From positions 16,183 to 80,182 of the IMG/VR virus record IMGVR_UViG_3300033149_006612: DNA of 64,000 nucleotides; one strand, 5' to 3'. The translations under genes and the position numbers were made by a program. Shown here in pieces: positions 1-64,000 of this stretch. The DNA comes from a virus. Every line of letters starts with the position of its first letter. Positions within the stretch are counted from its first letter, which is position 1. Below the pieces are notes generated by a model. That model ran no database searches and was not told the origin of the DNA. It saw only the letters and a list, made by a program, of their open reading frames with translations.

Positions 1-202
1 CCCCGGAGGCATCCATACCCACCGCCGTCACCGTCCAAACGCCGTCGCGCCTCTCCAGTAAGACGTGTTCCGCCCCGAACCTGGCCTTAAGCTGGGCCTC
101 GTATGCCCGCCTCTTACATGGACCCACACTCCCGATCCGGAGGACGACGGTCCTCCTGCCGTCCTCCGTGTCCGGTCCACGATCGAATACATTCCCCGTC
201 AC
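1..202 (-). CDS. Unknown protein, partial (runs off left edge)
   Basis: An open frame on the minus strand starts at a GTG whose bases overlap the stop of the upstream gene (GTGA at 199-202) and stays open to the window edge, giving 67 codons. The peptide begins VTGNVFDRGPDTEDGRR and has a mixed, coding-like composition. The overlapping start and stop indicate translational coupling with the 199-594 gene. No family is recognised. It belongs to the minus-strand run of small genes that follows the large terminase. Confidence 0.55.
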   Translation of the reverse strand, partial: MTGNVFDRGPDTEDGRRTVVLRIGSVGPCKRRAYEAQLKARFGAEHVLLERRDGVWTVTAVGMDASG

Positions 203-594
203 GGTATCCCGCCCGTCCTCAGTTTAACGTTATACTCCCAAACCCTACGGCTGGCTATTAACGCGGTCCTACAATCCACCAATCGTGCAAACTGCCGGTC
301 CCGCTCCTTAACGTCGAACCTCGGCCGGGCACCCCCAGATCGAAGCTTCCCCTCCGCCCTGGGGAGATCGAACACGGCAATCATGAGGCATCGTTCATAT
401 AGGTTCATGATGCCCCTCGGCCGCTGGACTATCTGGAACTCCCCGATAAAGTCACCCGGCTTACAGTCGCCCGGTAAACGTGGATCGAGCCTCATATCAT
501 ATGGGTTGCATTGCCGATGTTCCTCCACCGGCGGGTCCTGGGCCGTCATAAGCCCGGTCAGCAGCAGTAAAACCGGGACGATGCCCGCCTTCAT
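199..594 (-). CDS. Small protein with N-terminal signal/membrane segment
   Basis: 131 residues from the ATG at 594 (MKAGIVPVLLLLTGL...). The start has a lysine, a hydrophobic run of about 12 residues and then TAQDPP, which looks like a signal peptide or membrane anchor. Longer versions of the frame would run into the upstream gene, so the internal ATG is preferred. Several cysteines follow (CNPYD, DCKPG, ERC, DCR). It overlaps the next gene by a GTGA junction. Its function is unknown; an exported or envelope-associated accessory protein is the most that can be inferred. Confidence 0.55.
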   Translation of the reverse strand: MKAGIVPVLLLLTGLMTAQDPPVEEHRQCNPYDMRLDPRLPGDCKPGDFIGEFQIVQRPRGIMNLYERCLMIAVFDLPRAEGKLRSGGARPRFDVKERDRQFARLVDCRTALIASRRVWEYNVKLRTGGIP

Positions 595-598
595 ACCT

Positions 599-829
599 CT
601 ACCGTATCTCATCCCCCGGTTCCACCTCCTGGATGCGGTCGGCGTCCACCCAGTGGCAGATCCGGGCGTATTCACACTCAATGCCCGCATCGTCAAGTCT
701 ACTCCTCTTTAAGGCGTCGTTGTGCGCCTTGATCACCCGGGCCTTGACGTTCCCGACCCCTTCACCGTGTTCAATACGACCGGCCAATCCGCACGTCTGA
801 CATTGCCAATATCGGATGACGCTCTTCAT
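599..829 (-). CDS. Small cysteine-rich protein (possible zinc ribbon)
   Basis: 76 residues. The N-terminus carries CQTCGLAG (CxxC), and a later CEYARIC (CxxxxC) and a histidine could complete a metal site. The C-terminus is acidic. Its start overlaps the end of the upstream membrane-protein gene by four bases (ATGA), which is typical of coupled phage genes. No specific family is recognised. A small nucleic-acid or protein-binding zinc protein is possible but unproven. Confidence 0.5.
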   Translation of the reverse strand: MKSVIRYWQCQTCGLAGRIEHGEGVGNVKARVIKAHNDALKRSRLDDAGIECEYARICHWVDADRIQEVEPGDEIR

Positions 830-1071
830 CCCTCCTTACCTCCATCAACCGAGATCCTGTCCTGGACGGCGTCTACAACCCTGCCGAACTGCCCGGCTAT
901 TACAACCACCGTCTCCAACAGCAGTACGACCGGCCAGAACATCACATGGAGCCCCATCCACGCGGCCTTTTCCATACCGACCGTCAGGGTGTAGAATAAG
1001 GCCCAGCCGACGCCGATCACAAAGTACAGTAGCACAGCCAGGACCCAAAGAACTGATTCCATCTGTCTCAT
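826..1071 (-). CDS. Small two-helix membrane protein
   Basis: 81 residues with two long hydrophobic stretches: about residues 5-33 (SVLWVLAVLLYFVIGVGWAL and on) and about 38-62 (WMGLHVMFWPVVLLLETVV). A short charged tail follows. It overlaps its neighbours by four bases on both sides, so it sits in a tightly coupled operon. The topology would fit a small holin-like or envelope protein, but a better holin candidate lies in the lysis cassette near 33.7 kb. Function is therefore left open. Confidence 0.6.
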   Translation of the reverse strand: MRQMESVLWVLAVLLYFVIGVGWALFYTLTVGMEKAAWMGLHVMFWPVVLLLETVVVIAGQFGRVVDAVQDRISVDGGKEG

Positions 1072-1538
1072 CCCTCCATTCTTACCGGATTCTGAATCCA
1101 GAATCTGATACTATAGTACAACCATGCGACGTCATCCCTGTCCTCACCTCTCGACGGTATCATATAGAACCCATCGCCCCCCTCGGGATCGTCAACCGGA
1201 CCGACATCTAAGAGCCCCCCGTCCCGTTCATCTGTAATCGTTCCAAACGGTACAAATAGGAATATCACCTGCCGTCGTCGAAACGGGGGCAGCAGGACGA
1301 CGCCGATCTCGTCCACATCGATGCCGTTCCTGTCTATGATGTCGCAAACGGTCGCTATACCGTCCATACTCCAGACGCAGAAAGGATAATGCCCAACCCT
1401 TCCCTGCAGGTATCCCATCAACCTATTCCTGATGACGTCCTCCCTCACCGGGCCGTTCAAAAATTCGCTCCTGAGCGTCTCGATGATCTTGAGGAACATC
1501 GGATGATTCTGAATCTCTAACGCCTGCTCAACATCCAT
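1068..1538 (-). CDS. Conserved-looking hypothetical protein
   Basis: 156 residues starting MDVEQALEIQNHPMF, immediately downstream of the large terminase gene (2-base gap) and overlapping the next gene by ATGA. The sequence has a helical N-terminal half and a beta-rich centre (VVLLPPFRRRQVIFLFVPFG), with no signal peptide or clear motif. Position after terminase suggests a packaging or early head-assembly role, but this is only context. Confidence 0.6.
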   Translation of the reverse strand: MDVEQALEIQNHPMFLKIIETLRSEFLNGPVREDVIRNRLMGYLQGRVGHYPFCVWSMDGIATVCDIIDRNGIDVDEIGVVLLPPFRRRQVIFLFVPFGTITDERDGGLLDVGPVDDPEGGDGFYMIPSRGEDRDDVAWLYYSIRFWIQNPVRMEG

Positions 1539-1540
1539 AA

Positions 1541-3202
1541 TTAAAACGCAAACGGTCGTCTGCCCTCCCGCCTTGATTCAAACCGGTCTAGGACCGCCAC
1601 AGTCGCATCCGGCGCATCGTCATGTGCACTCGGGTTCGGAAAATCGTCAAATTGACTGAAGTATGTAAACGACAGGTTTTTGTCGAATACCACCCTACTG
1701 TTGATCACCGGCTGAGCCTTCATTATCCGTTGTACCTTGTTTTTACTCTGTGAGAATAGCTTGAGCGGAAGCGCTACCCCACGCTCCTTGGCCCTCTGCT
1801 GGAGGTACGGCCTGATCATCCCCCATCCGCCGTTATCCTCATACCAGAGCTTCGAAACCGGGTATCGTTCCAGGAGGTCCAACGCCGCCTCCACCTGTCC
1901 TTCCGGTTTATCCTTCCTAATATAAGCGGCGCAGACGAAGTACCAACGCCTCATCCCCTCATACGGCTTACGGACGACATCGGTCCAGGCCTTCACCTTC
2001 AGCGCCTTTAACAGTTTGTCTATATGTTCAAACTTGAACTGCCGGGTAGCCACTATCACTATACAGGGGTAGTCCGAATCCCTAACCGCCGTCACCCCCG
2101 GATCGGACGGGTCCCACCATCCCACGACCTGGAATCCCTTAAGGTTTAGCCTCCGGTGGTCAAACCGCATAAAGGCGGAGGAATCGTAGATCACATCCTC
2201 CTCACCTTTGTCAAGGTTTAGAAACTCCAACGCAAAATCACGCTCGGATCCCATCTCCTCCTTCTTCCGGTCAAGTACCTCCTTGGGCCATCTTTCCGGC
2301 CACAACGCCGAGCCGTCCTTCTTGGTGTTACCGATTACAAACTCCAGGCCTTGCGGTCTGGGAAGATTGATCGCCTGATACAGCTTACCGTCCCAGTTGG
2401 GAGATTTCAGCAACTTGGCAATTAGGGATTCTTTGTGCATGAGGTTGCCCACTACAAAGATGTCACAGTTTTCGCCGCCCAGGTTAAGAATCGTCCTCCG
2501 GAATCGACGTGCCAGCTTCTCCCGCCGGAAGAACGTGGCTACATCCTCCTCATCCTGTGGATCGTCGATGATCATGGCATCCGGCCTGTACTGCTTCATC
2601 TTTAAACCTCGGAATTTAGACATGATGCCCCGACATTCGACGGTAGCCCCGGAAACCAGCCTCATCCTATAATCGGTCCAGCTGATGAACTGTCCTTTGA
2701 AATCAAGCATCGGTCTGAGATGCGGAAAATCGCTTAACAGTTTCTCATTGCTGGATTTTACCTCGGTCTCCCCTGGAACGACTTGAGTGTTGGGTTCCAA
2801 CTCATCCTGTAGAGCGGAGTAATGCGGAAAGATGGCGTCATGGGTAGACCCGAACAGGACTATATACCACTTTAACCGGTATGCCAGCCAATATAGGGGG
2901 GCTGCAACGATCATAAAGGTCGACTTGCCGAACTCCCGGGGCTCGGCCCGGACCACCCTTAACCTTCGATTGACCGCTCCACACTCGATCAGCGATATGA
3001 GATCGTGGTGATGCTCCCCGAACGGTTTCGTGAAATGATGCGGTAGGTATTCCTTACAAAACTCCTCGAAGTCCCGACAGCGGTCAATCCGCTTTCGCTG
3101 TCGGACGCTTACCCTGCCCCTTTTTAACCCCTGGACGGCCGGGCTTATACTCAGCGGCGATGAAATCCCGGTCTCCGTTATTAAGACGTCACCGAGCCTC
3201 AT
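1541..3202 (-). CDS. terL: Terminase large subunit
   Basis: 553 residues, a usual TerL length. The N-terminal ATPase half has a Walker A-like EPREFGKST at about residues 87-95 and a Walker B at about 209-220 (AMIIDDPQDEED). The C-terminal RNase-H-like nuclease half has an acidic WWDPSD near residue 368 and a late DDAPDA near the end, which supply the metal-binding aspartates. The enzyme drives DNA translocation into the prohead and cuts the concatemer. The gene is a short distance downstream of a small-terminase candidate in the same minus-strand operon and overlaps the next gene by four bases. Confidence 0.93.
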   Translation of the reverse strand: MRLGDVLITETGISSPLSISPAVQGLKRGRVSVRQRKRIDRCRDFEEFCKEYLPHHFTKPFGEHHHDLISLIECGAVNRRLRVVRAEPREFGKSTFMIVAAPLYWLAYRLKWYIVLFGSTHDAIFPHYSALQDELEPNTQVVPGETEVKSSNEKLLSDFPHLRPMLDFKGQFISWTDYRMRLVSGATVECRGIMSKFRGLKMKQYRPDAMIIDDPQDEEDVATFFRREKLARRFRRTILNLGGENCDIFVVGNLMHKESLIAKLLKSPNWDGKLYQAINLPRPQGLEFVIGNTKKDGSALWPERWPKEVLDRKKEEMGSERDFALEFLNLDKGEEDVIYDSSAFMRFDHRRLNLKGFQVVGWWDPSDPGVTAVRDSDYPCIVIVATRQFKFEHIDKLLKALKVKAWTDVVRKPYEGMRRWYFVCAAYIRKDKPEGQVEAALDLLERYPVSKLWYEDNGGWGMIRPYLQQRAKERGVALPLKLFSQSKNKVQRIMKAQPVINSRVVFDKNLSFTYFSQFDDFPNPSAHDDAPDATVAVLDRFESRREGRRPFAF

Positions 3203-3603
3203 GCCTCGCCTCTATTTACACCACGCGGAATCTCTATCAGTTTGGGCAGGCAGCCCGAGAACCGGATGCATGTGTTGATGTCATCGAGGACCGCCGGTGT
3301 GACCTCCTTCAGCGTTACCACATGGAGGTCAAGATTAATGTCCGGGCGGTTCCTGCAGACGTCCTCCAGTAAAAGGCGTCTCCTATCGACGGTCCGCCAC
3401 GATCCATGGCCCAACAATACGGCCGGTGACGACGATAGATCAAACAGGACGGACAGGCCGTGTATATGATGGAAATCATTCCCGTCGAAGTAATGGACGA
3501 CGTCGTTAATCAGGTAGTATTGGTACCGGGTCAGTCCTCTTTTGTCGGTGGTCCGGTCAATGACGAGATCCTCGCCACCCATTTCGGTCTTACGCGTATC
3601 CAT
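3199..3603 (-). CDS. Hypothetical protein upstream of terL
   Basis: 134 residues from the ATG at 3603, chosen because GGGGGA lies just upstream; an upstream GTG/ATG four codons earlier is possible. The peptide begins MDTRKTEMGGEDLVIDRTTD and ends in GVNRGEA, overlapping terL by four bases. No domain is recognised. The 5' end overlaps the 3' end of the upstream membrane-protein gene by about 70 bases in another frame, so the true start may be further downstream. Confidence 0.5.
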   Translation of the reverse strand: MDTRKTEMGGEDLVIDRTTDKRGLTRYQYYLINDVVHYFDGNDFHHIHGLSVLFDLSSSPAVLLGHGSWRTVDRRRLLLEDVCRNRPDINLDLHVVTLKEVTPAVLDDINTCIRFSGCLPKLIEIPRGVNRGEA

Positions 3604-3890
3604 GAATCCCCCCATATCGTGAAGTTAAACTTATCCATACCTTGTATTAATTCCTTTAAGTGAGTAAGGACGTAGCATATAAAGGTGAACAGCAACAGCC
3701 AATAGACAAATCCCGCCATCGAAACCGGAAAGGTCCAGGCCCAGAGAAACCAGACGGTCATGAGAAATAGGACGGCGGATGTAAGCAACGCCGCCAGGAA
3801 CACCCACGCCTGGATAAACAGCACTACGCACACCCGTAAGAGCAGCTCCTTATGAGTCTTGATTACGTCTCTCAGCATCGCACCTGTCAC
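3531..3890 (-). CDS. Membrane protein with two hydrophobic helices
   Basis: 119 residues. A long hydrophobic region spans about residues 18-80, read as two or three helices (LLLRVCVVLFIQAWVFLAAL, AVLFLMTVWFLWAW and VYWLLLFTFICYVLTHL). A charged tail follows. It could start at 3890 (GTG) or at the ATG at 3878. It overlaps both neighbours. No known family is apparent; it is probably an inner-membrane protein of unknown role. Confidence 0.55.
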   Translation of the reverse strand: MTGAMLRDVIKTHKELLLRVCVVLFIQAWVFLAALLTSAVLFLMTVWFLWAWTFPVSMAGFVYWLLLFTFICYVLTHLKELIQGMDKFNFTIWGDSWIRVRPKWVARISSLTGPPTKED

Positions 3891-4293
3891 ACTCCCCTGG
3901 ACGTGGATCCCGCCGCTCGGGCTCCGGCGATTCCTCCGCCCCTATAATACGGCCCCTGACGTCGTACACGGTCTCCTCGTCGCAGGCATGATCCGCCTCA
4001 AACGCCAGCCTCCGGTAGTCAAATCCGTTCAACTCCCTCCTGTCCTCCTCTCCTCCGTCGTTACCCGGGGTCTCTACATTTTCGGTCAATGCCAGTACGG
4101 CTCCGGCCGTGCCGGGCATCTCCGATTTCAAATCCTCCTCCGATTCAAAGACCAGGCACACACCGACGGCCTTGGTCCTCTTGATGAAGCATTTTAGCCC
4201 CCTGAGCTCGCCCGGAGGTATGGGACCGGCTCCCCAGGTCTCCCAGGCCGCAGACAGCTTATCCCATCCATATATTTTTAATCCTAAAATCAT
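3850..4293 (-). CDS. Hypothetical acidic protein
   Basis: 147 residues beginning MILGLKIYGWDKLSAAW. The second half is very acidic and ends in a cysteine pair CDRCD. No signal peptide or catalytic motif was seen. The Shine-Dalgarno is weak. It overlaps the next gene by about 40 bases, which suggests that one of the two starts is annotated too early. Function unknown. Confidence 0.5.
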   Translation of the reverse strand: MILGLKIYGWDKLSAAWETWGAGPIPPGELRGLKCFIKRTKAVGVCLVFESEEDLKSEMPGTAGAVLALTENVETPGNDGGEEDRRELNGFDYRRLAFEADHACDEETVYDVRGRIIGAEESPEPERRDPRPGECDRCDAERRNQDS

Positions 4294-4330
4294 ACCACAT
4301 CAGATCCGGGAGGTTAAACCCGCTTTCTAT

Positions 4331-4585
4331 CTACGATGATTTCGGTAGGTGGTCCGTGGTCATCACCAACGGTGGTTTCTCGATCCTCTTCCTCAGGGAT
4401 TCGTGCCTGTACGGGTATGCACGGATGATCAGTTTACACCTCTTACATTGATCGATGATCAACCCGATCTCAGGTCCGAGGACGCCCTTACTCTCCGTCC
4501 TCCAGAGGTAGGAGACGCAACCGCAGACCAGTTTGGTAGGTGGCTCGTCCGGCTTTTTGTGTGGGTCTAGTTTATGTGTTTCGAT
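4331..4585 (-). CDS. Small Cys-rich protein with probable non-canonical start
   Basis: On the minus strand an open frame encodes about 84 residues with paired cysteines CGC and CKRC, 31 residues apart, which looks like a zinc ribbon. There is no ATG, GTG or TTG near the 5' end. A strong GGAGG is followed seven bases later by ATC at 4585, which would be an unusual start codon. The frame is blocked by a stop a few codons further upstream. The start overlaps the end of the preceding gene by 19 bases. Without this gene the stretch 4294-4566 would be empty. Confidence 0.45.
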   Translation of the reverse strand: METHKLDPHKKPDEPPTKLVCGCVSYLWRTESKGVLGPEIGLIIDQCKRCKLIIRAYPYRHESLRKRIEKPPLVMTTDHLPKSS

Positions 4586-5304
4586 GAGGATTCCTCCACG
4601 ATCTTGTTAACATGCGAATCGTCGATCTGGATGCCGTCCCAATCCGCTTCGATCTTAACCAGGACGGCTTCGTCCTTGACGTGTTTGGCTACGACCAACC
4701 CCACCTGCTCCATGATCCGTTTAAACGTCGCCAGGGATATGGTCCTCTGCTGCCGGTGCTTCTGGATCTTATCCACAATGTCGGCGATGGTCCGAATTAT
4801 CCTAGAGGCATCGGCGATGTCCACGATCTTATGCGGCTTCCTACTCGGGTTCGGGGTCCCCCAAGAGGCGTGCCAGGCAATCAGGGCTTCCGAGAACTCG
4901 TCGTATCGCTCGATGAAATCGATCAGGATGGCCCGTTGGAGCTCCAGTTCAGGGATGAGGTCCAGGGGGTCCCGGTCCTCGGCATGCTTGATCACGTCGA
5001 TCAGTTCCCTGAACCTGGCTCTATCGATTACGCTGTATCGGCCGGTTATCCGTGGTGTGCTCCCGCCGTGGAGCTTACATCGGCCCTGGCCCAGATGGTC
5101 GGTCCCCCAACCTGCCTCATGTTGGCAGTATTTAGTGTGGTAGATGTTCCTGGCGTTACATTTAGTATCGGGCGGTTTAAGAGGTAGATTGCCCATCTTC
5201 CTCTTGCGTTTAGTATCCTTAAACCTGACGAACTTTTCGTCGCTCTTATCCTTCTTCGGTCTGTATGGGTGACTCCCCGTGTCACCTGGTTTTAGCTTAC
5301 CCAT
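4567..5304 (-). CDS. Terminase small subunit candidate with Cys/HGG zinc motif
   Basis: 245 residues from the ATG at 5304, whose start overlaps the end of the preceding small ORF. The N-terminal part is basic. A cysteine/histidine block follows (CNARN, YCQHEAGWGT, GRCKLHGGSTPR), a pattern common in phage proteins encoded just before terL. The C-terminal two thirds is helical (IVDIADASRIIRTIADIVDKI). The order (this gene, three small genes, terL) supports a TerS role in recognising phage DNA. It could instead be a non-terminase HGG-motif protein. Confidence 0.5.
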   Translation of the reverse strand: MGKLKPGDTGSHPYRPKKDKSDEKFVRFKDTKRKRKMGNLPLKPPDTKCNARNIYHTKYCQHEAGWGTDHLGQGRCKLHGGSTPRITGRYSVIDRARFRELIDVIKHAEDRDPLDLIPELELQRAILIDFIERYDEFSEALIAWHASWGTPNPSRKPHKIVDIADASRIIRTIADIVDKIQKHRQQRTISLATFKRIMEQVGLVVAKHVKDEAVLVKIEADWDGIQIDDSHVNKIVEESSSKHIN

Positions 5305-5450
5305 AGCAAGATCAATGATAAACCGGAACACCCCATCCAGAAATGGAACCTATAAAAGAGATCCTCGCTTTCAATACGTACGCTGATCTTAAGATTTCGG
5401 AACGCGCACAAGGACGAGACTGAAAGCAACAATACCTCCAATATCTGCAT
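5292..5450 (-). CDS. Small hydrophobic ORF coupled to terS candidate
   Basis: 52 codons from ATG at 5450, starting MQILEVLLLSVSSLCAF and ending in a second hydrophobic stretch. GGGGTTGAG lies upstream of the start. The stop overlaps the ATG of the terS candidate by 13 bases, the arrangement expected for translational coupling. It fills an otherwise empty gap. The peptide may be real or only a coupling leader. Confidence 0.4.
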   Translation of the reverse strand: MQILEVLLLSVSSLCAFRNLKISVRIESEDLFYRFHFWMGCSGLSLILLWVS

Positions 5451-5461
5451 AGGCTCAACCC

Positions 5462-5923
5462 CTAAGGCCCCACCACCTTGGTCGGGGTAGTGGACATCCT
5501 TTCCAGCTGTTTAACCCGCTCCCCCCCGGGCACCGGCATCGATGGAGTATTCGGTTTCACCGACCCATACGACTCACCGGCATTCACCTCGGCCACCCAA
5601 TCATTAACGTTCCTGACGAAGTCCCGTATATAGTCGACCACCTGCTCATCCTCGGTCGGCATCCGAAATTTCAACATCGGGAGATCCCATCGTCGAGAAC
5701 CGTTACCCCGTCCCGGTCTGACCTCGGCCCCGTCCTTTAACTCCTCGACCAACTTTTTAGACGGCTTAACGGAACCGGGCTCCATGACCCATACCAAGGC
5801 TACGGTGGCCCCCATCAGAGCATAATAGGTGGGAGATGTCTCCGGGACGATGGCCTTGATTATTTCGAGAACTTCCAACTCCCGCTTCATGTCGACGATT
5901 TCTGGAATGCGAGATTTATTCAT
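5462..5923 (-). CDS. Hypothetical protein
   Basis: 153 residues beginning MNKSRIPEIVDMKRELEVLE. There is one moderately hydrophobic stretch (YYALMGATVALVWVM, about residues 33-47), then a basic and glycine-rich linker and a helical segment (VVDYIRDFVRNVNDWVAEV). No family recognised. It follows a 99-base gap that contains a perfect 14-bp palindrome and may be first in a sub-operon leading to terminase. Confidence 0.55.
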   Translation of the reverse strand: MNKSRIPEIVDMKRELEVLEIIKAIVPETSPTYYALMGATVALVWVMEPGSVKPSKKLVEELKDGAEVRPGRGNGSRRWDLPMLKFRMPTEDEQVVDYIRDFVRNVNDWVAEVNAGESYGSVKPNTPSMPVPGGERVKQLERMSTTPTKVVGP

Positions 5924-5969
5924 ATCGGCCCTACCTTCCTCAGTGACGGGACGTTCTACGCCGTCGGCG

Positions 5970-5983
5970 GTTCATATATGAAC
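5970..5983. promoter_or_regulatory. Perfect 14-bp palindrome in intergenic gap
   Basis: GTTCATATATGAAC is a perfect inverted repeat in the gap between the 6023-6307 and 5462-5923 genes. The AT-rich centre could hold a -10 element or an operator for a dimeric repressor. No matching -35 is obvious on the minus strand. Confidence 0.3.
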
Positions 5984-6022
5984 AGGTCCGTTTCCCAGGG
6001 CTGCCCTGCCAGTTAGACCGGG

Positions 6023-6307
6023 TCAGATTTGATGTACCGTGATGCCCCAGTCCCTCAACACCGAGAGTGATTCCGGCCTGATGACGCCCGTTACCGCGTC
6101 GGCACCCTGGCTTTCAACCCGGACAAAATGTTTCTGTAGGATTTCTGCATGCCTCGGCTGGGATAGATTGGCCGTGACTCGGACGGTTTTATGGCTACTC
6201 CGAATGCGGACCGACCTTGAACCACAGGCTCTGCAGGGCACCCCGGTAGCCTTCTGCCGGTGCCCACACTCCAGACAGATTAAATACGGACCGTCGGTAA
6301 TGGCCAT
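6023..6307 (-). CDS. Small zinc-ribbon protein
   Basis: 94 residues. The N-terminal third is a classic zinc ribbon: CLECGHRQ (CxxC) and, 14 residues on, CRACGSR (CxxC). The rest is a small alpha/beta segment (RHAEILQKHFVRVESQGADA) that resembles the short C-terminal domains of DNA- or RNA-binding regulators. It is encoded with recombination and packaging genes and is likely a nucleic-acid-binding protein. No specific family is assigned. Confidence 0.55.
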   Translation of the reverse strand: MAITDGPYLICLECGHRQKATGVPCRACGSRSVRIRSSHKTVRVTANLSQPRHAEILQKHFVRVESQGADAVTGVIRPESLSVLRDWGITVHQI

Positions 6308-6315
6308 AGATCCTC

Positions 6316-6690
6316 CTACCGACCATTACGTCCGTTCTGGGCACTCAGATTCCTGAGAGCTTGTCGGATCTCCCCGATCTGCTCATTCATCTGGGCCTCT
6401 ACCTGCTTGATGGAGGCCTGCAACTTGTCGTCAAATCGGGCGGACAACCTCCGTTCAACGGCCTGTTGAACCTCGGTCATGTAGGCCTGTTCACGCCGTT
6501 CCATCCCCTTGACGGACTGACCCACGGAGCGTAGGATATCCCTCTTTACCTCCTGGATATATTCCGAGGTATCGGAGATCTTACCGAGCAGCCTGACTTC
6601 CAGCGCCCTGATCGTCTCATCAAGATTGTCCGCCATCAGCACTCTCCCCATTGCTACCAGTGAATTTCCTATTTTTGCTAGCATGGGCAT
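6316..6690 (-). CDS. Coiled-coil protein
   Basis: 124 residues starting at ATG 6690 behind AAGGAGG with good spacing, so this start is firm although it overlaps the end of the upstream gene by about 70 bases. After a short hydrophobic N-terminus (MLAKIGNSLVAMGRVLMA) nearly the whole chain is amphipathic helix with heptad-like spacing (MERREQAYMTEVQQAVERRL), predicting a coiled coil. Function unknown; scaffold or anchoring roles are possible. Confidence 0.6.
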   Translation of the reverse strand: MPMLAKIGNSLVAMGRVLMADNLDETIRALEVRLLGKISDTSEYIQEVKRDILRSVGQSVKGMERREQAYMTEVQQAVERRLSARFDDKLQASIKQVEAQMNEQIGEIRQALRNLSAQNGRNGR

Positions 6691-6925
6691 ACCTCCTTAA
6701 CTGTGCCTTCGGCGTACCTATGGCGGATTGAACGGCACAACCGATCGTACCCCTCTTATCGAGAGCCAACATCACCTGGTGACTGATCGACCGTGTACGG
6801 CTTAGCTTTCCCTCATCCAGGAAAGGAATCACTTCCTCCTCTAGGTCATATTCCTTGGCCCTACACCAGTCCAACACATCTCCAACCGTGATGGAGCATA
6901 TCACCCTGTCCCGATCGACGTCCAA
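6620..6925 (-). CDS. Hypothetical protein next to the Rad50-like gene
   Basis: 101 residues beginning MDVDRDRVICSITVGDVLD. It has a helical, acidic core (WCRAKEYDLEEEVIPFLDEG) and a basic C-terminal half. The upstream spacing to the Rad50-like gene is 24 bases. No motif recognised. It may act with the recombination nuclease on the basis of position only. Confidence 0.5.
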   Translation of the reverse strand: MDVDRDRVICSITVGDVLDWCRAKEYDLEEEVIPFLDEGKLSRTRSISHQVMLALDKRGTIGCAVQSAIGTPKAQLRRYAHASKNRKFTGSNGESADGGQS

Positions 6926-6949
6926 TTTCCAAATCTCCTCTTGTATTTC

Positions 6950-8848
6950 TTACGCACGCCGAGCGTAAATCCGGCTGTACCCATCGGCGTAGACTATTTT
7001 GAGTATATTTGGAATCCTGGACGTCAACGCCGAATTATGGGAGATCGCAAAGACCGTCCCCCTCCTCCTCGCCTCCCCCTCAAGTAGATCTACAAACGTA
7101 GAGATCCCGGCTTCGTCCAATGAAGCATCGATCTCATCAAAAACGGATATGTTCGAACCTCCCCACATGGTCTCAACCAGGGACTGGAATGAGAGTGCCA
7201 CACAGAGGTCAATCCGCTTTGACTGTCCACCCGAGGAGGCCAGGTAGGAACCGGCCCTCTTCGGTATGTCCACAACCACATCGATACGGTCCTTGGCGGA
7301 TTTCTGAAACTTAACCGATATCTCCCCCCCGGTCAGGATTCCGGAGAAGTATTCGAGCTTCAGATTTAGGAAATCCACCACCTGTGAATAGCAGTACTCC
7401 TTAATTCCCCTTTCCGAAAAACCCGTCATCCAGAAACGCAGGTACCACAAGAGGTTCTGAATCTCCTCGATCCTGTCATCCATCTCATCGATCCCGTCCA
7501 TCTTCGCCTTAATCTGGGTCGATACCGTCTTCCTGTCCTCCTCCAACTGCCGTTTAACGGTCCGGTTCCCCTTGATCCGGTTATCCAGTTCGGTTATCTC
7601 GGCGTTCAGCTGGGCTTGCCGCCGCTGAAGACCGGCCAGGACGTTCAACGACCCAACGTCGTCCCGGTCACACTCGGCCATCCCGGCTTCCAATTCCGCC
7701 CTCTCCGCCAGAAGTACGTCCAGTTCCTGTAACTCCTCCCTCAACCTGTCGATCTTGTACGCGATGGCCTTCCGATCGTTCTTGAGCCCCTTGATCACAT
7801 CACCCATTAACGATCTCTGCTGCTTGATGTGTTCCTCGGTAAACGGACGTTTACACTCCTTACACACCCGCCCCGGTTTAATCTTTACCAACTCCTCCTG
7901 CTTCGCTTCCAACGATCCGTCAACGGTCTCCAGCTTCGTTTCAAACCTTGAAATCTCACGCTCCAGCTCGATTTTGTTCTCCGGACCGGCTATGATTTCC
8001 TTTAACCGATTATCCAACTCCCGTTTCCGTCTGAGATTGTCGTCCCGCCGTGCGGTCTCCGTCTCGATGTCCCGGTTTACCGCGTCTAACTCCTCCCGTC
8101 TGTCCTCCCGTTCCCGTTCCAGCTTAGCCGTCGTCCTAAGCACCGATTCCTGTTCCTTCAACTTTCCGTCTATATCCTCCTGCCACGCCCGAAGACCGGC
8201 AAGCTCGGACTCCTCGTTCTCCCGCCGCCGCTTCAAATCTTCAAGTTCGGACTCCAACCCGTCCTTGTCCGCCTTAACGCGTTCCCGTGCCTTGGTAAAT
8301 CTATCCAGCCTAAGGAAGGATTCAAGGACCTTCCTCCGTTCTGCGTCCGTACATTGGGTGAACCGCTTAACGGCCCCCTGCCCGAAGATCATCGAATTGA
8401 TCAGCGACTGATAGTTCAGACCGAGCAACTCCACTACCTTAGTCTCGGTCTCCTTGATGCTTTCACCGGATAGGTCCTCGGACCCCCGTTTCAGGATGAG
8501 GCCGTTCCCGTGCTCCGAATCCCTCCTATACCTGATGACCGAATAGGACCTGCCGTCGACCTCAAGATCGACCTGGACCATACAGTCGGCTTTGGTCTGC
8601 CGGTTGACCACGTCGTCCATCTTAAACTCCGCGGAGTCCCTACCGAATACGACCTGCCGGGCGGTCATCCCGAACAGGCACCACGGGATCGCATCGGTCA
8701 GCAATGCCGATTTTCCAGAACCGTTCGAATCTGCGCTTGGGGAATCGTAATTCTTACCGACCACCAGTACCAGCCCCCGGTCGGCCAGGTCAAGTTCGGC
8801 CTCCCTGAAGCTGAAAAAATTCCTCACTGTAAGACGGGTGAACCTCAT
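6950..8848 (-). CDS. SbcC/Rad50-like (T4 gp46-type) recombination ATPase
   Basis: 632 residues. An N-terminal ABC-type Walker A lies at about residues 40-47 (DSNGSGKS). A long coiled coil of about residues 180-480 is interrupted by a zinc hook CKEC at residues 329-332. The C-terminus has the signature motif SSGGQSKR and Walker B VFDEIDAS. With the adjacent Mre11-like nuclease it should form the complex that resects double-strand ends for recombination-dependent replication. Length is close to that of other phage members. The gene overlaps the nuclease gene by four bases, so the two are translationally coupled. Confidence 0.92.
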   Translation of the reverse strand: MRFTRLTVRNFFSFREAELDLADRGLVLVVGKNYDSPSADSNGSGKSALLTDAIPWCLFGMTARQVVFGRDSAEFKMDDVVNRQTKADCMVQVDLEVDGRSYSVIRYRRDSEHGNGLILKRGSEDLSGESIKETETKVVELLGLNYQSLINSMIFGQGAVKRFTQCTDAERRKVLESFLRLDRFTKARERVKADKDGLESELEDLKRRRENEESELAGLRAWQEDIDGKLKEQESVLRTTAKLEREREDRREELDAVNRDIETETARRDDNLRRKRELDNRLKEIIAGPENKIELEREISRFETKLETVDGSLEAKQEELVKIKPGRVCKECKRPFTEEHIKQQRSLMGDVIKGLKNDRKAIAYKIDRLREELQELDVLLAERAELEAGMAECDRDDVGSLNVLAGLQRRQAQLNAEITELDNRIKGNRTVKRQLEEDRKTVSTQIKAKMDGIDEMDDRIEEIQNLLWYLRFWMTGFSERGIKEYCYSQVVDFLNLKLEYFSGILTGGEISVKFQKSAKDRIDVVVDIPKRAGSYLASSGGQSKRIDLCVALSFQSLVETMWGGSNISVFDEIDASLDEAGISTFVDLLEGEARRRGTVFAISHNSALTSRIPNILKIVYADGYSRIYARRA

Positions 8849-9954
8849 ACCTCCTCCAGGTAGTACAGTCCGATTTCAAGGACGCCCCTTGCCGTTTCTT
8901 CATCCTCGACATGACCGGCCACATATTCAGCCAGGATGGTCGATTCGTCCCAGGCCCCGACCTCGACCGTCCTGCCGTCATCCTCCTCCCGGTATTCGAT
9001 CAGGATGTTGGTGTATCTCTCCTTCAACTTTTGTGCCTCGGCCACCCTGGCCGGGTCCCGCAGCCTGAACCGGACAAAGACGTCCCAGGTCGCCCGACCG
9101 GCATCGAATATATCCTTCATCAATCCTACCGTCTCATCGAAGTTCTCATCCGTGGCGGTCATATAGATCGGGCCGTCCTCGTACCAGACCGGTTCCGATA
9201 CCCCGGTATCGGTATCAAACTTCCACACCCCCCGGTTCTGACCGGCGTCACCGAAGTTAAATCCATACGGCGCACCGACCATTATGATCTCCGGTTCCGC
9301 CCGATTCAGTGCCCGTGGTATGTGGATGTCCCCACAGAAACAGACGGTATAGCGGTGCTGCCTCATCCATTCCCGGAGGTCCCGTTCAACGATCCCCTTT
9401 TCAGCCCTCTTACCTGACTCGAACTTAGCACCGACGATGTTCTCATGGATCATTAAAATCCGCCGTGCCAGGCCCCCGGTGTTGCGGTCGATGCCGCTCC
9501 CACCTTTAATTGCCTCGGCCGCAACACCGGCCGGGATCCCCGAGATGATCAGGTCCTCATCCCCCGCCGTGAGGTTAAAATGGGTAATCGGCGTGCCGTC
9601 CAGTACCTTCAGATTATCCAACGCCTGGCCCAGGACATAGATACTGTGGATCGAATCGTTCGACCTGGAATACCTGTCGTGGTTGCCCGGGATTACAAGC
9701 ATAATCCGGCCTTCCAGGAACCTGCTTAACTCATCCAACGTTCGGTTATACAGCGGAATCGAAATGGCGGTCCTCTGATCGAAGAGGTCGCCGCAATGGA
9801 GGATCACGCTCGAATCCCATCGCGCCATCTGCCGGTCAAGCCAGTTTAGGAATTCAAACCCGGCTTCCGCAGCCGTGGTCAGCCCGTCCGATAGGGGTCG
9901 GCTGAACATGCCGGTGGTCCTGAAATGCCAGTCGCCGGTCACGGTTATGATCAC
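8845..9954 (-). CDS. SbcD/Mre11-like (T4 gp47-type) exonuclease
   Basis: 369 residues with the metallophosphoesterase motifs in order: GDWHF (residues 7-11), CGDLFD (about 54-59), PGNHDR (about 89-94), a central histidine in MIHENI and a late CGDIHIPR. These coordinate two metal ions in the Mre11 nuclease family. The C-terminal third is the capping and partner-binding region. It overlaps the Rad50-like gene by four bases and the upstream unknown gene by four bases, so the three form one minus-strand operon. Confidence 0.92.
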   Translation of the reverse strand: MIITVTGDWHFRTTGMFSRPLSDGLTTAAEAGFEFLNWLDRQMARWDSSVILHCGDLFDQRTAISIPLYNRTLDELSRFLEGRIMLVIPGNHDRYSRSNDSIHSIYVLGQALDNLKVLDGTPITHFNLTAGDEDLIISGIPAGVAAEAIKGGSGIDRNTGGLARRILMIHENIVGAKFESGKRAEKGIVERDLREWMRQHRYTVCFCGDIHIPRALNRAEPEIIMVGAPYGFNFGDAGQNRGVWKFDTDTGVSEPVWYEDGPIYMTATDENFDETVGLMKDIFDAGRATWDVFVRFRLRDPARVAEAQKLKERYTNILIEYREEDDGRTVEVGAWDESTILAEYVAGHVEDEETARGVLEIGLYYLEEV

Positions 9955-10553
9955 TGTATCGTCCTCTTCTTCCTGTCGATCAAGGTCTTCTCCAACCGAT
10001 CGATGACGTCTTCCCGGAGTACATTACCCCTCTTTTCGATGAATTCGACCAACCAATCCTCATCCTGATAGGCCAGCCATGTCGGGCTGATGTCCCCGCT
10101 GTTAACGTGCAGCGCTATGACGTCAAAATAATCGTCGGAATCCCTCCGGATCAGGCCGTGTGTAACCATCAGCCGGTCTACCATGGCGTCGGAGGCCTCA
10201 ACGGCCTTCCTCTCCAGCTTTTCGGCGTTGATGACGTCCAGGGTGTCCGCCCTGCCGATGTAACTGATGAACCTATCCACCGCTCCCCCGGTCGCCATGG
10301 CTCCCGGCGGTGGATACGGCAGGTGGAACAACTTGAGACAGGTACTCCGGTTCAACAACTGGAACTGGACCTTAATCCAGTAGTCCGGCTGTACGTCCAG
10401 TTCCAGCACGATGTCCGCGGTCTCCAGGAAGGCGGATCGCTGTCTCTCCACCCAGTTGATCCGGAATTTAGCGTCCGGGACCCTCTTCGACAGATGCCTC
10501 ATATAGGCATACCTCAACCTGTTGGCCATGATCGGTCTTTTAAACTTCTCCAT
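9951..10553 (-). CDS. Unknown first gene of the left minus operon
   Basis: 200 residues from ATG 10553 (MEKFKRPIMANRLRYAYMRH). The reading frame stays open upstream through the 25-bp element at 10572-10596, but that segment is treated as leader because the same element is non-coding in front of the SSB gene. An alternative start is MANRLRYAYM nine codons later. The protein is mixed alpha/beta without a recognisable motif. It heads the operon that contains the Mre11/Rad50-like pair, so a role in DNA metabolism is inferred from context only. Confidence 0.6.
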   Translation of the reverse strand: MEKFKRPIMANRLRYAYMRHLSKRVPDAKFRINWVERQRSAFLETADIVLELDVQPDYWIKVQFQLLNRSTCLKLFHLPYPPPGAMATGGAVDRFISYIGRADTLDVINAEKLERKAVEASDAMVDRLMVTHGLIRRDSDDYFDVIALHVNSGDISPTWLAYQDEDWLVEFIEKRGNVLREDVIDRLEKTLIDRKKRTIQ

Positions 10554-10571
10554 CGCTTTCACGGTATGGCA

Positions 10572-10596
10572 GATCCCGGGGGGGTGACCGGCTTTC
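10572..10596 (-). repeat. 25-bp leader element, copy A
   Basis: On the minus strand this reads GAAAGCCGGTCAC, seven C, GGGATC when the C run is counted from its first base, and it is identical over all 25 bases to copy C at 17626-17650. It ends 18 bases before the ATG of the 9951-10553 gene. Its orientation relative to the gene is the same as for copies B and C. A promoter, operator or mRNA leader element is possible. Confidence 0.7.
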
Positions 10597-10756
10597 ACGC
10601 GAGGTCGTCCGCGATTTCTCTTTAATCTGACAAATGGCGTCCAATACCTGTCGATGCGTACCTTGCTGTTGTCTCAGCACGGAACAACGCTTAGCGACAG
10701 CAAGACGTGACGGGTCCCTACCCTTCTTCGAAGCCTCCCCCGAAATTCTCCGGGTA

Positions 10757-10781
10757 TACCCTTCTCGTTTAGAGAAGGGTA
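10757..10781. repeat. Perfect 10-bp inverted repeat (hairpin/operator)
   Basis: TACCCTTCTC and GAGAAGGGTA flank a 5-base loop GTTTA. The outer edges form two further palindromes, GGGTATACCC and GGGTACCC. There is no T tract, so a terminator is unlikely. It could be an operator for a dimeric regulator or a cruciform in an origin. Confidence 0.5.
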
Positions 10782-10840
10782 CCCCCCGAGTCAAATTCCC
10801 ATCATTCCGTCCCCCCCACTGCTCCATCCCGTCTCCGGAT

Positions 10841-10865
10841 GAAAGTCGGTCCTCCCCCCGGGATC
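10841..10865 (+). repeat. 25-bp leader element, copy B
   Basis: It matches copies A and C at 22 of 25 positions; the differences are single bases at positions 6, 12 and 13. It also shares the following CGTCG with copy C. It ends nine bases before the ATG of the HAD phosphatase gene, the first gene of the rightward operon. Confidence 0.65.
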
Positions 10866-10874
10866 CGTCGTTGT

Positions 10875-11270
10875 ATGCGTGTATATATAGATTTTGACGG
10901 TACCCTTTTTCAAAGTTTAGACTTCCCGGACCCGGGGAAGCCCGTTCCCGGAGCCGCTGCATTTTTAAAGCGGCTCCGGAGGGAAGGTCACCATATCGTC
11001 ATATATTCAACCAGAGCGACCAAATGCGGCATCAACACCGAAAGGCAACGCCTCAAGCTGCTTAGACTTATGAAGGACGCCCTTGACGAATACGGCATGG
11101 TTTACGATGAGATCTCCGAGGATAAACCCCCGTGGGACATCCTCATCGACGATCGGTGTATCCGGTTTAAAGGTTCCTATGCCGACGTAGCCGATGAGAT
11201 GAAGGAATTTCGCCCCTTGGACTGGTCGGCCTGCGACGGATCGATGGATGACACGTTCAATGTGAGGTAG
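10875..11270 (+). CDS. HAD-superfamily phosphatase
   Basis: 131 residues from ATG 10875, chosen because the HAD motif I must lie near the N-terminus: VYIDFDGTLF at residues 3-12, with both catalytic aspartates. Motif II is IYSTRA and motif III/IV includes EDKPPWDILIDDRC. The small size and lack of a cap domain resemble the compact phage HAD hydrolases that act on nucleotides or DNA 3'-phosphates. No Shine-Dalgarno precedes it; the leader carries the 25-bp element. It is first in the replication operon and ends six bases before the recombinase gene. Confidence 0.75.
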   Translation: MRVYIDFDGTLFQSLDFPDPGKPVPGAAAFLKRLRREGHHIVIYSTRATKCGINTERQRLKLLRLMKDALDEYGMVYDEISEDKPPWDILIDDRCIRFKGSYADVADEMKEFRPLDWSACDGSMDDTFNVR

Positions 11271-11276
11271 GAAGAG

Positions 11277-12290
11277 ATGGTAAAAAAGGTTACCGATTCG
11301 AAGACCGTCAAGGACATCATGGCCCGGATTGAAAAGAAGTATGGCTCCGGGACGATCTCAACCGGGATGAACTGGAGCATCGATCGGATCTCTACCGGGA
11401 TACTGGCCGTCGATCTCATCACCGGTGGCGGTATCCCGGTTTCGAGGATTACCGAGGTCTTCGGAGATCCGTCAACCGGTAAAACCCTCCTCGCCCTACA
11501 GTGGCTCTCGGTGGTACAGAAGTCCCAAGGGACCGCCGTTTACATCGCTACCGAGGATGACCCGGACCCGGACTGGGCAGCCGGTACCGGTCTTGACGTT
11601 AAAGATCTGATATACATCCGTACGAAATTTCTGGAGGAGATCTACGACATCATCCAACTGATCTGCGAATCCCACCAGAAGGAAAACCCGGATCGATATC
11701 TCGGGATCGTCCTTGACAGCATAGCCAACGCCGAATCGAAGGAGATGATCGATACCGACGTGGCCGACATCGGGAGGACGATGAACCTGGCCCGTGCCAA
11801 GGTCAACGCGGACGGTATGCGCCGGATAGCCAGAATCCTCCCAAAAACCAGAATAGCCGTCTGGATGGTCAACCACATGCAGAAATCGATCGATCCTTAT
11901 GCGTCCATGTTCAACACCCCCGGTGGAACTATGGTTAAGTATAATGCGGCACTCCGGCTGGCCCTATATGGAATCAAACCGGAGGACGCCGGAATCAGGA
12001 TGAGGGTCAAGGTTATAAAATCCAAGATCTGCCCACCCGGTGGAAAGGTTGAAATCATCCAGCTGAGATCGTCCAAGGTCAATTGGTACTCCGGCTTACT
12101 CCCACTGCTCGTCCGGTATGGACACGTTAAGGCATTGGCCGGTGGTTGGTATGAGATGGATGGAAATAGGTTCCAGGCTGGTAAGGCCGACGATCATCTC
12201 GGCTTCGAACGCTTCCTCGGTGATCATCCGGAGATCCTACGGAAGATCTTAAACCTGAAATATATAGAGGGGAGGATGGATGATGACTAA
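11277..12290 (+). CDS. RecA/UvsX-like recombinase
   Basis: 337 residues. Walker A is GDPSTGKT at residues 63-70; Walker B is in YLGIVLDSIANAE, and the MAW-like and L2 loop region follows (VNHMQKSIDPY... MFNTPGGTM). The chain lacks a long RecA C-terminal domain and is closer in size to phage UvsX-type recombinases. It would form filaments on ssDNA and drive strand exchange with the gp32-like SSB and UvsY-like protein encoded downstream, on ends resected by the Mre11/Rad50-like pair. The start has GGAAGAG upstream. Confidence 0.9.
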   Translation: MVKKVTDSKTVKDIMARIEKKYGSGTISTGMNWSIDRISTGILAVDLITGGGIPVSRITEVFGDPSTGKTLLALQWLSVVQKSQGTAVYIATEDDPDPDWAAGTGLDVKDLIYIRTKFLEEIYDIIQLICESHQKENPDRYLGIVLDSIANAESKEMIDTDVADIGRTMNLARAKVNADGMRRIARILPKTRIAVWMVNHMQKSIDPYASMFNTPGGTMVKYNAALRLALYGIKPEDAGIRMRVKVIKSKICPPGGKVEIIQLRSSKVNWYSGLLPLLVRYGHVKALAGGWYEMDGNRFQAGKADDHLGFERFLGDHPEILRKILNLKYIEGRMDDD

Positions 12291-12765
12291 AAGGAGTACC
12301 CGGAAGGGGGCGAACTTCGAACGGAGGATAGCAAAGATCCTCCGCAACGTGTGGGGAATACCCCTGGAGCGGACGCCGCAGTCCGGCGCATGGGGGAAGA
12401 TGCGGACCAAAGGAGATCTGGTCGCCCCGCCGGAGATGGATTTTAGCCTACACGTCGAGTGTAAAAACCAGGAGGGGTGGAACCTCGATATGCTCTTCAC
12501 CGACAGGGGGAAGATCCTCCAAGACTGGTGGAGGCAATGCACGACACAGGCCGAGGAGGAAAGACGGGAGCCGCTGTTGATCTTCAGTAGGAATCTACGC
12601 CCGGTTTACGTCCGCCTCCTCCCCTCAAGGCCGGACTGGACGGAGGCGATACTCAAGACCGGGGAGACGGTGATGGTGCTGCCGGACGGGTCCTACGTTA
12701 TGACCCTGACGGCGTTCCTCAAGGCGTTCCCGGAAGCCCCGACGGATACTCGACACGACACCTAG
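12280..12765 (+). CDS. PD-(D/E)XK nuclease, Holliday-junction-resolvase-like
   Basis: 161 residues starting MMTKRSTRKGANFERRIAKI, with GGGGAGG upstream, overlapping the recombinase gene by 11 bases. A conserved E in FERRIAK, then KGDLVAP, then HVECKNQEGW give the E...GD...ExK layout of the PD-(D/E)XK fold found in archaeal-type and phage resolvases. The pattern R(T)PQSGAWG also occurs in these resolvases. It probably resolves recombination intermediates before packaging. It could be another structure-specific nuclease of the same fold. Confidence 0.75.
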   Translation: MMTKRSTRKGANFERRIAKILRNVWGIPLERTPQSGAWGKMRTKGDLVAPPEMDFSLHVECKNQEGWNLDMLFTDRGKILQDWWRQCTTQAEEERREPLLIFSRNLRPVYVRLLPSRPDWTEAILKTGETVMVLPDGSYVMTLTAFLKAFPEAPTDTRHDT

Positions 12766-12778
12766 GGTGTGTTATACT
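12750..12778 (+). promoter_or_regulatory. Possible promoter before sigma-like gene
   Basis: TCGACA and TATACT are separated by 17 bases, with an inverted repeat ACACC-TAG-GGTGT in the spacer that could bind a regulator. The start site would fall almost on the AAAGGAG ribosome site of the next gene, giving a very short leader, so this call is tentative. Confidence 0.3.
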
Positions 12779-12785
12779 AAAGGAG

Positions 12786-13394
12786 ATGGAAACCGAGGAG
12801 ATGGTCGGGCTGATAAGGGAGTATAGGGAGAGCGGCTCAAACGAGACCCTGGGTCGACTTTTACTCTACGTCGAAAATCTCTCCAAAAGCATAATCCGGA
12901 AGAAAAAGTGGTATAGGTATGAGGAGGACATGGTACAGGACGTCATGGTCCATTTCATCGAGAAGGATGCCTTTAACTTCATACGCATCGACACGGAGGC
13001 CGAGAGGAAGACCGTACAGCAGGTCATATATAGGATAACTTTCAACCGGATGGTCTCCTACCTCCGGTTGATGCGGCCGCACCAACATCTGAACATTTCC
13101 GACATCTCCTCCGGTCCAAACCGATTTTACTCCCGCACCGACGACAACATCCGCCTAATAGAGCACAGCTTTCTCGACTATCACAAGCTAGACCGGGAGG
13201 AGATGGCAATCGTTAAGTTCTGCTTCGACTGGCTGGACGATCACCACTCCTATATAGGGATGAAGACCGCCCTGGCCGAGTATCTGGGGGTCTCCAAGAC
13301 CAAGGCCAGGCAGATCCTCTACGGCATATTCAGCAAGATGATCCCGGACCCGAATGAAAGTAGACTGAAACGGCGGAATCCGTTTTCAAGATGA
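12786..13394 (+). CDS. Sigma-70-family-like transcription factor
   Basis: 202 residues, ATG preceded by AAAGGAG. Residues about 25-85 resemble sigma region 2 (LLLYVENLSKSIIRKKKWYR, then YEEDMVQDVMVHFIEK, like the DLVQEVF core helix). Residues about 150-190 contain a helix-turn-helix of region 4 type (TALAEYLGVSKTKARQILYG). This suggests an alternative sigma factor that directs host RNA polymerase to phage promoters, perhaps the 25-bp-element or late promoters. Divergence from known sigmas is high, so it may only be a sigma-like regulator. Confidence 0.6.
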   Translation: METEEMVGLIREYRESGSNETLGRLLLYVENLSKSIIRKKKWYRYEEDMVQDVMVHFIEKDAFNFIRIDTEAERKTVQQVIYRITFNRMVSYLRLMRPHQHLNISDISSGPNRFYSRTDDNIRLIEHSFLDYHKLDREEMAIVKFCFDWLDDHHSYIGMKTALAEYLGVSKTKARQILYGIFSKMIPDPNESRLKRRNPFSR

Positions 13395-14161
13395 AAGCTA
13401 TGGGGAAGGACGTGCCGTCACCGATGAGGATTGTGAGGAAGATCACATGGACGCCGGGTGGGACTACATATGATAGTTGCCCGGAGTGTGGTGGTAGATG
13501 GGCCTCATCCTGTGGATGCCCCATCTTGGAGAAGCAATGTGAAAACGGACACCGGTTTCACCTGTGCGTCATCCACGCCAAGATCGTCTCCGGCCAAGCC
13601 CCCAACCACGGTACGGCATTTAGCTGTCAATGCAAACCTTTAACCGAAGAGGAGACTAAACAGATGGCAGAGAAACATGGCGTCGAGACTAAGAAACTAT
13701 CGTTACAGGAACTCCGGAAGAAGGCTCGGAGAGCGGGGCTCCCCGTATCCGGCGGTAGGGAGACGGTGGAACGTAGATCGGTTGAACATGAACCGAGGAG
13801 GGAAACCTCGCTCCGAAAACCCCCAACTCTTCCCAAACGGGTCACCAGGGATATGATGAGGCCTTACATACCGAAGCTGTCCAAGGCTCAACGGGAGGCG
13901 GTGTCTAAGTTCAGCGTGGTCCTAGATAAGCCCGCCAAGGCGCTTCGGAAATATGAGGTCAGCGATTATCTCGCCCTATACCTCCATCGGGACGTTCAGA
14001 CCAGAAAACAGGTCGGTGCCATAGCCAAAAAGATCGGCCTGGATGCGGAAAAGATCGAGCGGTATCTTGCGCTTGAGGATGAAGGACTGGCCAGGATGAA
14101 TTTTGCCAATACGCTTCGGAAGATCCTCACCGACAAGGCCGAGGATGAGGGTATTGATTAG
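13391..14161 (+). CDS. Cysteine-rich protein of unknown function
   Basis: 256 residues. The N-terminal third has a metal-binding pattern with many cysteines: CPECGG, CGC, CENGHRFHLCVIH and CQC, consistent with two zinc sites. The middle is basic and probably disordered (about residues 95-150). The C-terminus contains a helical segment like a small HTH (HRDVQTRKQVGAIAKKIGLD). It overlaps the sigma-like gene by four bases and abuts the polymerase gene, so a role in replication or transcription is plausible. No family recognised. Confidence 0.6.
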   Translation: MKAMGKDVPSPMRIVRKITWTPGGTTYDSCPECGGRWASSCGCPILEKQCENGHRFHLCVIHAKIVSGQAPNHGTAFSCQCKPLTEEETKQMAEKHGVETKKLSLQELRKKARRAGLPVSGGRETVERRSVEHEPRRETSLRKPPTLPKRVTRDMMRPYIPKLSKAQREAVSKFSVVLDKPAKALRKYEVSDYLALYLHRDVQTRKQVGAIAKKIGLDAEKIERYLALEDEGLARMNFANTLRKILTDKAEDEGID

Positions 14162-16744
14162 ATGAAGTACTGTAAATCATGCCCCAGGGCGGATGACCCC
14201 CTGGTCAATCCGGTACCTGGATTCCATCTACAACCGTCCAGCCGGGAGACTGCCAGAGTTATGATAATTCTGGAGTCTCCCACCCATATCCAAGTCGAAC
14301 ACGGTGATCCCCTGATGGACCGGGACTCGATCGATGACCCGGAAGCCGTCGAGGATATAGGTGCCATAATAGTTCAGCTGGAACGATGGAAGATCGACCC
14401 CTCCGAGGTTTTCATCACCTACCTTCAACGCTGTAAACCGCCTAAGTTCTCAAAAATCCAGGCCACCGAGTGTTATAAAACCCACGTCATGCCCGAGATT
14501 GAAACGGTCCGACCGGAGATCCTGATGCTGATCGGGAACAACGTCCTGTATACCATAACGGGTAGTAGAGGGATCCTGGCCAAACACGGTACTGTAATCA
14601 GGGTCGAAGGCTCCGACACCGTCCTCCTGCCCTGTATAGCTCCGAGTTACGTCCGTGCCATGGACGGCAGGCGACGGGAGGATGCCCAGCGGATGTGGGT
14701 CCAGGCGTTCCAGAGGTTGGCCGGTCTCCTCTCCGGGAGCGACGACGATGTAAATCAGAACTATCATATAGTCACGGGTCGCGACCGATCCCAATTGAAA
14801 GAACTGGAACGATACCTACTCGATCATGACTTCCATATGTTCGACCTGGAAACCTGGCCGTTGAAGCCTTGGGCTGAAGGGGCTCAGATACTGACCGCCG
14901 CCTGGTCCGCCTTTGAAGGTGAAGGTTGGGCAGTGGCATATGATCATCCCGAGGCCACCTGGACCTCCAAGGACAGGCGGTGGCTTAAGGACATGATCAA
15001 GGCATGGGCATCGGACAGGGATAAATTAAAAGGCGCAGCCAACGCCAAGTTTGAAATCATCTGGGTTCGGGAGATCCTCGGGGTAGAGCTGGAATCGGTC
15101 GTCGTTGACCCGATCGTGCTGGACTATCTTGATGATGAGAATCGCGACCACGACGTCGGAGCTATGGCCTGGAGGTATACCGATCTCGGCGGATACGACG
15201 CCTGCATGCGGGACTTTCGATATAGGGGTAAGGACGGCAGGGAGCAGCCCGACTACAGGAGAGCCCCGCTCGATCTGCTGGCCCGATATAACGTCACCGA
15301 TACGGACGTCGAGATCCGATCCATGAATGTCTTGATAGACAGGCTGGATGCCACATTAAAGAGAGTTCACGATGAGATACTGATCCCGGTTGCCTACACC
15401 CTGGCTACGGTAGAGAAGAACGGCTGGACCGTGGACATAGATCAGGCAATCAAGATATATGAGAAGTATGATCAGAAGTTGAAGGATCTACATGAGGAGC
15501 TCCGGGAAGACCCGGTCTTCCGACAGTTCGAGGAGGACCAGGGTAAACCGTTCAACTTTGACTCCTTCCCGCAAAAGGTGAAGCTCTTTTTCGGATGGGA
15601 CCCGAAGAAACACAGGAAATTCGATGACGCACAGAACCGGTATTTCGATTTCCCGATCGACTTTAACTTCATGACTAAAGCCCGGCATCCGTCCACCGAT
15701 AAGAACTGGCGTGCCGCCAACAAACACCACCAATTCGTGTCCGTCTATGATAGGTACATGAAGGCCTGGGGGCTGATGAAAGGATTCCTTAAGCCTCTGC
15801 CGGACTACATCGACAACAAGGACCGGCGGATCCACACCGACTACAACGCCGCGAAGGTGGTCTCCGGGAGACTGTCCTCCACCAACCCCAACACGCAGAA
15901 CTTCCCCGATGATAAGGAATTCTGGAGCATATTTATCTCTCGGTGGGGAAAACGAGGTGGAAGGTTCGTTAAAGCCGACTATTCCCAGGTGGAACTCCGC
16001 GTATTGGCCTGGCTGTCCAACGATCAGCCGATGATCCAGACGTTCAAAAACGGGATAGACATCCACATCCAAACCACGAAGGAATTCTTGGTTATCTCCG
16101 ACGAACAGTGGAACGCCTGGGACGATAAAACCCGGCACTATAAGCGGCAATGGGGGAAGAGGATGAACTTTGCCGTGGCCAATGACCGTGGCGCACATCA
16201 CCTGGCCCTGGATCTCACCTCCCTTCAGAGGGAGGTATCCGGAGATTGGAGCCTGGTCGTTACGGATGAGGAGGCCCAGGAATATATCGATCGCTGGTAT
16301 GCCCCCCATGAAGCCATCCTCGCCTGGAAGGAGGCCGAAATCGCTAAAGCCAGGGAGGTCGGCTACGTTGAATCCCCTCAAGGTTACCGGCGACGGGCAC
16401 CGGACGTCAATAACAGGTATGACAGCCATAAACGACTGGCTGCCGAACGCACCCTGATCTCGTTCCTCATGCAGAGCACGGCCGGGGTGATTACGCTGAT
16501 CGCCAAAACCCGAATCCAAGAGCTGATCACGGAAGGAAACTTTAAATCCAAGATCTGTGGGAGTGTGTACGACAGCATCATCCTCGATATAAGGATGGAC
16601 GAACTGGACGTCCTGTGCAGTCAAATCCCCGACCTGATGCGCCAGGTCGGTGTTGACTACGGCTGCCCGGTTCCGCTGGCCGTGGATCTGGAGATAGGCG
16701 AAGACGGGGGGAGCCTGGTGGCATATGATGAGGTCCCGTTTTAA
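14162..16744 (+). CDS. DNA polymerase I (PolA family, DpoZ candidate) fused to a UDG-like domain
   Basis: 860 residues. Residues 1-190 match family-4 uracil-DNA glycosylase with all four Fe-S cysteines (C4, C7, C91, C104), but the catalytic Asn is Y87 and the HPS histidine is A160, so this domain is probably inactive. Exonuclease motifs are D228/E230, N294-E298 and Y376-D380. Polymerase motif A is DYSQVELR (D606). In motif B, R662, K666 and F670 are kept but the residue matching E. coli Y766 is N674. Motif C reads VYDS (D804) instead of VHDE. There is no 5'-3' exonuclease. With PurZ encoded downstream it is the likely replicase for Z-containing DNA. Confidence 0.9.
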   Translation: MKYCKSCPRADDPLVNPVPGFHLQPSSRETARVMIILESPTHIQVEHGDPLMDRDSIDDPEAVEDIGAIIVQLERWKIDPSEVFITYLQRCKPPKFSKIQATECYKTHVMPEIETVRPEILMLIGNNVLYTITGSRGILAKHGTVIRVEGSDTVLLPCIAPSYVRAMDGRRREDAQRMWVQAFQRLAGLLSGSDDDVNQNYHIVTGRDRSQLKELERYLLDHDFHMFDLETWPLKPWAEGAQILTAAWSAFEGEGWAVAYDHPEATWTSKDRRWLKDMIKAWASDRDKLKGAANAKFEIIWVREILGVELESVVVDPIVLDYLDDENRDHDVGAMAWRYTDLGGYDACMRDFRYRGKDGREQPDYRRAPLDLLARYNVTDTDVEIRSMNVLIDRLDATLKRVHDEILIPVAYTLATVEKNGWTVDIDQAIKIYEKYDQKLKDLHEELREDPVFRQFEEDQGKPFNFDSFPQKVKLFFGWDPKKHRKFDDAQNRYFDFPIDFNFMTKARHPSTDKNWRAANKHHQFVSVYDRYMKAWGLMKGFLKPLPDYIDNKDRRIHTDYNAAKVVSGRLSSTNPNTQNFPDDKEFWSIFISRWGKRGGRFVKADYSQVELRVLAWLSNDQPMIQTFKNGIDIHIQTTKEFLVISDEQWNAWDDKTRHYKRQWGKRMNFAVANDRGAHHLALDLTSLQREVSGDWSLVVTDEEAQEYIDRWYAPHEAILAWKEAEIAKAREVGYVESPQGYRRRAPDVNNRYDSHKRLAAERTLISFLMQSTAGVITLIAKTRIQELITEGNFKSKICGSVYDSIILDIRMDELDVLCSQIPDLMRQVGVDYGCPVPLAVDLEIGEDGGSLVAYDEVPF

Positions 16745-16771
16745 CCGTGGAGGAGACGCTAAATTTATATA

Positions 16772-16791
16772 CCCTCCCGTACACGGGAGGG
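16772..16791. repeat. Stem-loop after polymerase gene
   Basis: CCCTCCCG and CGGGAGGG flank the loop TACA, giving an 8-bp GC-rich stem just after the polymerase stop. No T tract follows, so it is not a clear terminator. It may stabilise or attenuate the polycistronic mRNA. Confidence 0.5.
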
Positions 16792-16821
16792 CATCTTCCG
16801 AGGCAAAAGGAGCTATACGAG

Positions 16822-17073
16822 ATGACATCAGAGAACAAAGATGAGGTACGGAGACAGTCTACACTACCCGATCGGGCGTGGTTTTCCTTCGGTCTAACCG
16901 CCAAGATGGGTGATCCGGGCGATCCCGACACCCGGAACTACTGCAGGATAGATGCCGGGTACGCCAGGGATCTGAAGCCCGGGGAGACGTTCCAAAAGGC
17001 GGTGGACGACATCAGTCGCGACGTGGTGGCCGAGATCTTGTCCTCATTGGACGGTCTGGGGGTCAAACTATGA
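16822..17073 (+). CDS. Small hypothetical protein
   Basis: 83 residues from ATG 16822, chosen over an upstream GTG because AAAGGAG lies ten bases before it and the upstream part would span a stem-loop. It begins MTSENKDEVRRQSTLPDRAW and has a small beta-rich core (FSFGLTAKMGD) and a helical end (FQKAVDDISRDVVAEILSSL). The stop overlaps the next start (ATGA). It sits between the polymerase and the UvsY-like gene. Function unknown. Confidence 0.6.
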   Translation: MTSENKDEVRRQSTLPDRAWFSFGLTAKMGDPGDPDTRNYCRIDAGYARDLKPGETFQKAVDDISRDVVAEILSSLDGLGVKL

Positions 17074-17519
17074 ACATCATGAAGATTGAAATCTCCCTCG
17101 ACGGCGATACGGTTGAGCGGGACCTGAATCGGGAGATGGACATCATACCGGAGAACCTGGACGACGAGATGCGGGCATTCCCCGGTTTACTGTGTTGGTG
17201 GAGTCTCCTGGCCGCCCGGGCCAAGGCCGAGCGGGAGACGATCGAAAAGGAGATCAAGGCCCTGGAGGCCGATCTTGATCTGGAACTCAGGAATCCACGC
17301 CACGTCAAGATGCTCCAGGATGAAGGTTACCGGGTTACCGAGAGTATGATTGCCAGCAGGATTCGATCCTCCGAATCGTGGCGAGCTTTAAATAAGAGAT
17401 GGTCCGATGCCCGATCGAGGGAATTAAAGCTTGACGGGGTAGTAAGGTCTCTGGAGGCCAAACACACCCTGATCATCCAGATGAACGCCGACAGACGGCA
17501 GGAACGGAGGATCGGTTAA
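17070..17519 (+). CDS. UvsY-like recombination mediator candidate
   Basis: 149 residues, mostly helical. A tryptophan-containing helix (GLLCWWSLLAARAKAERETI) is followed by a basic coiled segment and a C-terminal block RALNKRWSDARSRELKLDGV... LEAKHTLIIQMN. This order resembles T4 UvsY and relatives, which load UvsX on gp32-coated ssDNA. Its position before the gp32-like SSB and in the same operon as the recombinase supports this. Similarity was judged by eye only, so the call is tentative. Confidence 0.45.
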   Translation: MNIMKIEISLDGDTVERDLNREMDIIPENLDDEMRAFPGLLCWWSLLAARAKAERETIEKEIKALEADLDLELRNPRHVKMLQDEGYRVTESMIASRIRSSESWRALNKRWSDARSRELKLDGVVRSLEAKHTLIIQMNADRRQERRIG

Positions 17520-17747
17520 CAGGGATGGAGGAAAAACCTGAACTCAGTACCGAGATCGATACAGCGGTTAAGAGTTAAGACGGCACCGGCATCCGCGACG
17601 GGTAGGAGTCCGGGACGGTTACGGCGAAAGCCGGTCACCCCCCCGGGATCCGTCGATGGAGGCAGACCCGGCGTATGCCCATAATGCGGTGCGGCCGCCG
17701 CTGCCGACGTTTAAACGTTAACAGACAAACGGAAAAGGAGAAGGAAA
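17520..17747 (+). other. Long SSB leader region
   Basis: The 228 bases between the UvsY-like gene and the SSB gene hold copy C of the 25-bp element, a GC-rich stretch GCGGCCGCCGC, the palindrome GTTTAAAC and a 16-codon ORF at 17525-17575 (MEEKPELSTEIDTAVKS). The length and the shared element suggest regulation of SSB expression. No sigma-70 promoter was seen. Confidence 0.5.
17626..17650 (+). repeat. 25-bp leader element, copy C
   Basis: This copy is identical over 25 bases to copy A on the opposite strand at 10572-10596 and differs from copy B at three positions. It lies about 100 bases before the SSB start codon and is followed by the same CGTCG as copy B. Confidence 0.7.
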
Positions 17748-18950
17748 ATGGTAGATATGGCCGCCATCCGTCGTCGCTACGACGAGATGCAGAGGAAACA
17801 ACGCGCGTCTTCAATCTGGAGACCGGCAGAAGGTGAGAATCTGATAAGGATCATCCCGTGGACCCATAAAGGGGTAGAATTCTTCTACCTTCAGTCGGCT
17901 CAGCATTTCTACGTCCGGCCGGATAAGGTGCCGGTCGAATGCCGGACGGGTCTTCTCGGTGAAGACTGCCCGATCTGCACCAGGCTGGAAATGGACCTTG
18001 AAGATCCGGAGACGGGGGAATCCGAACTCACCCGCATCAAGCGGATGCTGGCACGCGACGTCTATTACTTCAACATCTTCGACTGGCTCGCCTGGGAGGA
18101 ATGGCAAAAACTCAGCAGGAGTGAAAGGAGCAACGAAACCAAACCCGGATGTGAAATCTTCCCATGCCCCCCCGGCCTGGCCAGGGACATCTTCCAGAAA
18201 ATCCAGAATGAGAGGCTGTACCCGAATTTCTTCGATCTAGAAGACGGCTGTGATCTGTACATCCAGAACAGCGGTGAAGGATTCAACCGCTACACCCTGG
18301 ACATCCCACCGCAGCGAACCGCGGTTCCCAAACACGTCCTCGGGGAGGCGAAAAACCTGTTCACCTATGTTAAAGCTCCGTCTGAAGCCTGGGTGGAGGA
18401 ATTGATCACCAGGAACATCCGGGACATCAAGGATCTGAAGGAGGAATACCGCGGCGTTAACCGGATCGAGGTTCTGGGTGACATCGATGAAAGACCCGAA
18501 AACTGGCTCCTCTATTACTCCCCCGAAGAATCCACAAAATCCGCTGAGGGAAAGGCCGTCAATAAGGGGAGGAAAAAGAAAAAGGACAAAGGGAAGAGTG
18601 GCCTGGCCGCGCTCCGCTCAAAGATGGAGGGGAAGGAAGAAGGCGGAGGGAAAAAGCCTAAAAAGGAGGGATTTAAACGATCACCGATGACCGAGGATGA
18701 TGAAGACGTCCCCCGTTGCTGTGGGACCGATGAGACACCCGGTCACTGGGAGGAGGGATGTTCAGACTGCATCGCCTGTGTGGCCGAGGATGTCTGCCGC
18801 CATTTCACCGAGGGTCACAGGACCGTTACCAGGATCGCGAATGAGACGGAAACGAAGGCTGAGGAGGACAGCCCCCACCTCCGTGGCGTACAGGAACCCA
18901 CACCTGAGGAGAGTCCCCTAGACAGGCTTCGTAGGTTTAAACGGAAATGA
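17748..18950 (+). CDS. Single-stranded DNA-binding protein, T4 gp32-like
   Basis: 400 residues, start behind AAAAGGAG. The N-terminus is basic (IRRRYDEMQRKQR), like the cooperativity domain of gp32. The core carries the gp32-type zinc site H53, C65, C74, C77 inserted in the OB fold. A lysine-rich linker follows (about residues 270-310), then an unusual second cysteine cluster (CCGTDE, CSDCIAC, DVC, about residues 323-350) and an acidic stretch before a basic end. It coats ssDNA for the polymerase, helicase and recombinase encoded around it. The extra C-terminal cysteine cluster is not typical of gp32. Confidence 0.85.
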   Translation: MVDMAAIRRRYDEMQRKQRASSIWRPAEGENLIRIIPWTHKGVEFFYLQSAQHFYVRPDKVPVECRTGLLGEDCPICTRLEMDLEDPETGESELTRIKRMLARDVYYFNIFDWLAWEEWQKLSRSERSNETKPGCEIFPCPPGLARDIFQKIQNERLYPNFFDLEDGCDLYIQNSGEGFNRYTLDIPPQRTAVPKHVLGEAKNLFTYVKAPSEAWVEELITRNIRDIKDLKEEYRGVNRIEVLGDIDERPENWLLYYSPEESTKSAEGKAVNKGRKKKKDKGKSGLAALRSKMEGKEEGGGKKPKKEGFKRSPMTEDDEDVPRCCGTDETPGHWEEGCSDCIACVAEDVCRHFTEGHRTVTRIANETETKAEEDSPHLRGVQEPTPEESPLDRLRRFKRK

Positions 18951-19001
18951 GCGACAGCACCGGCAACGGAAGGTTAAAACAAATCGTCAAGGAGATTAAA
19001 A

Positions 19002-20117
19002 GTGAAGCGAGGAAAACTCAACGTGCTGATTGACGGACAGTGGGGCAGCACCGGAAAGGGGAAAATTGCTGCCTATCTCGCCAACAAGTTCCGGATCGAC
19101 CTGGCCATTTCGAACAACATGAGCAACGCCGGTCACACCTTCTACGTGGACGGCCGGAAGTATGTGGCCTTCCACGTCCCGGCTGCGGTAGCCCGGCCGG
19201 ACTGTGAAGTCCTGCTGGGTCCGACCACGGCCATCACGCTGGACCTGTTCGAGAAGGAATTGGACTGTATGGAACGGTTAAACGTTCGAAAGCGGATGAG
19301 CATCCATCCCCATGCAACAATCATCACCGAACGGCATCGGGAGATCGAGGCCGGGTCCGTTGAACGGATTTCGTCCACCGTCAAAGGCTGTGGAGCCGCC
19401 CTAGCCGAGAAGGTGTCCCGGAGTAAAAACGTCCGACTGGCCGGTGAAGTTAAGGAACTAAGGCCCTATATCGCCGATACGGTCGAGATACTGCATACCG
19501 CCTTGGAGAATGGAGCCATCTGTTTAGCGGAGGTAGCGCAGGGATTCGATCTATCGTTAAACCACGGCATGCAGTATCCGTTCGTCACCAGCCGGGACGT
19601 CACGGTCTGTTCCTGCCTCAATGATTGTGGTGTCCCGCCCGCTGCGTTAGGTGACGTTTACGCCTCCCTCCGCTGCCATCCCATCCGGGTAGGGAATGTG
19701 GTCAGGGAGGGGAAGACGGTAGGTTGGTCCGGTCCTCATTACCCCGATCAGGAGGAATTGAGCTGGGACACCGTCACCAGGCAGTCCGGGAGTGAGAAAC
19801 CGTTGATCGAGAGAACCACCGTTACCGATAAGGTTCGCCGGGTCTTCAGCTGGTCCGACATCCAGTACAACAAATTCGTCAAGATGTGCGATCCGGATTT
19901 TGTATTCCTGAACTTCATCAACTACCTTGACGCCGATTTGTACGGTGTCAGTTCAGATGATGAATCCGGAATGCAGAGAGTCCTGGACTCCGAAAAGGTC
20001 GTCGAATGGCTCGACCGCCATTCCAAAGGTAACCCTAACTGGGTACCGGTCGCATACGTCGGGACCGGGCCGGATGAACGTCACATGGTCGATATGGGAA
20101 TCGACGACATCCGCTGA
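19002..20117 (+). CDS. purZ: PurZ-type adenylosuccinate synthetase homologue (2-aminoadenine pathway)
   Basis: 371 residues, GTG start behind AAGGAG. It is a PurA-family enzyme shorter than bacterial PurA (about 430). The P-loop region reads GQWGSTGKGK at residues 12-21: S16 replaces the catalytic Asp of PurA (GDEGKGK), the hallmark of phage PurZ, which joins aspartate to dGMP to make the precursor of dZMP. The catalytic His motif NAGHT is kept, as is the GTT-like segment STVKGCGAALAEKV. It precedes the MazZ-like and dUTPase genes. The same operon supplies the PolA-family polymerase. PurZ rather than host-like PurA is strongly favoured. Confidence 0.9.
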   Translation: MKRGKLNVLIDGQWGSTGKGKIAAYLANKFRIDLAISNNMSNAGHTFYVDGRKYVAFHVPAAVARPDCEVLLGPTTAITLDLFEKELDCMERLNVRKRMSIHPHATIITERHREIEAGSVERISSTVKGCGAALAEKVSRSKNVRLAGEVKELRPYIADTVEILHTALENGAICLAEVAQGFDLSLNHGMQYPFVTSRDVTVCSCLNDCGVPPAALGDVYASLRCHPIRVGNVVREGKTVGWSGPHYPDQEELSWDTVTRQSGSEKPLIERTTVTDKVRRVFSWSDIQYNKFVKMCDPDFVFLNFINYLDADLYGVSSDDESGMQRVLDSEKVVEWLDRHSKGNPNWVPVAYVGTGPDERHMVDMGIDDIR

Positions 20118-20169
20118 AACCCGGCCTTCCCGTGGGAATCCGCCTATCATATAGGATCGGTATATTGCT

Positions 20170-20655
20170 ATGAGAAAAGATGAGGATAGCCGCCCCCGTC
20201 GTCATAGATACGACCCCGACGGGGAAGAACCGAACGACGAGGCCCCTCCGCCGGTAAACCGAGACGGATACATCGAGTTCAAGACCGGGGCGACCCGCCA
20301 ATGCATTAAGCCCCGGTTTGATCTAATCCCGCGAGACTGCCTCGTCAGACTTGCCACCGTCTACCTCGAAGGTATGAGGAAATATGGGGTCGATAACTGG
20401 AAAAAAGGCATGCCCTGGTCGGATACCCTTAACCACGCCATCGACCACCTGCTGGCCTGGAAGGAGGGCAGACGGGATGAAGATCATCTCGGCCACGCCG
20501 CCTGGGGAATTTTTACCCTGATGTTCTTTGAGATGAACGATTATAGGGAGGACTGCGATCTGCCCTTACTGACCGAAACATTAGGAGTGAAACCGGATGA
20601 ACAAACTGCAGGTAAAGCGCCTGAAGGGACATCCTCACAGGCACCCGGAACTTAA
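20170..20655 (+). CDS. MazZ-like dATP/dGTP diphosphohydrolase
   Basis: 161 residues. The core (residues 40-120) has the all-alpha MazG-like pattern of phage dATP/dGTP diphosphohydrolases: KPRFDLIPRDCL, then EGMRKYGVDNWKKGMPWSDT, then HAIDHLLAWKEG and DHLGHAAWGI. These enzymes turn dGTP into dGMP, the substrate of PurZ, and may drain dATP. Adjacency to purZ (52-base gap) supports this role. The N-terminal 35 residues are charged and likely disordered. The gene overlaps the dUTPase gene by 59 bases. Confidence 0.8.
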   Translation: MRKDEDSRPRRHRYDPDGEEPNDEAPPPVNRDGYIEFKTGATRQCIKPRFDLIPRDCLVRLATVYLEGMRKYGVDNWKKGMPWSDTLNHAIDHLLAWKEGRRDEDHLGHAAWGIFTLMFFEMNDYREDCDLPLLTETLGVKPDEQTAGKAPEGTSSQAPGT

Positions 20656-21070
20656 GTATTGCTACGACGGTGATGTCGGGATGGACCTGATCGTCAACGT
20701 TGAAGATCAGGTCGTGATCCAACCGGGGGAGTTCGCGGACATCCCAACCGGCATCGCGATAAAGCTACCTGAAGGAACTTGGGCCGCCATCCGTCCCCGG
20801 AGTTCGACCTTTTTCCGACGAAGGTTAATCGTCTATGACGGTACGATCGACAACGGGTATACGGGACCCCTCTATATCGGGGTGTTTAACCCGGGACCGG
20901 ACGTTCAGATCATCCCGGAAAAGGCAAAACTGGCTCAACTGGTCATATTTAACCGAGTACCGATAGAGGAGGTTGAATACGTCGACAGCCTTCCCGAAAC
21001 CCAACGCGGGGAAGCCGGTATGGGGAGTTCTGACGCGGACGTAGATGGACGATGGACACGTACAACCTAG
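20597..21070 (+). CDS. dut: dUTPase (trimeric dUTP diphosphatase)
   Basis: 157 residues containing the five dUTPase motifs in order: DVGMDL, RPRSSTF, DGTIDNGYTG, AQLVIF and the glycine-rich RGEAGMGSSD near the C-terminus, which lacks the usual Phe (M instead). It hydrolyses dUTP to dUMP, limiting uracil in phage DNA and feeding thymidylate synthesis. AGGAG lies upstream of the ATG. The start is inside the preceding gene and the end overlaps the helicase gene. It completes a three-gene nucleotide-pool cassette with purZ and the MazZ-like gene. Confidence 0.9.
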   Translation: MNKLQVKRLKGHPHRHPELKYCYDGDVGMDLIVNVEDQVVIQPGEFADIPTGIAIKLPEGTWAAIRPRSSTFFRRRLIVYDGTIDNGYTGPLYIGVFNPGPDVQIIPEKAKLAQLVIFNRVPIEEVEYVDSLPETQRGEAGMGSSDADVDGRWTRTT

Positions 21071-22326
21071 ACTTCGAGACCCAGGTCAAGATCCTGGCGA
21101 TGGCCTGCCAGGATCCATCCTTCCTGTTGCAATACCGAGAATGTATAAATGCCGATTTCTTCACCCAAGAATCCTTAGTTCGAATCGCAGCCGTCATCCT
21201 TGACCATTTTGACCGTTATGACGACGCCCCGGATCGGACGGTAATCCGGCAGATGATCAAGGATCGTCATAACGATTTCGACGAAAACGAGCTTGAAGCC
21301 CTGATCGATGCCCTGTTCCACCCTCAGTATGACGCCGGTTTCGTCAGGGATGCCGTGATCGAATTTGCTAAGCGGGCAGCCTGGAAAGAACACTCCCTGA
21401 GATCCATCGATTTAATCGAATCCGGGGAATGGGAGGAGAAATGGGCCGACATCGAAAAAGGGGCTATGGACGCCCTATCTATAGGAGATCCCCAGCTTTC
21501 GATCGGCTATGAATGGAGGTCCGATCTCCGGGAAAGAATCCTAAACCTAAATAAGAAGGTACCGCGGGTCCCGACCATGATTAGAGGTCTGGATGAAGCC
21601 ATCAACGGCGGTCTGGCCGAGGGTGAACTCGGGATAGTGATAGCCCCCACCTCCGGATTTAAATCTACCCTCCTGATGAACTTCGCCGCCACGGCCCTTC
21701 TACAGAATAAAAGCGTTTACGTCTCCACCCACGAAATCCGAGACGTGTTCTGGGGGAGACGGCTGGACTGCCGTCTGACCGGCATGAACTTTGCCGCCAT
21801 GAACCGGAATCCGAGCATGGCGATCAAGAGGATGGAAACCATCCTCAAGAAATACCGGGCCAAGATAATCATTAAGGAATTCCCATCCGGGCAGGCAACA
21901 TGGCAGCAGGTCAAGAGGAACATTAACCTGTGGAGACGTCGAGGTTATCATTTCGACCTGATAATAGTCGACTATCTCGAAGAATTGAGAACTACGATCT
22001 CCACCAGGGACCGGCATGATCTAAGCCTGAAGAGTATAGCACAGGGGCTTCGAGCGATCGGTCAGGAATTGAAAGTCCCTGTCTGGACGGCCCAGCAGGC
22101 CCGTTGGCAGGCCGAAAACAGGGACCGGGCTGACTGGACATATGCAGCGAATTCCAAAGGCACCGTCCACGTCTCGGATGTAACGCTTACCATCAACCAG
22201 ACCAGGGATGAGAAGGAGGCGAATGAGGCCCGGTTATACGTGACCAAGAACCGCGAAGGTAGGAACCATGTGACCATTCCGGTCTCCATTAACCCGGACT
22301 ATTTCAGAATCAGCGAAAATCCCTGA
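21052..22326 (+). CDS. DnaB-like replicative helicase
   Basis: 424 residues. Residues 1-150 form a helical N-terminal domain, and a RecA-type ATPase domain follows. The Walker A region reads APTSGFKST (198-206): lysine and serine are present but the expected glycines are A198 and F203. Walker B is FDLIIVDYLEEL and a sensor/arginine region follows (WTAQQARWQAENRDR). It would unwind DNA at the fork with the primase encoded seven bases downstream. The altered P-loop is unusual, but the rest of the fold and context support a replicative helicase. Confidence 0.85.
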   Translation: MDTYNLDFETQVKILAMACQDPSFLLQYRECINADFFTQESLVRIAAVILDHFDRYDDAPDRTVIRQMIKDRHNDFDENELEALIDALFHPQYDAGFVRDAVIEFAKRAAWKEHSLRSIDLIESGEWEEKWADIEKGAMDALSIGDPQLSIGYEWRSDLRERILNLNKKVPRVPTMIRGLDEAINGGLAEGELGIVIAPTSGFKSTLLMNFAATALLQNKSVYVSTHEIRDVFWGRRLDCRLTGMNFAAMNRNPSMAIKRMETILKKYRAKIIIKEFPSGQATWQQVKRNINLWRRRGYHFDLIIVDYLEELRTTISTRDRHDLSLKSIAQGLRAIGQELKVPVWTAQQARWQAENRDRADWTYAANSKGTVHVSDVTLTINQTRDEKEANEARLYVTKNREGRNHVTIPVSINPDYFRISENP

Positions 22327-22332
22327 AGCACT

Positions 22333-23247
22333 ATGGATTATTCAAGGCAGCAGCAACGGATCATCCGGTCCCTTGAAGCCAAACTGGGCTCCGGTAGGAA
22401 ATCCGGGTGGAACATCTATTTTGACTGCCCGTTCTGCAACGATACCCGGCGGAGGATGGGAGTTGAGATCCGGAAGCAGATCTTCGGCTGTTTTAACTGT
22501 AATGCCGGTGGGACCCTCTCGGCGTTGTTTCGGGAGATCGGGGTCGAACGACGGGCAAGGATCGTTCCGGAGAGGGTCATCGGGGAGCCCGAATTCCAGT
22601 CGGGTCTAAACAGGATAGATCTGCCGGAGCACTACACGCCGATCGGAAATCCGGTGCGTGGATTCCTCATGCGCCGAGCGGTTACCTATCTTCAAAATAG
22701 GGGTCTCGGGATGGATTGGATCGTTAAGCACAATGTCGGTTACTGCCCGGACGGACCTTATATCGATCGGGTCATCTTCCCCATGTTTCACCACGGTGAC
22801 TGTGTATACTGGGTGGCGAGGTCCATCATTCCCGACGTCAAACCTAAGACCAAACATCCGGCCGGGGTACGAAGGCCCGTCTGGACATTCGAACCGCCAC
22901 GCAAGTCGGCCCGAAGACTGATTATCGTTGAGGGTCTGTTCGACGCCATCCCGTGCCCCGACTCCGTGGCACTCCTGGGATCGACGGCCAGCCGGTCTCA
23001 GCTGGATTTCCTGCTTAAGCTCAGACCTAAGGAATACATCCTGATGTTTGACGGCGATAAAGCCGGGATCGACGGTGCCGTCAAGCTCGGAACCCGGCTA
23101 CAGGAGCGGACGGAAGCCCCGGTTACGGTGGTAGAACTCCCGGACGGTCTAGATCCGGCCGATCTCAGGACGGAGGAGAACCTCCGCCCCTTCATCGAAA
23201 ACCGGAGAAGACTGGATCTCCGGTATGTGTTCTCCAGGAGACTCTAA
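22333..23247 (+). CDS. DnaG-like primase
   Basis: 304 residues. An N-terminal zinc-binding domain has C32, C35, C53 and C56 (CPFC, CFNC). A TOPRIM catalytic domain follows with the glutamate in IIVEGLFDAI and the DxD in MFDGDKAG. The protein is short because it lacks a helicase-binding C-terminal domain, so it probably cooperates with the separate DnaB-like helicase. It is the last gene of the rightward replication operon and converges with the sigma-like gene on the other strand, with only eight bases between stops. Confidence 0.9.
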   Translation: MDYSRQQQRIIRSLEAKLGSGRKSGWNIYFDCPFCNDTRRRMGVEIRKQIFGCFNCNAGGTLSALFREIGVERRARIVPERVIGEPEFQSGLNRIDLPEHYTPIGNPVRGFLMRRAVTYLQNRGLGMDWIVKHNVGYCPDGPYIDRVIFPMFHHGDCVYWVARSIIPDVKPKTKHPAGVRRPVWTFEPPRKSARRLIIVEGLFDAIPCPDSVALLGSTASRSQLDFLLKLRPKEYILMFDGDKAGIDGAVKLGTRLQERTEAPVTVVELPDGLDPADLRTEENLRPFIENRRRLDLRYVFSRRL

Positions 23248-23255
23248 AAGATTTC

Positions 23256-24029
23256 CTAGAACTCCTTCCTTATTTCGGCCATCCGACGTGAAACCGTGGC
23301 CGATGAGACGCCCAGAGCCTGGAACTCCTTCCTTATTTCGGCCATCCGACGTGAAACCGTGGCCGATGAGACGCCCAGAGCCTGGGCATAATGCTTATTG
23401 TGAATCTTTAATTCATTCAGACCCATTACCAGTTCCCCACGTTCCCTTCGGGCCTGTTTTTCCCTAAACTCGGCTTCCGCCTTCATCCGGATCTCCTCCG
23501 GTGGCTCAAGGATCAAATCCAGAAGCCGCTTAGCTTTGGGATTCAACCGTTCTCGCAGCTGCGACATCTTGCGGTTGAAATCGATCCTGTTGATCGGATC
23601 TTCCGTCGAGTTTTTACCTCTAAACTCCATCAACATCTTCGGCGGTCTGCCCGATTTAGCGGCGACCTCCTCAAGCTTTTGGATTGAATAAACCGGACTG
23701 CGTTTACACCGCTCACCCATATTCGGATTCAGCCCCTGGAGGCCTCCTTGTTTGAACTTCTTCCGGATTTCCTTCCATAACGCATTGCGGAAATAGCGGT
23801 CGACGTCGTCATATTCGATCTCTTTCCCATCCATCAGCATGGGCCTCAGTTCCACGCTACCGTCAGGACGAATCCGGGCCTTCCGTTTCCGGATGATCTC
23901 ACACCAGAGCAGCAACCCCTCCTGTCTGAGATCCTCAAACGTGGCCTCATCATCCGAGAATTGACTAGCCAGCTTATTAATGTACCGTTCCTTTGACTTC
24001 CATCCGTCGATATCCGTTTTGTGTTCCAT
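23256..24029 (-). CDS. Sigma-like/HTH regulator with duplicated C-terminal helix-turn-helix
   Basis: 257 residues, start behind GGAGG. The N-terminus resembles sigma region 2 (FEDLRQEGLLLWCEIIRKRK). The middle is basic. The C-terminal HTH QALGVSSATVSRRMAEIRKE occurs twice in direct succession because of a perfect 63-bp DNA duplication. This is the second sigma-like protein in the window. It probably regulates phage transcription. The duplicated recognition helix could be functional, neutral or an assembly error. Confidence 0.6.
   Translation of the reverse strand: MEHKTDIDGWKSKERYINKLASQFSDDEATFEDLRQEGLLLWCEIIRKRKARIRPDGSVELRPMLMDGKEIEYDDVDRYFRNALWKEIRKKFKQGGLQGLNPNMGERCKRSPVYSIQKLEEVAAKSGRPPKMLMEFRGKNSTEDPINRIDFNRKMSQLRERLNPKAKRLLDLILEPPEEIRMKAEAEFREKQARRERGELVMGLNELKIHNKHYAQALGVSSATVSRRMAEIRKEFQALGVSSATVSRRMAEIRKEF
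23260..23385. repeat. Perfect 2 x 63-bp tandem duplication
   Basis: Copies at 23260-23322 and 23323-23385 are identical base for base. The unit length is a multiple of three, so the reading frame of the sigma-like gene is kept and 21 residues covering the HTH are duplicated. Complete identity suggests a very recent event or an artefact. Confidence 0.9.
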
Positions 24030-24085
24030 CCTGGTAATGACCTCCTTCCATATGTTTGATTCTCCGAATCCATCTCACCTGCTTT

Positions 24086-24580
24086 TTATTGGCCAGCTTT
24101 GGAACGATCTTCCCTTGTAACCGCCTCGATCTCGAACGATCGACCCAATGGTGGTGTTGTCTCCTCGGATGGGGTGGAATATGTTTGTATGTATTCCCAG
24201 CGGTTGCCACCGATTCGCCGGGTGGCAACCGGGTCGATCTTGGACTCGGGATTGAAGGGATACTTCCATGCCAGAACGATTGTATCGTCCTGGCAGCCAC
24301 TGCGGAATTTGCGATAGGCTTCTCGTTTTGCGCCTAACTCTGTCCGGGCTTGACACCGATATACGGGGCTTGGGCTGGCGTTTGGTGTCTCCACCCAAGC
24401 AATCCACGGCCTATTTTTAGCGAGACGATCCCTGGCCGCGATCAGCTGATCTGCGGAAAGACCTGAGATGTCTGCCAGCAACAGGCACCACGCGTCTGGA
24501 CTTTCGGCGGATATGATATACCCGCCAACCCATAAAACGTTTCTGACACCGTTATATCTTACGACGCTTTCTTCTTTCAT
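24086..24580 (-). CDS. Hypothetical protein
   Basis: 164 residues beginning MKEESVVRYNGVRNVLWVGG, with AAAAAGGGAAAAG upstream. The first half reads as a small alpha/beta domain (YIISAESPDAWCLLLADISG). The second half has basic and aromatic residues (EAYRKFRSGCQDDTIVLAWK). It lies in the leftward operon driven by the promoter at 25665-25694, between the DHH-motif gene and the sigma-like gene. No family recognised. Confidence 0.6.
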   Translation of the reverse strand: MKEESVVRYNGVRNVLWVGGYIISAESPDAWCLLLADISGLSADQLIAARDRLAKNRPWIAWVETPNASPSPVYRCQARTELGAKREAYRKFRSGCQDDTIVLAWKYPFNPESKIDPVATRRIGGNRWEYIQTYSTPSEETTPPLGRSFEIEAVTREDRSKAGQ

Positions 24581-24595
24581 GACTTTTCCCTTTTT

Positions 24596-25636
24596 TTATA
24601 AATAGCCCCCGGCGAAACCCCGAGCAGGATCGCCGTACTTGTCGATCACCGGACAATGATCGAGGAACCATCGCACCTGCTTCGGTGAAGCCGACTGTAG
24701 GACCACCTTTTCCCGACCACCTCTGTCCCGTAATGACGCGATAAATGCACGCCCTTCACGGGCTGCCGCCTCCGGGAGTTCCGGAATGTGGTACCGCTGT
24801 TGGAGCAGATTGGCGATCCCCCAAGGGGCGGATACCGCGTCATATAGGCCACGGGCAGTCCCGATCAGTCTTCCTTGATAGATTCTCACCGCCTGGAGAT
24901 TACGGGCATGGCGCACGATCTTTCGCGCCGCTTCGACATCGGCCAATAACTCTTCAACTTCCCGTCCCTGGAAGAGGGCTCTCCTCTTCGCCCGCCAGGC
25001 CATCAGGCGATCGGGATCGACACCGGGACACTTGCCCCGATAGGCAGCTCCAAGGCAATGATCCGCCGCAGCTGTGAAGACCGCGGTATCGGGAATATGG
25101 ACCGCCTTCGACCGGAATCCTGGTAACGCCGCGTAGACCAACCACTCCCCGTTCTCAAAGTGAATCGTGCCGGAGCGTTCCCGGTTAGATGTGCCGCCGT
25201 CGACCTCTTTGAACCCGTCCGGCCAGACGATGAGGTTGTCACCCTCACTACGACCAAACCAACAAAAGGATGTAAGCCCGGCTACTTCAGACGCGAGCTG
25301 GGAAATCACCTGGCCCAAGCTGGATGCTTGAAGAAATTTTTCGGGCGTTTGCCCATACCCGGGATCACCCGGGCGGTGGTGGTCGATCCGGGTAATCGGT
25401 GTGTAATTCTCCGCCTCGAATTCCAGTTGGAGGTCGAGACAGAAACCACACTCGACCAAGACGATTAAATCCGGTCGATCAGGTCCACCTATCCAGCCGT
25501 CCGCCTCGTAGGCGTTGCCGGGGTGGACCCAATTGGCCCCCACCGAGGCATAGGCGACTGTCTCGCCTACCCCCCGGAGGAGGCGTTCGATCTCATAGAT
25601 TTCGGGATCTGATGCCCCGAGTATCCACAGTCTCAT
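24596..25636 (-). CDS. DHH-motif hypothetical protein
   Basis: 346 residues, ATG behind AGGAGGTGAG. The N-terminus looks like a nucleotide-binding or phosphoesterase fold start (MRLWILGASDPEIYEI). A DHH motif occurs at TRIDHHRPGDPGYG and a second His/Asp block at AAADHCLGAAYRGKCPGVDP. DHH proteins are metal-dependent phosphoesterases, but only part of the motif set is seen. It is the first gene of a leftward early operon with a sigma-70 promoter. It is not an HD-type DatZ. Confidence 0.5.
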   Translation of the reverse strand: MRLWILGASDPEIYEIERLLRGVGETVAYASVGANWVHPGNAYEADGWIGGPDRPDLIVLVECGFCLDLQLEFEAENYTPITRIDHHRPGDPGYGQTPEKFLQASSLGQVISQLASEVAGLTSFCWFGRSEGDNLIVWPDGFKEVDGGTSNRERSGTIHFENGEWLVYAALPGFRSKAVHIPDTAVFTAAADHCLGAAYRGKCPGVDPDRLMAWRAKRRALFQGREVEELLADVEAARKIVRHARNLQAVRIYQGRLIGTARGLYDAVSAPWGIANLLQQRYHIPELPEAAAREGRAFIASLRDRGGREKVVLQSASPKQVRWFLDHCPVIDKYGDPARGFAGGYL

Positions 25637-25664
25637 CGTAGCTCACCTCCTGTAGTTTTCAACT

Positions 25665-25694
25665 ATTATAACACAGGGCTATGACGTTCATCAA
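25665..25694 (-). promoter_or_regulatory. Sigma-70-type promoter, leftward
   Basis: On the minus strand TTGATG (25694-25689) and TATAAT (25670-25665) are separated by 18 bases. It lies about 30 bases upstream of the DHH-motif gene with AGGAGGTGAG between. A near-consensus host promoter suggests early expression of the leftward operon. Confidence 0.8.
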
Positions 25695-25794
25695 GTGATT
25701 TTCGTCACATAACGGATGGACTCTAGCCGGGCAATAATGGTTCACCTTAAAAATCGAAATTTAAACTGAACCATACTTGGAGCCCATTTACTAC

Positions 25795-25824
25795 TTGACA
25801 AAACCTATCCATCTGTGGTATAAT
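25795..25824 (+). promoter_or_regulatory. Consensus sigma-70 promoter, rightward
   Basis: TTGACA at 25795-25800 and TATAAT at 25819-25824 are exact consensus hexamers with an 18-base spacer. The start site would be near 25832, just before GGAAAGGAG and an ATG. It should drive the ribozyme-containing operon at 25850-31867 with host RNA polymerase from the onset of infection. Confidence 0.9.
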
Positions 25825-25849
25825 AAAAAGTATGGAAAGGAGAAACACG

Positions 25850-25981
25850 ATGAACAAAGACCCACCGAGGACAATACAGCCCCTGTCGCAAGGCAAGCCA
25901 CAGGAATCCTACGCTCCCACGATGGAGACAGGCAGGGGGTCACGAAGAGGTCGAGCCAGTACGGGTCTGCCAGGACGCTAG
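25850..25981 (+). CDS. Small basic ORF, first in early operon
   Basis: 43 codons from ATG 25850 behind GGAAAGGAG with seven-base spacing, ending at TAG 25981. The peptide (MNKDPPRTIQPLSQ...) is proline, arginine and glycine rich and lacks hydrophobic runs. An overlapping frame is open to 26043 with an acidic end but has no usable start after the promoter, so the ribosome-site evidence favours this frame. Function unknown; a small host-takeover peptide is possible. Confidence 0.5.
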   Translation: MNKDPPRTIQPLSQGKPQESYAPTMETGRGSRRGRASTGLPGR

Positions 25982-26054
25982 AGGCCGAGGCAACGGATGA
26001 CGCCGAGCAGAGCCACCCGGAGAGCGATGAAGACCTCGATTGAACGTGAGCGAA

Positions 26055-26088
26055 TCGGGTAAGCCCACACCATGTGGCCGCCACCCGA
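26055..26088 (+). ncRNA. Structured intergenic RNA segment
   Basis: Between the first small ORF and ribozyme 1, TCGGGT pairs with ACCCGA around an inner stem CCACA-CCA-TGTGG, giving a two-tier hairpin. It is followed by GCACC/GGTGC arms. It matches no known element. It may be an mRNA leader structure. Confidence 0.35.
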
Positions 26089-26116
26089 CCGAGCACCAGG
26101 TGCCGGTATAGTAAAT

Positions 26117-26183
26117 GACCTGTCCGGACATACCGATTGAGTCCGCTGATGAGGATGGGGGTAGGGTCCCATCGAAACAGGTC
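26117..26183 (+). ncRNA. Hammerhead ribozyme, type III (HHR1)
   Basis: A full hammerhead core is present. Stem III: GACCUGU (26117-26123) pairs with ACAGGUC (26177-26183), seven perfect pairs. The cleavage triplet is GUC ending at C26124. Stem I: CGGAC (26125-26129) pairs with GUCCG (26141-26145) around an 11-base loop. CUGAUGA is at 26146-26152. Stem II: GAUGGG pairs with CCCAUC, then GAAA at 26174-26177. Loop I UACC can pair with loop II GGUA. The open ends are in stem III, hence type III. The ribosome site of the next gene follows at once. Confidence 0.85.
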
Positions 26184-26195
26184 TTGGAGGTTACC

Positions 26196-26483
26196 ATGGC
26201 AGAGCGTTATACTCCTCAAGTTGGAGATCATTTAGTCCCCGACGGCTGGGGGTTTGGTGAGAATCTGGAAGCCGATGACGGGTATAGTGACGGCAGTTTC
26301 CCCGGATGTGAATTCCGGCTTCCGGCGGGCCTTGACCGTGTATACCGGCTTGCAGTCAACGTGAAGGTCACCGGCGGTGACCACATCGTGAACTTCGGCA
26401 GGTATCGGTCCCGCTGCAGGATCGAGTTTGTCGGTGACGGTGAACCGAGCACCTTCACCGGTGGATGGATCTACCACTCCTAA
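26196..26483 (+). CDS. Small early protein between ribozymes 1 and 2
   Basis: 95 residues from ATG 26196 behind TTGGAGG, which directly follows ribozyme 1. An upstream in-frame start would overlap the ribozyme and is rejected. The sequence (MAERYTPQVGDHLVPDGWGF) is acidic and beta-rich with many glycines and aromatic residues. No family recognised. The stop codon TAA ends two bases before ribozyme 2 begins. Confidence 0.65.
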   Translation: MAERYTPQVGDHLVPDGWGFGENLEADDGYSDGSFPGCEFRLPAGLDRVYRLAVNVKVTGGDHIVNFGRYRSRCRIEFVGDGEPSTFTGGWIYHS

Positions 26484-26484
26484 A

Positions 26485-26548
26485 GCCGAAACCAGCCGAA
26501 AGGCTGGTCTGCTGGAGATAACCTCCCAGCACTGATGATGGCAGGTTA
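26485..26548 (+). ncRNA. Hammerhead ribozyme, type II (HHR2)
   Basis: Order along the RNA: GCC (26485-26487), GAAA (26488-26491), stem III CCAGCC-GAAA-GGCUGG with a GNRA tetraloop, cleavage after C26509 in GUC, stem I UGCUGG/CCAGCA around a 10-base loop, CUGAUGA (26532-26538), then U and GGC (26540-26542), which pairs with the first GCC to form an open stem II. Loop I UAACCU (26519-26524) pairs with AGGUUA (26543-26548) as a pseudoknot. All core residues match the hammerhead consensus. Confidence 0.85.
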
Positions 26549-26568
26549 CCATCGAGGAGGTTTTTACC

Positions 26569-26841
26569 ATGGAATGCCCACTTTGCGGTTCCCGCGGTTC
26601 TCGTTTCCTTAAGCCCCATCCGAGCGTTTTCGGCGTTTACGAATGCCGAAAATGCCGAGCATTGTTCGGCGAATGCTACCTGGGAGATAGCTATTCGCTA
26701 GTGTCTCCCATGTGGTCCCGGCAGGACGTCGAGGATACCGAATGCCGGTACTTCGATTTCATCTGTGTGGGATCCGGTGGGATCACACGCAGGCATGGTT
26801 GGTTCAATCCGGCTGACGGTCGGATCGTTCAAACCGGTTGA
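26569..26841 (+). CDS. Small zinc-ribbon protein
   Basis: 90 residues, ATG 26569 behind GAGGAGG. The N-terminus has CPLCGSRGSRF and then YECRKCRALFGECY, giving two CxxC pairs 19 residues apart, as in a zinc ribbon. The remainder is polar with aromatic residues (YFDFICVGSGGITRRHGWF). It lies between ribozymes 2 and 3. It is probably a small nucleic-acid or protein-binding early protein; function unknown. Confidence 0.65.
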   Translation: MECPLCGSRGSRFLKPHPSVFGVYECRKCRALFGECYLGDSYSLVSPMWSRQDVEDTECRYFDFICVGSGGITRRHGWFNPADGRIVQTG

Positions 26842-26845
26842 GTAA

Positions 26846-26911
26846 GCCGAAACCGGCTAGAGATAGCCGGTCTAGCCGGGATGACCTCCGGCTACTGATG
26901 ATGGTAGGTCA
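26846..26911 (+). ncRNA. Hammerhead ribozyme, type II (HHR3)
   Basis: GCC (26846-26848), GAAA (26849-26852), stem III with ACCGGCU pairing AGCCGGU around a 6-base loop, cleavage after C26872, stem I UAGCCGG/CCGGCUA (7 bp) with an 8-base loop, CUGAUGA (26895-26901), then U and GGU (26903-26905) pairing with GCC (one G-U). Loop I UGACCU (26882-26887) pairs with AGGUCA (26906-26911). It starts four bases after the stop of the zinc-ribbon gene. Confidence 0.85.
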
Positions 26912-26946
26912 CTCTAACGTTAAAAGAAAATAAAAGGAGAAACACG

Positions 26947-27354
26947 ATGAACAACGAGGTAATCGAAATCCAAGTCGCTTGCACTGACAACATCACGGCT
27001 AAATGGGCCGTGATTAAACTGATGGTTAAGACGTCGGTCATCGACGTCTTAAGCAGATGCGATAACGGCGTCTACAAACCGCAGGTCAAGACCGGAGAGG
27101 AGATGTTCGCAATCCGTCCGGTAGTGGATGCGGTCGACATCGAGATGATCTGCCCCACCGGGGTGGTCAAGTGGGTCGCCAAACCCGGGGAGGAGATGTT
27201 CGCATTGGTCCGCCCGATAGTGGAGGCGATCGACATCGAGCTGGGTTGCCCCACCGGGCAGATCAAGTGGGTCGTCAAAACCGACGGGATCGTCTCCATC
27301 CACGCCGTCGATGACCAGGGAATGGAGACGGTATCAATCATCAACCTGTGCTGA
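26947..27354 (+). CDS. Internally repeated small early protein
   Basis: 135 residues, ATG behind AAAAGGAG. Two direct repeats of about 32 residues cover the centre: GEEMFAIRPVVDAVDIEMIC...PTGVVKWVAK and GEEMFALVRPIVEAIDIELGC...PTGQIKWVVK. A weaker third copy may lie at the N-terminus (ITAKWAVIKLMVKT). The repeats are beta-rich, suggesting a small repeat domain or Ig-like fold. It lies between ribozymes 3 and 4. No family recognised. Confidence 0.65.
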   Translation: MNNEVIEIQVACTDNITAKWAVIKLMVKTSVIDVLSRCDNGVYKPQVKTGEEMFAIRPVVDAVDIEMICPTGVVKWVAKPGEEMFALVRPIVEAIDIELGCPTGQIKWVVKTDGIVSIHAVDDQGMETVSIINLC

Positions 27355-27356
27355 CA

Positions 27357-27425
27357 GCCGAAATGCCGGGGGACCTCCCCCGGCATCTGCCGGAGATGAC
27401 CTCCCGGCACTGATGAGGCAGGTCA
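27357..27425 (+). ncRNA. Hammerhead ribozyme, type II (HHR4)
   Basis: GCC (27357-27359), GAAA (27360-27363), an 11-bp stem III including A27363-U27386 closed by the loop ACCU, cleavage after C27387 in AUC, stem I UGCCGG/CCGGCA with a 10-base loop, CUGAUGA (27410-27416), GGC (27417-27419) pairing with GCC. Loop I UGACCU (27397-27402) pairs with AGGUCA (27420-27425). Unlike copies 2 and 3 it has no extra base between CUGAUGA and stem II. It starts two bases after a stop codon. Confidence 0.85.
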
Positions 27426-27457
27426 AATAATTCACCAAATCAGAAAGGAGAAAACAG

Positions 27458-27652
27458 ATGAAGGAAACGGGCATAGACGGAAACTGCCCCAGCTGGCCCG
27501 GTGCCAGCGAAGTTTACTCCAAGGCATACCGCTATATGGAGAAACATGGAGCAGACCACGCATTAATCAAAGCCCTGGAAAAGGGTAATGAAGAGGAGGT
27601 CAAAGCAAATATGCTCAGGATAAACACCGAATCGCTCCTGAGCATGGAATGA
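27458..27652 (+). CDS. Small early protein after ribozyme 4
   Basis: 64 residues, ATG behind AAAGGAG. The sequence (MKETGIDGNCPSWPGASEVY, then a helical YMEKHGADHALIKALEKGNE) is mainly helical with a charged end. No motif recognised. A strong stem-loop follows 35 bases after its stop, before the MoxR ATPase gene. Confidence 0.6.
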   Translation: MKETGIDGNCPSWPGASEVYSKAYRYMEKHGADHALIKALEKGNEEEVKANMLRINTESLLSME

Positions 27653-27687
27653 AAGCCAATTAATAATCGTGAATCTGTTACCTATTA

Positions 27688-27713
27688 GTGCGCCGGGGGT
27701 GCCCCCGGCGCAC
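27688..27713 (+). repeat. 12-bp GC stem-loop before MoxR gene
   Basis: GTGCGCCGGGGG and CCCCCGGCGCAC are perfect complements with only TG between, so at least 11 pairs form. No U tract follows, and the next gene's ribosome site is 20 bases away. It may be an mRNA stabiliser, a weak terminator or attenuator. It is not a hammerhead. Confidence 0.6.
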
Positions 27714-27742
27714 AGGAGAAACGCACACACAGGAGGAACACG

Positions 27743-28861
27743 ATGGACACCAGACAGAAAATTAAAAAGATATACACCACCCTTAACGATCAACTGGTAG
27801 AGAGGTCCGAAGTCCTACAAGGGTCGATAATAGCGATCCTTGCTCGGAAACACCTCTTCATGATCGGGCCTCCGGGTACGGCCAAATCACTCGGAATCGA
27901 GAAGTTCTGCGAGTCAATCTCCGGCATGACATACTTCGAGGAACTGATGACCCAGCAGACAAAGCCCGAGGACCTCTTCGGTCCGATCAAAGTCTCAGCG
28001 TATAGAGAAGATCGATATGAGCGGAACGTCGAAGGATTCCTACCGACTGCCGACATCGCCTTTCTCGACGAGATCTTTAAGGCCGGTGGACCAAATCTTA
28101 ATCCGCTGCTGAGGCTGACGGATGAAACGCGCAAATTCCGGAACGGCAAACCCCAGATGGAGCGATGTCCGCTGAACAGCCTGTTTGCCGCCAGTAATGA
28201 ATTCCCCGAGAACGCAGCCGAACTCAGCGCTCTTTGGGACCGGCTGCTACTCCGATATGTGGTGGACGACATCGTCGATGATTCCAACTTCGAAGCCATG
28301 ATGGCCTTGGAGGAAATCAAAATCGAGCACACCATCACCAAGGAGGAGCTCCGGCAAGCCCAGGAGGAGGTCGACCGGGTAAAGATCACACCAGAAATCA
28401 TCCATGTGCTGACCGAACTCCGCTCGAAGCTCCGGAAGGAAGGATATATATTTTCTCCCCGGAGATGGCGGGAGTCAAAGCAGGTCCTCAGGGCTCATGC
28501 CTGGTTCCACGGCCGGGACGAGGTCTCCGAGGATGATCTTGAAATCCTGGCCGCGGTCCTCTGGGACAGGCCCGAGCAACGGCGCGAGGTACTTCGCATC
28601 TTGATGTCCACCACCAATCCCGACACTGCCACAGCCCTAGCGTTGTTCGACGACATCCAAGAGATCATTGATGACATCGAAAAGCAGCCGGACGAATCGG
28701 CCAAACTCGCTGCCAGTCAGGAGGCCGTAGTCAAACTCCGGGATATGATCCCGCTGTTTGACAACTTCCGGCCCCACGCTAAGATTTTTGAATTAAAAAA
28801 TCAGGCCATAGAGATGCAACGTGCCGTCGTCCGGAGGTATTTCGGAATTAACATTAACTGA
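27743..28861 (+). CDS. MoxR-type AAA+ ATPase
   Basis: 372 residues, ATG behind AGGAGG. Walker A is GPPGTAKS at residues 42-49; Walker B is IAFLDEIFKAG; a sensor-1 region AASNEFPE and an arginine-finger helix follow. The C-terminal lid domain carries FSPRRWRESKQVL. MoxR ATPases act with VWA-domain partners, encoded here immediately downstream, as chaperone-like remodelling or metal-insertion systems. The phage role is unknown; early expression suggests action on host or replication proteins. Confidence 0.9.
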   Translation: MDTRQKIKKIYTTLNDQLVERSEVLQGSIIAILARKHLFMIGPPGTAKSLGIEKFCESISGMTYFEELMTQQTKPEDLFGPIKVSAYREDRYERNVEGFLPTADIAFLDEIFKAGGPNLNPLLRLTDETRKFRNGKPQMERCPLNSLFAASNEFPENAAELSALWDRLLLRYVVDDIVDDSNFEAMMALEEIKIEHTITKEELRQAQEEVDRVKITPEIIHVLTELRSKLRKEGYIFSPRRWRESKQVLRAHAWFHGRDEVSEDDLEILAAVLWDRPEQRREVLRILMSTTNPDTATALALFDDIQEIIDDIEKQPDESAKLAASQEAVVKLRDMIPLFDNFRPHAKIFELKNQAIEMQRAVVRRYFGININ

Positions 28862-28871
28862 GGAGGCAGTC

Positions 28872-30308
28872 ATGTTCGTAACCAATGTTGACGCATTCGA
28901 CCGGAGGACATTCGAGGACATCGCTCCCCGGTCCAGCAAGGTGGAGGACATCCGGTCCTCCGCCGAATATTCCGAATACGGAGACCTGCTAGAGGATCTC
29001 ATGGTTGACGGCTTCGGCTCCCTGTACAAATACGCCCCCCGGGTTCTGGAAGACGTCCCACCGGAACGGATTCTCTCCAAGCGGGTCATTGAACAGTGGC
29101 AACAGTTACCGGAATGGCAGCAGTTCCGGAAGTTCACCGTAGGTGACGAGATCGTCAGTATGGGAGCCGTAGACGCCGTGTACCGGGTGTTCAAGGAGAT
29201 GCCGGTCGAGGTTAAACGACGCCAACGGGAACTCCAGGACTTCTCGGATCGGCTGACCGAAATGTTGAATTCCGACGATACTGATTTTGGTAGTGACGAA
29301 TTCAAGGATGCGGTAACCGACATGGTCGAAGCCGGTAATAGGGTGGATCAAGCCCTGGATGCCGACGAGGACCGGATACGAAAATTGTGCCGGGTGGCAC
29401 TTCGAGAGGCCGCGGATGAGGCAGAGATCGAGGGAAAGGCAATGCTGGCACTCGGTTTTGATGACTCTACCGGGGAACTTAACGGTTCCCACAAGGACGA
29501 TCGAATCAAAATAGCCAGCATGCTGCAGAACAATCCCAAGCTTCGAGAAATCGTTAAACTCGCCGGTCGATTCTGCTATGTGGCGGATAAAAAGCAGCGG
29601 GAGAAATCCGAATACGCCCGGTCCCAGGTATCCGGTATTGAATTCGGAGACGACCTGCAGCGGGTAACCCCCTCCGATATGGCCCTCCTGTCCGATAAAG
29701 ACTTAGAGGAATTGTTCTGGCTGAAGTACATCGAATCAGGACTCCAGCTCTACAAGATCACCGGCACCGAGACCCTAGGTAAAGGACCCGTCGTGATAAT
29801 GGTCGACTGTTCCGGTAGTATGGCGGGTCAGAAGGATATATGGGCAAAAGCCATGGCCCTAGCGGGTTATTCCATAGCCCGGAAGCAAAACCGGGACTTC
29901 GCCTTTCTGTTATACAACACCGAGGTCAGGAAACAGATCTACCTTAAATCCGGCACCGGCAAACGGAACATGACCGGTCTGGCCGAGATTCTATCATCCG
30001 GCGTCGGCGGTGGTACCGATTTCGAAGTTCCCATCACATACGCCATGCGGGAGGTCCTAACCAGGTCCGAATTTACCAAGGCCGACATCATCTTCATCTC
30101 GGACGGTTACTACATGATCGGTGACGACTGGTTCCGGGATTATCAAACCCGAAAGGACGGTATGGAATTCGCGTTCTGGGGAATTCAAATCGGCCCCAGG
30201 CTGAGAGGTATGGACGCGTTGGATAGACTGAGCGACGACGTGGTTTACCTGGACGGTGACATCCTGGCCAATCAGGACCGGGCTTTTGACATGGCCTTTA
30301 CCATCTAA
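28872..30308 (+). CDS. VWA-domain partner of the MoxR ATPase
   Basis: 478 residues from ATG 28872 behind GAGGAGG; an upstream in-frame start would overlap the MoxR gene. The N-terminal 270 residues are helical and charged. The C-terminal von Willebrand A domain has the MIDAS motif DCSGS at about residues 311-315, a conserved threonine in GGGTDFE and an aspartate in FISDGYY. This is the usual MoxR-VWA gene pair. The VWA domain likely recognises the target that the ATPase remodels. Confidence 0.88.
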   Translation: MFVTNVDAFDRRTFEDIAPRSSKVEDIRSSAEYSEYGDLLEDLMVDGFGSLYKYAPRVLEDVPPERILSKRVIEQWQQLPEWQQFRKFTVGDEIVSMGAVDAVYRVFKEMPVEVKRRQRELQDFSDRLTEMLNSDDTDFGSDEFKDAVTDMVEAGNRVDQALDADEDRIRKLCRVALREAADEAEIEGKAMLALGFDDSTGELNGSHKDDRIKIASMLQNNPKLREIVKLAGRFCYVADKKQREKSEYARSQVSGIEFGDDLQRVTPSDMALLSDKDLEELFWLKYIESGLQLYKITGTETLGKGPVVIMVDCSGSMAGQKDIWAKAMALAGYSIARKQNRDFAFLLYNTEVRKQIYLKSGTGKRNMTGLAEILSSGVGGGTDFEVPITYAMREVLTRSEFTKADIIFISDGYYMIGDDWFRDYQTRKDGMEFAFWGIQIGPRLRGMDALDRLSDDVVYLDGDILANQDRAFDMAFTI

Positions 30309-30352
30309 CCCGTCAATGAAAACAAATCTCAACCATGGAATCCGTTAATGAA

Positions 30353-30374
30353 GCCGGGGAAGGATGTCCCCGGC
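30353..30374 (+). repeat. 8-bp stem-loop between VWA gene and next gene
   Basis: GCCGGGGA and TCCCCGGC pair around AGGATG. It is placed, like the elements at 27688 and 31664, in the gap before the next ribosome site. No U tract follows. Confidence 0.5.
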
Positions 30375-30400
30375 AAAGCCCATCATCGAGGAGAAAGACG

Positions 30401-31633
30401 ATGAAACAAAAAGAGGAAATCAAGCGAACAATCGCAGAACAGGCGAACGGCCTCCCCATACTGGGCCACCTGGTCTGGTGGACCGTCCACAAGGTGGAAA
30501 TCCCCAGACTGGACTTGGAAGACCTGCTCGCGAAGACCGTCGGCATTCAATACATGCCCACCGAGCACCGGAAGGCTAAAGCTCTCAAGAGGGGCTTAGA
30601 ATCGATGAGGGAAGCTGGCCTGCTGGACCTCATCCGTGATGACAAGGTCATGACGGCTTATCAGATCACCGATAAGATGATCGACGTCAAGGAGGTCAAG
30701 GCCGACTACCGCCGCAAGGCCGCGGTCCAATTCGTGAAGCGGGGAGACGGGGTCCCGATGGGTGGGGAAATCCGGGTATACGGTGATGTGGACAGGAAGG
30801 AGGTCCAAGAACGGTTGGACCACTACCTGCAGGTGTACACCGCCGATGACATCCGAATGATCCTCAAGGCATATGTCAGAGACAATGCCGGGATCAACCT
30901 GAATGAGAACGGCCTCCTCTACTTCGTCCCCGAGCCTGAGGTAGTTGACGTCATGAAGGTTTTCCTGGAAGCCGTCGGTGGTGACCTTGGGCTCTCCCCG
31001 GTTACCGACACCGAATACGTCAAGACCAACATGGTCACTCGGATTCGTGATGAACTGGAGGCCGAAATCGAATCGGCCGCCGAGGAGGTCAAGAGGATGA
31101 GCAGCAGCAAGTTCACCAGAGGACTGACCTTCAAAGCCCGGTTAAAGGAATTCGCCGCTCTCAAGAACAGATGTGAGACGTACAGCGAGCTACTGAAGTT
31201 GGATGCCGAGACCATGATTCAGAAGGTGTCCGAGCTCCAGGAATCGGTAGAGGATTCCCTAATGGGAATCCACGTGGATTACCCCCAGATGAAGGAGTTC
31301 CCCTATGGCACCCGGGTCAGATACACCGGCGACGCCCCTAAACTGCTCATCAACCTTAACGGCAGCACTACCGGAACGGTAATCGGGTATCTCAATTCCA
31401 AGACCGGGAAACAATACGTCAAAGTTCGGTTCGATACTAAAGATATCAAGGTCATCCGGCCGATTGCACCGGGCAACCTGGAGATCACCGAACGCGCCGT
31501 GGAAACCGATCTGACGGAGATGGATGAGGATCAATTGCTGGCCAGGTTCGAAGTCTCCCCCGGCTGGTACCAGATCCCCGGTCACACCAAAAAAGTCCGG
31601 AAGGCGGAAGCCGTTCAATTACTGAAAGCGTAA
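30401..31633 (+). CDS. Third member of MoxR-VWA cassette, unknown
   Basis: 410 residues from ATG 30401 behind GAGGAG. The N-terminal part has winged-helix-like features (RGLESMREAGLLDLIRDD). A long helical region with coiled-coil character occupies the centre (EIESAAEEVKRMSSSKFTRG). The C-terminal part has a small beta domain (YGTRVRYTGDAP... VKVRFDTKDIKVIRP) like a KOW or SH3 fold. Genes of this size commonly accompany phage MoxR-VWA pairs. No enzyme motif seen. Confidence 0.6.
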   Translation: MKQKEEIKRTIAEQANGLPILGHLVWWTVHKVEIPRLDLEDLLAKTVGIQYMPTEHRKAKALKRGLESMREAGLLDLIRDDKVMTAYQITDKMIDVKEVKADYRRKAAVQFVKRGDGVPMGGEIRVYGDVDRKEVQERLDHYLQVYTADDIRMILKAYVRDNAGINLNENGLLYFVPEPEVVDVMKVFLEAVGGDLGLSPVTDTEYVKTNMVTRIRDELEAEIESAAEEVKRMSSSKFTRGLTFKARLKEFAALKNRCETYSELLKLDAETMIQKVSELQESVEDSLMGIHVDYPQMKEFPYGTRVRYTGDAPKLLINLNGSTTGTVIGYLNSKTGKQYVKVRFDTKDIKVIRPIAPGNLEITERAVETDLTEMDEDQLLARFEVSPGWYQIPGHTKKVRKAEAVQLLKA

Positions 31634-31663
31634 AAGGGATGTGTTTCTTCCTGGTAATGCGGA

Positions 31664-31697
31664 GGAAGGTCGGTCGTCCAAGAGCGGCCGACCTTCC
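31664..31697 (+). repeat. 13-bp stem-loop after third cassette gene
   Basis: GGAAGGTCGGTCG pairs with CGGCCGACCTTCC (one G-T) around an 8-base loop. It lies 30 bases after the stop of the 30401-31633 gene. No T tract follows, so it could be a partial terminator or an RNA-stability element. Confidence 0.55.
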
Positions 31698-31765
31698 GAA
31701 TTCGTGGGAGCACAACGAAGAATCAAGGCCGCCTTTCCCTCCCAAGAGAAATCAAGGAGATCGAA

Positions 31766-31867
31766 ATGGAAATCGTAATCGCTACGTTAATAGCAACTGC
31801 AGTGGTAATACCGATCTGGGCATCGGTAAGCAAGATCAGAGACATTATGGAGGACATTAAACGTTAA
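31766..31867 (+). CDS. 33-residue single-helix membrane peptide
   Basis: ATG 31766 follows AAGGAG with good spacing. The peptide MEIVIATLIATAVVIPIWAS is one hydrophobic helix followed by a short charged amphipathic tail (VSKIRDIMEDIKR). It is the last gene of the plus-strand operon, just before a bidirectional terminator. It resembles small phage membrane regulators in size, but the role is unknown. Confidence 0.6.
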   Translation: MEIVIATLIATAVVIPIWASVSKIRDIMEDIKR

Positions 31868-31873
31868 AAGAGA

Positions 31874-31901
31874 AAGAGGGGGGCGTCATGGCCCCCCTCT
31901 T
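31874..31901. terminator. Bidirectional terminator between convergent operons
   Basis: AAGAGGGGGGC and GCCCCCCTCTT form an 11-bp stem around GTCATG. On the minus strand it is followed by a T-rich run (TTTCTCTTTT), a good intrinsic terminator for the late operon; on the plus strand it ends the early operon, with a weaker downstream tract. Confidence 0.8.
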
Positions 31902-31902
31902 A

Positions 31903-32778
31903 CTAAAACAGCAGCTTTTTGATTAATCCCAAGTCCCAGCCGATCATGACGGCCACACCCGGTCCAAGCTTCCCGTCCCCCCCTAACACCATACCTCCAC
32001 CGACCATGACGTCCGGCACCACCCGCTCCCAGAATAGTTTCCTTTCATAGGATGAAATAAGCTCAGCCTGAACCCTGCTCTCAATCCGACCGGCCATAAA
32101 CGCGTCTTCCCAACCCCGGCTGGAGCTCTTCCACCGATCCTTCAATTTGACCATGTCCTTGAAGCTTCGATCCTTCAAAATCATCTCACGGGTTTGATTC
32201 TCAACGATCAGGTTGAGATCGGCTATCCTCCCCTGAAATAGACCGACCTGGTCACGGAGGTTGGTCGTTTCCTCCAACGAGAAGACGAAACCACGCATGG
32301 CCGGTTCATTCGCCCTATAGACGTCGTCGGTCACAGAATAGTTAACTTCGGACCCGGCCTGCTGTGGATACAGTTGAACTACCAAGGTTTCAGCCGTCCG
32401 GGCGAGGTCGTCCGGCATCATCTCCTCAACTTTTCCCACGGCATCTGCCAAGGCGGTCTGCAACCGGTTGACGTCCGTCTGTAGCCGTCGAATCCGGTCC
32501 AAGGCCCCCCTCCTTTCGGCCCGAAGACCGGCTATCACCTCCTCACGCGCAGCCAGATCAAGTATAAATCTCCTCTCGGCCTCCCCGGCTGCCCGCTTCT
32601 GCCGATCGGCCTCCTCTACCGCCGATCGGACCGCCTCCCGCTGCGCCTTCAATCTATCTTTCAGATCTGCTATCTGTCTGTCGGTGAAATATCTGACGGA
32701 GAAATAAGTCCCGGCCACGGCCAGGACCGCTCCCAGTATAAAGACCGACAGATAACCCCGAAATTGCTTGCTTACCAT
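31903..32778 (-). CDS. Membrane-anchored coiled-coil protein (spanin-like candidate)
   Basis: 291 residues. An N-terminal membrane helix (YLSVFILGAVLAVAGTYF, residues 9-26) is followed by a long coiled coil (about 30-125) rich in Glu, Arg and Ala, then a mixed domain and a glycine-rich end (VMVGGGMVLGGDGKLGPG). Last gene of the late operon, overlapping the lytic transglycosylase gene by seven bases. The topology and place suggest an i-spanin or other lysis accessory, but it is longer than typical spanins. Confidence 0.5.
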   Translation of the reverse strand: MVSKQFRGYLSVFILGAVLAVAGTYFSVRYFTDRQIADLKDRLKAQREAVRSAVEEADRQKRAAGEAERRFILDLAAREEVIAGLRAERRGALDRIRRLQTDVNRLQTALADAVGKVEEMMPDDLARTAETLVVQLYPQQAGSEVNYSVTDDVYRANEPAMRGFVFSLEETTNLRDQVGLFQGRIADLNLIVENQTREMILKDRSFKDMVKLKDRWKSSSRGWEDAFMAGRIESRVQAELISSYERKLFWERVVPDVMVGGGMVLGGDGKLGPGVAVMIGWDLGLIKKLLF

Positions 32779-33437
32779 TTAACCGTCTTCCAAAGCTTAA
32801 AGATCTTATGGACGTAATCCCGGTTTTCCCGGAACGCCTCCTCACCCCGGTTCGAGCACTCCTCCACACAGCCGAACCACATATCCCTTTCACAATGCCT
32901 CAGCCTGGGTTCATGACGTTTCCTCCCATCGAGCAACTGCTGATCCTTCCGAACCCAACCCAAACCCCCGTTGTAAGAGGAATAGACGAATGCCCAATGG
33001 TGATCTGTATCTGCCCCCACGGTTCTCTCCCATAACCACCTGTCATAGAGGATAATCGCCCGGATGGACCAGACCGGATTGAACCTCGGATCCGGATCTT
33101 CGAATCCCTGAAGGGAGGGGAACAGTTCGATGATCCAGTCCCGGGTCTTCGGCATAAACTGACCCAGGCCCGCTGCGCCGATACGGTTCTCGGCATCCGA
33201 CTTAAACCAGGATTCCTGTTGGATCTGAGGAGGAAATCTCGTGGTATCCACCTGCAAGCCCCAGTTGGTGTAGGCCTCGGCCTTAATGATCCGGGCATAC
33301 TTCCAATAATCTCTCGGAGGCTCTTCCTTGGCCTCAGGTTGCCCTATGGCTATTATATTCGCCACCCATGCGCTCAAGGCCAAGGAGAGTACCATCCTGC
33401 GTCCGGATGATATGTGTGAGATCGTAGATGTGGCCAT
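32772..33437 (-). CDS. Lytic transglycosylase endolysin (SLT domain)
   Basis: 221 residues. A hydrophobic N-terminal segment (MVLSLALSAWVANIIAIG) may be a signal-arrest-release helix or signal peptide. The SLT domain has the catalytic glutamate in QIQQESWFKSDA, the GAAGLGQFMP motif, and the downstream FVYSSYNGGLGWV. It would cleave the glycan backbone of peptidoglycan at lysis. The ATG at 33437 lacks a strong ribosome site; MVLSLALSAW 14 codons later is an alternative. The gene is next to a holin-like and a spanin-like gene. Confidence 0.82.
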   Translation of the reverse strand: MATSTISHISSGRRMVLSLALSAWVANIIAIGQPEAKEEPPRDYWKYARIIKAEAYTNWGLQVDTTRFPPQIQQESWFKSDAENRIGAAGLGQFMPKTRDWIIELFPSLQGFEDPDPRFNPVWSIRAIILYDRWLWERTVGADTDHHWAFVYSSYNGGLGWVRKDQQLLDGRKRHEPRLRHCERDMWFGCVEECSNRGEEAFRENRDYVHKIFKLWKTVKW

Positions 33438-33525
33438 CTTGTACCGTCCAGGATTCTACCGATACGCCTTCTACCCACTCCGGATGTTTCAGCGTCGGGT
33501 TTTGCGTGTTTTATGGTCCTATGTG

Positions 33526-33849
33526 TTAAGGTCCACCGATATTGGCCATAACTCCGAGGATTAAAGCCCCATAGATAAACGCCCTCAGTACACATACCCC
33601 GGCAATGATGACCGCATCCGGAAGGCTGTTATCGTCCCGTTCAATCATCGCCTTGACGTCTATATACCCGAATGCTGATTTCCACAGTATGTGTGCCAGC
33701 ACAAACGCCAACGTGCCGAGAAACAGCCTCCAGCCCCCGGCTAAAACCAGTCTGAAGTCGAAAAAGAAAATCGACGCAGCCAGGATCAGCCATACCGGCC
33801 AAAGCCTAATCAGTTCACGCTTTACCCTGTCAAGTAACTCCTTCACCAT
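33526..33849 (-). CDS. Holin-like membrane protein
   Basis: 107 residues from ATG 33849 behind AAAGGAG; the longer frame upstream overlaps another gene and lacks a ribosome site. Three hydrophobic helices are seen: LWPVWLILAASIFFF, GWRLFLGTLAFVLAHILW and AVIIAGVCVLRAFIYGALIL. The short charged N-terminus and three helices fit a three-helix holin. The neighbouring transglycosylase gene supports a role in timed membrane lesion formation. Confidence 0.6.
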   Translation of the reverse strand: MVKELLDRVKRELIRLWPVWLILAASIFFFDFRLVLAGGWRLFLGTLAFVLAHILWKSAFGYIDVKAMIERDDNSLPDAVIIAGVCVLRAFIYGALILGVMANIGGP

Positions 33850-33850
33850 C

Positions 33851-34189
33851 CTACTCTCCTTTTTCATGTCGAATAATGATTTCAATCCGCTGGCAGGATG
33901 CTGGAACGCTGACCACCACCTCTCGGCATCCGTCGTCCGGCGGTGACGGTTTTGATCCTTTAGGTTTTTTCGGCCGTTTTGGCTTCTTGGGTGGTTCCGG
34001 CATACCCAGAATCCCCCTGGCTTCGGCCATGGTACCTCCGAATTCATACCACTCCGGCTTAGCCACACCCCCGGTGCCGAGCCCGATCGGCATTCCTACT
34101 TTAAATTTAAACCGGTCATCATCCTTCAGGATGTCACCGTTACCCTCATAGACGATGTCTCCGTCGGAGCATCTGATCTTATACTTCAT
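33851..34189 (-). CDS. Hypothetical protein with basic proline linker
   Basis: 112 residues. It has an N-terminal beta-rich part (MKYKIRCSDGDIVYEGNG), a central lysine/proline linker of about 20 residues (PEPPKKPKRPKKPK), and a short C-terminal segment with two cysteines (DDGCREVVVSVPASCQRI). Located between the fibre genes and the holin. Function unknown. Confidence 0.55.
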   Translation of the reverse strand: MKYKIRCSDGDIVYEGNGDILKDDDRFKFKVGMPIGLGTGGVAKPEWYEFGGTMAEARGILGMPEPPKKPKRPKKPKGSKPSPPDDGCREVVVSVPASCQRIEIIIRHEKGE

Positions 34190-34240
34190 CTCCTTCTACC
34201 TCCTTGAGGCCTATTCGACCACAACATATAAAAGTTCAAA

Positions 34241-35452
34241 TCAGTCACCCCCCGTTACAATCGGTGTGGGTGGCGTTTTCCGTACCATGTTCTCAATCAT
34301 AAACGCCATGCGACGTCTTCTGACTTCTTCGATGGGTGCTTCCTCATCCGGCGTATCGATGAACGGTTCCTCATCCCCCTGCAGCAACAGTACCGTCGTA
34401 CCGCCGGAGCCGGGGCACGGACCCGCTTCATTCGTTATTCCACACCTTACCGACACCGACGTCGACGGTGTAAAATTACCTGTAATGCCACCGTCTCCGC
34501 CGTTTATAATGTGGACTTCGTCAACCTCTCCGATGAGAAAATTCCCCGGATCGTCAGCATCCTCGGCCCCCACCAGTACAGCGTTTGCACCCGTGTTGTT
34601 CGTCGTCCCTGCAAAGGTTCCGCTGTCCTCCGCTATACCGTCGATGTATAGCGTTACCGTATTATCGCCGGTCCGCACAACCGCGACATGGTGCCATTCA
34701 CCGTCTGCTATGTTCGTCGTCCCTGTAAGTTCAAACGCTGTCGTCGTTCCATCCGTCGAGGCTCTAAATACGGCCACGCCGTCTTCAATCACCAGTTCCC
34801 AGCCGAGATCGCCTGCCGTCCAATTCGTAATCAGTGCTCCGTCACCTTCGGTCTTACACCACAGCATGATCACAAAATCGCCGTCAAACTGAAAATCGGT
34901 TGACGGCGACGGCGTTACCTCTATATAGCTGGCACCGTCGAACACAATCGAACCGTCACCCGTCTTCGGCGTCGACGTGTTCTGGCTGACGGAGCCTGCC
35001 GAAGTATCGATCTCTTCCGGGGTAAACGAATCCGACGTATACCTCGCCGTTCCGTTTATGATCCGTGCCTGCGTTATCCATCCATCGATACCATAGTCAC
35101 CACCGGCACCGTCGAGATGGAACAGTCGAAGTAGCCCTGAGTAATCCCCGATAGACTGCGCACTTACTACCTCCGCTACTTTGTTCCCATCTATGTACAT
35201 CCGCCATGTATTCACGGATCTGGTCACCGCGAAGTGATACCATGTGTCCAGCGATACACCGGCTGACGTTTTACTTATTATCGACACCCCATCAACATAA
35301 AAATGCCACGCATCAGCCGAACTGTCATACATGCACCCCCACCAGTTGCCGGAGTCCTGCCGCTGGGTCCAGAAATAATTCTCATCATTACCGTTCCAGG
35401 CATTGAACCTCACGTAACATTCAATCGTGAAATCGCCGGATCCTCCGCCCAA
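34241..35452 (-). CDS. C-terminal LamG part of a tail fibre (frame-shifted fragment)
   Basis: 403 residues, with only a TTG as possible start. It opens inside a LamG/concanavalin-like domain (GGGSGDFTIECYVRFNAW) without the first strands, then a second LamG domain (GDFVIMLWCKTEGDG... WHHVAVVRTGD), then a proline- and arginine-containing tail. The frame is open seven codons upstream of any start and matches the end of the 938-residue ORF in a +1 relation. Best read as the 3' half of one fibre gene broken by a frameshift and small deletion. Confidence 0.6.
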   Translation of the reverse strand: MGGGSGDFTIECYVRFNAWNGNDENYFWTQRQDSGNWWGCMYDSSADAWHFYVDGVSIISKTSAGVSLDTWYHFAVTRSVNTWRMYIDGNKVAEVVSAQSIGDYSGLLRLFHLDGAGGDYGIDGWITQARIINGTARYTSDSFTPEEIDTSAGSVSQNTSTPKTGDGSIVFDGASYIEVTPSPSTDFQFDGDFVIMLWCKTEGDGALITNWTAGDLGWELVIEDGVAVFRASTDGTTTAFELTGTTNIADGEWHHVAVVRTGDNTVTLYIDGIAEDSGTFAGTTNNTGANAVLVGAEDADDPGNFLIGEVDEVHIINGGDGGITGNFTPSTSVSVRCGITNEAGPCPGSGGTTVLLLQGDEEPFIDTPDEEAPIEEVRRRRMAFMIENMVRKTPPTPIVTGGD

Positions 35453-35459
35453 CTGCCAG

Positions 35460-38276
35460 TCATCCTGATCGGCCCAAGCTAACCCCGGTCCCTTCAGAGG
35501 ATTTACTCACCTCTCCAGACTGTTCTTCCGCTTCGTAATTCAAGTCTCCATGTATTAACACCTGCGTGTTGGGATCCATCTCGAACGGTTCAGTGGGTGG
35601 CGTGAAGTTAGACGTATAACGAGCATTACTGCTTATCCTTATCTCATCAAAACTACCTACTCCCGGAGATCCGCTCACAATCCCTCTAGCCCAAAACGTC
35701 TGCGACTTTTGAGGTAGATCCACTGAATTCGTTGAGGTAGAGCCGACTTGATTTCCATTAACAAACATACGGGTCGATCCACCGCTTCTACATACCGCCA
35801 GGTGATACCAGGTATCGGTTGCCGGAGTCCAGTTAACCTCTATCAACCAATTGTACGAACCTTCATACCGCCCGACCCTGAGAACCGGACTCGCCCCCGA
35901 TCTATCGAAGAACCAGTGCCACCTGCTTGACGTAGAATTCGCATGGGTGAAAATCGGAAACTTATTGATGCCTGCAGCCAGACCGCTGAACGACGTCGGC
36001 GTCTTCCACCAGCACTCCCATGTGAAATCCCCGGTGCCGGGTGCAGTATAACTGTCTATTTCGAGACCGGCAGTAGACGGCGGTGCCTCGCTTCCCCTCG
36101 TCCAAAACAGAGCGCCCGATCCAAATTTTTCTTCGAGTCCGTCATGGTCCGTCGCCCTCACACGCTGATTAAGAGTCACCGTATACGGAGACCCTCCGTT
36201 TTGAACCTCATCGGTAACTGTACTTCCATCTCCGTGTATCAAACTCAACGTATCTTCGTCGACGGTAAATGCAGCATCAGGCGGTGTAAACTCTGACGTA
36301 TACCTGGCTACGTTGCTGATTCTTATCTCATCGAATTCACCTACAAGAGCGTCGATCTGTGTCCCATCCGATAGGTTTCCCTCCCTGCCGAACCACATCG
36401 TGTTGTAATCCGCCAGGGATATGGAGTTCGTTGCCGTCCCCTTCGACACACCGTCTACAAAAAACTCCCACGCGTTGCCGTTCCTAACCAGCGCTATGTG
36501 ATACCAGGTATTATCTTCCGGCTGCCATGCCTTGTTGATGACGTTCGTCCAGTTCCCAGAACTCACCTCTACACGGAAGTCAAGAGCCGGTCCATCGTGT
36601 GCCGGTCCCCGCCACGCCATTATCCATCTGTGATCGTTGTCGGTATGGTAACTGAGGAACGTTTGGATCTTCTTCGAATCCATATCGTTACCGGTCTTCC
36701 ACCAGAACTCTACCGTGAAATCGCCGGTTCCGAGCGCAAATCCGGGCCTGTCCTGCAGAGTCAGATATCCGTCGTCACTTGCCGATCCGGTATATTGGTC
36801 TCCATAAAAATGTATCGCACCCGTCCCAAACTTTTTCGTCGTCAATGCCTGTATCTTCGTCGGTGTCAACGTTACGGCAGTCCCGCCCTCAATGGCCTCC
36901 GACTTCCGGGCATTTACGCTGCTCTCCGTCACCTTGTCTTCAGCATCAATCTCCTCGTCGCCCGTAAGTACAAAGTCTCCGATCTGAACGCCTTTCGAAG
37001 ATACGGTCGGCTGCGTCTGGTCACCGACCTCCATGACGATTTCAAGACTCGGGGTAAACAGATTGTCCCCATCGGTTATCTCGACGGCATAACGACGCCC
37101 GTCCTCCATAGGCGTCGTCCCGTTCAATGCTGACGACAGCTGCACGTCACCACGGTTCTCCGATCCGACGGCAGGTGTAACCTCTGCAGTAGCCTTGAAC
37201 CACACGTTCCCACCGGAATCCATGTCATTCCAGCCGTTATCTACTCTAACGGCTACCTTGTATTTCCCGGTCCCGGCATTCTTATATCCGATGGAGCGGA
37301 GATACGCCACTTGATCTGCAGCTACCCCGTCTCCCCATCTGCTTGCCGTATATAGAAATCTCCCGTCAGTTACGTCAGGTTGCTCAACGGCAGGCGGTTG
37401 ACGGAACGGAATCGGTATCCTGACGCCTTCGACCAGCGAAAGCCGCATCCACAATCGCGCCGAGTACAGCGCCATATCGGCCGCCCCACCGTTCCAATAC
37501 TTCACCTCGAACGATTCACCGTCGGTGAAGTTTTCTGCATCATCGGCGAAGTCTGCCTGGAACGCCTGCACATCAGTCCCGGTATTCGTAGTGGGTCCTA
37601 CTTCGCTGCCCGCAACCTTGCCCCCATTTGAATTGAACAATGCCGCCCGCGTCCCACCGGGATCCACATCACCGCCCAGATTACAATCCAGCGTCCATCC
37701 GTCAATGACGGCGTTCCCATGCCAGAAATCCTTGTCCTTCTTCCATAGTACGAAGTTCCCCGCCGATACTTGGCTCGGCGATGTACTGCCGGGCGATGAA
37801 ATCAGTTCGGGTGTCTGCCCCCAATCGGCCGTGTGATTCGATGGGGCACTGTAAAAATCCATCAGGTTGAACGGGATAGCAAGCTTCGTGGCATTCGTCA
37901 GCACCACCACAACAAAGCACTGCAGGCACGGCCCGAGCACATCACCTTCGTCGGCTGGCATACTGAGATAATAGTTACGCGCCGTCACCATATCCAGCGA
38001 CAGACCGGTCGCCCGCTGCCTCCCGTAACTGCGGTTACCGGCAGGTAGCGACACCGTGTCCTGCTGCGTTCCGTCATCCCTATATATCCTAATCGTGTGG
38101 CTGTTTTGAGCGGTCTTATCGATCGAAAAAAACTCAAGCTCCATCGATATACTGTCCGCTTCAAACCAGCTCGGGTTGAAATGGAACATGTTCCGTTTAA
38201 ACCGCTTCGTTGTGAGCGAGTCGGCCTTGAACGAACCATTCCCAACGGGTATGTAAACCTCGCAATTGACGCCCAT
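35460..38276 (-). CDS. Large tail fibre/receptor-binding protein with LamG domains
   Basis: 938 residues. The N-terminal half has beta-rich jelly-roll-like segments. Two LamG/concanavalin-like domains follow, each with the pattern GTGDFTVEFWWKT, NTWYHIALVRNG, FVDGVSKG, FDEIRISNVARYTS at about residues 530-700 and 740-910. A third domain starts (NTQVLIHGDLNYEAEEQSG) but runs into a stop. It is probably a distal tail adhesin that binds host surface glycans. With the next ORF it would make a protein of about 1340 residues. Confidence 0.7.
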   Translation of the reverse strand: MGVNCEVYIPVGNGSFKADSLTTKRFKRNMFHFNPSWFEADSISMELEFFSIDKTAQNSHTIRIYRDDGTQQDTVSLPAGNRSYGRQRATGLSLDMVTARNYYLSMPADEGDVLGPCLQCFVVVVLTNATKLAIPFNLMDFYSAPSNHTADWGQTPELISSPGSTSPSQVSAGNFVLWKKDKDFWHGNAVIDGWTLDCNLGGDVDPGGTRAALFNSNGGKVAGSEVGPTTNTGTDVQAFQADFADDAENFTDGESFEVKYWNGGAADMALYSARLWMRLSLVEGVRIPIPFRQPPAVEQPDVTDGRFLYTASRWGDGVAADQVAYLRSIGYKNAGTGKYKVAVRVDNGWNDMDSGGNVWFKATAEVTPAVGSENRGDVQLSSALNGTTPMEDGRRYAVEITDGDNLFTPSLEIVMEVGDQTQPTVSSKGVQIGDFVLTGDEEIDAEDKVTESSVNARKSEAIEGGTAVTLTPTKIQALTTKKFGTGAIHFYGDQYTGSASDDGYLTLQDRPGFALGTGDFTVEFWWKTGNDMDSKKIQTFLSYHTDNDHRWIMAWRGPAHDGPALDFRVEVSSGNWTNVINKAWQPEDNTWYHIALVRNGNAWEFFVDGVSKGTATNSISLADYNTMWFGREGNLSDGTQIDALVGEFDEIRISNVARYTSEFTPPDAAFTVDEDTLSLIHGDGSTVTDEVQNGGSPYTVTLNQRVRATDHDGLEEKFGSGALFWTRGSEAPPSTAGLEIDSYTAPGTGDFTWECWWKTPTSFSGLAAGINKFPIFTHANSTSSRWHWFFDRSGASPVLRVGRYEGSYNWLIEVNWTPATDTWYHLAVCRSGGSTRMFVNGNQVGSTSTNSVDLPQKSQTFWARGIVSGSPGVGSFDEIRISSNARYTSNFTPPTEPFEMDPNTQVLIHGDLNYEAEEQSGEVSKSSEGTGVSLGRSG

Positions 38277-38286
38277 TGCCGCGACC

Positions 38287-38592
38287 TCATTTCACAGGAT
38301 GGATATACAGGGATCCGTCATCCTCTCCGGTATCCTTAATCGCAGCAATCCGTGCCCCCTTACTGACCGGGAATCTGTAAGTCGCATTCGCCACCATGAA
38401 ATAGCTAGTGCCGACTACCGCTGTAGGAGTACCGGTACTGGCGATCCGGATCCATACATTGACGGTGGATACCAGATCCACAAATACGTCCTCCGCATCG
38501 GCAGCCAGGAGTTCGGTGTTAGCCGAAGTTCCGGTTACCGACAAAACCTTCCCGGTCAAATCCTCCGGGGTCTTGAAGCCTTTCTCAATCAT
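38287..38592 (-). CDS. Small structural-type protein
   Basis: 101 residues, beta-rich (LTGKVLSVTGTSANTELLAA, VVGTSYFMVANATYRFPVS). It is encoded between two tail-fibre genes with very short gaps (10 and 1 bases). The composition resembles small virion decoration or fibre-associated proteins. No specific family. Confidence 0.55.
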   Translation of the reverse strand: MIEKGFKTPEDLTGKVLSVTGTSANTELLAADAEDVFVDLVSTVNVWIRIASTGTPTAVVGTSYFMVANATYRFPVSKGARIAAIKDTGEDDGSLYIHPVK

Positions 38593-38593
38593 C

Positions 38594-39619
38594 CTACAAC
38601 CTCTCTAAGAGTAGATTCATGTTATAAACGGTCAGATTCTGTACAGGTCCCGAAGCGTCTTGGACCTGCAACGTCAGTATATCGCCGGAGTCCAGGTCAA
38701 CGAAGCTGACGTGGGTGGCGACTCCGGTGTCGGAACTGCCCGTAGTCCTCCGCATCCGGGTCTTATAGGCCGGTGCCGCCCCGTTGATGCTCAACCCAAA
38801 TATATAATCGCCACCGGAACCGCCGGAAAAGCTGACATGATAAGTTAAGCGGTAATTGCCGCCTACCTCTACTAACAGCGAATAGTTGCCGGATTTCTGC
38901 ATACCGGCAGTCGGACCCAACGACAGCTGACCGCCGTTGCCGGTGATGTCGGTCCAGACACCGGCACCGGAGGGAGACACCGTAAAGCTGCTGGAATCCT
39001 CATACAGCTCACCGTAGACCTTATCGACGAGGGTACAACGGATGTTGTCATCCACGTCCACCACGGCCAGGAAGATGATCCGCCTTCCGGGATAGATGGT
39101 ATCCGGCTCATTGTCAAAGATCCACTTAGACTCAAAGTCGATGCTGTGGGCACTGTCAGTACCGGCCACGCCCGTTACATCGATCATGAACATGACGCCC
39201 CGTGGCAGTACTGACGGATCCTTCATCGTAATCGTATCGATCACGGCTATCCGGTGATAGAGGCCCTGCCCGAGATCTATGGTGAAATCGCCGGACTGGT
39301 TCCCCCAGTCCTTAAAGCCCTGTATCGGAGCGTCCACCAGACCGGCTCCGGCCTGTCTGGCTTTCCATACCTGGTCGGCATTGTCCCATCGCAACCTTGG
39401 TTTTTCCCCGGCTCCGTCGGCGGTCTGAGCCTCGATCGTTTTATCGCTGTCGGTGCCGTCCCCAAGATGGATGGTATCCTCATGATGTCCGGTTGATGGA
39501 TCGTGGTCGACTTCATGCTGCTGCTTATTATACTCCGTGTTCTCGATCAGATCGTTGACGTCCTGATAGAATAGAGGATCCCCCAAAGTCTTATCCGTTA
39601 TCGCGTTCCAATCTGCCAT
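38594..39619 (-). CDS. Tail fibre-like protein with C-terminal jelly roll
   Basis: 341 residues. The N-terminus (MADWNAITDKTLGDPLFYQD) and a histidine-rich collar (HEVDHDPSTGHHEDTIHLGD) resemble phage fibre attachment regions. The C-terminal 130 residues (GGNYRLTYHVSFSGGSGGDY... NGAAPAYKTRMRR) resemble a C1q/TNF-like jelly roll often found at fibre tips. Likely virion-associated, placed in the distal tail module. Confidence 0.65.
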   Translation of the reverse strand: MADWNAITDKTLGDPLFYQDVNDLIENTEYNKQQHEVDHDPSTGHHEDTIHLGDGTDSDKTIEAQTADGAGEKPRLRWDNADQVWKARQAGAGLVDAPIQGFKDWGNQSGDFTIDLGQGLYHRIAVIDTITMKDPSVLPRGVMFMIDVTGVAGTDSAHSIDFESKWIFDNEPDTIYPGRRIIFLAVVDVDDNIRCTLVDKVYGELYEDSSSFTVSPSGAGVWTDITGNGGQLSLGPTAGMQKSGNYSLLVEVGGNYRLTYHVSFSGGSGGDYIFGLSINGAAPAYKTRMRRTTGSSDTGVATHVSFVDLDSGDILTLQVQDASGPVQNLTVYNMNLLLERL

Positions 39620-39636
39620 GATAGTCTACCTCCGTT

Positions 39637-41358
39637 TTACGAGCAAAATGTATGAGGATCGGAACCGTCTCCGAACTTTCCGGTGATCTCATCGGCCAGA
39701 TACCACCACGTTTCCTTTTCAGCATCGGTAGCAGACGGGTAGTCGGATGGCGGGTTATCCCGATCAGCCAAAACGTGGCATTCCACCAGATTGGTCCTGA
39801 TCCCCGTGACGCTGTATTTCAGTTTGTCAAAGTCGAACTTGAGCCCGGAAATCCAGATCGGCTCTTCCGTCGGACCGGCTCGCTGGTAATGGGTCACATT
39901 GATGTACTCACCGATTTCCAGGTTCGACATCGTCTCCGGTGCCGGTACCTCAAATTCGACTATATCGGATACCGTCCTCCGTAGGAACAACCGCTTCTGC
40001 GCCACGTCCAACGCAGTAGTGGCGTCACCCACAAACCAGAAGAACGGTGAATCCTCGTACACCCGCCCCAGCACGGACAGGCCCTGGGCATCTTCAACCG
40101 ACCCGAAACCGCGCCAGTTCTTCGCCAACCAGTCCCGGTCGTACTGGTAGCTTACCTTATTCTTAACGTTCCCCTGTTCGGCCTGGGAGAACGTGTTCAT
40201 CAGGATTAGTTGGGTCTCGTCATACGTCTCCGGGTCCGCCGCGATCGCCTCAAAGATCTTGATGTCCAGCCTACCTCTGGTATTGACGAACATGAACATG
40301 TTGAATGAACTCAGGAACCGTGCTACCACGTCCTCGATGCTGGTCAATTCCAGCACGGCCCCGTTACACAGCCAGCCCCGGCTAAGGACGAACTGATTGG
40401 CCGTGTTCCATGATGATTTTTCGAACTTGGAAAAGGTTATGCCCACATGATTGACCAGGAAATCGCGCAGGCATTCGATCGGGGAGGTCGCCAAGGCCCC
40501 CCCGGCTCCGCCGGACAGGGTAGCGCCCCTAACGTTGGCCGTAACCGTATCAAACCGGATGAAGGTGTGGTCTACCCCGTCCACCGTCGTGGTGTCGATG
40601 AAATAATCCGTATTAAGGACCATCCCGAGGTCATCCTCCACGTGCTGTCCGTACAGGTAGACGTCGTCCACCGAGTGAACCGCGGTCTGTGCTACCAGGT
40701 GTCGATGTGCCACGGTATCCACGTATGGGCAGGGAACCGCCCCTCCGGTCGCACTCAGGTTACCGTAGATGATCGGTTTGAAGGTCCACGGCTCCCGCTT
40801 CTCCGGCAGGTTCGGGAACTGCTCCTCGGTAATGACCCCGGAGACGTCCCGGTTAAAGAGGTCATAGGTATAATCCCGGAGGGTAATGAGGAAGGACTGG
40901 TCCTCCATGATCCTGCCGGTGTACACCGTCCCCTCGAATATCTTCGAGAAATCGTTGGAGAAGGATCCGCCCTCCGGACCGATGTACAGGGTCCCGGTTC
41001 CACCCCGGATCGTGTCCGTCGTCTTCCAGGTCGTGAAGTGGCCGTCCGCGTTACTGAGCTTAATGCTGACGTTACCTACGATCGGCATGCCGGGCGGATT
41101 AGGAATCGATCTGACGCCTACACCGTATGAAAGGATTCGAGGGTCATACCACCTGGTAGGATGCTTGACGGCCACGCTGGAGTAATACCGGGTCTCGTTA
41201 TTACTGGAGAGTTCCAGCAACAGCAGTTCCCCCTGCAGGCTCGGCAGTTCGTCGCTGGGACCCGGCCACCAGTTGATGTGCCAGTACGAGGGGTCACCGC
41301 TCCCTATCTGACCGGCAAACCAACTGGCATCAAAATACCCCTCTCCGCCTTCAGGCAT
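39637..41358 (-). CDS. Minor tail protein, tip-associated candidate
   Basis: 573 residues. The central part resembles siphoviral distal/tip proteins: domain-rich beta structure with PKREPWTFKPIIYGNLSATG-like stretches, then PCPYVDTVAHRHLVAQ and a C-terminal segment with FEVPAPETMSNLEIGEYINV. Located downstream of the tape measure and lectin-like genes and behind an intergenic hairpin pair. It probably belongs to the tail tip complex. Assignment rests on position and composition. Confidence 0.55.
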   Translation of the reverse strand: MPEGGEGYFDASWFAGQIGSGDPSYWHINWWPGPSDELPSLQGELLLLELSSNNETRYYSSVAVKHPTRWYDPRILSYGVGVRSIPNPPGMPIVGNVSIKLSNADGHFTTWKTTDTIRGGTGTLYIGPEGGSFSNDFSKIFEGTVYTGRIMEDQSFLITLRDYTYDLFNRDVSGVITEEQFPNLPEKREPWTFKPIIYGNLSATGGAVPCPYVDTVAHRHLVAQTAVHSVDDVYLYGQHVEDDLGMVLNTDYFIDTTTVDGVDHTFIRFDTVTANVRGATLSGGAGGALATSPIECLRDFLVNHVGITFSKFEKSSWNTANQFVLSRGWLCNGAVLELTSIEDVVARFLSSFNMFMFVNTRGRLDIKIFEAIAADPETYDETQLILMNTFSQAEQGNVKNKVSYQYDRDWLAKNWRGFGSVEDAQGLSVLGRVYEDSPFFWFVGDATTALDVAQKRLFLRRTVSDIVEFEVPAPETMSNLEIGEYINVTHYQRAGPTEEPIWISGLKFDFDKLKYSVTGIRTNLVECHVLADRDNPPSDYPSATDAEKETWWYLADEITGKFGDGSDPHTFCS

Positions 41359-41413
41359 CTTATCTCATCCCTCTCATATATCGTCCTGCGTCTCCTCTAC
41401 GCAGAAAGGCCAT

Positions 41414-41437
41414 GGTGGTTATATATATATAGCCACC
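41414..41437. repeat. AT-centred inverted repeat in tail intergenic gap
   Basis: GGTGGTTATA and TATAGCCACC pair (one wobble) around TATA. It lies between the terminator at 41448-41473 and the 39637-41358 gene on the minus strand. The TATATATA centre might also serve as a -10. A 17-codon ORF (MAFLRRGDAGRYMRGMR) follows at 41360-41413. Confidence 0.4.
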
Positions 41438-41447
41438 CCACATCAAA

Positions 41448-41473
41448 AGCCGAGGAAGATACCTTCCTCGGCT
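41448..41473 (-). terminator. Intrinsic terminator, late operon
   Basis: On the minus strand AGCCGAGGAAG and CTTCCTCGGCT form an 11-bp stem with a 4-base loop, followed by TTTTG. It overlaps the stop codon of the 41472-42053 gene and probably reduces transcription into the tip and fibre genes. Confidence 0.75.
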
Positions 41474-42053
41474 AAGATGAAGGTGACAGCGTTATGGCCG
41501 TCCTCTCATCGAACGCGTTTACAACACCGATGATGCGGACCGCGTTTCCGTTCGGGGTCTTAAAAGTCGATCCCTGATCCGTGGTTACCCCGGCCAAGGC
41601 TGCCAGGATGATCGACTCGGCCTGCTGCCGGGTGATGCTCCCCTCCGATTCGATCACCGAATCGTCCACTCCCGCCGTCACCAGTGAGACGAACGCGTCA
41701 TCCGTGATGTTCCGGTTTCGGGCGTGCTGCCCGTCACTGTTACCGTAGAAGGTTATGTTTATCTGTTGATCCTCCCACGCCTTGGGATCGGTCTGGTCTA
41801 TGATCAGGACGGTTAACCTCTTACATTGAGTCTCGGCATCGGTGAGCACCAATCGAAACGTCCCCTTCTCCACATGGGACGGTAAATTTGTCGCATCCCC
41901 GGTCGTGGGACCCCCGGTCTCATTCGTATATTTATGCAGGCGGACGTCCCCCGTGACGAATGAAGGAGGGTCATCGTTAAAATTCATCTCACCCGTCCGG
42001 AGGAGGGGGAATTCAACCTGCGTGCTCACTCCATATTGACGTTCAAACTCCAT
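41472..42053 (-). CDS. Tail-associated beta-rich protein
   Basis: 193 residues beginning MEFERQYGVSTQVEFPLLRT. The pattern (FVTGDVRLHKYTNETGG, then LPSHVEKGTFRLVLTDAETQ and IDQTDPKAWEDQQINI) is characteristic of a widespread phage tail protein type found among minor tail genes, of unknown exact role. The C-terminus has an alanine-rich helix (QQAESIILAALAGV). Ends in a terminator. Confidence 0.6.
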   Translation of the reverse strand: MEFERQYGVSTQVEFPLLRTGEMNFNDDPPSFVTGDVRLHKYTNETGGPTTGDATNLPSHVEKGTFRLVLTDAETQCKRLTVLIIDQTDPKAWEDQQINITFYGNSDGQHARNRNITDDAFVSLVTAGVDDSVIESEGSITRQQAESIILAALAGVTTDQGSTFKTPNGNAVRIIGVVNAFDERTAITLSPSS

Positions 42054-42065
42054 ACCTTACATCTC

Positions 42066-43211
42066 CTAAAAGCCACGGCTTATACCCCGGTTGCCCCCCC
42101 TGAATATCCCACGCTCCCTAACCCCGACACCGGTCGGTATCTCGATCAGTACTTCGACCGGCAGCTGGGTCAATCTCGCCGGGTTTACATTTGAATTAAG
42201 CACCGCTTCTAGCGCCACCTGCGTCACCCGGACCTGTGCATCCGTCGGGGTAACCAGGACCTCGGCCCCGGCCTGGGTCACCTGCGCCTCGTCGTCGAGC
42301 GAATCGGTGCCGAAGCAGAAATAATGATAGGTGTCCCCGCTTCGATTTACATTCGAGCTGTTCCCCAGCGAAAAGCCGGTGGCGGAAAGCGTGATGCCGT
42401 TACTGAATCCGCTACCGGTCTCCACCGTCCTTCCCTGGGTGGTTGAGGTACCCGATTGATAGGTGTCGTAGTAGGACATCTCGACCCGGTCCCGGAAAGA
42501 GAAGCTGCCACCTATGGTCGAATTCCCCTTAATGAAAACCATCATCGGGGCAAATCCGACGTCGACGCTCTGACTCGATCCGTTCCCGGTATAGCTGCCC
42601 TCCGCGAAGTTCCCGGTAAAGGTATCCAATATACCCCAGTAATAATAGGTCTGATCGATCTGATTGACGTTGTTCGCGTTTCCTATCTGGAACCCGTTCG
42701 TGATGAAGGCCTGGATGTGGTTGGCAGCCAGGCCGGAACTCATGTCGTAATAAGAATTGTCACCGGCAATCGTGGCGATCCTCCAGACGCATTCATAACT
42801 GGAACTGGCCGGTATGATCATCAGCATTTGAGGGTCGGACGACAGCCCGACGATGTTCCGGTTGTCCGTGCCGTCCCCGACATAACTACCGGTGAAAAAA
42901 TCCGTCCCCCACATCGCACACCAACCGTAGGCAGACGGAATCGATTGTGCAGAGGTTATAGTGGGTGCGGCGTTAAAGTTATCGCTGTCCCCGATGGTGA
43001 AGCCCTGGCTGTCCAGGCTGATGATACGGTCCGCCCCGCCGAGCCTGGCGTCGTAGTAATGGGTGTCAAGCAGCATCTCGGGAGTTTTGACGGCCAGACC
43101 CCGGCCTGAAAACCAGTAATGCAGGATAACCGGTTGGCCCCCGATCCTCCTGATCTGCTTCGTGGCCGATCCGTCCCCGAGATGGACGCCGTTAACGCAG
43201 TATAGGCTCAT
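42066..43211 (-). CDS. Minor tail protein with C-terminal VTQ repeats
   Basis: 381 residues. The N-terminal 300 residues are glycine/serine/aromatic-rich repeats (GFSLGNSSNVNRSGDTYHYF, GFQIGNANNVNQIDQTYYYW, GFTIGDSDNFN), three related copies. The end has the short repeats AQVTQAGAEVLV, AQVRVTQVALEAVL and ARLTQLPVEVLIE, a pattern frequent in siphovirus minor tail proteins. It overlaps the next upstream gene by four bases. Likely exposed on the tail tip. Confidence 0.65.
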   Translation of the reverse strand: MSLYCVNGVHLGDGSATKQIRRIGGQPVILHYWFSGRGLAVKTPEMLLDTHYYDARLGGADRIISLDSQGFTIGDSDNFNAAPTITSAQSIPSAYGWCAMWGTDFFTGSYVGDGTDNRNIVGLSSDPQMLMIIPASSSYECVWRIATIAGDNSYYDMSSGLAANHIQAFITNGFQIGNANNVNQIDQTYYYWGILDTFTGNFAEGSYTGNGSSQSVDVGFAPMMVFIKGNSTIGGSFSFRDRVEMSYYDTYQSGTSTTQGRTVETGSGFSNGITLSATGFSLGNSSNVNRSGDTYHYFCFGTDSLDDEAQVTQAGAEVLVTPTDAQVRVTQVALEAVLNSNVNPARLTQLPVEVLIEIPTGVGVRERGIFRGGNRGISRGF

Positions 43212-44251
43212 ATCCTGACCTCACACCCGAATTCACAATTGTTCACCTTATCTATAGTCCAGGCCGCCGAATTCGGATCTACGTCTTCGAACAGCTGGTC
43301 GTACATCCAATCGGCATTAATCGCCTTAACGTCCGTGGTCTGGCCTTCCCCGGAGTATGGACCGGTCAGGACCGCGTATCCCCCCAACTTCCGGACCCCT
43401 GGGTGCTCCTTCATCCCCCTTATATTCCAAGCTACGGTATGTACATCCCCCACCGTGCTGACCAGATCGGCATATGTATATGTATCCTTGTTACCCACGG
43501 CCGTGGTATGGACGTAGCTCGTGGCGTCGTCCGGGTCTGCCTCATCGACGGCCTGATAATTGCTGGCCGCCCCGGAGACCGACCAGGTCGTGTAGGTCCC
43601 GGTTCCGATCGGAAGGATCGATTCCACCCGGCAGTTACCCTTCGGCGTGTTACCGTCCAGGATGTAGACGTCATCCCAGTGAAAATTGACTCCAACCGTA
43701 CCGCCGAAGCCCTCGAAGCTACCCAGTATACTCATGTCGATGAAGGCGTTGGCCGAATTCTGGGTATCCTGCCCGGTTAGATTAAACTCCTGGACCCTGT
43801 TGCCAGCGCTGTCGGTCAGCCACATGTTGAACACACCGGCCGTGTTGTCGATGGTGACCGCAATCTCTATGTAGTACCATTCGTTAGCGTTTATCACCGA
43901 ACTGGTACCCAGCAGGATCCCGCCGTGCCTATATGCCCTCAACGATCGATCGGTATGGATGGTTAGGTATACCTGCCGGGTATAGTTCTCCCGGCATTCC
44001 CAGATCGTCCTAGCCGCGGACGGGGTCCCGGTGACCTCAAATCCGAATCCGACTACATGTGTAGTCAGCTGGGGAAGCGCAACTCCGGCCCCCTGGTTTT
44101 CCCGACTGTCGGAATAAAGATGCTGATTGCCGGTCCTCGGGTTCGTGGTCCTGATCTCAAAGGTGTTGCTGAACACCCTCTCCACCCGGTCATACTTATC
44201 CGTGATTTCGCTGTAATGATCGAAGCTGTCGATAAACTTGAAATCAGACAT
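43208..44251 (-). CDS. Lectin-like minor tail protein, paralogue 1
   Basis: 347 residues opening MSDFKFIDSFDHYSEITDKY. The concanavalin-like beta-sandwich pattern is visible (VVGFGFEVTGTPSAARTIWE, NEWYYIEIAVTIDNTAGVFN, DDVYILDGN) and the C-terminus ends in WTIDKVNNCEFGCEVRI. Two neighbouring genes share the FDHY-type start, the DDxYI motif and the C-terminal WT...N..E.G motif, so the three arose by duplication. They probably form carbohydrate-binding or structural parts of the distal tail. Confidence 0.7.
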   Translation of the reverse strand: MSDFKFIDSFDHYSEITDKYDRVERVFSNTFEIRTTNPRTGNQHLYSDSRENQGAGVALPQLTTHVVGFGFEVTGTPSAARTIWECRENYTRQVYLTIHTDRSLRAYRHGGILLGTSSVINANEWYYIEIAVTIDNTAGVFNMWLTDSAGNRVQEFNLTGQDTQNSANAFIDMSILGSFEGFGGTVGVNFHWDDVYILDGNTPKGNCRVESILPIGTGTYTTWSVSGAASNYQAVDEADPDDATSYVHTTAVGNKDTYTYADLVSTVGDVHTVAWNIRGMKEHPGVRKLGGYAVLTGPYSGEGQTTDVKAINADWMYDQLFEDVDPNSAAWTIDKVNNCEFGCEVRI

Positions 44252-44260
44252 ATCTAAAGT

Positions 44261-45307
44261 CTAGGCCGTCAGGATGTATCCGGCCTCCATCGCGTTAACC
44301 CCGGCTACGGTCCACGCCGTCGCCGTGTCGGGATCGGTCTCCCAGATATGCCAGTAATGCTTATAATACGGATCCAGGTTCTCATCGTTGCCGGATGCCT
44401 CGGCAGTACCGGATCTTATCCTTAAAGCGATGGTCCTCGTGGCGTCCAACGCGTTCCTATCCCGAGCCCAGATCCAAGGTTTAACCGCGTGTACCGTCCC
44501 GGCCGTGGTAGACAGGTTCTGTTGGGCAAACGTATCCTGATCGGTAACCGTAGCTGAGTAATTGAACGTCCCATCCTGGTCTATCTGATCGGTCTCATCT
44601 ACTTCGAGGTAATTCGATCCCCCACCGATGCCGGTCCAATCGGCGTTCGTCCCGGCCCCGCTGGGTCTGATCGTCTCCACGAGCGGGTCACCCAGTTTAG
44701 TCCCTGCGCCGGTCATGATATACAGATCGTCAATGCGCCACGGGTCCCAGTTGCTCTGTAGGGTCTGGGATCCACCTATATAGACGGTATCGACCCCGTC
44801 GAGAGAGGCATGAGCGTTAAAGTCGATGCCGGTTCGGTCAATCTTCTGTACCCCGTTGATCCAAACCTGAATCTCCCCGTTCGGCGACTCCCGGCAAACC
44901 GCCCTTAACTCTACATAATTCCAAGTTCCGATCTTGAGCGCCCCGCCGGTAAACCGGTCCACCTCTCCGGCGGTCTGCCAGATCTGCAGGCCCCCTCCAC
45001 GAATTAAGCGTAGTGAGAATTGAAGGGTAGTATTCCGGTAGCATTGTGCCAGGATCTGTTCCTGGCCGGTCCCCGAACCGTCACGATCGTTCTCAAGCCA
45101 GACGGCGAACCCGAATATGACCGTTTGATCCGCCGTGAAGGTATATTTATGGTACGCCCGGGAGTTCTCATGCCGTTTGGAATATCCGCCGAATCTGCCG
45201 GTGGCCCGGCGGAATTGAGCGACCGCGATACCGTCGGTGGTTAAGTTCTGGGCCTTGTGCCACCACCAGCTCGAAAAATCGTACCCCTCCATCGCTTCGA
45301 GCGCCAT
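44261..45307 (-). CDS. Lectin-like minor tail protein, paralogue 2
   Basis: 348 residues opening MALEAMEGYDFSSWWWHKAQ. The shared pattern includes GFAVWLENDRDGS, GTWNYVELRAVCRE, IDDLYIMTGAG, DPLVETIRPSGAGTNADWTG and the C-terminal WTVAGVNAMEAGYIL. It starts at the base where the upstream paralogue ends (one-base overlap of stop and start). Function as for paralogue 1. Confidence 0.7.
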   Translation of the reverse strand: MALEAMEGYDFSSWWWHKAQNLTTDGIAVAQFRRATGRFGGYSKRHENSRAYHKYTFTADQTVIFGFAVWLENDRDGSGTGQEQILAQCYRNTTLQFSLRLIRGGGLQIWQTAGEVDRFTGGALKIGTWNYVELRAVCRESPNGEIQVWINGVQKIDRTGIDFNAHASLDGVDTVYIGGSQTLQSNWDPWRIDDLYIMTGAGTKLGDPLVETIRPSGAGTNADWTGIGGGSNYLEVDETDQIDQDGTFNYSATVTDQDTFAQQNLSTTAGTVHAVKPWIWARDRNALDATRTIALRIRSGTAEASGNDENLDPYYKHYWHIWETDPDTATAWTVAGVNAMEAGYILTA

Positions 45308-46344
45308 TATGCGTCCATCTCCATCCCGAATTCGGTATTAAGTAGATTGGCCAGCGTCCAACCTGCCCCGGTGGGGTCAAGTTCGAAGATGTGCTGTAGG
45401 TTGTTGTACTCGTCGCTGAACACCGGCAGTTGGTCGCTTAAATCGTCCGTAGCGGCCCTCCTCTGAAGTGCTTTTAGATACCTATGACCGCCGCTGTCCT
45501 TCTTCGACATCAGGTTGACAGCCGCGGCGAACACCGTACCGCCGGTCGGCGTCGGACTGTCAAAGGTGTAGGAGTCCAGCTGCCCGGCCGTGGCGCTATA
45601 TACATAGCTGGTATCGTCGTCCGGAGGATTTTCATCTACCATCTCATAGTTATTCGATCCTCCGGATCGACTCCACTGACTGTAATTCCCGGCCCCGTTC
45701 GGTAGCAGGCCCTCCACCCGGACGTCGGCCAACCGGGTAACATTCCCAACAGCGTCGTTCGGGTCCATGATGTAGACATCGTCCACCCACTGCTTATCCA
45801 AATTCGTAGTGAGCGCAGACCACCTGTCGGAGAAGGCTAAAACGCAGATATTCGAACTATCGGATCCACCCTTGGTATCCTGCCCGGTCAGGTTCAAGAC
45901 CTGTACGTCGTCCACCCAGACGATGGAGGTACCGACCGTATTATCAACCTTAATCCGCCATTCAATATAGCACCAACCACCGGCTTTACAGATCGGGGTC
46001 CCGGTTCCTCCGATCTTGGTACCGGGCGATCCACCATAAGCGTTAATGTGCATGGCCGGAGTAATTTTCAGTGAGGCGTGGAAATCAAACGACCCCCAGA
46101 CCTGACAGATGGTCTGTTCCAACATCGGTGCCTGATCAATCTTCCAGGCAAATCCGATGATCAGATCGTTACTGTCCTCGATCCTCATCTCCCAGTAGTC
46201 ACGCGGCGTGTCCCAACTGACCGCTCCTCCCCCCCATCTGCCCTCACCGTTGATCACGGGAGGACCGCTGAGACTATAATAGTCATCCAGTTTATCCAGG
46301 ATGACCGTGTAATGATCGAATCCGTCTACCCTAATCAGGCTCAC
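45307..46344 (-). CDS. Lectin-like minor tail protein, paralogue 3
   Basis: 345 residues opening MSLIRVDGFDHYTVILDKLD. Shared features: GFAWKIDQAPMLEQTICQV, WCYIEWRIKVDNTVGTSIVW, VDDVYIMDPND, VEGLLPNGAGNYSQWSRSGG and the C-terminal WTLANLLNTEFGMEMDA. It overlaps its upstream neighbour by four bases. First of the three paralogues in transcription order. Confidence 0.7.
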   Translation of the reverse strand: MSLIRVDGFDHYTVILDKLDDYYSLSGPPVINGEGRWGGGAVSWDTPRDYWEMRIEDSNDLIIGFAWKIDQAPMLEQTICQVWGSFDFHASLKITPAMHINAYGGSPGTKIGGTGTPICKAGGWCYIEWRIKVDNTVGTSIVWVDDVQVLNLTGQDTKGGSDSSNICVLAFSDRWSALTTNLDKQWVDDVYIMDPNDAVGNVTRLADVRVEGLLPNGAGNYSQWSRSGGSNNYEMVDENPPDDDTSYVYSATAGQLDSYTFDSPTPTGGTVFAAAVNLMSKKDSGGHRYLKALQRRAATDDLSDQLPVFSDEYNNLQHIFELDPTGAGWTLANLLNTEFGMEMDA

Positions 46345-47108
46345 AGCTCAATCCTTACTCCCTTGCTCTCTTCCACCATGGTGATGTCGGCGCTGAACCG
46401 ACACGGCGCTATCGATCTGACGTTCCAATCGGGATTCTTCCTACCGTAGATCAGGAAAGGTCGCGCCAGAATCGGTACGAAGAGAAACGGCCTACCGTCC
46501 CCCCTGACGGCATCATGCATGTTGAATACGTCGTCCCGCTCCGATTCGGTCAACGGTTCAAACCGATACGATCTACTCTCCAGGTTATACATGTCATAGG
46601 TGTGTCTCACCCCGCGCTGCGTCTGATGCCTGACCTTGACCTCCTCCATCGCTTCGCCATGACCGATCTCGAACATCACCGGCAATTCGACCATCAGGCC
46701 GATGATCAGTTCCCCGATCTCGGTATTTTCACTGTTCGCGTCCGTAATCTGGATGTATATGTCCCTCGATTGCTCCGGCGTGTCCAACCTCCAGTACATG
46801 TCCTTCAACCGATAAGTCGGGCTTCCACCGACCGGAACCGGAGACCCGGTTCCGGCAATGTCGGCCAGCACCACGATCGACACCGAAGGATGGAAGTTAT
46901 GACCGATGAAAGCTATGGTGTCCCACGTCTTAACCTCCCCCATATCGATGTTGATATTTCCCCCGGTGGTCACGGTAAACCTGAACGGTTTCGCCGGATT
47001 CCTGTTATAGAGGTTCTCCTTAGGATAACCGGCGTCCTCGGTGGAAACCGATACCGTGGAATCCTCCAGGTAATTCGTCACTACATAACCGGGGTATTTA
47101 CTGCCCAT
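46341..47108 (-). CDS. Minor tail protein following tape measure
   Basis: 255 residues beginning MGSKYPGYVVTNYLEDSTVS. A beta-sandwich pattern is seen (FRFTVTTGGNINIDMGEVKT, WDTIAFIGHNFHPSVSIVVL), resembling galactose-binding-like domains, and a C-terminal segment RSYRFEPLTESERDDVFNMH common in tail proteins that follow the tape measure. It overlaps the tape measure gene by 11 bases. Position suggests a distal tail role. Confidence 0.65.
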   Translation of the reverse strand: MGSKYPGYVVTNYLEDSTVSVSTEDAGYPKENLYNRNPAKPFRFTVTTGGNINIDMGEVKTWDTIAFIGHNFHPSVSIVVLADIAGTGSPVPVGGSPTYRLKDMYWRLDTPEQSRDIYIQITDANSENTEIGELIIGLMVELPVMFEIGHGEAMEEVKVRHQTQRGVRHTYDMYNLESRSYRFEPLTESERDDVFNMHDAVRGDGRPFLFVPILARPFLIYGRKNPDWNVRSIAPCRFSADITMVEESKGVRIEL

Positions 47109-50100
47109 TTAAGGTCCCCTGTATCCTTCTAATGCGTTCGGCCGTCCGTTCCGCAATCTGAGCGGCGTTCCGCTCCATTAACTCGTTAATCCTCATAGCC
47201 AACGCTTCATCATCCTGCACATCACCTTCTACCGTGATGGGAGAATTTACATTTACACTGACGTTAACCGACCGGCCCCCGGCAGGCATCCTGCTGACCG
47301 GTTCCCCGCCACGCCTGGCATTAAAGACGTCGGCGAACGACTGCTGCAGCCGGGACATGGCCGCCGATTGCCTCCTGTTTATTATCTCCTCACCGGCGTG
47401 TACAAAAGCCAGGCCGGATCTCTCAACGAATCCCCCGATTTGACCACCGGGCGGTCTTATTCCGGGTGGAGACCCGATCTGCGCATACCGTGCATCAACA
47501 TCACCGAACGGGATACCGGTTATGCTGTTTATCGCGTCCACCGCGCTACCGGTGTCATCCCTGATGTCGGCCAGATCGGAATTGATTGAGGCTGCCGTGT
47601 CCGACGACGCCGCTTTAACATTCGCCAAAGCGTCGATCAATCGTTCAATCGCCACCTCAAACCGTTTCGTCATATCCTCGATGGCCGATGCCAGGGTATC
47701 CTGCAGCCCCTCTACCTCGCCCATCACATCCTGCACGACTGCCTGTGCCTTTTCATTGTCGGCAATGAATTCGGCCAACGACAGCCCGGCCGCCTGTGCC
47801 TCCTGAACGATCCGGGTAAAGGCCTCAAACTTAGACACATCCCCGCCGAGTTCATTGATCTTCTTTCGTATCTCGTCGGTGAGCTCTCCGGTCTCCAGGA
47901 ACTGGGCAACCCAACCCTGGGTCGCCGGTAACAGTTCTTCCAACTCGTTCCTCAAGGTGCCGAACTCATTCTGCAGTTCCTTGGTGGCTCGGAGTTCTGC
48001 GTTCAGACCCTCCACGGACGCAGCCAGGACCGGATCGACGGCTTCAAACTTAGCCTTCAACTCATCGGTCAGCCGCCCGGTCTCAAGGAAATCGGTCACC
48101 AGGTCTTGAAGCTCCTCATCCAGCCTCTCAAAACTGCTGGCAGCCTGGTCAACCCCTCCGGCCATCTCGATCACCTGGTCTATCAATCCCCGGTAATCGA
48201 CCCCGATGGCCTGTTGGAATCCGGGTCCCGCACTGTCCAGCAGGATCTTCAACTGTCTCCCAAATTCCTCCATATTGCCTTCTTCAACCGCCTGTCTGGC
48301 CGCATCGCTGAGGTCGAAGAAAACCGATCCGCCCTCCCGGGTGTACTTCAATCCGGCCGCTACCGCCTTGGCCCCCGCCTCCGCACTGAAGGCAATCCGG
48401 GACATGTTCTTAATAAAGACGTCGGCCGTGGTTTTACCGGTTAAACCCTGCAGGGCTGCAAAGAGGGTGGTGGTCTCCTTCCTGTGATGCTCCAACGCCT
48501 TAGCCGTGGTCTTCAAGGTCTCGGTGATGAATTGATTCACGTTACCTAGACCGGAGAAATCCCGGACGGTTTCTTCATCGAATTTTTCCTTGGCCGTTTT
48601 CTTGAACAACCCGACGAGCGCACCGACACCCTTGGTGATGAGCCCCGGTAACATCGCCAGACCACCGCTCACCAGGCCGCTCACCAGGCCGCCCGCCAGG
48701 CCGCCGAACAACCCGCCGAGATTTAGACCGCCGAGCTTCAGACCGCCGAACAGGCCACTGATTCCGCCGCCGATTTTATCGCTCAGCTTACTGAACGCAC
48801 CCGCTAACGGCTGCATCAGACCGACGGTTGTGGTCTGGAGCAATGAAGAGCCCAACTGTTTAAACATACCCTTCATCGTCTCGCCGAAGCTCTTACCTTC
48901 GAAGATGATGTCGGACAGGCCCTGGGCGAAGTTGGATGTTATATTCCCCATGGCCGTACTCCAGACCTTCTCCCACTTTTCGGCCTCCTCCTGATTTCTC
49001 TGTAACTCCTCGGTGAACTCGATGGCCGCCCTGACCTCGTCGCTGAGTTCGATCCCGAGCTTGTCAGCCTGGTCCTTCATCTTGGCGAGTGCACCGCCGT
49101 CCCTGCCGATCATGACGAGGATGTCCTCCAGGTCGAAACCCCGCTGGGTCAATTCCTGGAAGACCGTGTTGACATCTTCGATTTCCTGAGCCAGTTCTCG
49201 CTTTCTCTTAAAGACGTCCAGCGTAACGTCGGAGAGAACGCCGAATTCGTCGGACAGCTTGACTGTCTGTGGGACCTCGGCCATAATCAACGCCGTACCC
49301 TCTCTAATACTCCTGTTTAACTTTTTCTTTTCGGCCTCGACGATCTTCAATGCGTTCTTGTGGCCCTCGGCCTTCCTGGCTGCCTCCTCAAGACCGGTGA
49401 TGAATTCCGGTAACTCCTTGTTCGATTCACCCAGGGCGGTATTCAATTCACGCTGTTTCTTAGCCGCATCGATTATCTGTTTGCCATAGGCCGCTATCAG
49501 TTCTTCCTTACTGAACCCCTCCTTGTTCAGTTTAATCAACATCTCCTCCAGGTTGGCTGCCGGGTTTAACAGGTCCCTGGTCCTGCTCTTCAGAGCCTCA
49601 AGTGCCTTGGCCTCCCTCTCGATCTCATCTGTACTCCTCCCGACGACCTTACCTAGACCGGTCTCGATCTTATCCAACTGTTCGAGAGTCCTACCGGCGT
49701 CCTCAGCCTCGTCCGAAACGGTCCCCAGCTCCTCACCCTGGTCTGCAAGCTCCTCGGTCACGGCCTTGAAACTGTCGGCCGCAGCGTCGGCGTCCTTCCC
49801 GGCCACACCGAGCCATTCGCCAAATGCCCGTATCCTGTCGGCCACCCAGCCCAGGGTATCCGCGATCTTCTGCAGCCAGAAATTGATCGCCACCTTAAGA
49901 ATATCGGCAAACCAACTGAGGATCGGACCTACTACGTCCTTAACCGCCGAAGCGAGGGTCAGGAACGCCGGACCCAACCCCTCCTTGATCCATTTCCAGA
50001 TGCCCCGGAACAGGTCCATCAGGGCAGACCCGACATCGGATAGGGCATCCCACACCGCCCCCAACGCCTCAGAGTCCGCGGCCAGGCCTACCAGCAGGCC

Positions 50101-51678
50101 CGTTAAAACCGTGATCCCCGCTATCCATCCAGCCGGACCGCTGATGACCGCCAATACCGACGACGCCGCCGTGCCCAGGGTGCCTAAAAACCCGGTAACC
50201 GAGGTCATGGTTACGCCCAGGGTGCCTAACGCACTACCGATTCCTCCAACTGCCGTAACCAGCTGGCCGACGATTACCAGGATGGGTCCTATCGCCGCCA
50301 GTAAAGCGGCAAAGGCAAGGACGGCGTTCTGCAGGGAGCCCGGCAGCTTGCTGAACCATTCGACACCGGTCTTGATCCAATCCACGAGGGTCATTAATGC
50401 CGGTATGATCTTCTCGTTAACGACCGGTAATAAGGCCTGCCCCATCTGAACGGCTGCCGCCCGCATGGAGGCCACGAATTGGTTCCACATGGCCGTGGTA
50501 GTCTTTTGAGATTCCTCAAACGTCCCATTCACATCCAGTAGGCTTTCGTTCATATCCCGGGAGATCCGGATGAACTCCTCGGCCTGTGATCCGGTAACAC
50601 CCAGGACGCCCGACAAAGCCCGGATGTTGGGAATCAACTTGGCCAACCGTTCCTCGGCCTCAGACTGGCTGGCCGACATCTCGCGCACCCTCCTGACTAT
50701 GTCAACCAAGGCCTGCGCGAATCCCCGCTCCCTGATCTGATCCTTGAATTCCTCGGCAGTGGTGCCCAGAGCAGCGAAGGTCTCCACCGTCTGATTGGCC
50801 GGTTTGATGAGAGTAGCCAGCGTCCCCCGGAGTGCCGTTACCGCTTCAGCCGAGTCCACACCCAATCGGGTAAAGGTGGCCACGAAAGAACCGACCTCCC
50901 CGAAGGATACCCCGACCTGAGAAGCCACACCCAATACCCGGCCGAGAGAACCGGCGAGGTCTGAAGCCTCTAGGTTACCCTCCCGGACGGTCTGGATGAG
51001 GACGGCCGTGGCCTTTTCGGCGTTCAGGTTCTCGGACCCGTACGCCTGCACCGCCGCCGTAACCGACCTGGCAATCTCGGCGGTCTCACCCAGTCCGATG
51101 GCCGACGCTTTAGCGGCGTTCTCAAGGATCTGCATGGCATCGGCACCGCGAGCACCGGCGGAGGTAACGACGAACAGCGCCTCCGCCAGTTCCTGCGGTC
51201 CCTTACCGACCTTAGGCCCAAGCTCAAGGATCGCGTCCCCCCATTCATCAACCTGCTCCTGGTTGATCCCGACCAGGGTATTGATGGTCTTCATCTGCTC
51301 TTCAAAATCAGCAGCGAATTTGACGGAGGCAACCCCGGCTGCGGCTAGAGGGAGGGTAAAGGCAGCGGTCATCCGACCGCCGATGGCGGTCATCTCCCCA
51401 CCTACCGTCTTAAGCTTTTCACCCGCAGATTTGAGGTCCCCGGCCGAAGTACCGAGCTTTTTACTGAACTGCTCCCAGGCAGTGGTAGTCTGCTTAACCT
51501 CTCTTTGCTGGTCGTCCAGGGATTTACTTAACTCGTCGGACGCCTTCTTGGTCTTCTTCAGGCTCCCGGCACCCTTCTCCAACTTCTTCATCTCCCTGTC
51601 GATCTCGGCAGAGAGTTTCCTAAAGAGTTTTTTGAGAGCCTTAGGATCGGCTGTTAATTGGAATCTGATCTCCGGCAA
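47098..51678 (-). CDS. Tape measure protein
   Basis: 1526 residues, the longest gene here. The N-terminus is helical (about 1-110). A TP901-type tape measure domain covers about 110-400 (FAADFEEQMKTINTLVGINQ, ALFVVTSAGARGADAMQILE). Hydrophobic segments at about 440-540 (VLAFAALLAAIGPILVIVGQ) and a glycine-rich stretch (GLKLGGLNLGGLFGGL) near 1000 follow. Long coiled coil occupies much of the rest. It sets tail length and may enter the host membrane. The chaperone genes lie directly upstream. Confidence 0.95.
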   Translation of the reverse strand: MPEIRFQLTADPKALKKLFRKLSAEIDREMKKLEKGAGSLKKTKKASDELSKSLDDQQREVKQTTTAWEQFSKKLGTSAGDLKSAGEKLKTVGGEMTAIGGRMTAAFTLPLAAAGVASVKFAADFEEQMKTINTLVGINQEQVDEWGDAILELGPKVGKGPQELAEALFVVTSAGARGADAMQILENAAKASAIGLGETAEIARSVTAAVQAYGSENLNAEKATAVLIQTVREGNLEASDLAGSLGRVLGVASQVGVSFGEVGSFVATFTRLGVDSAEAVTALRGTLATLIKPANQTVETFAALGTTAEEFKDQIRERGFAQALVDIVRRVREMSASQSEAEERLAKLIPNIRALSGVLGVTGSQAEEFIRISRDMNESLLDVNGTFEESQKTTTAMWNQFVASMRAAAVQMGQALLPVVNEKIIPALMTLVDWIKTGVEWFSKLPGSLQNAVLAFAALLAAIGPILVIVGQLVTAVGGIGSALGTLGVTMTSVTGFLGTLGTAASSVLAVISGPAGWIAGITVLTGLLVGLAADSEALGAVWDALSDVGSALMDLFRGIWKWIKEGLGPAFLTLASAVKDVVGPILSWFADILKVAINFWLQKIADTLGWVADRIRAFGEWLGVAGKDADAAADSFKAVTEELADQGEELGTVSDEAEDAGRTLEQLDKIETGLGKVVGRSTDEIEREAKALEALKSRTRDLLNPAANLEEMLIKLNKEGFSKEELIAAYGKQIIDAAKKQRELNTALGESNKELPEFITGLEEAARKAEGHKNALKIVEAEKKKLNRSIREGTALIMAEVPQTVKLSDEFGVLSDVTLDVFKRKRELAQEIEDVNTVFQELTQRGFDLEDILVMIGRDGGALAKMKDQADKLGIELSDEVRAAIEFTEELQRNQEEAEKWEKVWSTAMGNITSNFAQGLSDIIFEGKSFGETMKGMFKQLGSSLLQTTTVGLMQPLAGAFSKLSDKIGGGISGLFGGLKLGGLNLGGLFGGLAGGLVSGLVSGGLAMLPGLITKGVGALVGLFKKTAKEKFDEETVRDFSGLGNVNQFITETLKTTAKALEHHRKETTTLFAALQGLTGKTTADVFIKNMSRIAFSAEAGAKAVAAGLKYTREGGSVFFDLSDAARQAVEEGNMEEFGRQLKILLDSAGPGFQQAIGVDYRGLIDQVIEMAGGVDQAASSFERLDEELQDLVTDFLETGRLTDELKAKFEAVDPVLAASVEGLNAELRATKELQNEFGTLRNELEELLPATQGWVAQFLETGELTDEIRKKINELGGDVSKFEAFTRIVQEAQAAGLSLAEFIADNEKAQAVVQDVMGEVEGLQDTLASAIEDMTKRFEVAIERLIDALANVKAASSDTAASINSDLADIRDDTGSAVDAINSITGIPFGDVDARYAQIGSPPGIRPPGGQIGGFVERSGLAFVHAGEEIINRRQSAAMSRLQQSFADVFNARRGGEPVSRMPAGGRSVNVSVNVNSPITVEGDVQDDEALAMRINELMERNAAQIAERTAERIRRIQGTLNGQ

Positions 51679-51680
51679 AG

Positions 51681-53044
51681 CTAGTCTCCGGATGGCTTAT
51701 CCCCACCACCAAAAATCATGGCGAGCAGATCCGCGAGGTGATGCTTGAGGATTAGAGCATCACGTTCAGCGTCAAGAGCCCGCTTAAATTCGAAACCCAT
51801 CCTACAAAGGACCGCCTCTTCCGGGTACAGGTCCCTGGGTCCATAACGGACCCCCATCCGTAGGTCATCGACGATGTCGAAGATGTGGGTGGTGGCCTGC
51901 TGCCACTCTTCTATAAAATCGGGATCTAGCTCTACCCCCTCCCTCCTCAGATTCTTCCACTTCCTATATGGGTTATTCTTGCAACCGTCACATGCCATGG
52001 CGGAGGTCCGGAGCTTAAGGCAATGTACGGCATCCGGATTATCGTCCCGTATCTGCTGCTGCCGGGCTTCATCCCCGAGTGCTTCATACATCTCAAAGAA
52101 ATCGGCCTCCTCCGGGCAACCCTCTCGATAATCCTTCTCGGCGAGTCGTCGTAGATTTTGGAGGACGACTTTAAATTCGTCCTCTACTACGCGTTTTTTA
52201 TCATCACCCCCTTGAACAGCTCGGCAAGGACGAAATGTTTCCACCAGAACGGGATCGACCCCACCCACCTGTCCTTGTTGTCCAGGGTACATTCGACGCC
52301 GCCCAGGGTAACCCCGGTGACCTCCTGTATCATATCGTCATAGATATGTTCCACGACCGTGTAATCCTCGACCCTCATCCATTCGGATTTCCTGGTCTTC
52401 ATCCTGCTCTGACCGGTGGCCATGGTGTGCCTCCGGGTATCAAATTCGGTCTCCCTCCGGAACCTGTGAACGATCTCGATTGAATCAATCCTCTCCCTGT
52501 CCGGATTCCAGAGTTCAAAGGTAGTCCTGATCTTCCGATCCCTGGCCTTCCCGATGATAAACCTGGCCTGGGCCGGAGCCTCCACGGTCTGGATCGCCAC
52601 GTTACCGTACCCGTTCATGACGATCCTCTCCTCGATCTTAAGCCGAGGATTGTCTTTGATCCATTCTACCTGTTCCTCCACCGGCGGATCGTACGGTTCC
52701 CCCGACTCGTCCACCGCTTCGACTCCCGACATACGGATGAAGTACTTCCAGAAAAACTGATAGGCAGGACTGGCATCCGGTTTAAGTGTGAGCTCGTCCT
52801 TCCCCAGTTTAACCTTGGTGCTCGAGTCCTCAAGGAACTTTTTGATGTCCTTGGCCGTATACGGCCGCATATGAATGAGGATCATATACTCCGTCCCATC
52901 GTCGTCAATGGTTATCGGAAATATGAGCTCCTCGGCTTCGAGCTCGTACTTAGGGTCGTCCTCGATGACCAGCTGGCCTTCTAGGTTGAGTTCGGAAACC
53001 GTTCCGGCCGCCGATTCCTTCTCCGGGGCTTGATTCTTTACCAT
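51681..53044 (-). CDS. Tail assembly chaperone fusion (gpGT-type, -1 frameshift product)
   Basis: Predicted 454-residue product made by a -1 shift on AAAAAAC at 52199-52193: 284 residues from the upstream frame, then RVVEDEFKVVLQNLRRLAEK to the stop at 51681. The downstream frame has no good start of its own. It contains a cysteine motif SAMACDGCKNNP. In lambda-type siphoviruses such G/GT pairs, made in a fixed ratio, bind the tape measure and recruit tail tube subunits. Position directly before the tape measure gene supports this. Confidence 0.8.
52161..52199 (-). promoter_or_regulatory. -1 ribosomal frameshift signal
   Basis: Slippery heptamer A AAA AAC (minus strand, 52199-52193) lies in the zero frame ATA AAA AAC two codons before the stop TAG. 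Eight bases further a perfect 8-bp hairpin GAGGACGA/TCGTCCTC (52184-52161) with loop ATTTAAAG would stimulate slippage. Heptamer, spacing and hairpin all match known tail-chaperone frameshift sites. Confidence 0.85.
52187..53044 (-). CDS. Tail assembly chaperone (gpG-type)
   Basis: 285 residues beginning MVKNQAPEKESAAGTVSELN. A beta-rich first half (ITIDDDGTEYMILIHMRPYT) and a helical, aromatic C-terminus (FWWKHFVLAELFKGVMIKNA) are seen. It terminates just after the slippery heptamer. Longer than lambda gpG, but the gene order tail tube, glycosyltransferase-like gene, small gene, this gene, tape measure and the frameshift signal identify it. Confidence 0.75.
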   Translation of the reverse strand: MVKNQAPEKESAAGTVSELNLEGQLVIEDDPKYELEAEELIFPITIDDDGTEYMILIHMRPYTAKDIKKFLEDSSTKVKLGKDELTLKPDASPAYQFFWKYFIRMSGVEAVDESGEPYDPPVEEQVEWIKDNPRLKIEERIVMNGYGNVAIQTVEAPAQARFIIGKARDRKIRTTFELWNPDRERIDSIEIVHRFRRETEFDTRRHTMATGQSRMKTRKSEWMRVEDYTVVEHIYDDMIQEVTGVTLGGVECTLDNKDRWVGSIPFWWKHFVLAELFKGVMIKNA

Positions 53045-53126
53045 TTTACCTTACTCCTTTTTCCATCTACCTCGTGATCCAGCTTCAGGGATTAATTTTT
53101 GATCACGATAACCGCCAGGGTAAAAA

Positions 53127-53477
53127 CTAACTCGGGTTATATGGGCAACCGTCACATGCCATCGATGATGCCTGGAGCATGTTGCAGATTAAACCCAGCT
53201 CCCGTAATGCCTTCATATCTCCTATACGTTTTTGAATTTCCGGATAACGATGGGCCTCGGGGCAATGATCACCCTCAACCACCAGGTTGAAATCCAGCAC
53301 CGTAATTACCACCGCTCCACGTTTCCCCTTCCATTCCAGCCTGATGTCCTCCAGTTCCCCTCCGATCTTACCGATCAGCCGATCTTCGAAATAAAGCCGG
53401 GACTGGTACTTCTGGGTGGTGTCTATAACGACTGTAAGCTTACTGGCCTGTGCTCTGCCGGATCCTCTTTTAACCAT
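53127..53477 (-). CDS. Small protein related to chaperone T domain
   Basis: 116 residues. The N-terminal half is beta-rich (KLTVVIDTTQKYQSRLYFED). The C-terminal half (HCPEAHRYPEIQKRIGDM... ASSMACDGCPYNPS) resembles the segment GCPEEADFFEMYEALGDE...TSAMACDGCKNNP of the frameshifted T domain, suggesting duplication. It overlaps the end of the glycosyltransferase-like gene by 55 bases. Probably a tail assembly factor. Confidence 0.55.
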   Translation of the reverse strand: MVKRGSGRAQASKLTVVIDTTQKYQSRLYFEDRLIGKIGGELEDIRLEWKGKRGAVVITVLDFNLVVEGDHCPEAHRYPEIQKRIGDMKALRELGLICNMLQASSMACDGCPYNPS

Positions 53478-54022
53478 GCCATCGAAATCCCCGCTTTATA
53501 TACCTGCCAACTGAAATAGATGTCGTGCCCCCCATATGGCCTGTCCTCCTCCTGGAGTGTCACCCTCCATGCACCGGCTGAACCGCTGTGAACCAATTTA
53601 CATCTAACGTCGGTCTTGAACCACGGATCCTCGATCCGATCAAATACCCCCCGGCGTACCAACGTACAGCCGAGGCCCACCCAGGTGAAATCCAGTACCA
53701 CCCCCCCGCAGAGGGTCTTCCCGTCCTTCCGGAGCGGGTATCCGACCCCGACTACCTCGGATGGGCAGCTGAGCATCCTGGCCAGGGTCCCGGGTCGGGG
53801 TATTACGTCTTCCTCCACGAACCATAGGTGGGTGGCCCCGGAGTCTAACCCCCGCCGGGTTAACCACGTACAGCAGTCTGGAATGGGTCTGTTATGGGAA
53901 AACAATAATTCGTGGGGGTACTCCCGAACCTCCCGGTATACCGCCTCCAGCGTCCGGGATCTCAGGAGCCCACGTGTAGGGAAAAGGACCGCTACGAGCA
54001 TGTATCCCCTGTCCTTCCTCAT
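53423..54022 (-). CDS. Glycosyltransferase-like (GT-A fold) protein within tail module
   Basis: 199 residues from ATG 54022 (MRKDRGYMLVAVLFPTRG); MLVAVLFP at 54001 behind GAAGGACAGGGG is an alternative. The pattern PTRGLLRSRTLEAVYREV, FVEEDVIPRPGTL (acidic metal-binding motif) and the later GGHDIYFSWQVYKAG match GT-A glycosyltransferases of the type seen in phages. Isolated between tail tube and chaperone genes, it may glycosylate a virion protein. Confidence 0.65.
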   Translation of the reverse strand: MRKDRGYMLVAVLFPTRGLLRSRTLEAVYREVREYPHELLFSHNRPIPDCCTWLTRRGLDSGATHLWFVEEDVIPRPGTLARMLSCPSEVVGVGYPLRKDGKTLCGGVVLDFTWVGLGCTLVRRGVFDRIEDPWFKTDVRCKLVHSGSAGAWRVTLQEEDRPYGGHDIYFSWQVYKAGISMAWLKEDPAEHRPVSLQSL

Positions 54023-54099
54023 AGTACAATGACTGTATCTATACCTCCAAACTTCGCATCTGAGAGGAGGCAAAGGAAACAACCCACAGCGGTCTCAGC

Positions 54100-55143
54100 T
54101 TAAGCCGCTACCAACAACTCCGAGGTAAAGTCCGTAGTCAGGATTTCGATCTGAAGGTGTTCATCCGACCCGGATTTCAACACTGACTCCTCCGAGAACG
54201 TCAGCGTGTACGAGACGGTTTGACCCTCCTCACCGAACGATTCCTCAGCAATGACCAGATTCGGAATCTTGATCGTCATCGAATGTAGGTTGGTGTTGAT
54301 CGTACTGCCCGGTGCATAGGCAATCAGCCAGAGTTCCGATACGACCTCATCCTGAAATCGGACGGCCTCCGCGGCGTCTACCTTGATGGTGATGCTGCCG
54401 GTCACCGTCTGATCACCGATCAGGACCTCCGACAGGTAATTGGAATCCGCACAATCGGTTTCGATCAGCCAGAGTTGGTCCGGATTCTGGTTGGCTGTGA
54501 TGTTCCAGTTCAACACCTTGGCTGTGATGTCGAGCGGGTTATCGGCGTCCCCTAGCTTGACCTGTCCACAAAGCGTCTTGAAGAACACCGCCGAGCTGAT
54601 GCCGGGGCTGGTAATTACGGCATCCTCCCTCTTCCGGGCTGCCCCATCGAAGCTCAGGACGACATGGTCATCCCTAGCACCGGTTAAGGTGAATGAGTTC
54701 AGGTAGACGCCGCTTAAACGCTTAGTCCACTCGGCACCCATCTTTTCATACATCGTGGTGTACAGGACCTCCTTGTTGACGGACAGATCCTGCCAGGTTA
54801 TGGTGTACAGGTACTCATCCGGTGCACCGGCTGAATCCGGCTGGGTAGTAACGACGCTCCCCATGACGTAGGCAGCGGCGTACAGGGTCTCCAGATTGGT
54901 AGCCGAACGTTCTTGAGCATCGATGGCATAGAACCGCTGTACCACGTCATAAAACGTCGGATGGCTATGTCCTTTACCGTACCACGCCCGGTCAGACACG
55001 ATGGCTGGCCTCTGCTCCGTGGAGGGGGAGAACCCCCTTAATGACCTCTGCTTGTTAACCTGGCCCACGGCCACGGGAGTCTTGATGTCAGCCTGTTTGT
55101 TCAAGCTAAATATCTGTTCATATTCTCTCGCGTGAACAGTCAT
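54100..55143 (-). CDS. Major tail tube protein
   Basis: 347 residues beginning MTVHAREYEQIFSLNKQADI. Beta-rich throughout, with repeated tail-tube-like strands (VVLSFDGAARKREDAVITSP, TVTGSITIKVDAAEAVRFQD, VSYTLTFSEESVLKSGSDEH). It is larger than many tube proteins, suggesting an extra domain. The position between head-tail connector genes and the chaperone/tape-measure pair fits the conserved siphovirus order. Confidence 0.75.
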   Translation of the reverse strand: MTVHAREYEQIFSLNKQADIKTPVAVGQVNKQRSLRGFSPSTEQRPAIVSDRAWYGKGHSHPTFYDVVQRFYAIDAQERSATNLETLYAAAYVMGSVVTTQPDSAGAPDEYLYTITWQDLSVNKEVLYTTMYEKMGAEWTKRLSGVYLNSFTLTGARDDHVVLSFDGAARKREDAVITSPGISSAVFFKTLCGQVKLGDADNPLDITAKVLNWNITANQNPDQLWLIETDCADSNYLSEVLIGDQTVTGSITIKVDAAEAVRFQDEVVSELWLIAYAPGSTINTNLHSMTIKIPNLVIAEESFGEEGQTVSYTLTFSEESVLKSGSDEHLQIEILTTDFTSELLVAA

Positions 55144-55155
55144 CCTGCCTCCTCA

Positions 55156-55554
55156 CTACTTCTTAATTAATTCGAATAACCCGGTACGCGCCAGATTTGT
55201 GTCATACTCCTCTTTAGTCACCGTGATCGGGTTATCGACCTCCATGAATTTTCTACTATAGCCGCTACTCCCACTTTTGATCTCCACCCACGGTACTTTA
55301 ACCATGACTTTAACCGTCGGGTCAGGCTGTAAATCTGGAGTGACTGTCGCCTTTACCATCTCCGGAACCGGTTCCATGACTTTATATACTTCTTCAGGCT
55401 CGATCTCCTCGATTTCAGGTTGATCATTGTACTGCTCCAGAGCACGGATCAAATCTACCTTAAGAACCGCTCCGTTTACCCCGGTCCCCTTGACTGTCAG
55501 GCCCAGGGAATCCACCATATACTGAAGTTCCGATTTCGTCATCCTGTCATACAT
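55156..55554 (-). CDS. Hypothetical protein with SAP-like N-terminus
   Basis: 132 residues. Residues 5-40 (MTKSELQYMVDSLGLTVKGT... KVDLIRALEQY) resemble a SAP/HeH motif, a helix-extended-loop-helix found in nucleic-acid-binding and phage head proteins. The remainder is acidic then beta-rich. It overlaps the next upstream gene by eight bases. A head-tail joining or DNA-contact role is possible. Confidence 0.55.
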   Translation of the reverse strand: MYDRMTKSELQYMVDSLGLTVKGTGVNGAVLKVDLIRALEQYNDQPEIEEIEPEEVYKVMEPVPEMVKATVTPDLQPDPTVKVMVKVPWVEIKSGSSGYSRKFMEVDNPITVTKEEYDTNLARTGLFELIKK

Positions 55555-56002
55555 AAGCCGTTGCCCTTAAGACTATCCTTGCGTGTGCATAAGGACTTCC
55601 CTCCGAATAGTGGTACCGAGCCTCAGTCATGGTTATCGCAAAGCCAACATCACCGTCATCACAATATACGTTGTCCCGGGTATCGATCTTGATTTGACTC
55701 CTGATCCTAAGAACCAGCTCTCGGATGTACGTCCTAAGAATCCAACCATCAGGGACCATATCCTCGTGGATCGTAATAAAGACGGTCAGAAATCCGGTAC
55801 TTGAGGTCGGATCATCGATCGAAGTCTGCCCGACATACCCATAATCAAACGCCTCGTCGGACACCTCCATATAGGTACCGACCCGGCTGAACGGATTATC
55901 CGGGATCGGGTTTATAACCCTCCCGTCCCCGTTCTCGAACGGGAGTCCGACTACCTTCTCCAACGTCTCCGTTACCTTCGTCTCCACCGTGTTTATCGAC
56001 AT
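55547..56002 (-). CDS. Tail terminator/completion candidate
   Basis: 151 residues beginning MSINTVETKVTETLEKVVGL. Mixed alpha/beta with GFLTVFITIHEDMVPDGWIL and a beta C-terminus ARYHYSEGSPYAHARIVLRA. Size and place, between the gp10-like protein and the tail tube, fit a tail terminator (gpU/gp17-like). One-base overlap with its upstream gene. Similarity is positional. Confidence 0.55.
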   Translation of the reverse strand: MSINTVETKVTETLEKVVGLPFENGDGRVINPIPDNPFSRVGTYMEVSDEAFDYGYVGQTSIDDPTSSTGFLTVFITIHEDMVPDGWILRTYIRELVLRIRSQIKIDTRDNVYCDDGDVGFAITMTEARYHYSEGSPYAHARIVLRATAYV

Positions 56003-56466
56003 TACATCACCCTGACCTTAACCTCTATCCTCGGATTGGCTCTCCTAATCGCGTCCTCTACCTCCTCCCCGAGCCTATCTACCGCCATCTTCCTGGTATC
56101 GTCAAGTGCCTTTCCGATGAAGGACCTGGCCGCGAATCTCTTGGCCGGAATCCTGACCTTCTTCGCGAAAACCGTCTTACCGCCGACCTTGAAGGCTAAC
56201 GCCTTCTTATTCTTAGGAACTATCGTGAGTCCCGGCCTAGTGAATCCCTTCTCCCAAGCTATACCGTAGATGACGTTCGTCCCGACTACGATCGTATCAC
56301 CGGTAATCCGGGAGAAGGCTCCGGTACGCGCACGCAGTATCCCGGTTTGGACTTTCAGGACTCTGCCGGTCAGGTTCTCCAGGATTTCATCCTTTAACTC
56401 GACGAAATACCAGAGCTGCCACTGCTTGATCCCCTCATCTACCGCCGAGGACAGATCTAACGGCAT
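56002..56466 (-). CDS. HK97 gp10-like head-tail protein
   Basis: 154 residues. The central pattern (VLKVQTGILRARTGAFSRIT, VVGTNVIYGIAWEKGFT, then KVRIPAKRFAARSFIGKALD) is characteristic of the HK97 gp10/neck family, in which the region after 'L..RTG.L..S' is followed by 'Y...E.G' and 'P.RPF'. It helps join head and tail. Adjacent upstream is the gp6-like connector. Confidence 0.7.
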   Translation of the reverse strand: MPLDLSSAVDEGIKQWQLWYFVELKDEILENLTGRVLKVQTGILRARTGAFSRITGDTIVVGTNVIYGIAWEKGFTRPGLTIVPKNKKALAFKVGGKTVFAKKVRIPAKRFAARSFIGKALDDTRKMAVDRLGEEVEDAIRRANPRIEVKVRVM

Positions 56467-57159
56467 CTACCATTCCCCCACGGCACCGGACAGATGGGCC
56501 AGCCTGAACGGTCGTAACAACGACCTCTCCTCCATCGTCAACCTGACCCTAAGGGGCAGCTGGACCCCGAAATCCGTCTGGATGTTTCCCAATTCGAGTT
56601 TGTCCTCCTTCATCAACTTATATAGCCTGCCGACGATCATCAAAACCGCCTCAACCAGGTCATCCGGCATATCATCCGCCGCATACCCGCCGACATAGCT
56701 CAGCATAACCCCGCCGGGCTTATCGGTCAGGTAGGCCGCCGATTCTCCGGATAGATATGCATTCCAGTCCCTGCCGTAGAAATCCGTCAGGTGAATCCAT
56801 CCGGTAGCGCTGTCGACAAAATAGGCCTTCCGGTCCACCAGGTACACTCCGTCCTCGTCCGGCGTACCGTCTTCATTGGTGGTGGTCTCATTCTCCAGCT
56901 TGATCCATGTAATGATCGGAGGATTGTTGACCCGCACCTTTAAAGGTTGCTTCTGGATGACTCCACCGTAGGTGATTAAGCTAGGCAGGGTATGTCGCTC
57001 CCGGTCGTAGGTCTGCTGATCAAACCTACGACAACAGTACCTCTCTACGGCCCGCTCTGCCGCCAGAATCGCCCTCCTCTCCGTCGTTCCTATGGAACCG
57101 ATCGAACGGAGATTGGCAATAACCTCCTCATCCGTAACGATTCTACCCGTATCCGCCAT
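56467..57159 (-). CDS. gp6-like head-tail connector
   Basis: 230 residues. N-terminal helices (DEEVIANLRSIGSIGTTERR, AILAAERAVERYCCRRF) followed by a beta core and a C-terminal helix (MPDDLVEAVLMIVGRLYKLM) match the phage gp6-like connector family. It forms the adaptor ring under the portal. The next upstream genes are sugar- and methyl-transferases rather than capsid genes. Confidence 0.75.
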   Translation of the reverse strand: MADTGRIVTDEEVIANLRSIGSIGTTERRAILAAERAVERYCCRRFDQQTYDRERHTLPSLITYGGVIQKQPLKVRVNNPPIITWIKLENETTTNEDGTPDEDGVYLVDRKAYFVDSATGWIHLTDFYGRDWNAYLSGESAAYLTDKPGGVMLSYVGGYAADDMPDDLVEAVLMIVGRLYKLMKEDKLELGNIQTDFGVQLPLRVRLTMEERSLLRPFRLAHLSGAVGEW

Positions 57160-57168
57160 TCCCCTTCC

Positions 57169-57669
57169 TCACTTAATCGGAAACATTTCTACCTCTAGGA
57201 AAAACGCGTCCTTTCCCTGTTTTACGCTCCTCCTCGGACCTACTCTCCACGGCTTATACCCGTAGGATCTGCCATAATTTTTATATGTGAAATGATTACC
57301 GTCCCAATAGTCAAAGGAACCGTCACAAAAATATCGACGATGGGTAGGGTCCCGGAACGCCCCCCACGGCCATCTAACCGCGTCCGGAACTCGAATCCAG
57401 AATACACCCCCTACACGCATTACCCGGTGCGCCTCATTTAACACGTGCATCAGGATGTCCTTACCGTCGTTCCCCCAGCCGATATGCTCCAGCAGATTGT
57501 CCGCCCGGATCGCCGCCACTGAGTTCTCCCGGATCTTCCTGCCGTCGATGCACCACGGCGTATCGGTAATGTCCCAGAGTACATCCGGCATGCAGGACTG
57601 CCGGTTATCCAGGTTAACCCAGCCCTCCATATGGAACTTTTTAACTCCGCACCCCCAATTGAGCTTCAT
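57169..57669 (-). CDS. Class I SAM-dependent methyltransferase
   Basis: 166 residues. The N-terminal KLNWGCGVKKFHMEGWVNLD is a glycine-rich SAM-binding motif of methyltransferases acting on small molecules or sugars. Later motifs IRADNLLEHIGW and LNEAHRVMRVGGVFWIRVPD match this family. It overlaps the glycosyltransferase gene upstream by four bases and belongs to the 57-63.5 kb glycan-modification cluster. Confidence 0.8.
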   Translation of the reverse strand: MKLNWGCGVKKFHMEGWVNLDNRQSCMPDVLWDITDTPWCIDGRKIRENSVAAIRADNLLEHIGWGNDGKDILMHVLNEAHRVMRVGGVFWIRVPDAVRWPWGAFRDPTHRRYFCDGSFDYWDGNHFTYKNYGRSYGYKPWRVGPRRSVKQGKDAFFLEVEMFPIK

Positions 57670-58460
57670 CCGGTCAATATCTCCTTAAAGAAATCCATAT
57701 GCCTGTCCGCCCACTGTTTCCACGTCGGAGGATGGACCAATTTATACATGACCCCCCGCAGGCTGTCCCAGTCGTTAATCCTAAACCTGATGACCGGGAA
57801 ATCCCAGCACCACCCGACGTTCGGCGCTATAACCGGAATCCCACGTGCTATAGCCTCAATCACCGGCACAGGCCCGCCCTCGTTGGTGCTGGTAACCAGT
57901 AGATAATTAATCTTACTCCAGAAAAACTCTTGGTGGTCCGGATCGTCACCCAATCGATTCTCCTCCGGGACCGGCCAACCCCTACCCCAGGCCAGGATTT
58001 CATACCCCTCTTCAACCGCCTTTTCTATCATCCACTCGCCCTTTCGACCGCTCGGGTAGGTCCTGCCGCATACGCCGAATCTGACCTTGTGAGGTTCATC
58101 CGGCTTGAACGAATGGCCGTATGGGATCTTTCGAATCCGGTGCTCCCCCACACCCATACTCAGCAGTATATCCCGTGTTTTGTCACAGGTCACGGTCATA
58201 TAATCGCAGATTCGAGCGTGGTCGATGAAGACTTGACGCCATGGAGGACCCTCCTCAAGATGGGTGAAATGCCCGACCTTGATCCCCGGTCTCCGAGACT
58301 GCGACTTGGTCATCACGGCGTAGTTGACGAAATAGGTTAACTCCCGCCGCTCCGGACGATTGATCGTCACGCCCGGATAATGATTCTTGATCTCCATCGC
58401 AGCCCGGCGTAGGATCCATGGGTTCTGTTTCTCCGTCATTATAGCGATTTTTTCATCCAT
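57666..58460 (-). CDS. GT4-type (GT-B) glycosyltransferase
   Basis: 264 residues. The C-terminal nucleotide-sugar domain has YLLVTSTNEGGPVPVIEAIA, with EGGPVPVIEA matching the E-x7-E motif of GT4 enzymes, preceded by FGVCGRTYPSGRKG. Overlaps the epimerase gene by 22 bases. Part of the glycan cluster; substrate unknown. Confidence 0.8.
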   Translation of the reverse strand: MDEKIAIMTEKQNPWILRRAAMEIKNHYPGVTINRPERRELTYFVNYAVMTKSQSRRPGIKVGHFTHLEEGPPWRQVFIDHARICDYMTVTCDKTRDILLSMGVGEHRIRKIPYGHSFKPDEPHKVRFGVCGRTYPSGRKGEWMIEKAVEEGYEILAWGRGWPVPEENRLGDDPDHQEFFWSKINYLLVTSTNEGGPVPVIEAIARGIPVIAPNVGWCWDFPVIRFRINDWDSLRGVMYKLVHPPTWKQWADRHMDFFKEILTG

Positions 58461-59362
58461 TCGACCGTTCTCCTCACACCGTCGTACACGCCGACCGTCG
58501 GTTCCCAGCCCAGTTCGTTCTTGATGTGACGGAGGTCTGAAATGTAGGTCGGCTGATCGCCCATCCTGGCGTCACCAAATCTCCAGTTTGCCGTCAGCCC
58601 CGTTACATCCTCGATTACCTTGATCATATCCAGTAGATTGATGACCTGTCTTACTCCACCGCCGACGTTGAACACCCGGCCCCCGACGTCGACGCCTAAT
58701 ATGACCTCCATCAACTCACACCAATCGTCCACATAAAGGACGTCCCGCTGCTGCCTACCGTCGCCGAATACGGTCAACATCTCCCGTCCCATGATCCGCT
58801 CGATAAACCAGGATACCCAACCCTGGCCCAGCATCGGGCGCTGCCACGGACCGTAGATGCATGACTGCCTCAGCACCACGGTACTTACACCCAACCTGCT
58901 ATATAGCTGGGTGTATAGGTCCGCCGCCGTCTTACTGATCCCATACGGGCACTCCGGGCCTACCCTGTGTTCGATGTCGGTCGGCGTCGTCTGTGGATAA
59001 CTCGGGTAGACCTTGTTGGTGCTGGCCAGGATAAACCTGATACCGGTATACTTGATGTCTTGAAGGATTCTTAACGTCTGGACGGCATTTTCCTCCAGAT
59101 CGGTCACCGGGTCATCCAAGCTCCCGGTAACCGTCACCTGACCGGCGAGATGGACGATGGCATCATGATCCTTCCAATCTTGATAGGTGCGGACATCGCA
59201 TTCCAATATCCGGATATCCTGATAGTTCCTCAGAACGTTTCGATTCTTCCTGCTGCCCGGCCTGGACAGGTTATCTATCAGGGTAATTTCAGCCTTCTCA
59301 TACATATGCCTGGCCAGGTTCGTCCCGAGAAAACCGCACCCCCCCGTTATAGCTAGTCTCAT
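58439..59362 (-). CDS. NAD-dependent nucleotide-sugar epimerase/dehydratase
   Basis: 307 residues from ATG 59362 behind GGAAGAG; the longer frame upstream is discarded. N-terminal Rossmann motif GGCGFLGTN (residues 7-15), active-site YGISK, and INLLDMIKVIEDVTG near the C-terminus identify an extended SDR of the UDP-glucose/GDP-mannose epimerase-dehydratase type. It would supply an NDP-sugar for the neighbouring glycosyltransferases. Overlaps the methyltransferase gene by four bases. Confidence 0.88.
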   Translation of the reverse strand: MRLAITGGCGFLGTNLARHMYEKAEITLIDNLSRPGSRKNRNVLRNYQDIRILECDVRTYQDWKDHDAIVHLAGQVTVTGSLDDPVTDLEENAVQTLRILQDIKYTGIRFILASTNKVYPSYPQTTPTDIEHRVGPECPYGISKTAADLYTQLYSRLGVSTVVLRQSCIYGPWQRPMLGQGWVSWFIERIMGREMLTVFGDGRQQRDVLYVDDWCELMEVILGVDVGGRVFNVGGGVRQVINLLDMIKVIEDVTGLTANWRFGDARMGDQPTYISDLRHIKNELGWEPTVGVYDGVRRTVEWMKKSL

Positions 59363-59931
59363 CTCTTCCTTACCACCTCTACCATATTTATGCTCAACCC
59401 GTTTGGAAAACAATCCCTAGGCTCCAGTATCCGCCAGTCCCACCGGTCAGGCAGACTGTGAACCAAGGTCTTACAGCCGATGTCGTCCCGGTCAAAGTAA
59501 TAATCATCCAACAGGATCACTCCATCCTCATGTAGGTGCCGGTCAGCCCAGTAGAAATCGTTGTCGATGGTCTCAAGGCTGTGTCCGCCGTCGATGAATA
59601 TAAAGTCGCATTCCGGGCCTGTGTACTGTTCAAGGGTATGCCTGGTATTGCCCACGATCAACATAACCTCCACATTCCGGCTGATGGAGTCTAATCGATC
59701 CGCCACGTTCCGGGCCGACCGTACCCCCTTTTTGGAACCCTCATACTCCGGCGGTTCCTCGAACAGGTCAAATCCGACATAGACGCGTTTACCGCCGAAT
59801 TCAGCCATCCTCCGGATCATGACTTCCGCCGTATCCCCCCGAAGGACTCCTATCTCCATCACGACCTCGGGCCTCAACTCATCGATACAGTTGAGCACGT
59901 TGATATACCTGGGTGCCGTCAATCCTTCCAT
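59359..59931 (-). CDS. SAM-dependent methyltransferase (Methyltransf_24-like)
   Basis: 190 residues from ATG 59931. Motif I EIGVLRGDTAEVMIRR, an acidic loop YVGFDLFEEPPEYEG, and the metal/substrate motif FIFIDGGHSLETIDNDFY followed by GVILLDDYYFD are typical of sugar O-methyltransferase-like proteins. Overlaps both neighbours. Likely decorates the glycan made by the cluster. Confidence 0.78.
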   Translation of the reverse strand: MEGLTAPRYINVLNCIDELRPEVVMEIGVLRGDTAEVMIRRMAEFGGKRVYVGFDLFEEPPEYEGSKKGVRSARNVADRLDSISRNVEVMLIVGNTRHTLEQYTGPECDFIFIDGGHSLETIDNDFYWADRHLHEDGVILLDDYYFDRDDIGCKTLVHSLPDRWDWRILEPRDCFPNGLSINMVEVVRKR

Positions 59932-60734
59932 ATCCCGTCTTCCATCCAAAGCTTAATCAACCGCCGTACCACGCCTCCCCAGCTGAATTCCGCCATCGGG
60001 TCTTCAAAGAAATTTCGGAGATCGCGTTCATCCTTGACTACTATACAGCGGTCCAGGAACGGTTCACAGTTTACACCGTTGGTGACCACGGTTACCCCGG
60101 ATGCTATGGCCTCGGCCGCCATGTTGCACCAGCCCTGCCGGTGCTCCCAGGTCACGAAATAATTGATCCGGTTGAACAGGTCCACCACTCCATCGTTATC
60201 CAGGTCCCGGAACGGTACCAGCGTTACCCCCTCCAGGCCCTCCAACGCCCTCTCTATGACCTCTTCACCCTTCAGCCCTCCCCTGCCCTTATAGTACCCC
60301 ACCAACCGGATGAGACGACCGCATTTGAAATGCTCAGTATTTACCCCGCCCTCAATCAAGGCTGCATCCGGATAGTCCTGCAGGAAGACCCGGCTATTGA
60401 CCATCATTCGCGCCTTGCCGGATTCATACATCTTTCGGTATGCCGGTCTATACTCGCCACCGGCGATTACCCAGACATATTTAGGACAGGTGAACCGGTC
60501 AAGACGTTTGAAGCTGGGTGGATCGCCTATCATTACCACATCCGGTTCATCCTCCACGTCGGTCCAAACGTCGATCCTCCCGGTGAAGTCGATCCAATCC
60601 GGACGGCAGGCGTGCCGGTGGTCGGTGTAGACGGTGTAGTCATGGCCCCTGGACACGAACTCGTTCCCTACCTCGATGAATCTGCGTACACCACCGAACT
60701 TTAATAGATGCGGTAATATGGCTCCAATCTTCAT
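59919..60734 (-). CDS. GT4-type glycosyltransferase
   Basis: 271 residues from ATG 60734 (MKIGAILPHLLKFGGVRRFI), where the N-terminal GGVRR loop of GT4 enzymes occurs. The C-terminus has YFVTWEHRQGWCNMAAEAIA, the EHRQGWCNMAAEA version of the nucleotide-sugar motif. Upstream in-frame sequence overlaps the sulfotransferase gene and is excluded. Member of the glycan cluster. Confidence 0.8.
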   Translation of the reverse strand: MKIGAILPHLLKFGGVRRFIEVGNEFVSRGHDYTVYTDHRHACRPDWIDFTGRIDVWTDVEDEPDVVMIGDPPSFKRLDRFTCPKYVWVIAGGEYRPAYRKMYESGKARMMVNSRVFLQDYPDAALIEGGVNTEHFKCGRLIRLVGYYKGRGGLKGEEVIERALEGLEGVTLVPFRDLDNDGVVDLFNRINYFVTWEHRQGWCNMAAEAIASGVTVVTNGVNCEPFLDRCIVVKDERDLRNFFEDPMAEFSWGGVVRRLIKLWMEDGIWKD

Positions 60735-61306
60735 CTGTCCCTCATTAGCGGAGTCCTCAGCCGAACCGGTTCCACCCCTAAAAATTCGGTCAGCCTCCTC
60801 ATTACCCCCTCCGGGCAAAACTCCACGTCCTTCCCACCGTCGGTTAACTCCTCATAGGTGACGGTCAAAATCGGCCTACGGTATGTCCTCAGCAATCTGG
60901 ACATCCGCTTCTGTCTACCTTTAATGTGTGCGGTTCTCCGGTTAACCGTATCCATATCGACCTGAATATCGGGCTTAGGATCGCCCCCCCGGATTCGATG
61001 TGCGTTATGTCCCGCCCCGGTCCGTTTCCTTAACGCGCTGTTTTTAACGGCGGAGACGGCGGTCATCCTCGGGTTCCTGATCAGATGGATGAACCTATCC
61101 GGGACTTGGCTTTTTAAAAACCCGACTCGATTATACATCAGGATACCGCCCCGGTACTTACAGCCCTGCATTACACTCCACGGATCGTCGATCCCAATCT
61201 CACCCAGGCAGTTAATCTCCGGATGCGAGTCTAGAAACGTCTGCAACAGATGGGACCCCGACCGTTGATGACAGACGATCAAAAAATCGAACTCGGCCTC
61301 TATCAT
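60731..61306 (-). CDS. Sulfotransferase-like protein
   Basis: 191 residues. The 5'-PAPS loop is visible near the N-terminus (CHQRSGSHLLQTFLDSHPEI, residues 12-31), and the 3'-phosphate motif IHLIRNPRMTAVSAVKNSAL later. The C-terminus LTVTYEELTDGGKDV also fits. Sulfotransferases are rare in phages. With neighbouring glycosyltransferases it suggests a sulfated glycan on the virion or host surface. Overlaps both neighbours. Confidence 0.75.
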   Translation of the reverse strand: MIEAEFDFLIVCHQRSGSHLLQTFLDSHPEINCLGEIGIDDPWSVMQGCKYRGGILMYNRVGFLKSQVPDRFIHLIRNPRMTAVSAVKNSALRKRTGAGHNAHRIRGGDPKPDIQVDMDTVNRRTAHIKGRQKRMSRLLRTYRRPILTVTYEELTDGGKDVEFCPEGVMRRLTEFLGVEPVRLRTPLMRDR

Positions 61307-62841
61307 TATAGGAACCCCCAGAAATTATCCCCTCGGTTTAACGATTGTATCATGTTGAGCAGCCGGAACGATACGGTATGTCGCGCCTGCTGCAACCTCC
61401 AGGCATTCTTTCGAATCCTCTCCAACTCCTCCTCCACCTCTACCCCTCTCCGCCGTATATAGATCTGGGCATCCCTGGCGCATCGGAACCCTAGATAATG
61501 CTTACCCTCCTGAAACATGTCCTGCAGACCTGGAAACCTCCTGATCAACGGTAACCCGCCGTACGCCATGACGTTGTACATCCTAAGGCTGTTATAACCA
61601 TGAACCTCCGGGCTGATGATCGGGCAAAACCGGTATAGCCTGTATAAGAACCGGGAGTTCCTCTCTATCCTCATCCTGCTGCTTCGACCGGTGGCGTTAA
61701 CTATCCTTGACTGGAGGGATTTCAGTATCGGGAGTCTGTCAAAATGCCACTCACTCTGATCCACGGACCCGATGAAGATGACATCCCCCTGCGGATATTC
61801 ACCGTCCTTAGGATTGTACAGCATCGGATTGACGACCGAACCCTGCGGCATATATTTGACCTCGCTACCTACGGTAGCTTTCCAAATGCCGTGGGCATAC
61901 TTACCCTTCTGGTCTCTCCAACATAGGAAAACCTGATGGAAGATCCCGGCCATGATGCCCTTGTCGTGGCCGGTCCGAAGATCGTTGAACCATAAAGCCT
62001 TCAACCCCGGCAGCCGGTCGATGTACGCCTTCAACCGGCCTACATGGACGTGTTTGTTGGTCACCATTATGACGTGGGTCGGATCGTGTTCCAACCAATC
62101 CTGCGGCTCATCAATCGGTACATGACGACAATACATCCCCTGTCGTCCGAACTCGACCATGGCCTGATCGATTCCGCGCCATAAGGGGAATTCGTTATTG
62201 GGGGAACTCCCAATTACGAGCAACCGGGTACCGTGCCAGTCAATCTCCCGATTCTTGAGGTAAACGTCGGTATACCCCCGCTCCTCCGCCCTGCCCTCAG
62301 CCAGGAGGGACCCCCCGGCTTCATGATGGACGAACACGTCCCGCCTGAGAACCTTCAGATTAAATCGATCCATCAGGTTCGATTCCTGACCGTAGAACGG
62401 AAAGTCCTCCCGGAAACCGCCTGCACGGTGCCACGACGATCGTCTAATCAATACACAGAACCCCGACAGGGTAGGGACCGACCTGATCGCCTTGGACTTC
62501 GTCACATGCCCCATCTGGAATGCAATCCCGCATTTGTCGGTCATAGGACCCACGGCATCCGCCCCCGTCTCCTCCGCCGTGGCTATCAGCTTATCCAGCC
62601 AGCCCGGTTCCACTACGGTATCCGAGTTCAGCAGCATGACGTAGGTCGTGGTGACTCCGGCGATTAGATCGTTCCACAACGCCCCGAGGTTCTTATCCGT
62701 CTTGGAGTTATCGGCGACTAAAAATCTGTGAACGTTTAGATCGGTATGTCGTTTAACCGACTCGATGCACCGGTTCTCCATCTCCGGCTGCCGGTACCTG
62801 ACCATGATTATGGTAGCCCTGGGTTCACAGATATCTGTCAC
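61306..62841 (-). CDS. Two-domain glycosyltransferase (GT2 plus CgeB-like)
   Basis: 511 residues. Residues 1-200 form a GT2 domain (TIIMVRYRQPEMENRCIESV, YVMLLNSDTVVEPGWLDKLI with a DxD-like NSDT, then FREDFPFYGQESNLMDRFNL). Residues 205-511 form a second glycosyltransferase-like domain (VIGSSPNNEFPLWRGIDQAM... SPEVHGYNSLRMYNVMAYGG), resembling the CgeB-type C-terminal GT-B half. Such fusions build or extend oligosaccharides. Cluster context supports this. Confidence 0.8.
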   Translation of the reverse strand: MTDICEPRATIIMVRYRQPEMENRCIESVKRHTDLNVHRFLVADNSKTDKNLGALWNDLIAGVTTTYVMLLNSDTVVEPGWLDKLIATAEETGADAVGPMTDKCGIAFQMGHVTKSKAIRSVPTLSGFCVLIRRSSWHRAGGFREDFPFYGQESNLMDRFNLKVLRRDVFVHHEAGGSLLAEGRAEERGYTDVYLKNREIDWHGTRLLVIGSSPNNEFPLWRGIDQAMVEFGRQGMYCRHVPIDEPQDWLEHDPTHVIMVTNKHVHVGRLKAYIDRLPGLKALWFNDLRTGHDKGIMAGIFHQVFLCWRDQKGKYAHGIWKATVGSEVKYMPQGSVVNPMLYNPKDGEYPQGDVIFIGSVDQSEWHFDRLPILKSLQSRIVNATGRSSRMRIERNSRFLYRLYRFCPIISPEVHGYNSLRMYNVMAYGGLPLIRRFPGLQDMFQEGKHYLGFRCARDAQIYIRRRGVEVEEELERIRKNAWRLQQARHTVSFRLLNMIQSLNRGDNFWGFL

Positions 62842-63505
62842 CGATCAACTTCCTCCATCGCGCCCAATGGTCATGCCCCGCGGTACTGACGTCCCCCCTC
62901 CGGTAATGGGCCTTAAACCCCTTCACCGGGACGTAGTGGCCGGAACTCCCATCCTTCATCATCCTCAACCAGAGGCTCCAGTCCTGCAGCCGCTCTTCAT
63001 CCTCCACGAACGGTTTCGCCGGGAGCTTTCCCGTCCGGATCACCGTGTTCATGTCGATGTAATTCATCCGCTTCAGCCGTTCCGGATTCCAGGGACACGC
63101 CATCCACGGTGTATTTATCTCCCCGGTTCGATCGAAATCACAGTAGCAAAAATCGGCTTCCGGGTGCCCGTCCAACTCCTCCACCAACAGATCCAACCTG
63201 CCCGGGTACCATATCTTGTCGGCGTCATTAAACAGGACGAATTCCGGGAGTTCTTCCTCCCGGGAGATCCGGCTCCATCCATAGTTCCGGACCCACTGTA
63301 CACCCATATTCCGATTTAATCGTTGAATCTTCAATCGCCCGTGGGTATTTAAGGCCTGGAGGGACGATAGAACGTCCGGTAGATCGGAACAGTCATCGAT
63401 TAGAAAGATCTCTCTGACCGAATTACTGTTTAGGAGTGCATTGATACATTCCTCTAATGTATCGCCGTTATAATAGTAAGGTACTACAACCGTTAACCGG
63501 CCCAC
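62825..63505 (-). CDS. GT2 family glycosyltransferase
   Basis: 226 residues. The N-terminal VVVPYYYNGDTLEECINALL, then IFLIDDCSDLPDVLSSLQAL and the metal-binding FNDADKIWYPGRLDLLVEEL are classic GT2 motifs. A C-terminal EDEERLQDWSLWLRMM holds the catalytic ED...DWxLW pattern. First gene of the glycan cluster in transcription order. Overlaps the next gene by 17 bases. Confidence 0.85.
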   Translation of the reverse strand: MGRLTVVVPYYYNGDTLEECINALLNSNSVREIFLIDDCSDLPDVLSSLQALNTHGRLKIQRLNRNMGVQWVRNYGWSRISREEELPEFVLFNDADKIWYPGRLDLLVEELDGHPEADFCYCDFDRTGEINTPWMACPWNPERLKRMNYIDMNTVIRTGKLPAKPFVEDEERLQDWSLWLRMMKDGSSGHYVPVKGFKAHYRRGDVSTAGHDHWARWRKLIGDRYL

Positions 63506-63534
63506 ACCGCTCTACCTCTGCTACAGGTTGTCAC

Positions 63535-63984
63535 CTAGCTGAATTTAGCCACCCTGGTTACGATCTTCTCCGCCGTCTTCTTCCCGATCCCGTTGACTTT
63601 AACCAGGGATTCCACCGTTTCACCGACTAGGCTTTCAACCGTCTCAAATCCGGCGTGCCTGAGTATATTGCTGACATTGACGGGGAGCTCCAGATCGTCG
63701 ATCGACACCGGCTCCTCAACCAGATCGTCGATCGACACCGGCTCCTCCTCTATCTCCTCAACCGGGGGAGCTTCAACGGCCGTGTCGTAAACGATTATCC
63801 TCTCCTCTGCCGGAGGAACTTCAACGGCATCGACCTCCTCAACCATCCTCATTGCCCGGAGCGCCTTAGCCTCGGATGTCGTGCAGAGGACATAGGGTCT
63901 CCCGTCTACGTCAACCTGTACCGATCGAATCGGACCACCTGCAACTACCTCTCTGTAATTTTCCTTCAGGAATACCTTCATCAT
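63535..63984 (-). CDS. Helix-hairpin-helix protein with acidic repeats
   Basis: 149 residues. The N-terminal part is beta-rich (MKVFLKENYREVVAGGPIRS). An acidic middle has a direct repeat VEEPVSIDDL x2. The C-terminus (VSNILRHAGFETVESL, then VNGIGKKTAEKIVTRVAKF) is a helix-hairpin-helix domain resembling the alpha-subunit CTD of RNA polymerase or DNA-binding HhH proteins. Near the head genes, it may be a head-associated DNA-binding or neck protein. Whether it is also a transcription factor is unclear. Confidence 0.55.
   Translation of the reverse strand: MMKVFLKENYREVVAGGPIRSVQVDVDGRPYVLCTTSEAKALRAMRMVEEVDAVEVPPAEERIIVYDTAVEAPPVEEIEEEPVSIDDLVEEPVSIDDLELPVNVSNILRHAGFETVESLVGETVESLVKVNGIGKKTAEKIVTRVAKFS
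63691..63750. repeat. 2 x 30-bp tandem repeat in HhH protein gene
   Basis: Copies at 63691-63720 and 63721-63750 are identical over 27 bases and differ only in the last three. Each encodes ten residues (VEEPVSIDDL) in the acidic linker. Confidence 0.85.
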
Positions 63985-64000
63985 AAGTCTTACCCTACCT

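Follow-up and report, generated by a model that had tools for sequence, protein, structure and literature searches.

The window analysed here is a 64 kb stretch (64,000 nucleotides) of an 80,182-base IMG/VR virus record. It carries terminase, SbcCD-like, UvsX-like, DNA polymerase, DnaB-like, primase and tail genes and is therefore assigned to a tailed phage. Four hammerhead ribozyme motifs are located within 1.3 kb of this DNA, each 5' of one of four consecutive small genes (Table 1). The order along the array is promoter, short ORF, type III hammerhead, 95-aa ORF, type II hammerhead, 90-aa ORF, type II hammerhead, 135-aa ORF, type II hammerhead, 64-aa ORF and an 11-bp hairpin. None of the small ORFs could be assigned to a Pfam or PHROG family with confidence. 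The final hairpin has neither a T run nor a ribozyme core and possibly marks the 3' end of the array.

Table 1. Promoter, ribozymes, genes and terminal hairpin of the array (window positions)
Feature	Position	Strand	Remarks
sigma-70-type promoter TTGACA-18-TATAAT	25795..25824	+	12/12 consensus matches; points toward the array
type III hammerhead	26117..26183	+	RF00008 and descriptor; predicted cut after C26124
ORF, 95 aa	26196..26483	+	Shine-Dalgarno GGAGG ahead of ATG; without Pfam or PHROG match
type II hammerhead 1	26485..26548	+	RF02276 43.1 bits; predicted cut after C26509; pseudoknot 26519-26524 with 26543-26548, 6 bp
ORF, 90 aa	26569..26841	+	weak zinc-ribbon resemblance (PF12760, E 0.0017, below its cut-off)
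type II hammerhead 2	26846..26911	+	RF02276 46.5 bits; predicted cut after C26872; pseudoknot 26882-26887 with 26906-26911, 6 bp
ORF, 135 aa	26947..27354	+	no family above cut-off
type II hammerhead 3, triplet AUC	27357..27425	+	RF02276 44.0 bits; predicted cut after C27387; pseudoknot 27397-27402 with 27420-27425, 6 bp
ORF, 64 aa, last small gene of the array	27458..27652	+	ORF call; without confident family
11-bp GC-rich hairpin	27688..27713	+	z -2.97 for 27653-27742

Directly 3' of the array are genes for a MoxR-like AAA ATPase (bpMoxR) and then a VWA-domain protein (27743-30308, + strand). One viral contig with an identical ATPase gene contains the same three type II copies with the same scores, and the ribozyme locus has no DNA similarity to named phages. 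In the first gene past the promoter (25777-26043, + strand), the ATG at 25850 has a good Shine-Dalgarno sequence and opens a frame of just 43 aa (25850-25981). A second frame is open to 26043, with an acidic and protein-like end, and a frameshift or assembly error is possible. Elsewhere in the window, 19002-20117 (+ strand) matches a phage PurZ-like family (PHROG 1211, '2-aminooxy adenylosuccinate synthetase', E 2e-65), and a DNA polymerase gene is found at 14162-16744. By gene content, the two together make this phage a candidate for modified (2-aminoadenine) DNA.

Identity of the hammerheads and their pseudoknot

A structural descriptor combining the core (CUGANGA, GAAA and NUH) with minimum stem lengths finds exactly four matches on both strands of the 64 kb, three of type II and one of type III. 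Applied to 150 Markov-shuffled windows (9.6 Mb), the same descriptor finds no hammerhead of any type. The initial annotation had described the three type II copies, each with GCC-GAAA, a closed stem III, a cleavage triplet, a closed stem I, CUGAUGA and GGY, and the sequence check agrees with it on these elements, on the coordinates and on the placement of the three predicted cuts. Each copy has the CUGAUGA/GAAA/NUH core with three helices, of which stems I and III are closed and stem II, a GCC strand paired with a GGY strand, is open; the triplets are GUC, GUC and AUC in copies 1, 2 and 3. The covariance-model search that had been suggested as a check places all three above the gathering score of RF02276 (Hammerhead_II; 37), across the full model, with E-values of 2e-6 to 2e-5 in a search of the whole window.

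That annotation counted only three ribozymes and overlooked the type III copy. Its statement that every gap contains a ribozyme is correct for those preceding the 95-, 90-, 135- and 64-aa ORFs but not for the gap at 27653-27742, where just the 11-bp hairpin is found. The type III element has the core and the helices, with stem III open and stems III, I and II of 7, 5 and 6 bp by the descriptor, and all three stems form in its minimum-energy fold. It matches RF00008 (Hammerhead_3) end to end with 37.0 bits (E 4.4e-7 in a 121-base search) but stays below the curated cut-off of 48.5, as do other phage type III copies from our search for relatives.

Both Rfam families thus match over their full length, and the window copies differ from them in detail. 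An additional G is found at stem II of the type III copy. The pseudoknot sequence of the type II copies differs from that of RF02276, and in copies 1 and 2 an additional U stands between CUGAUGA and stem II; an extra base of this kind is also present in 30 of 395 viral type II relatives.

The pseudoknot between six bases of loop I and the 3' tail, as originally described, forms 6 bp in each copy. UAACCU/AGGUUA in copy 1 replaces UGACCU/AGGUCA in copies 2 and 3; what had been called a two-pair compensatory change is a single pair, A-U to G-C, brought about by two substitutions. Across the 395 relatives, a Watson-Crick run of at least 4 is observed in 80% of cognate loop I-tail pairs, versus 32% when the tails are swapped. 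These data support the assignment of the three predicted type II elements as hammerheads with a loop I/3' tail pseudoknot. Self-cleavage of the operon transcript is likely and would separate the ORFs. The sequence ACCUCC in loop I is also a possible anti-Shine-Dalgarno.

In 2011, Perreault et al. described clusters of type I, II and III hammerheads in phages and prophages, together with the type II pseudoknot, and proposed processing into single-gene mRNAs (PMC3088659). The window array resembles these clusters in its mixed-type hammerheads flanking single small genes and in the loop I/3' tail pseudoknot, and it belongs to a kind known since then. The initial annotation therefore stands as to identity, whereas it overrated the novelty of the array. 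Tandem arrays of bacterial or phage type cleave in vitro, and one from Agrobacterium cleaves in E. coli (PMC3088659). A 2017 review treats the purpose of bacterial and phage hammerheads as an open question (PMC6155905).

Position of the ribozymes relative to upstream genes

Relatives were fetched by sequence patterns, in scans of viral contigs followed by the descriptor, and number more than 500 over all types. They include 395 non-redundant type II hammerheads in 194 loci, in arrays of up to ten, of which 388 were usable for placement statistics. Two further scans raised the type III set to 114 copies (110 in the stop test), and 34 usable type I copies were obtained alongside. A scan of bacterial genomes with a strict pattern gave 17 loci, none of which passes the descriptor. 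In a hand-chosen set of mixed arrays, 10 of 11 start with a type III copy (P 5e-5); three begin at contig edges, and without these the count is 7 of 8 (P 0.009). A type III-first order is accordingly tentative.

A feature absent from the initial annotation is the position of the ribozymes relative to stop codons. With stops taken from ORFs of at least 50 codons rather than from curated genes, a stop codon is found within -3 to +8 nt of the start of stem II in 285 of the 388 type II copies (73%). The corresponding values are 3.3% at shifted positions, 8.1% for decoy G[CGT]CGAAA motifs and 5.0% on the antisense strand. The most frequent offset, -1, corresponds to a TAG stop that shares its G with the first position of stem II. 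The placement recurs in each stem II class, with 76/99 for GCC, the first class collected, and 114/148 for GTC and 68/100 for GGC, both fetched after the hypothesis had been formed. Where the gap leaves room, the ribozyme is closer to the stop in 130 cases and closer to the start in 54 (p 2e-8). In the window, copy 1 starts 1 nt past a TAA, copy 2 starts 4 nt past a TGA and copy 3 starts 2 nt past a TGA.

In the remaining 27% of type II copies no nearby stop was detected. The conserved A before stem II could be read as merely the last base of a stop codon; however, the base is also A in 61% of those copies for which no adjacent stop was detected, and therefore probably has a role of its own.

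Type III copies behave differently, with only 5 of 110 (5%) abutting a stop (Fisher 6e-42 versus type II). Cleavage of a type II hammerhead leaves the closed stem III on the upstream piece, whereas a type III cut leaves no hairpin there, and we therefore predicted a separate hairpin between the stop and the type III ribozyme. In agreement with this prediction, the stretch has a mean z of -3.9 over 79 loci and a z below -1.5 in 91% of them, compared with 17% in 248 control stretches (p 4e-30) and 14% in gaps that have no hammerhead. In 58 of 75 type III loci the added hairpin sits flush against stem III. Computed from the stop, the hairpin begins at a median of 7 nt in both types, with a mode of 5-6 for the added hairpin of type III. 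Among type III copies preceded by a gene, 58 of 85 have a flush hairpin of 6 bp or more, versus 3 of 25 among those that lack an upstream gene (Fisher 5e-7); the hairpin therefore goes with the end of an upstream gene and not with the ribozyme. The type III copy of the window itself lies 73 nt past the nearest likely stop, and its hairpins are not flush.

We also considered whether new 5' ends are protected alike, in which case type I, with its stem I open, should gain a 3' hairpin. A z below -1.5 3' of the ribozyme is found in 21% of type I versus 7% of type II copies (p 0.14), and the failure of this prediction limits our claim to 3' ends. A Shine-Dalgarno sequence hidden in stem III is not a general feature of type III, being found in only 2 of 111 copies. 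In these two (L109, 117-178, + strand; L113, 122-181, - strand), the 3' strand of stem III doubles as the Shine-Dalgarno sequence (GAGGAG), with an ATG 6 nt downstream. Their uncut form would hide the ribosome-binding site, which cutting could release.

Stop codons and terminators are not mentioned in PMC3088659, and stop placement and the type III hairpin are added here. We found neither in the literature searched, which covered few subscription journals, and an earlier report may exist.

A proposed model of mRNA 3'-end formation and its alternatives

The best explanation, in which we have moderate confidence, is that the ribozymes of the array form the 3' ends of upstream messages. The operon transcript would contain the type III ribozyme 5' of the 95-aa ORF, followed by a type II ribozyme in each of the next three gaps, and cleavage of the nascent transcript by each would yield short mRNAs, most of them with a single gene. 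Selection probably acts mainly on the 3' end of the upstream message. Past the stop codon, the upstream product of a type II cut is expected to retain about 6 nt and then the closed stem III hairpin, and to end about one base later in a 2',3'-cyclic phosphate. The upstream message would then end in a hairpin near the leading edge of the terminating ribosome, offering no single-stranded tail to 3' exonucleases. In this scheme a ribozyme would be for an internal gene what a terminator is for the last gene, but RNA polymerase would not be stopped. We infer that the transcripts are cut in infected cells and that the resulting 3' ends are protected from exonucleases.

On the wider proposal we are evenly divided. 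It holds that phage hammerheads are a general mRNA 3'-end device, placing a hairpin about 5-8 nt past the stop, formed by stem III in types I and II or, in type III, by a separate hairpin only if a gene ends just upstream. The placement rule points to the upstream 3' end as the end that seems to matter, and it makes sharp predictions.

Placement next to the stop could instead couple cleavage to translation, with a ribosome on the stop codon covering stem II and the GAA so that folding and cleavage wait for the end of translation. The stop does abut or overlap stem II in most type II copies. In type III, however, the core lies about 30 nt further on, yet the separate hairpin keeps the same stop offset; the hairpin, and not the core, therefore looks like the constrained feature, and we consider such coupling unlikely. 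To a similar degree we doubt that the cut serves to tune expression by uncoupling or destabilising the downstream gene through its 5'-OH end, setting protein ratios, with stop placement just saving space. Phage genomes are compact, and after cleavage of types II and III the new 5' end carries stem I, both of which fit tuning. Placement nevertheless follows the upstream stop and not the downstream start (130 versus 54 gaps, p 2e-8), and a compact genome gives no reason for the extra hairpin of type III.

Self-ligation of hammerheads occurs in circular RNAs. The piece between two type II cuts might fold back into a hammerhead that has the ORF for a loop, and ligate into a circular mRNA. Such an excised piece consists of the 3' half of one ribozyme and the 5' half of the next, and the stem II strands, all GCC/GGY, are interchangeable among the three window copies. 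Yet the first ribozyme in the window, being of type III, contributes no matching half, ribozymes often occur as single isolated copies, and circularisation leaves the type III hairpin unexplained. Spliced or circular products were also sought in 2011 and not detected (PMC3088659), which counts further against circular mRNAs, and we regard them as quite improbable. Least credible of all is that the motifs are inactive remnants or chance matches, an idea to which the extra U in copies 1 and 2, the extra G in type III, all at stem II, and an identity read from sequence lend some weight, against the Rfam E-values for the whole window, the intact cores, the one compensatory pseudoknot change and the absence of matches in shuffles.

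Type II arrays in cultured Streptomyces phages

Formation of 3' ends by hammerheads is open to testing, since one such array is carried by R4, a cultured phage of Streptomyces coelicolor A3(2). The Streptomyces phages R4 (NC_019414, L368), Celia (L367; also survey array L338), Omar (L369) and Daudau (L370) each carry an array of eight or nine type II hammerheads, nine in R4, that is missing from their annotation. RF02276 places 32 type II copies above its cut-off in these four stretches, and about 180 phage records match the regions by DNA similarity. As in the window, the type II copies are located in gaps between small genes. In contrast to the window, stem II is mostly GGC/GCC and the distance from the stop is less tightly kept, at 0-44 nt in most, and no type III copy was found in the four stretches. 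The literature searched yielded no papers tying hammerheads to Streptomyces phage genomes.

Of the 35 descriptor hits in the four cultured phages, 21 fall between annotated genes, and the other 14 run into an annotated gene at its 5' end only. For nine of those 14, a ribosome-binding site and start are found in frame a short way downstream, and the ribozymes thus flag likely wrong gene starts in cultured phages. Near the end of the Omar record, a segment (L369, 10634-10751, - strand) matches part of bacterial 16S rRNA (RF00177, 68 bits, model positions 106-311).
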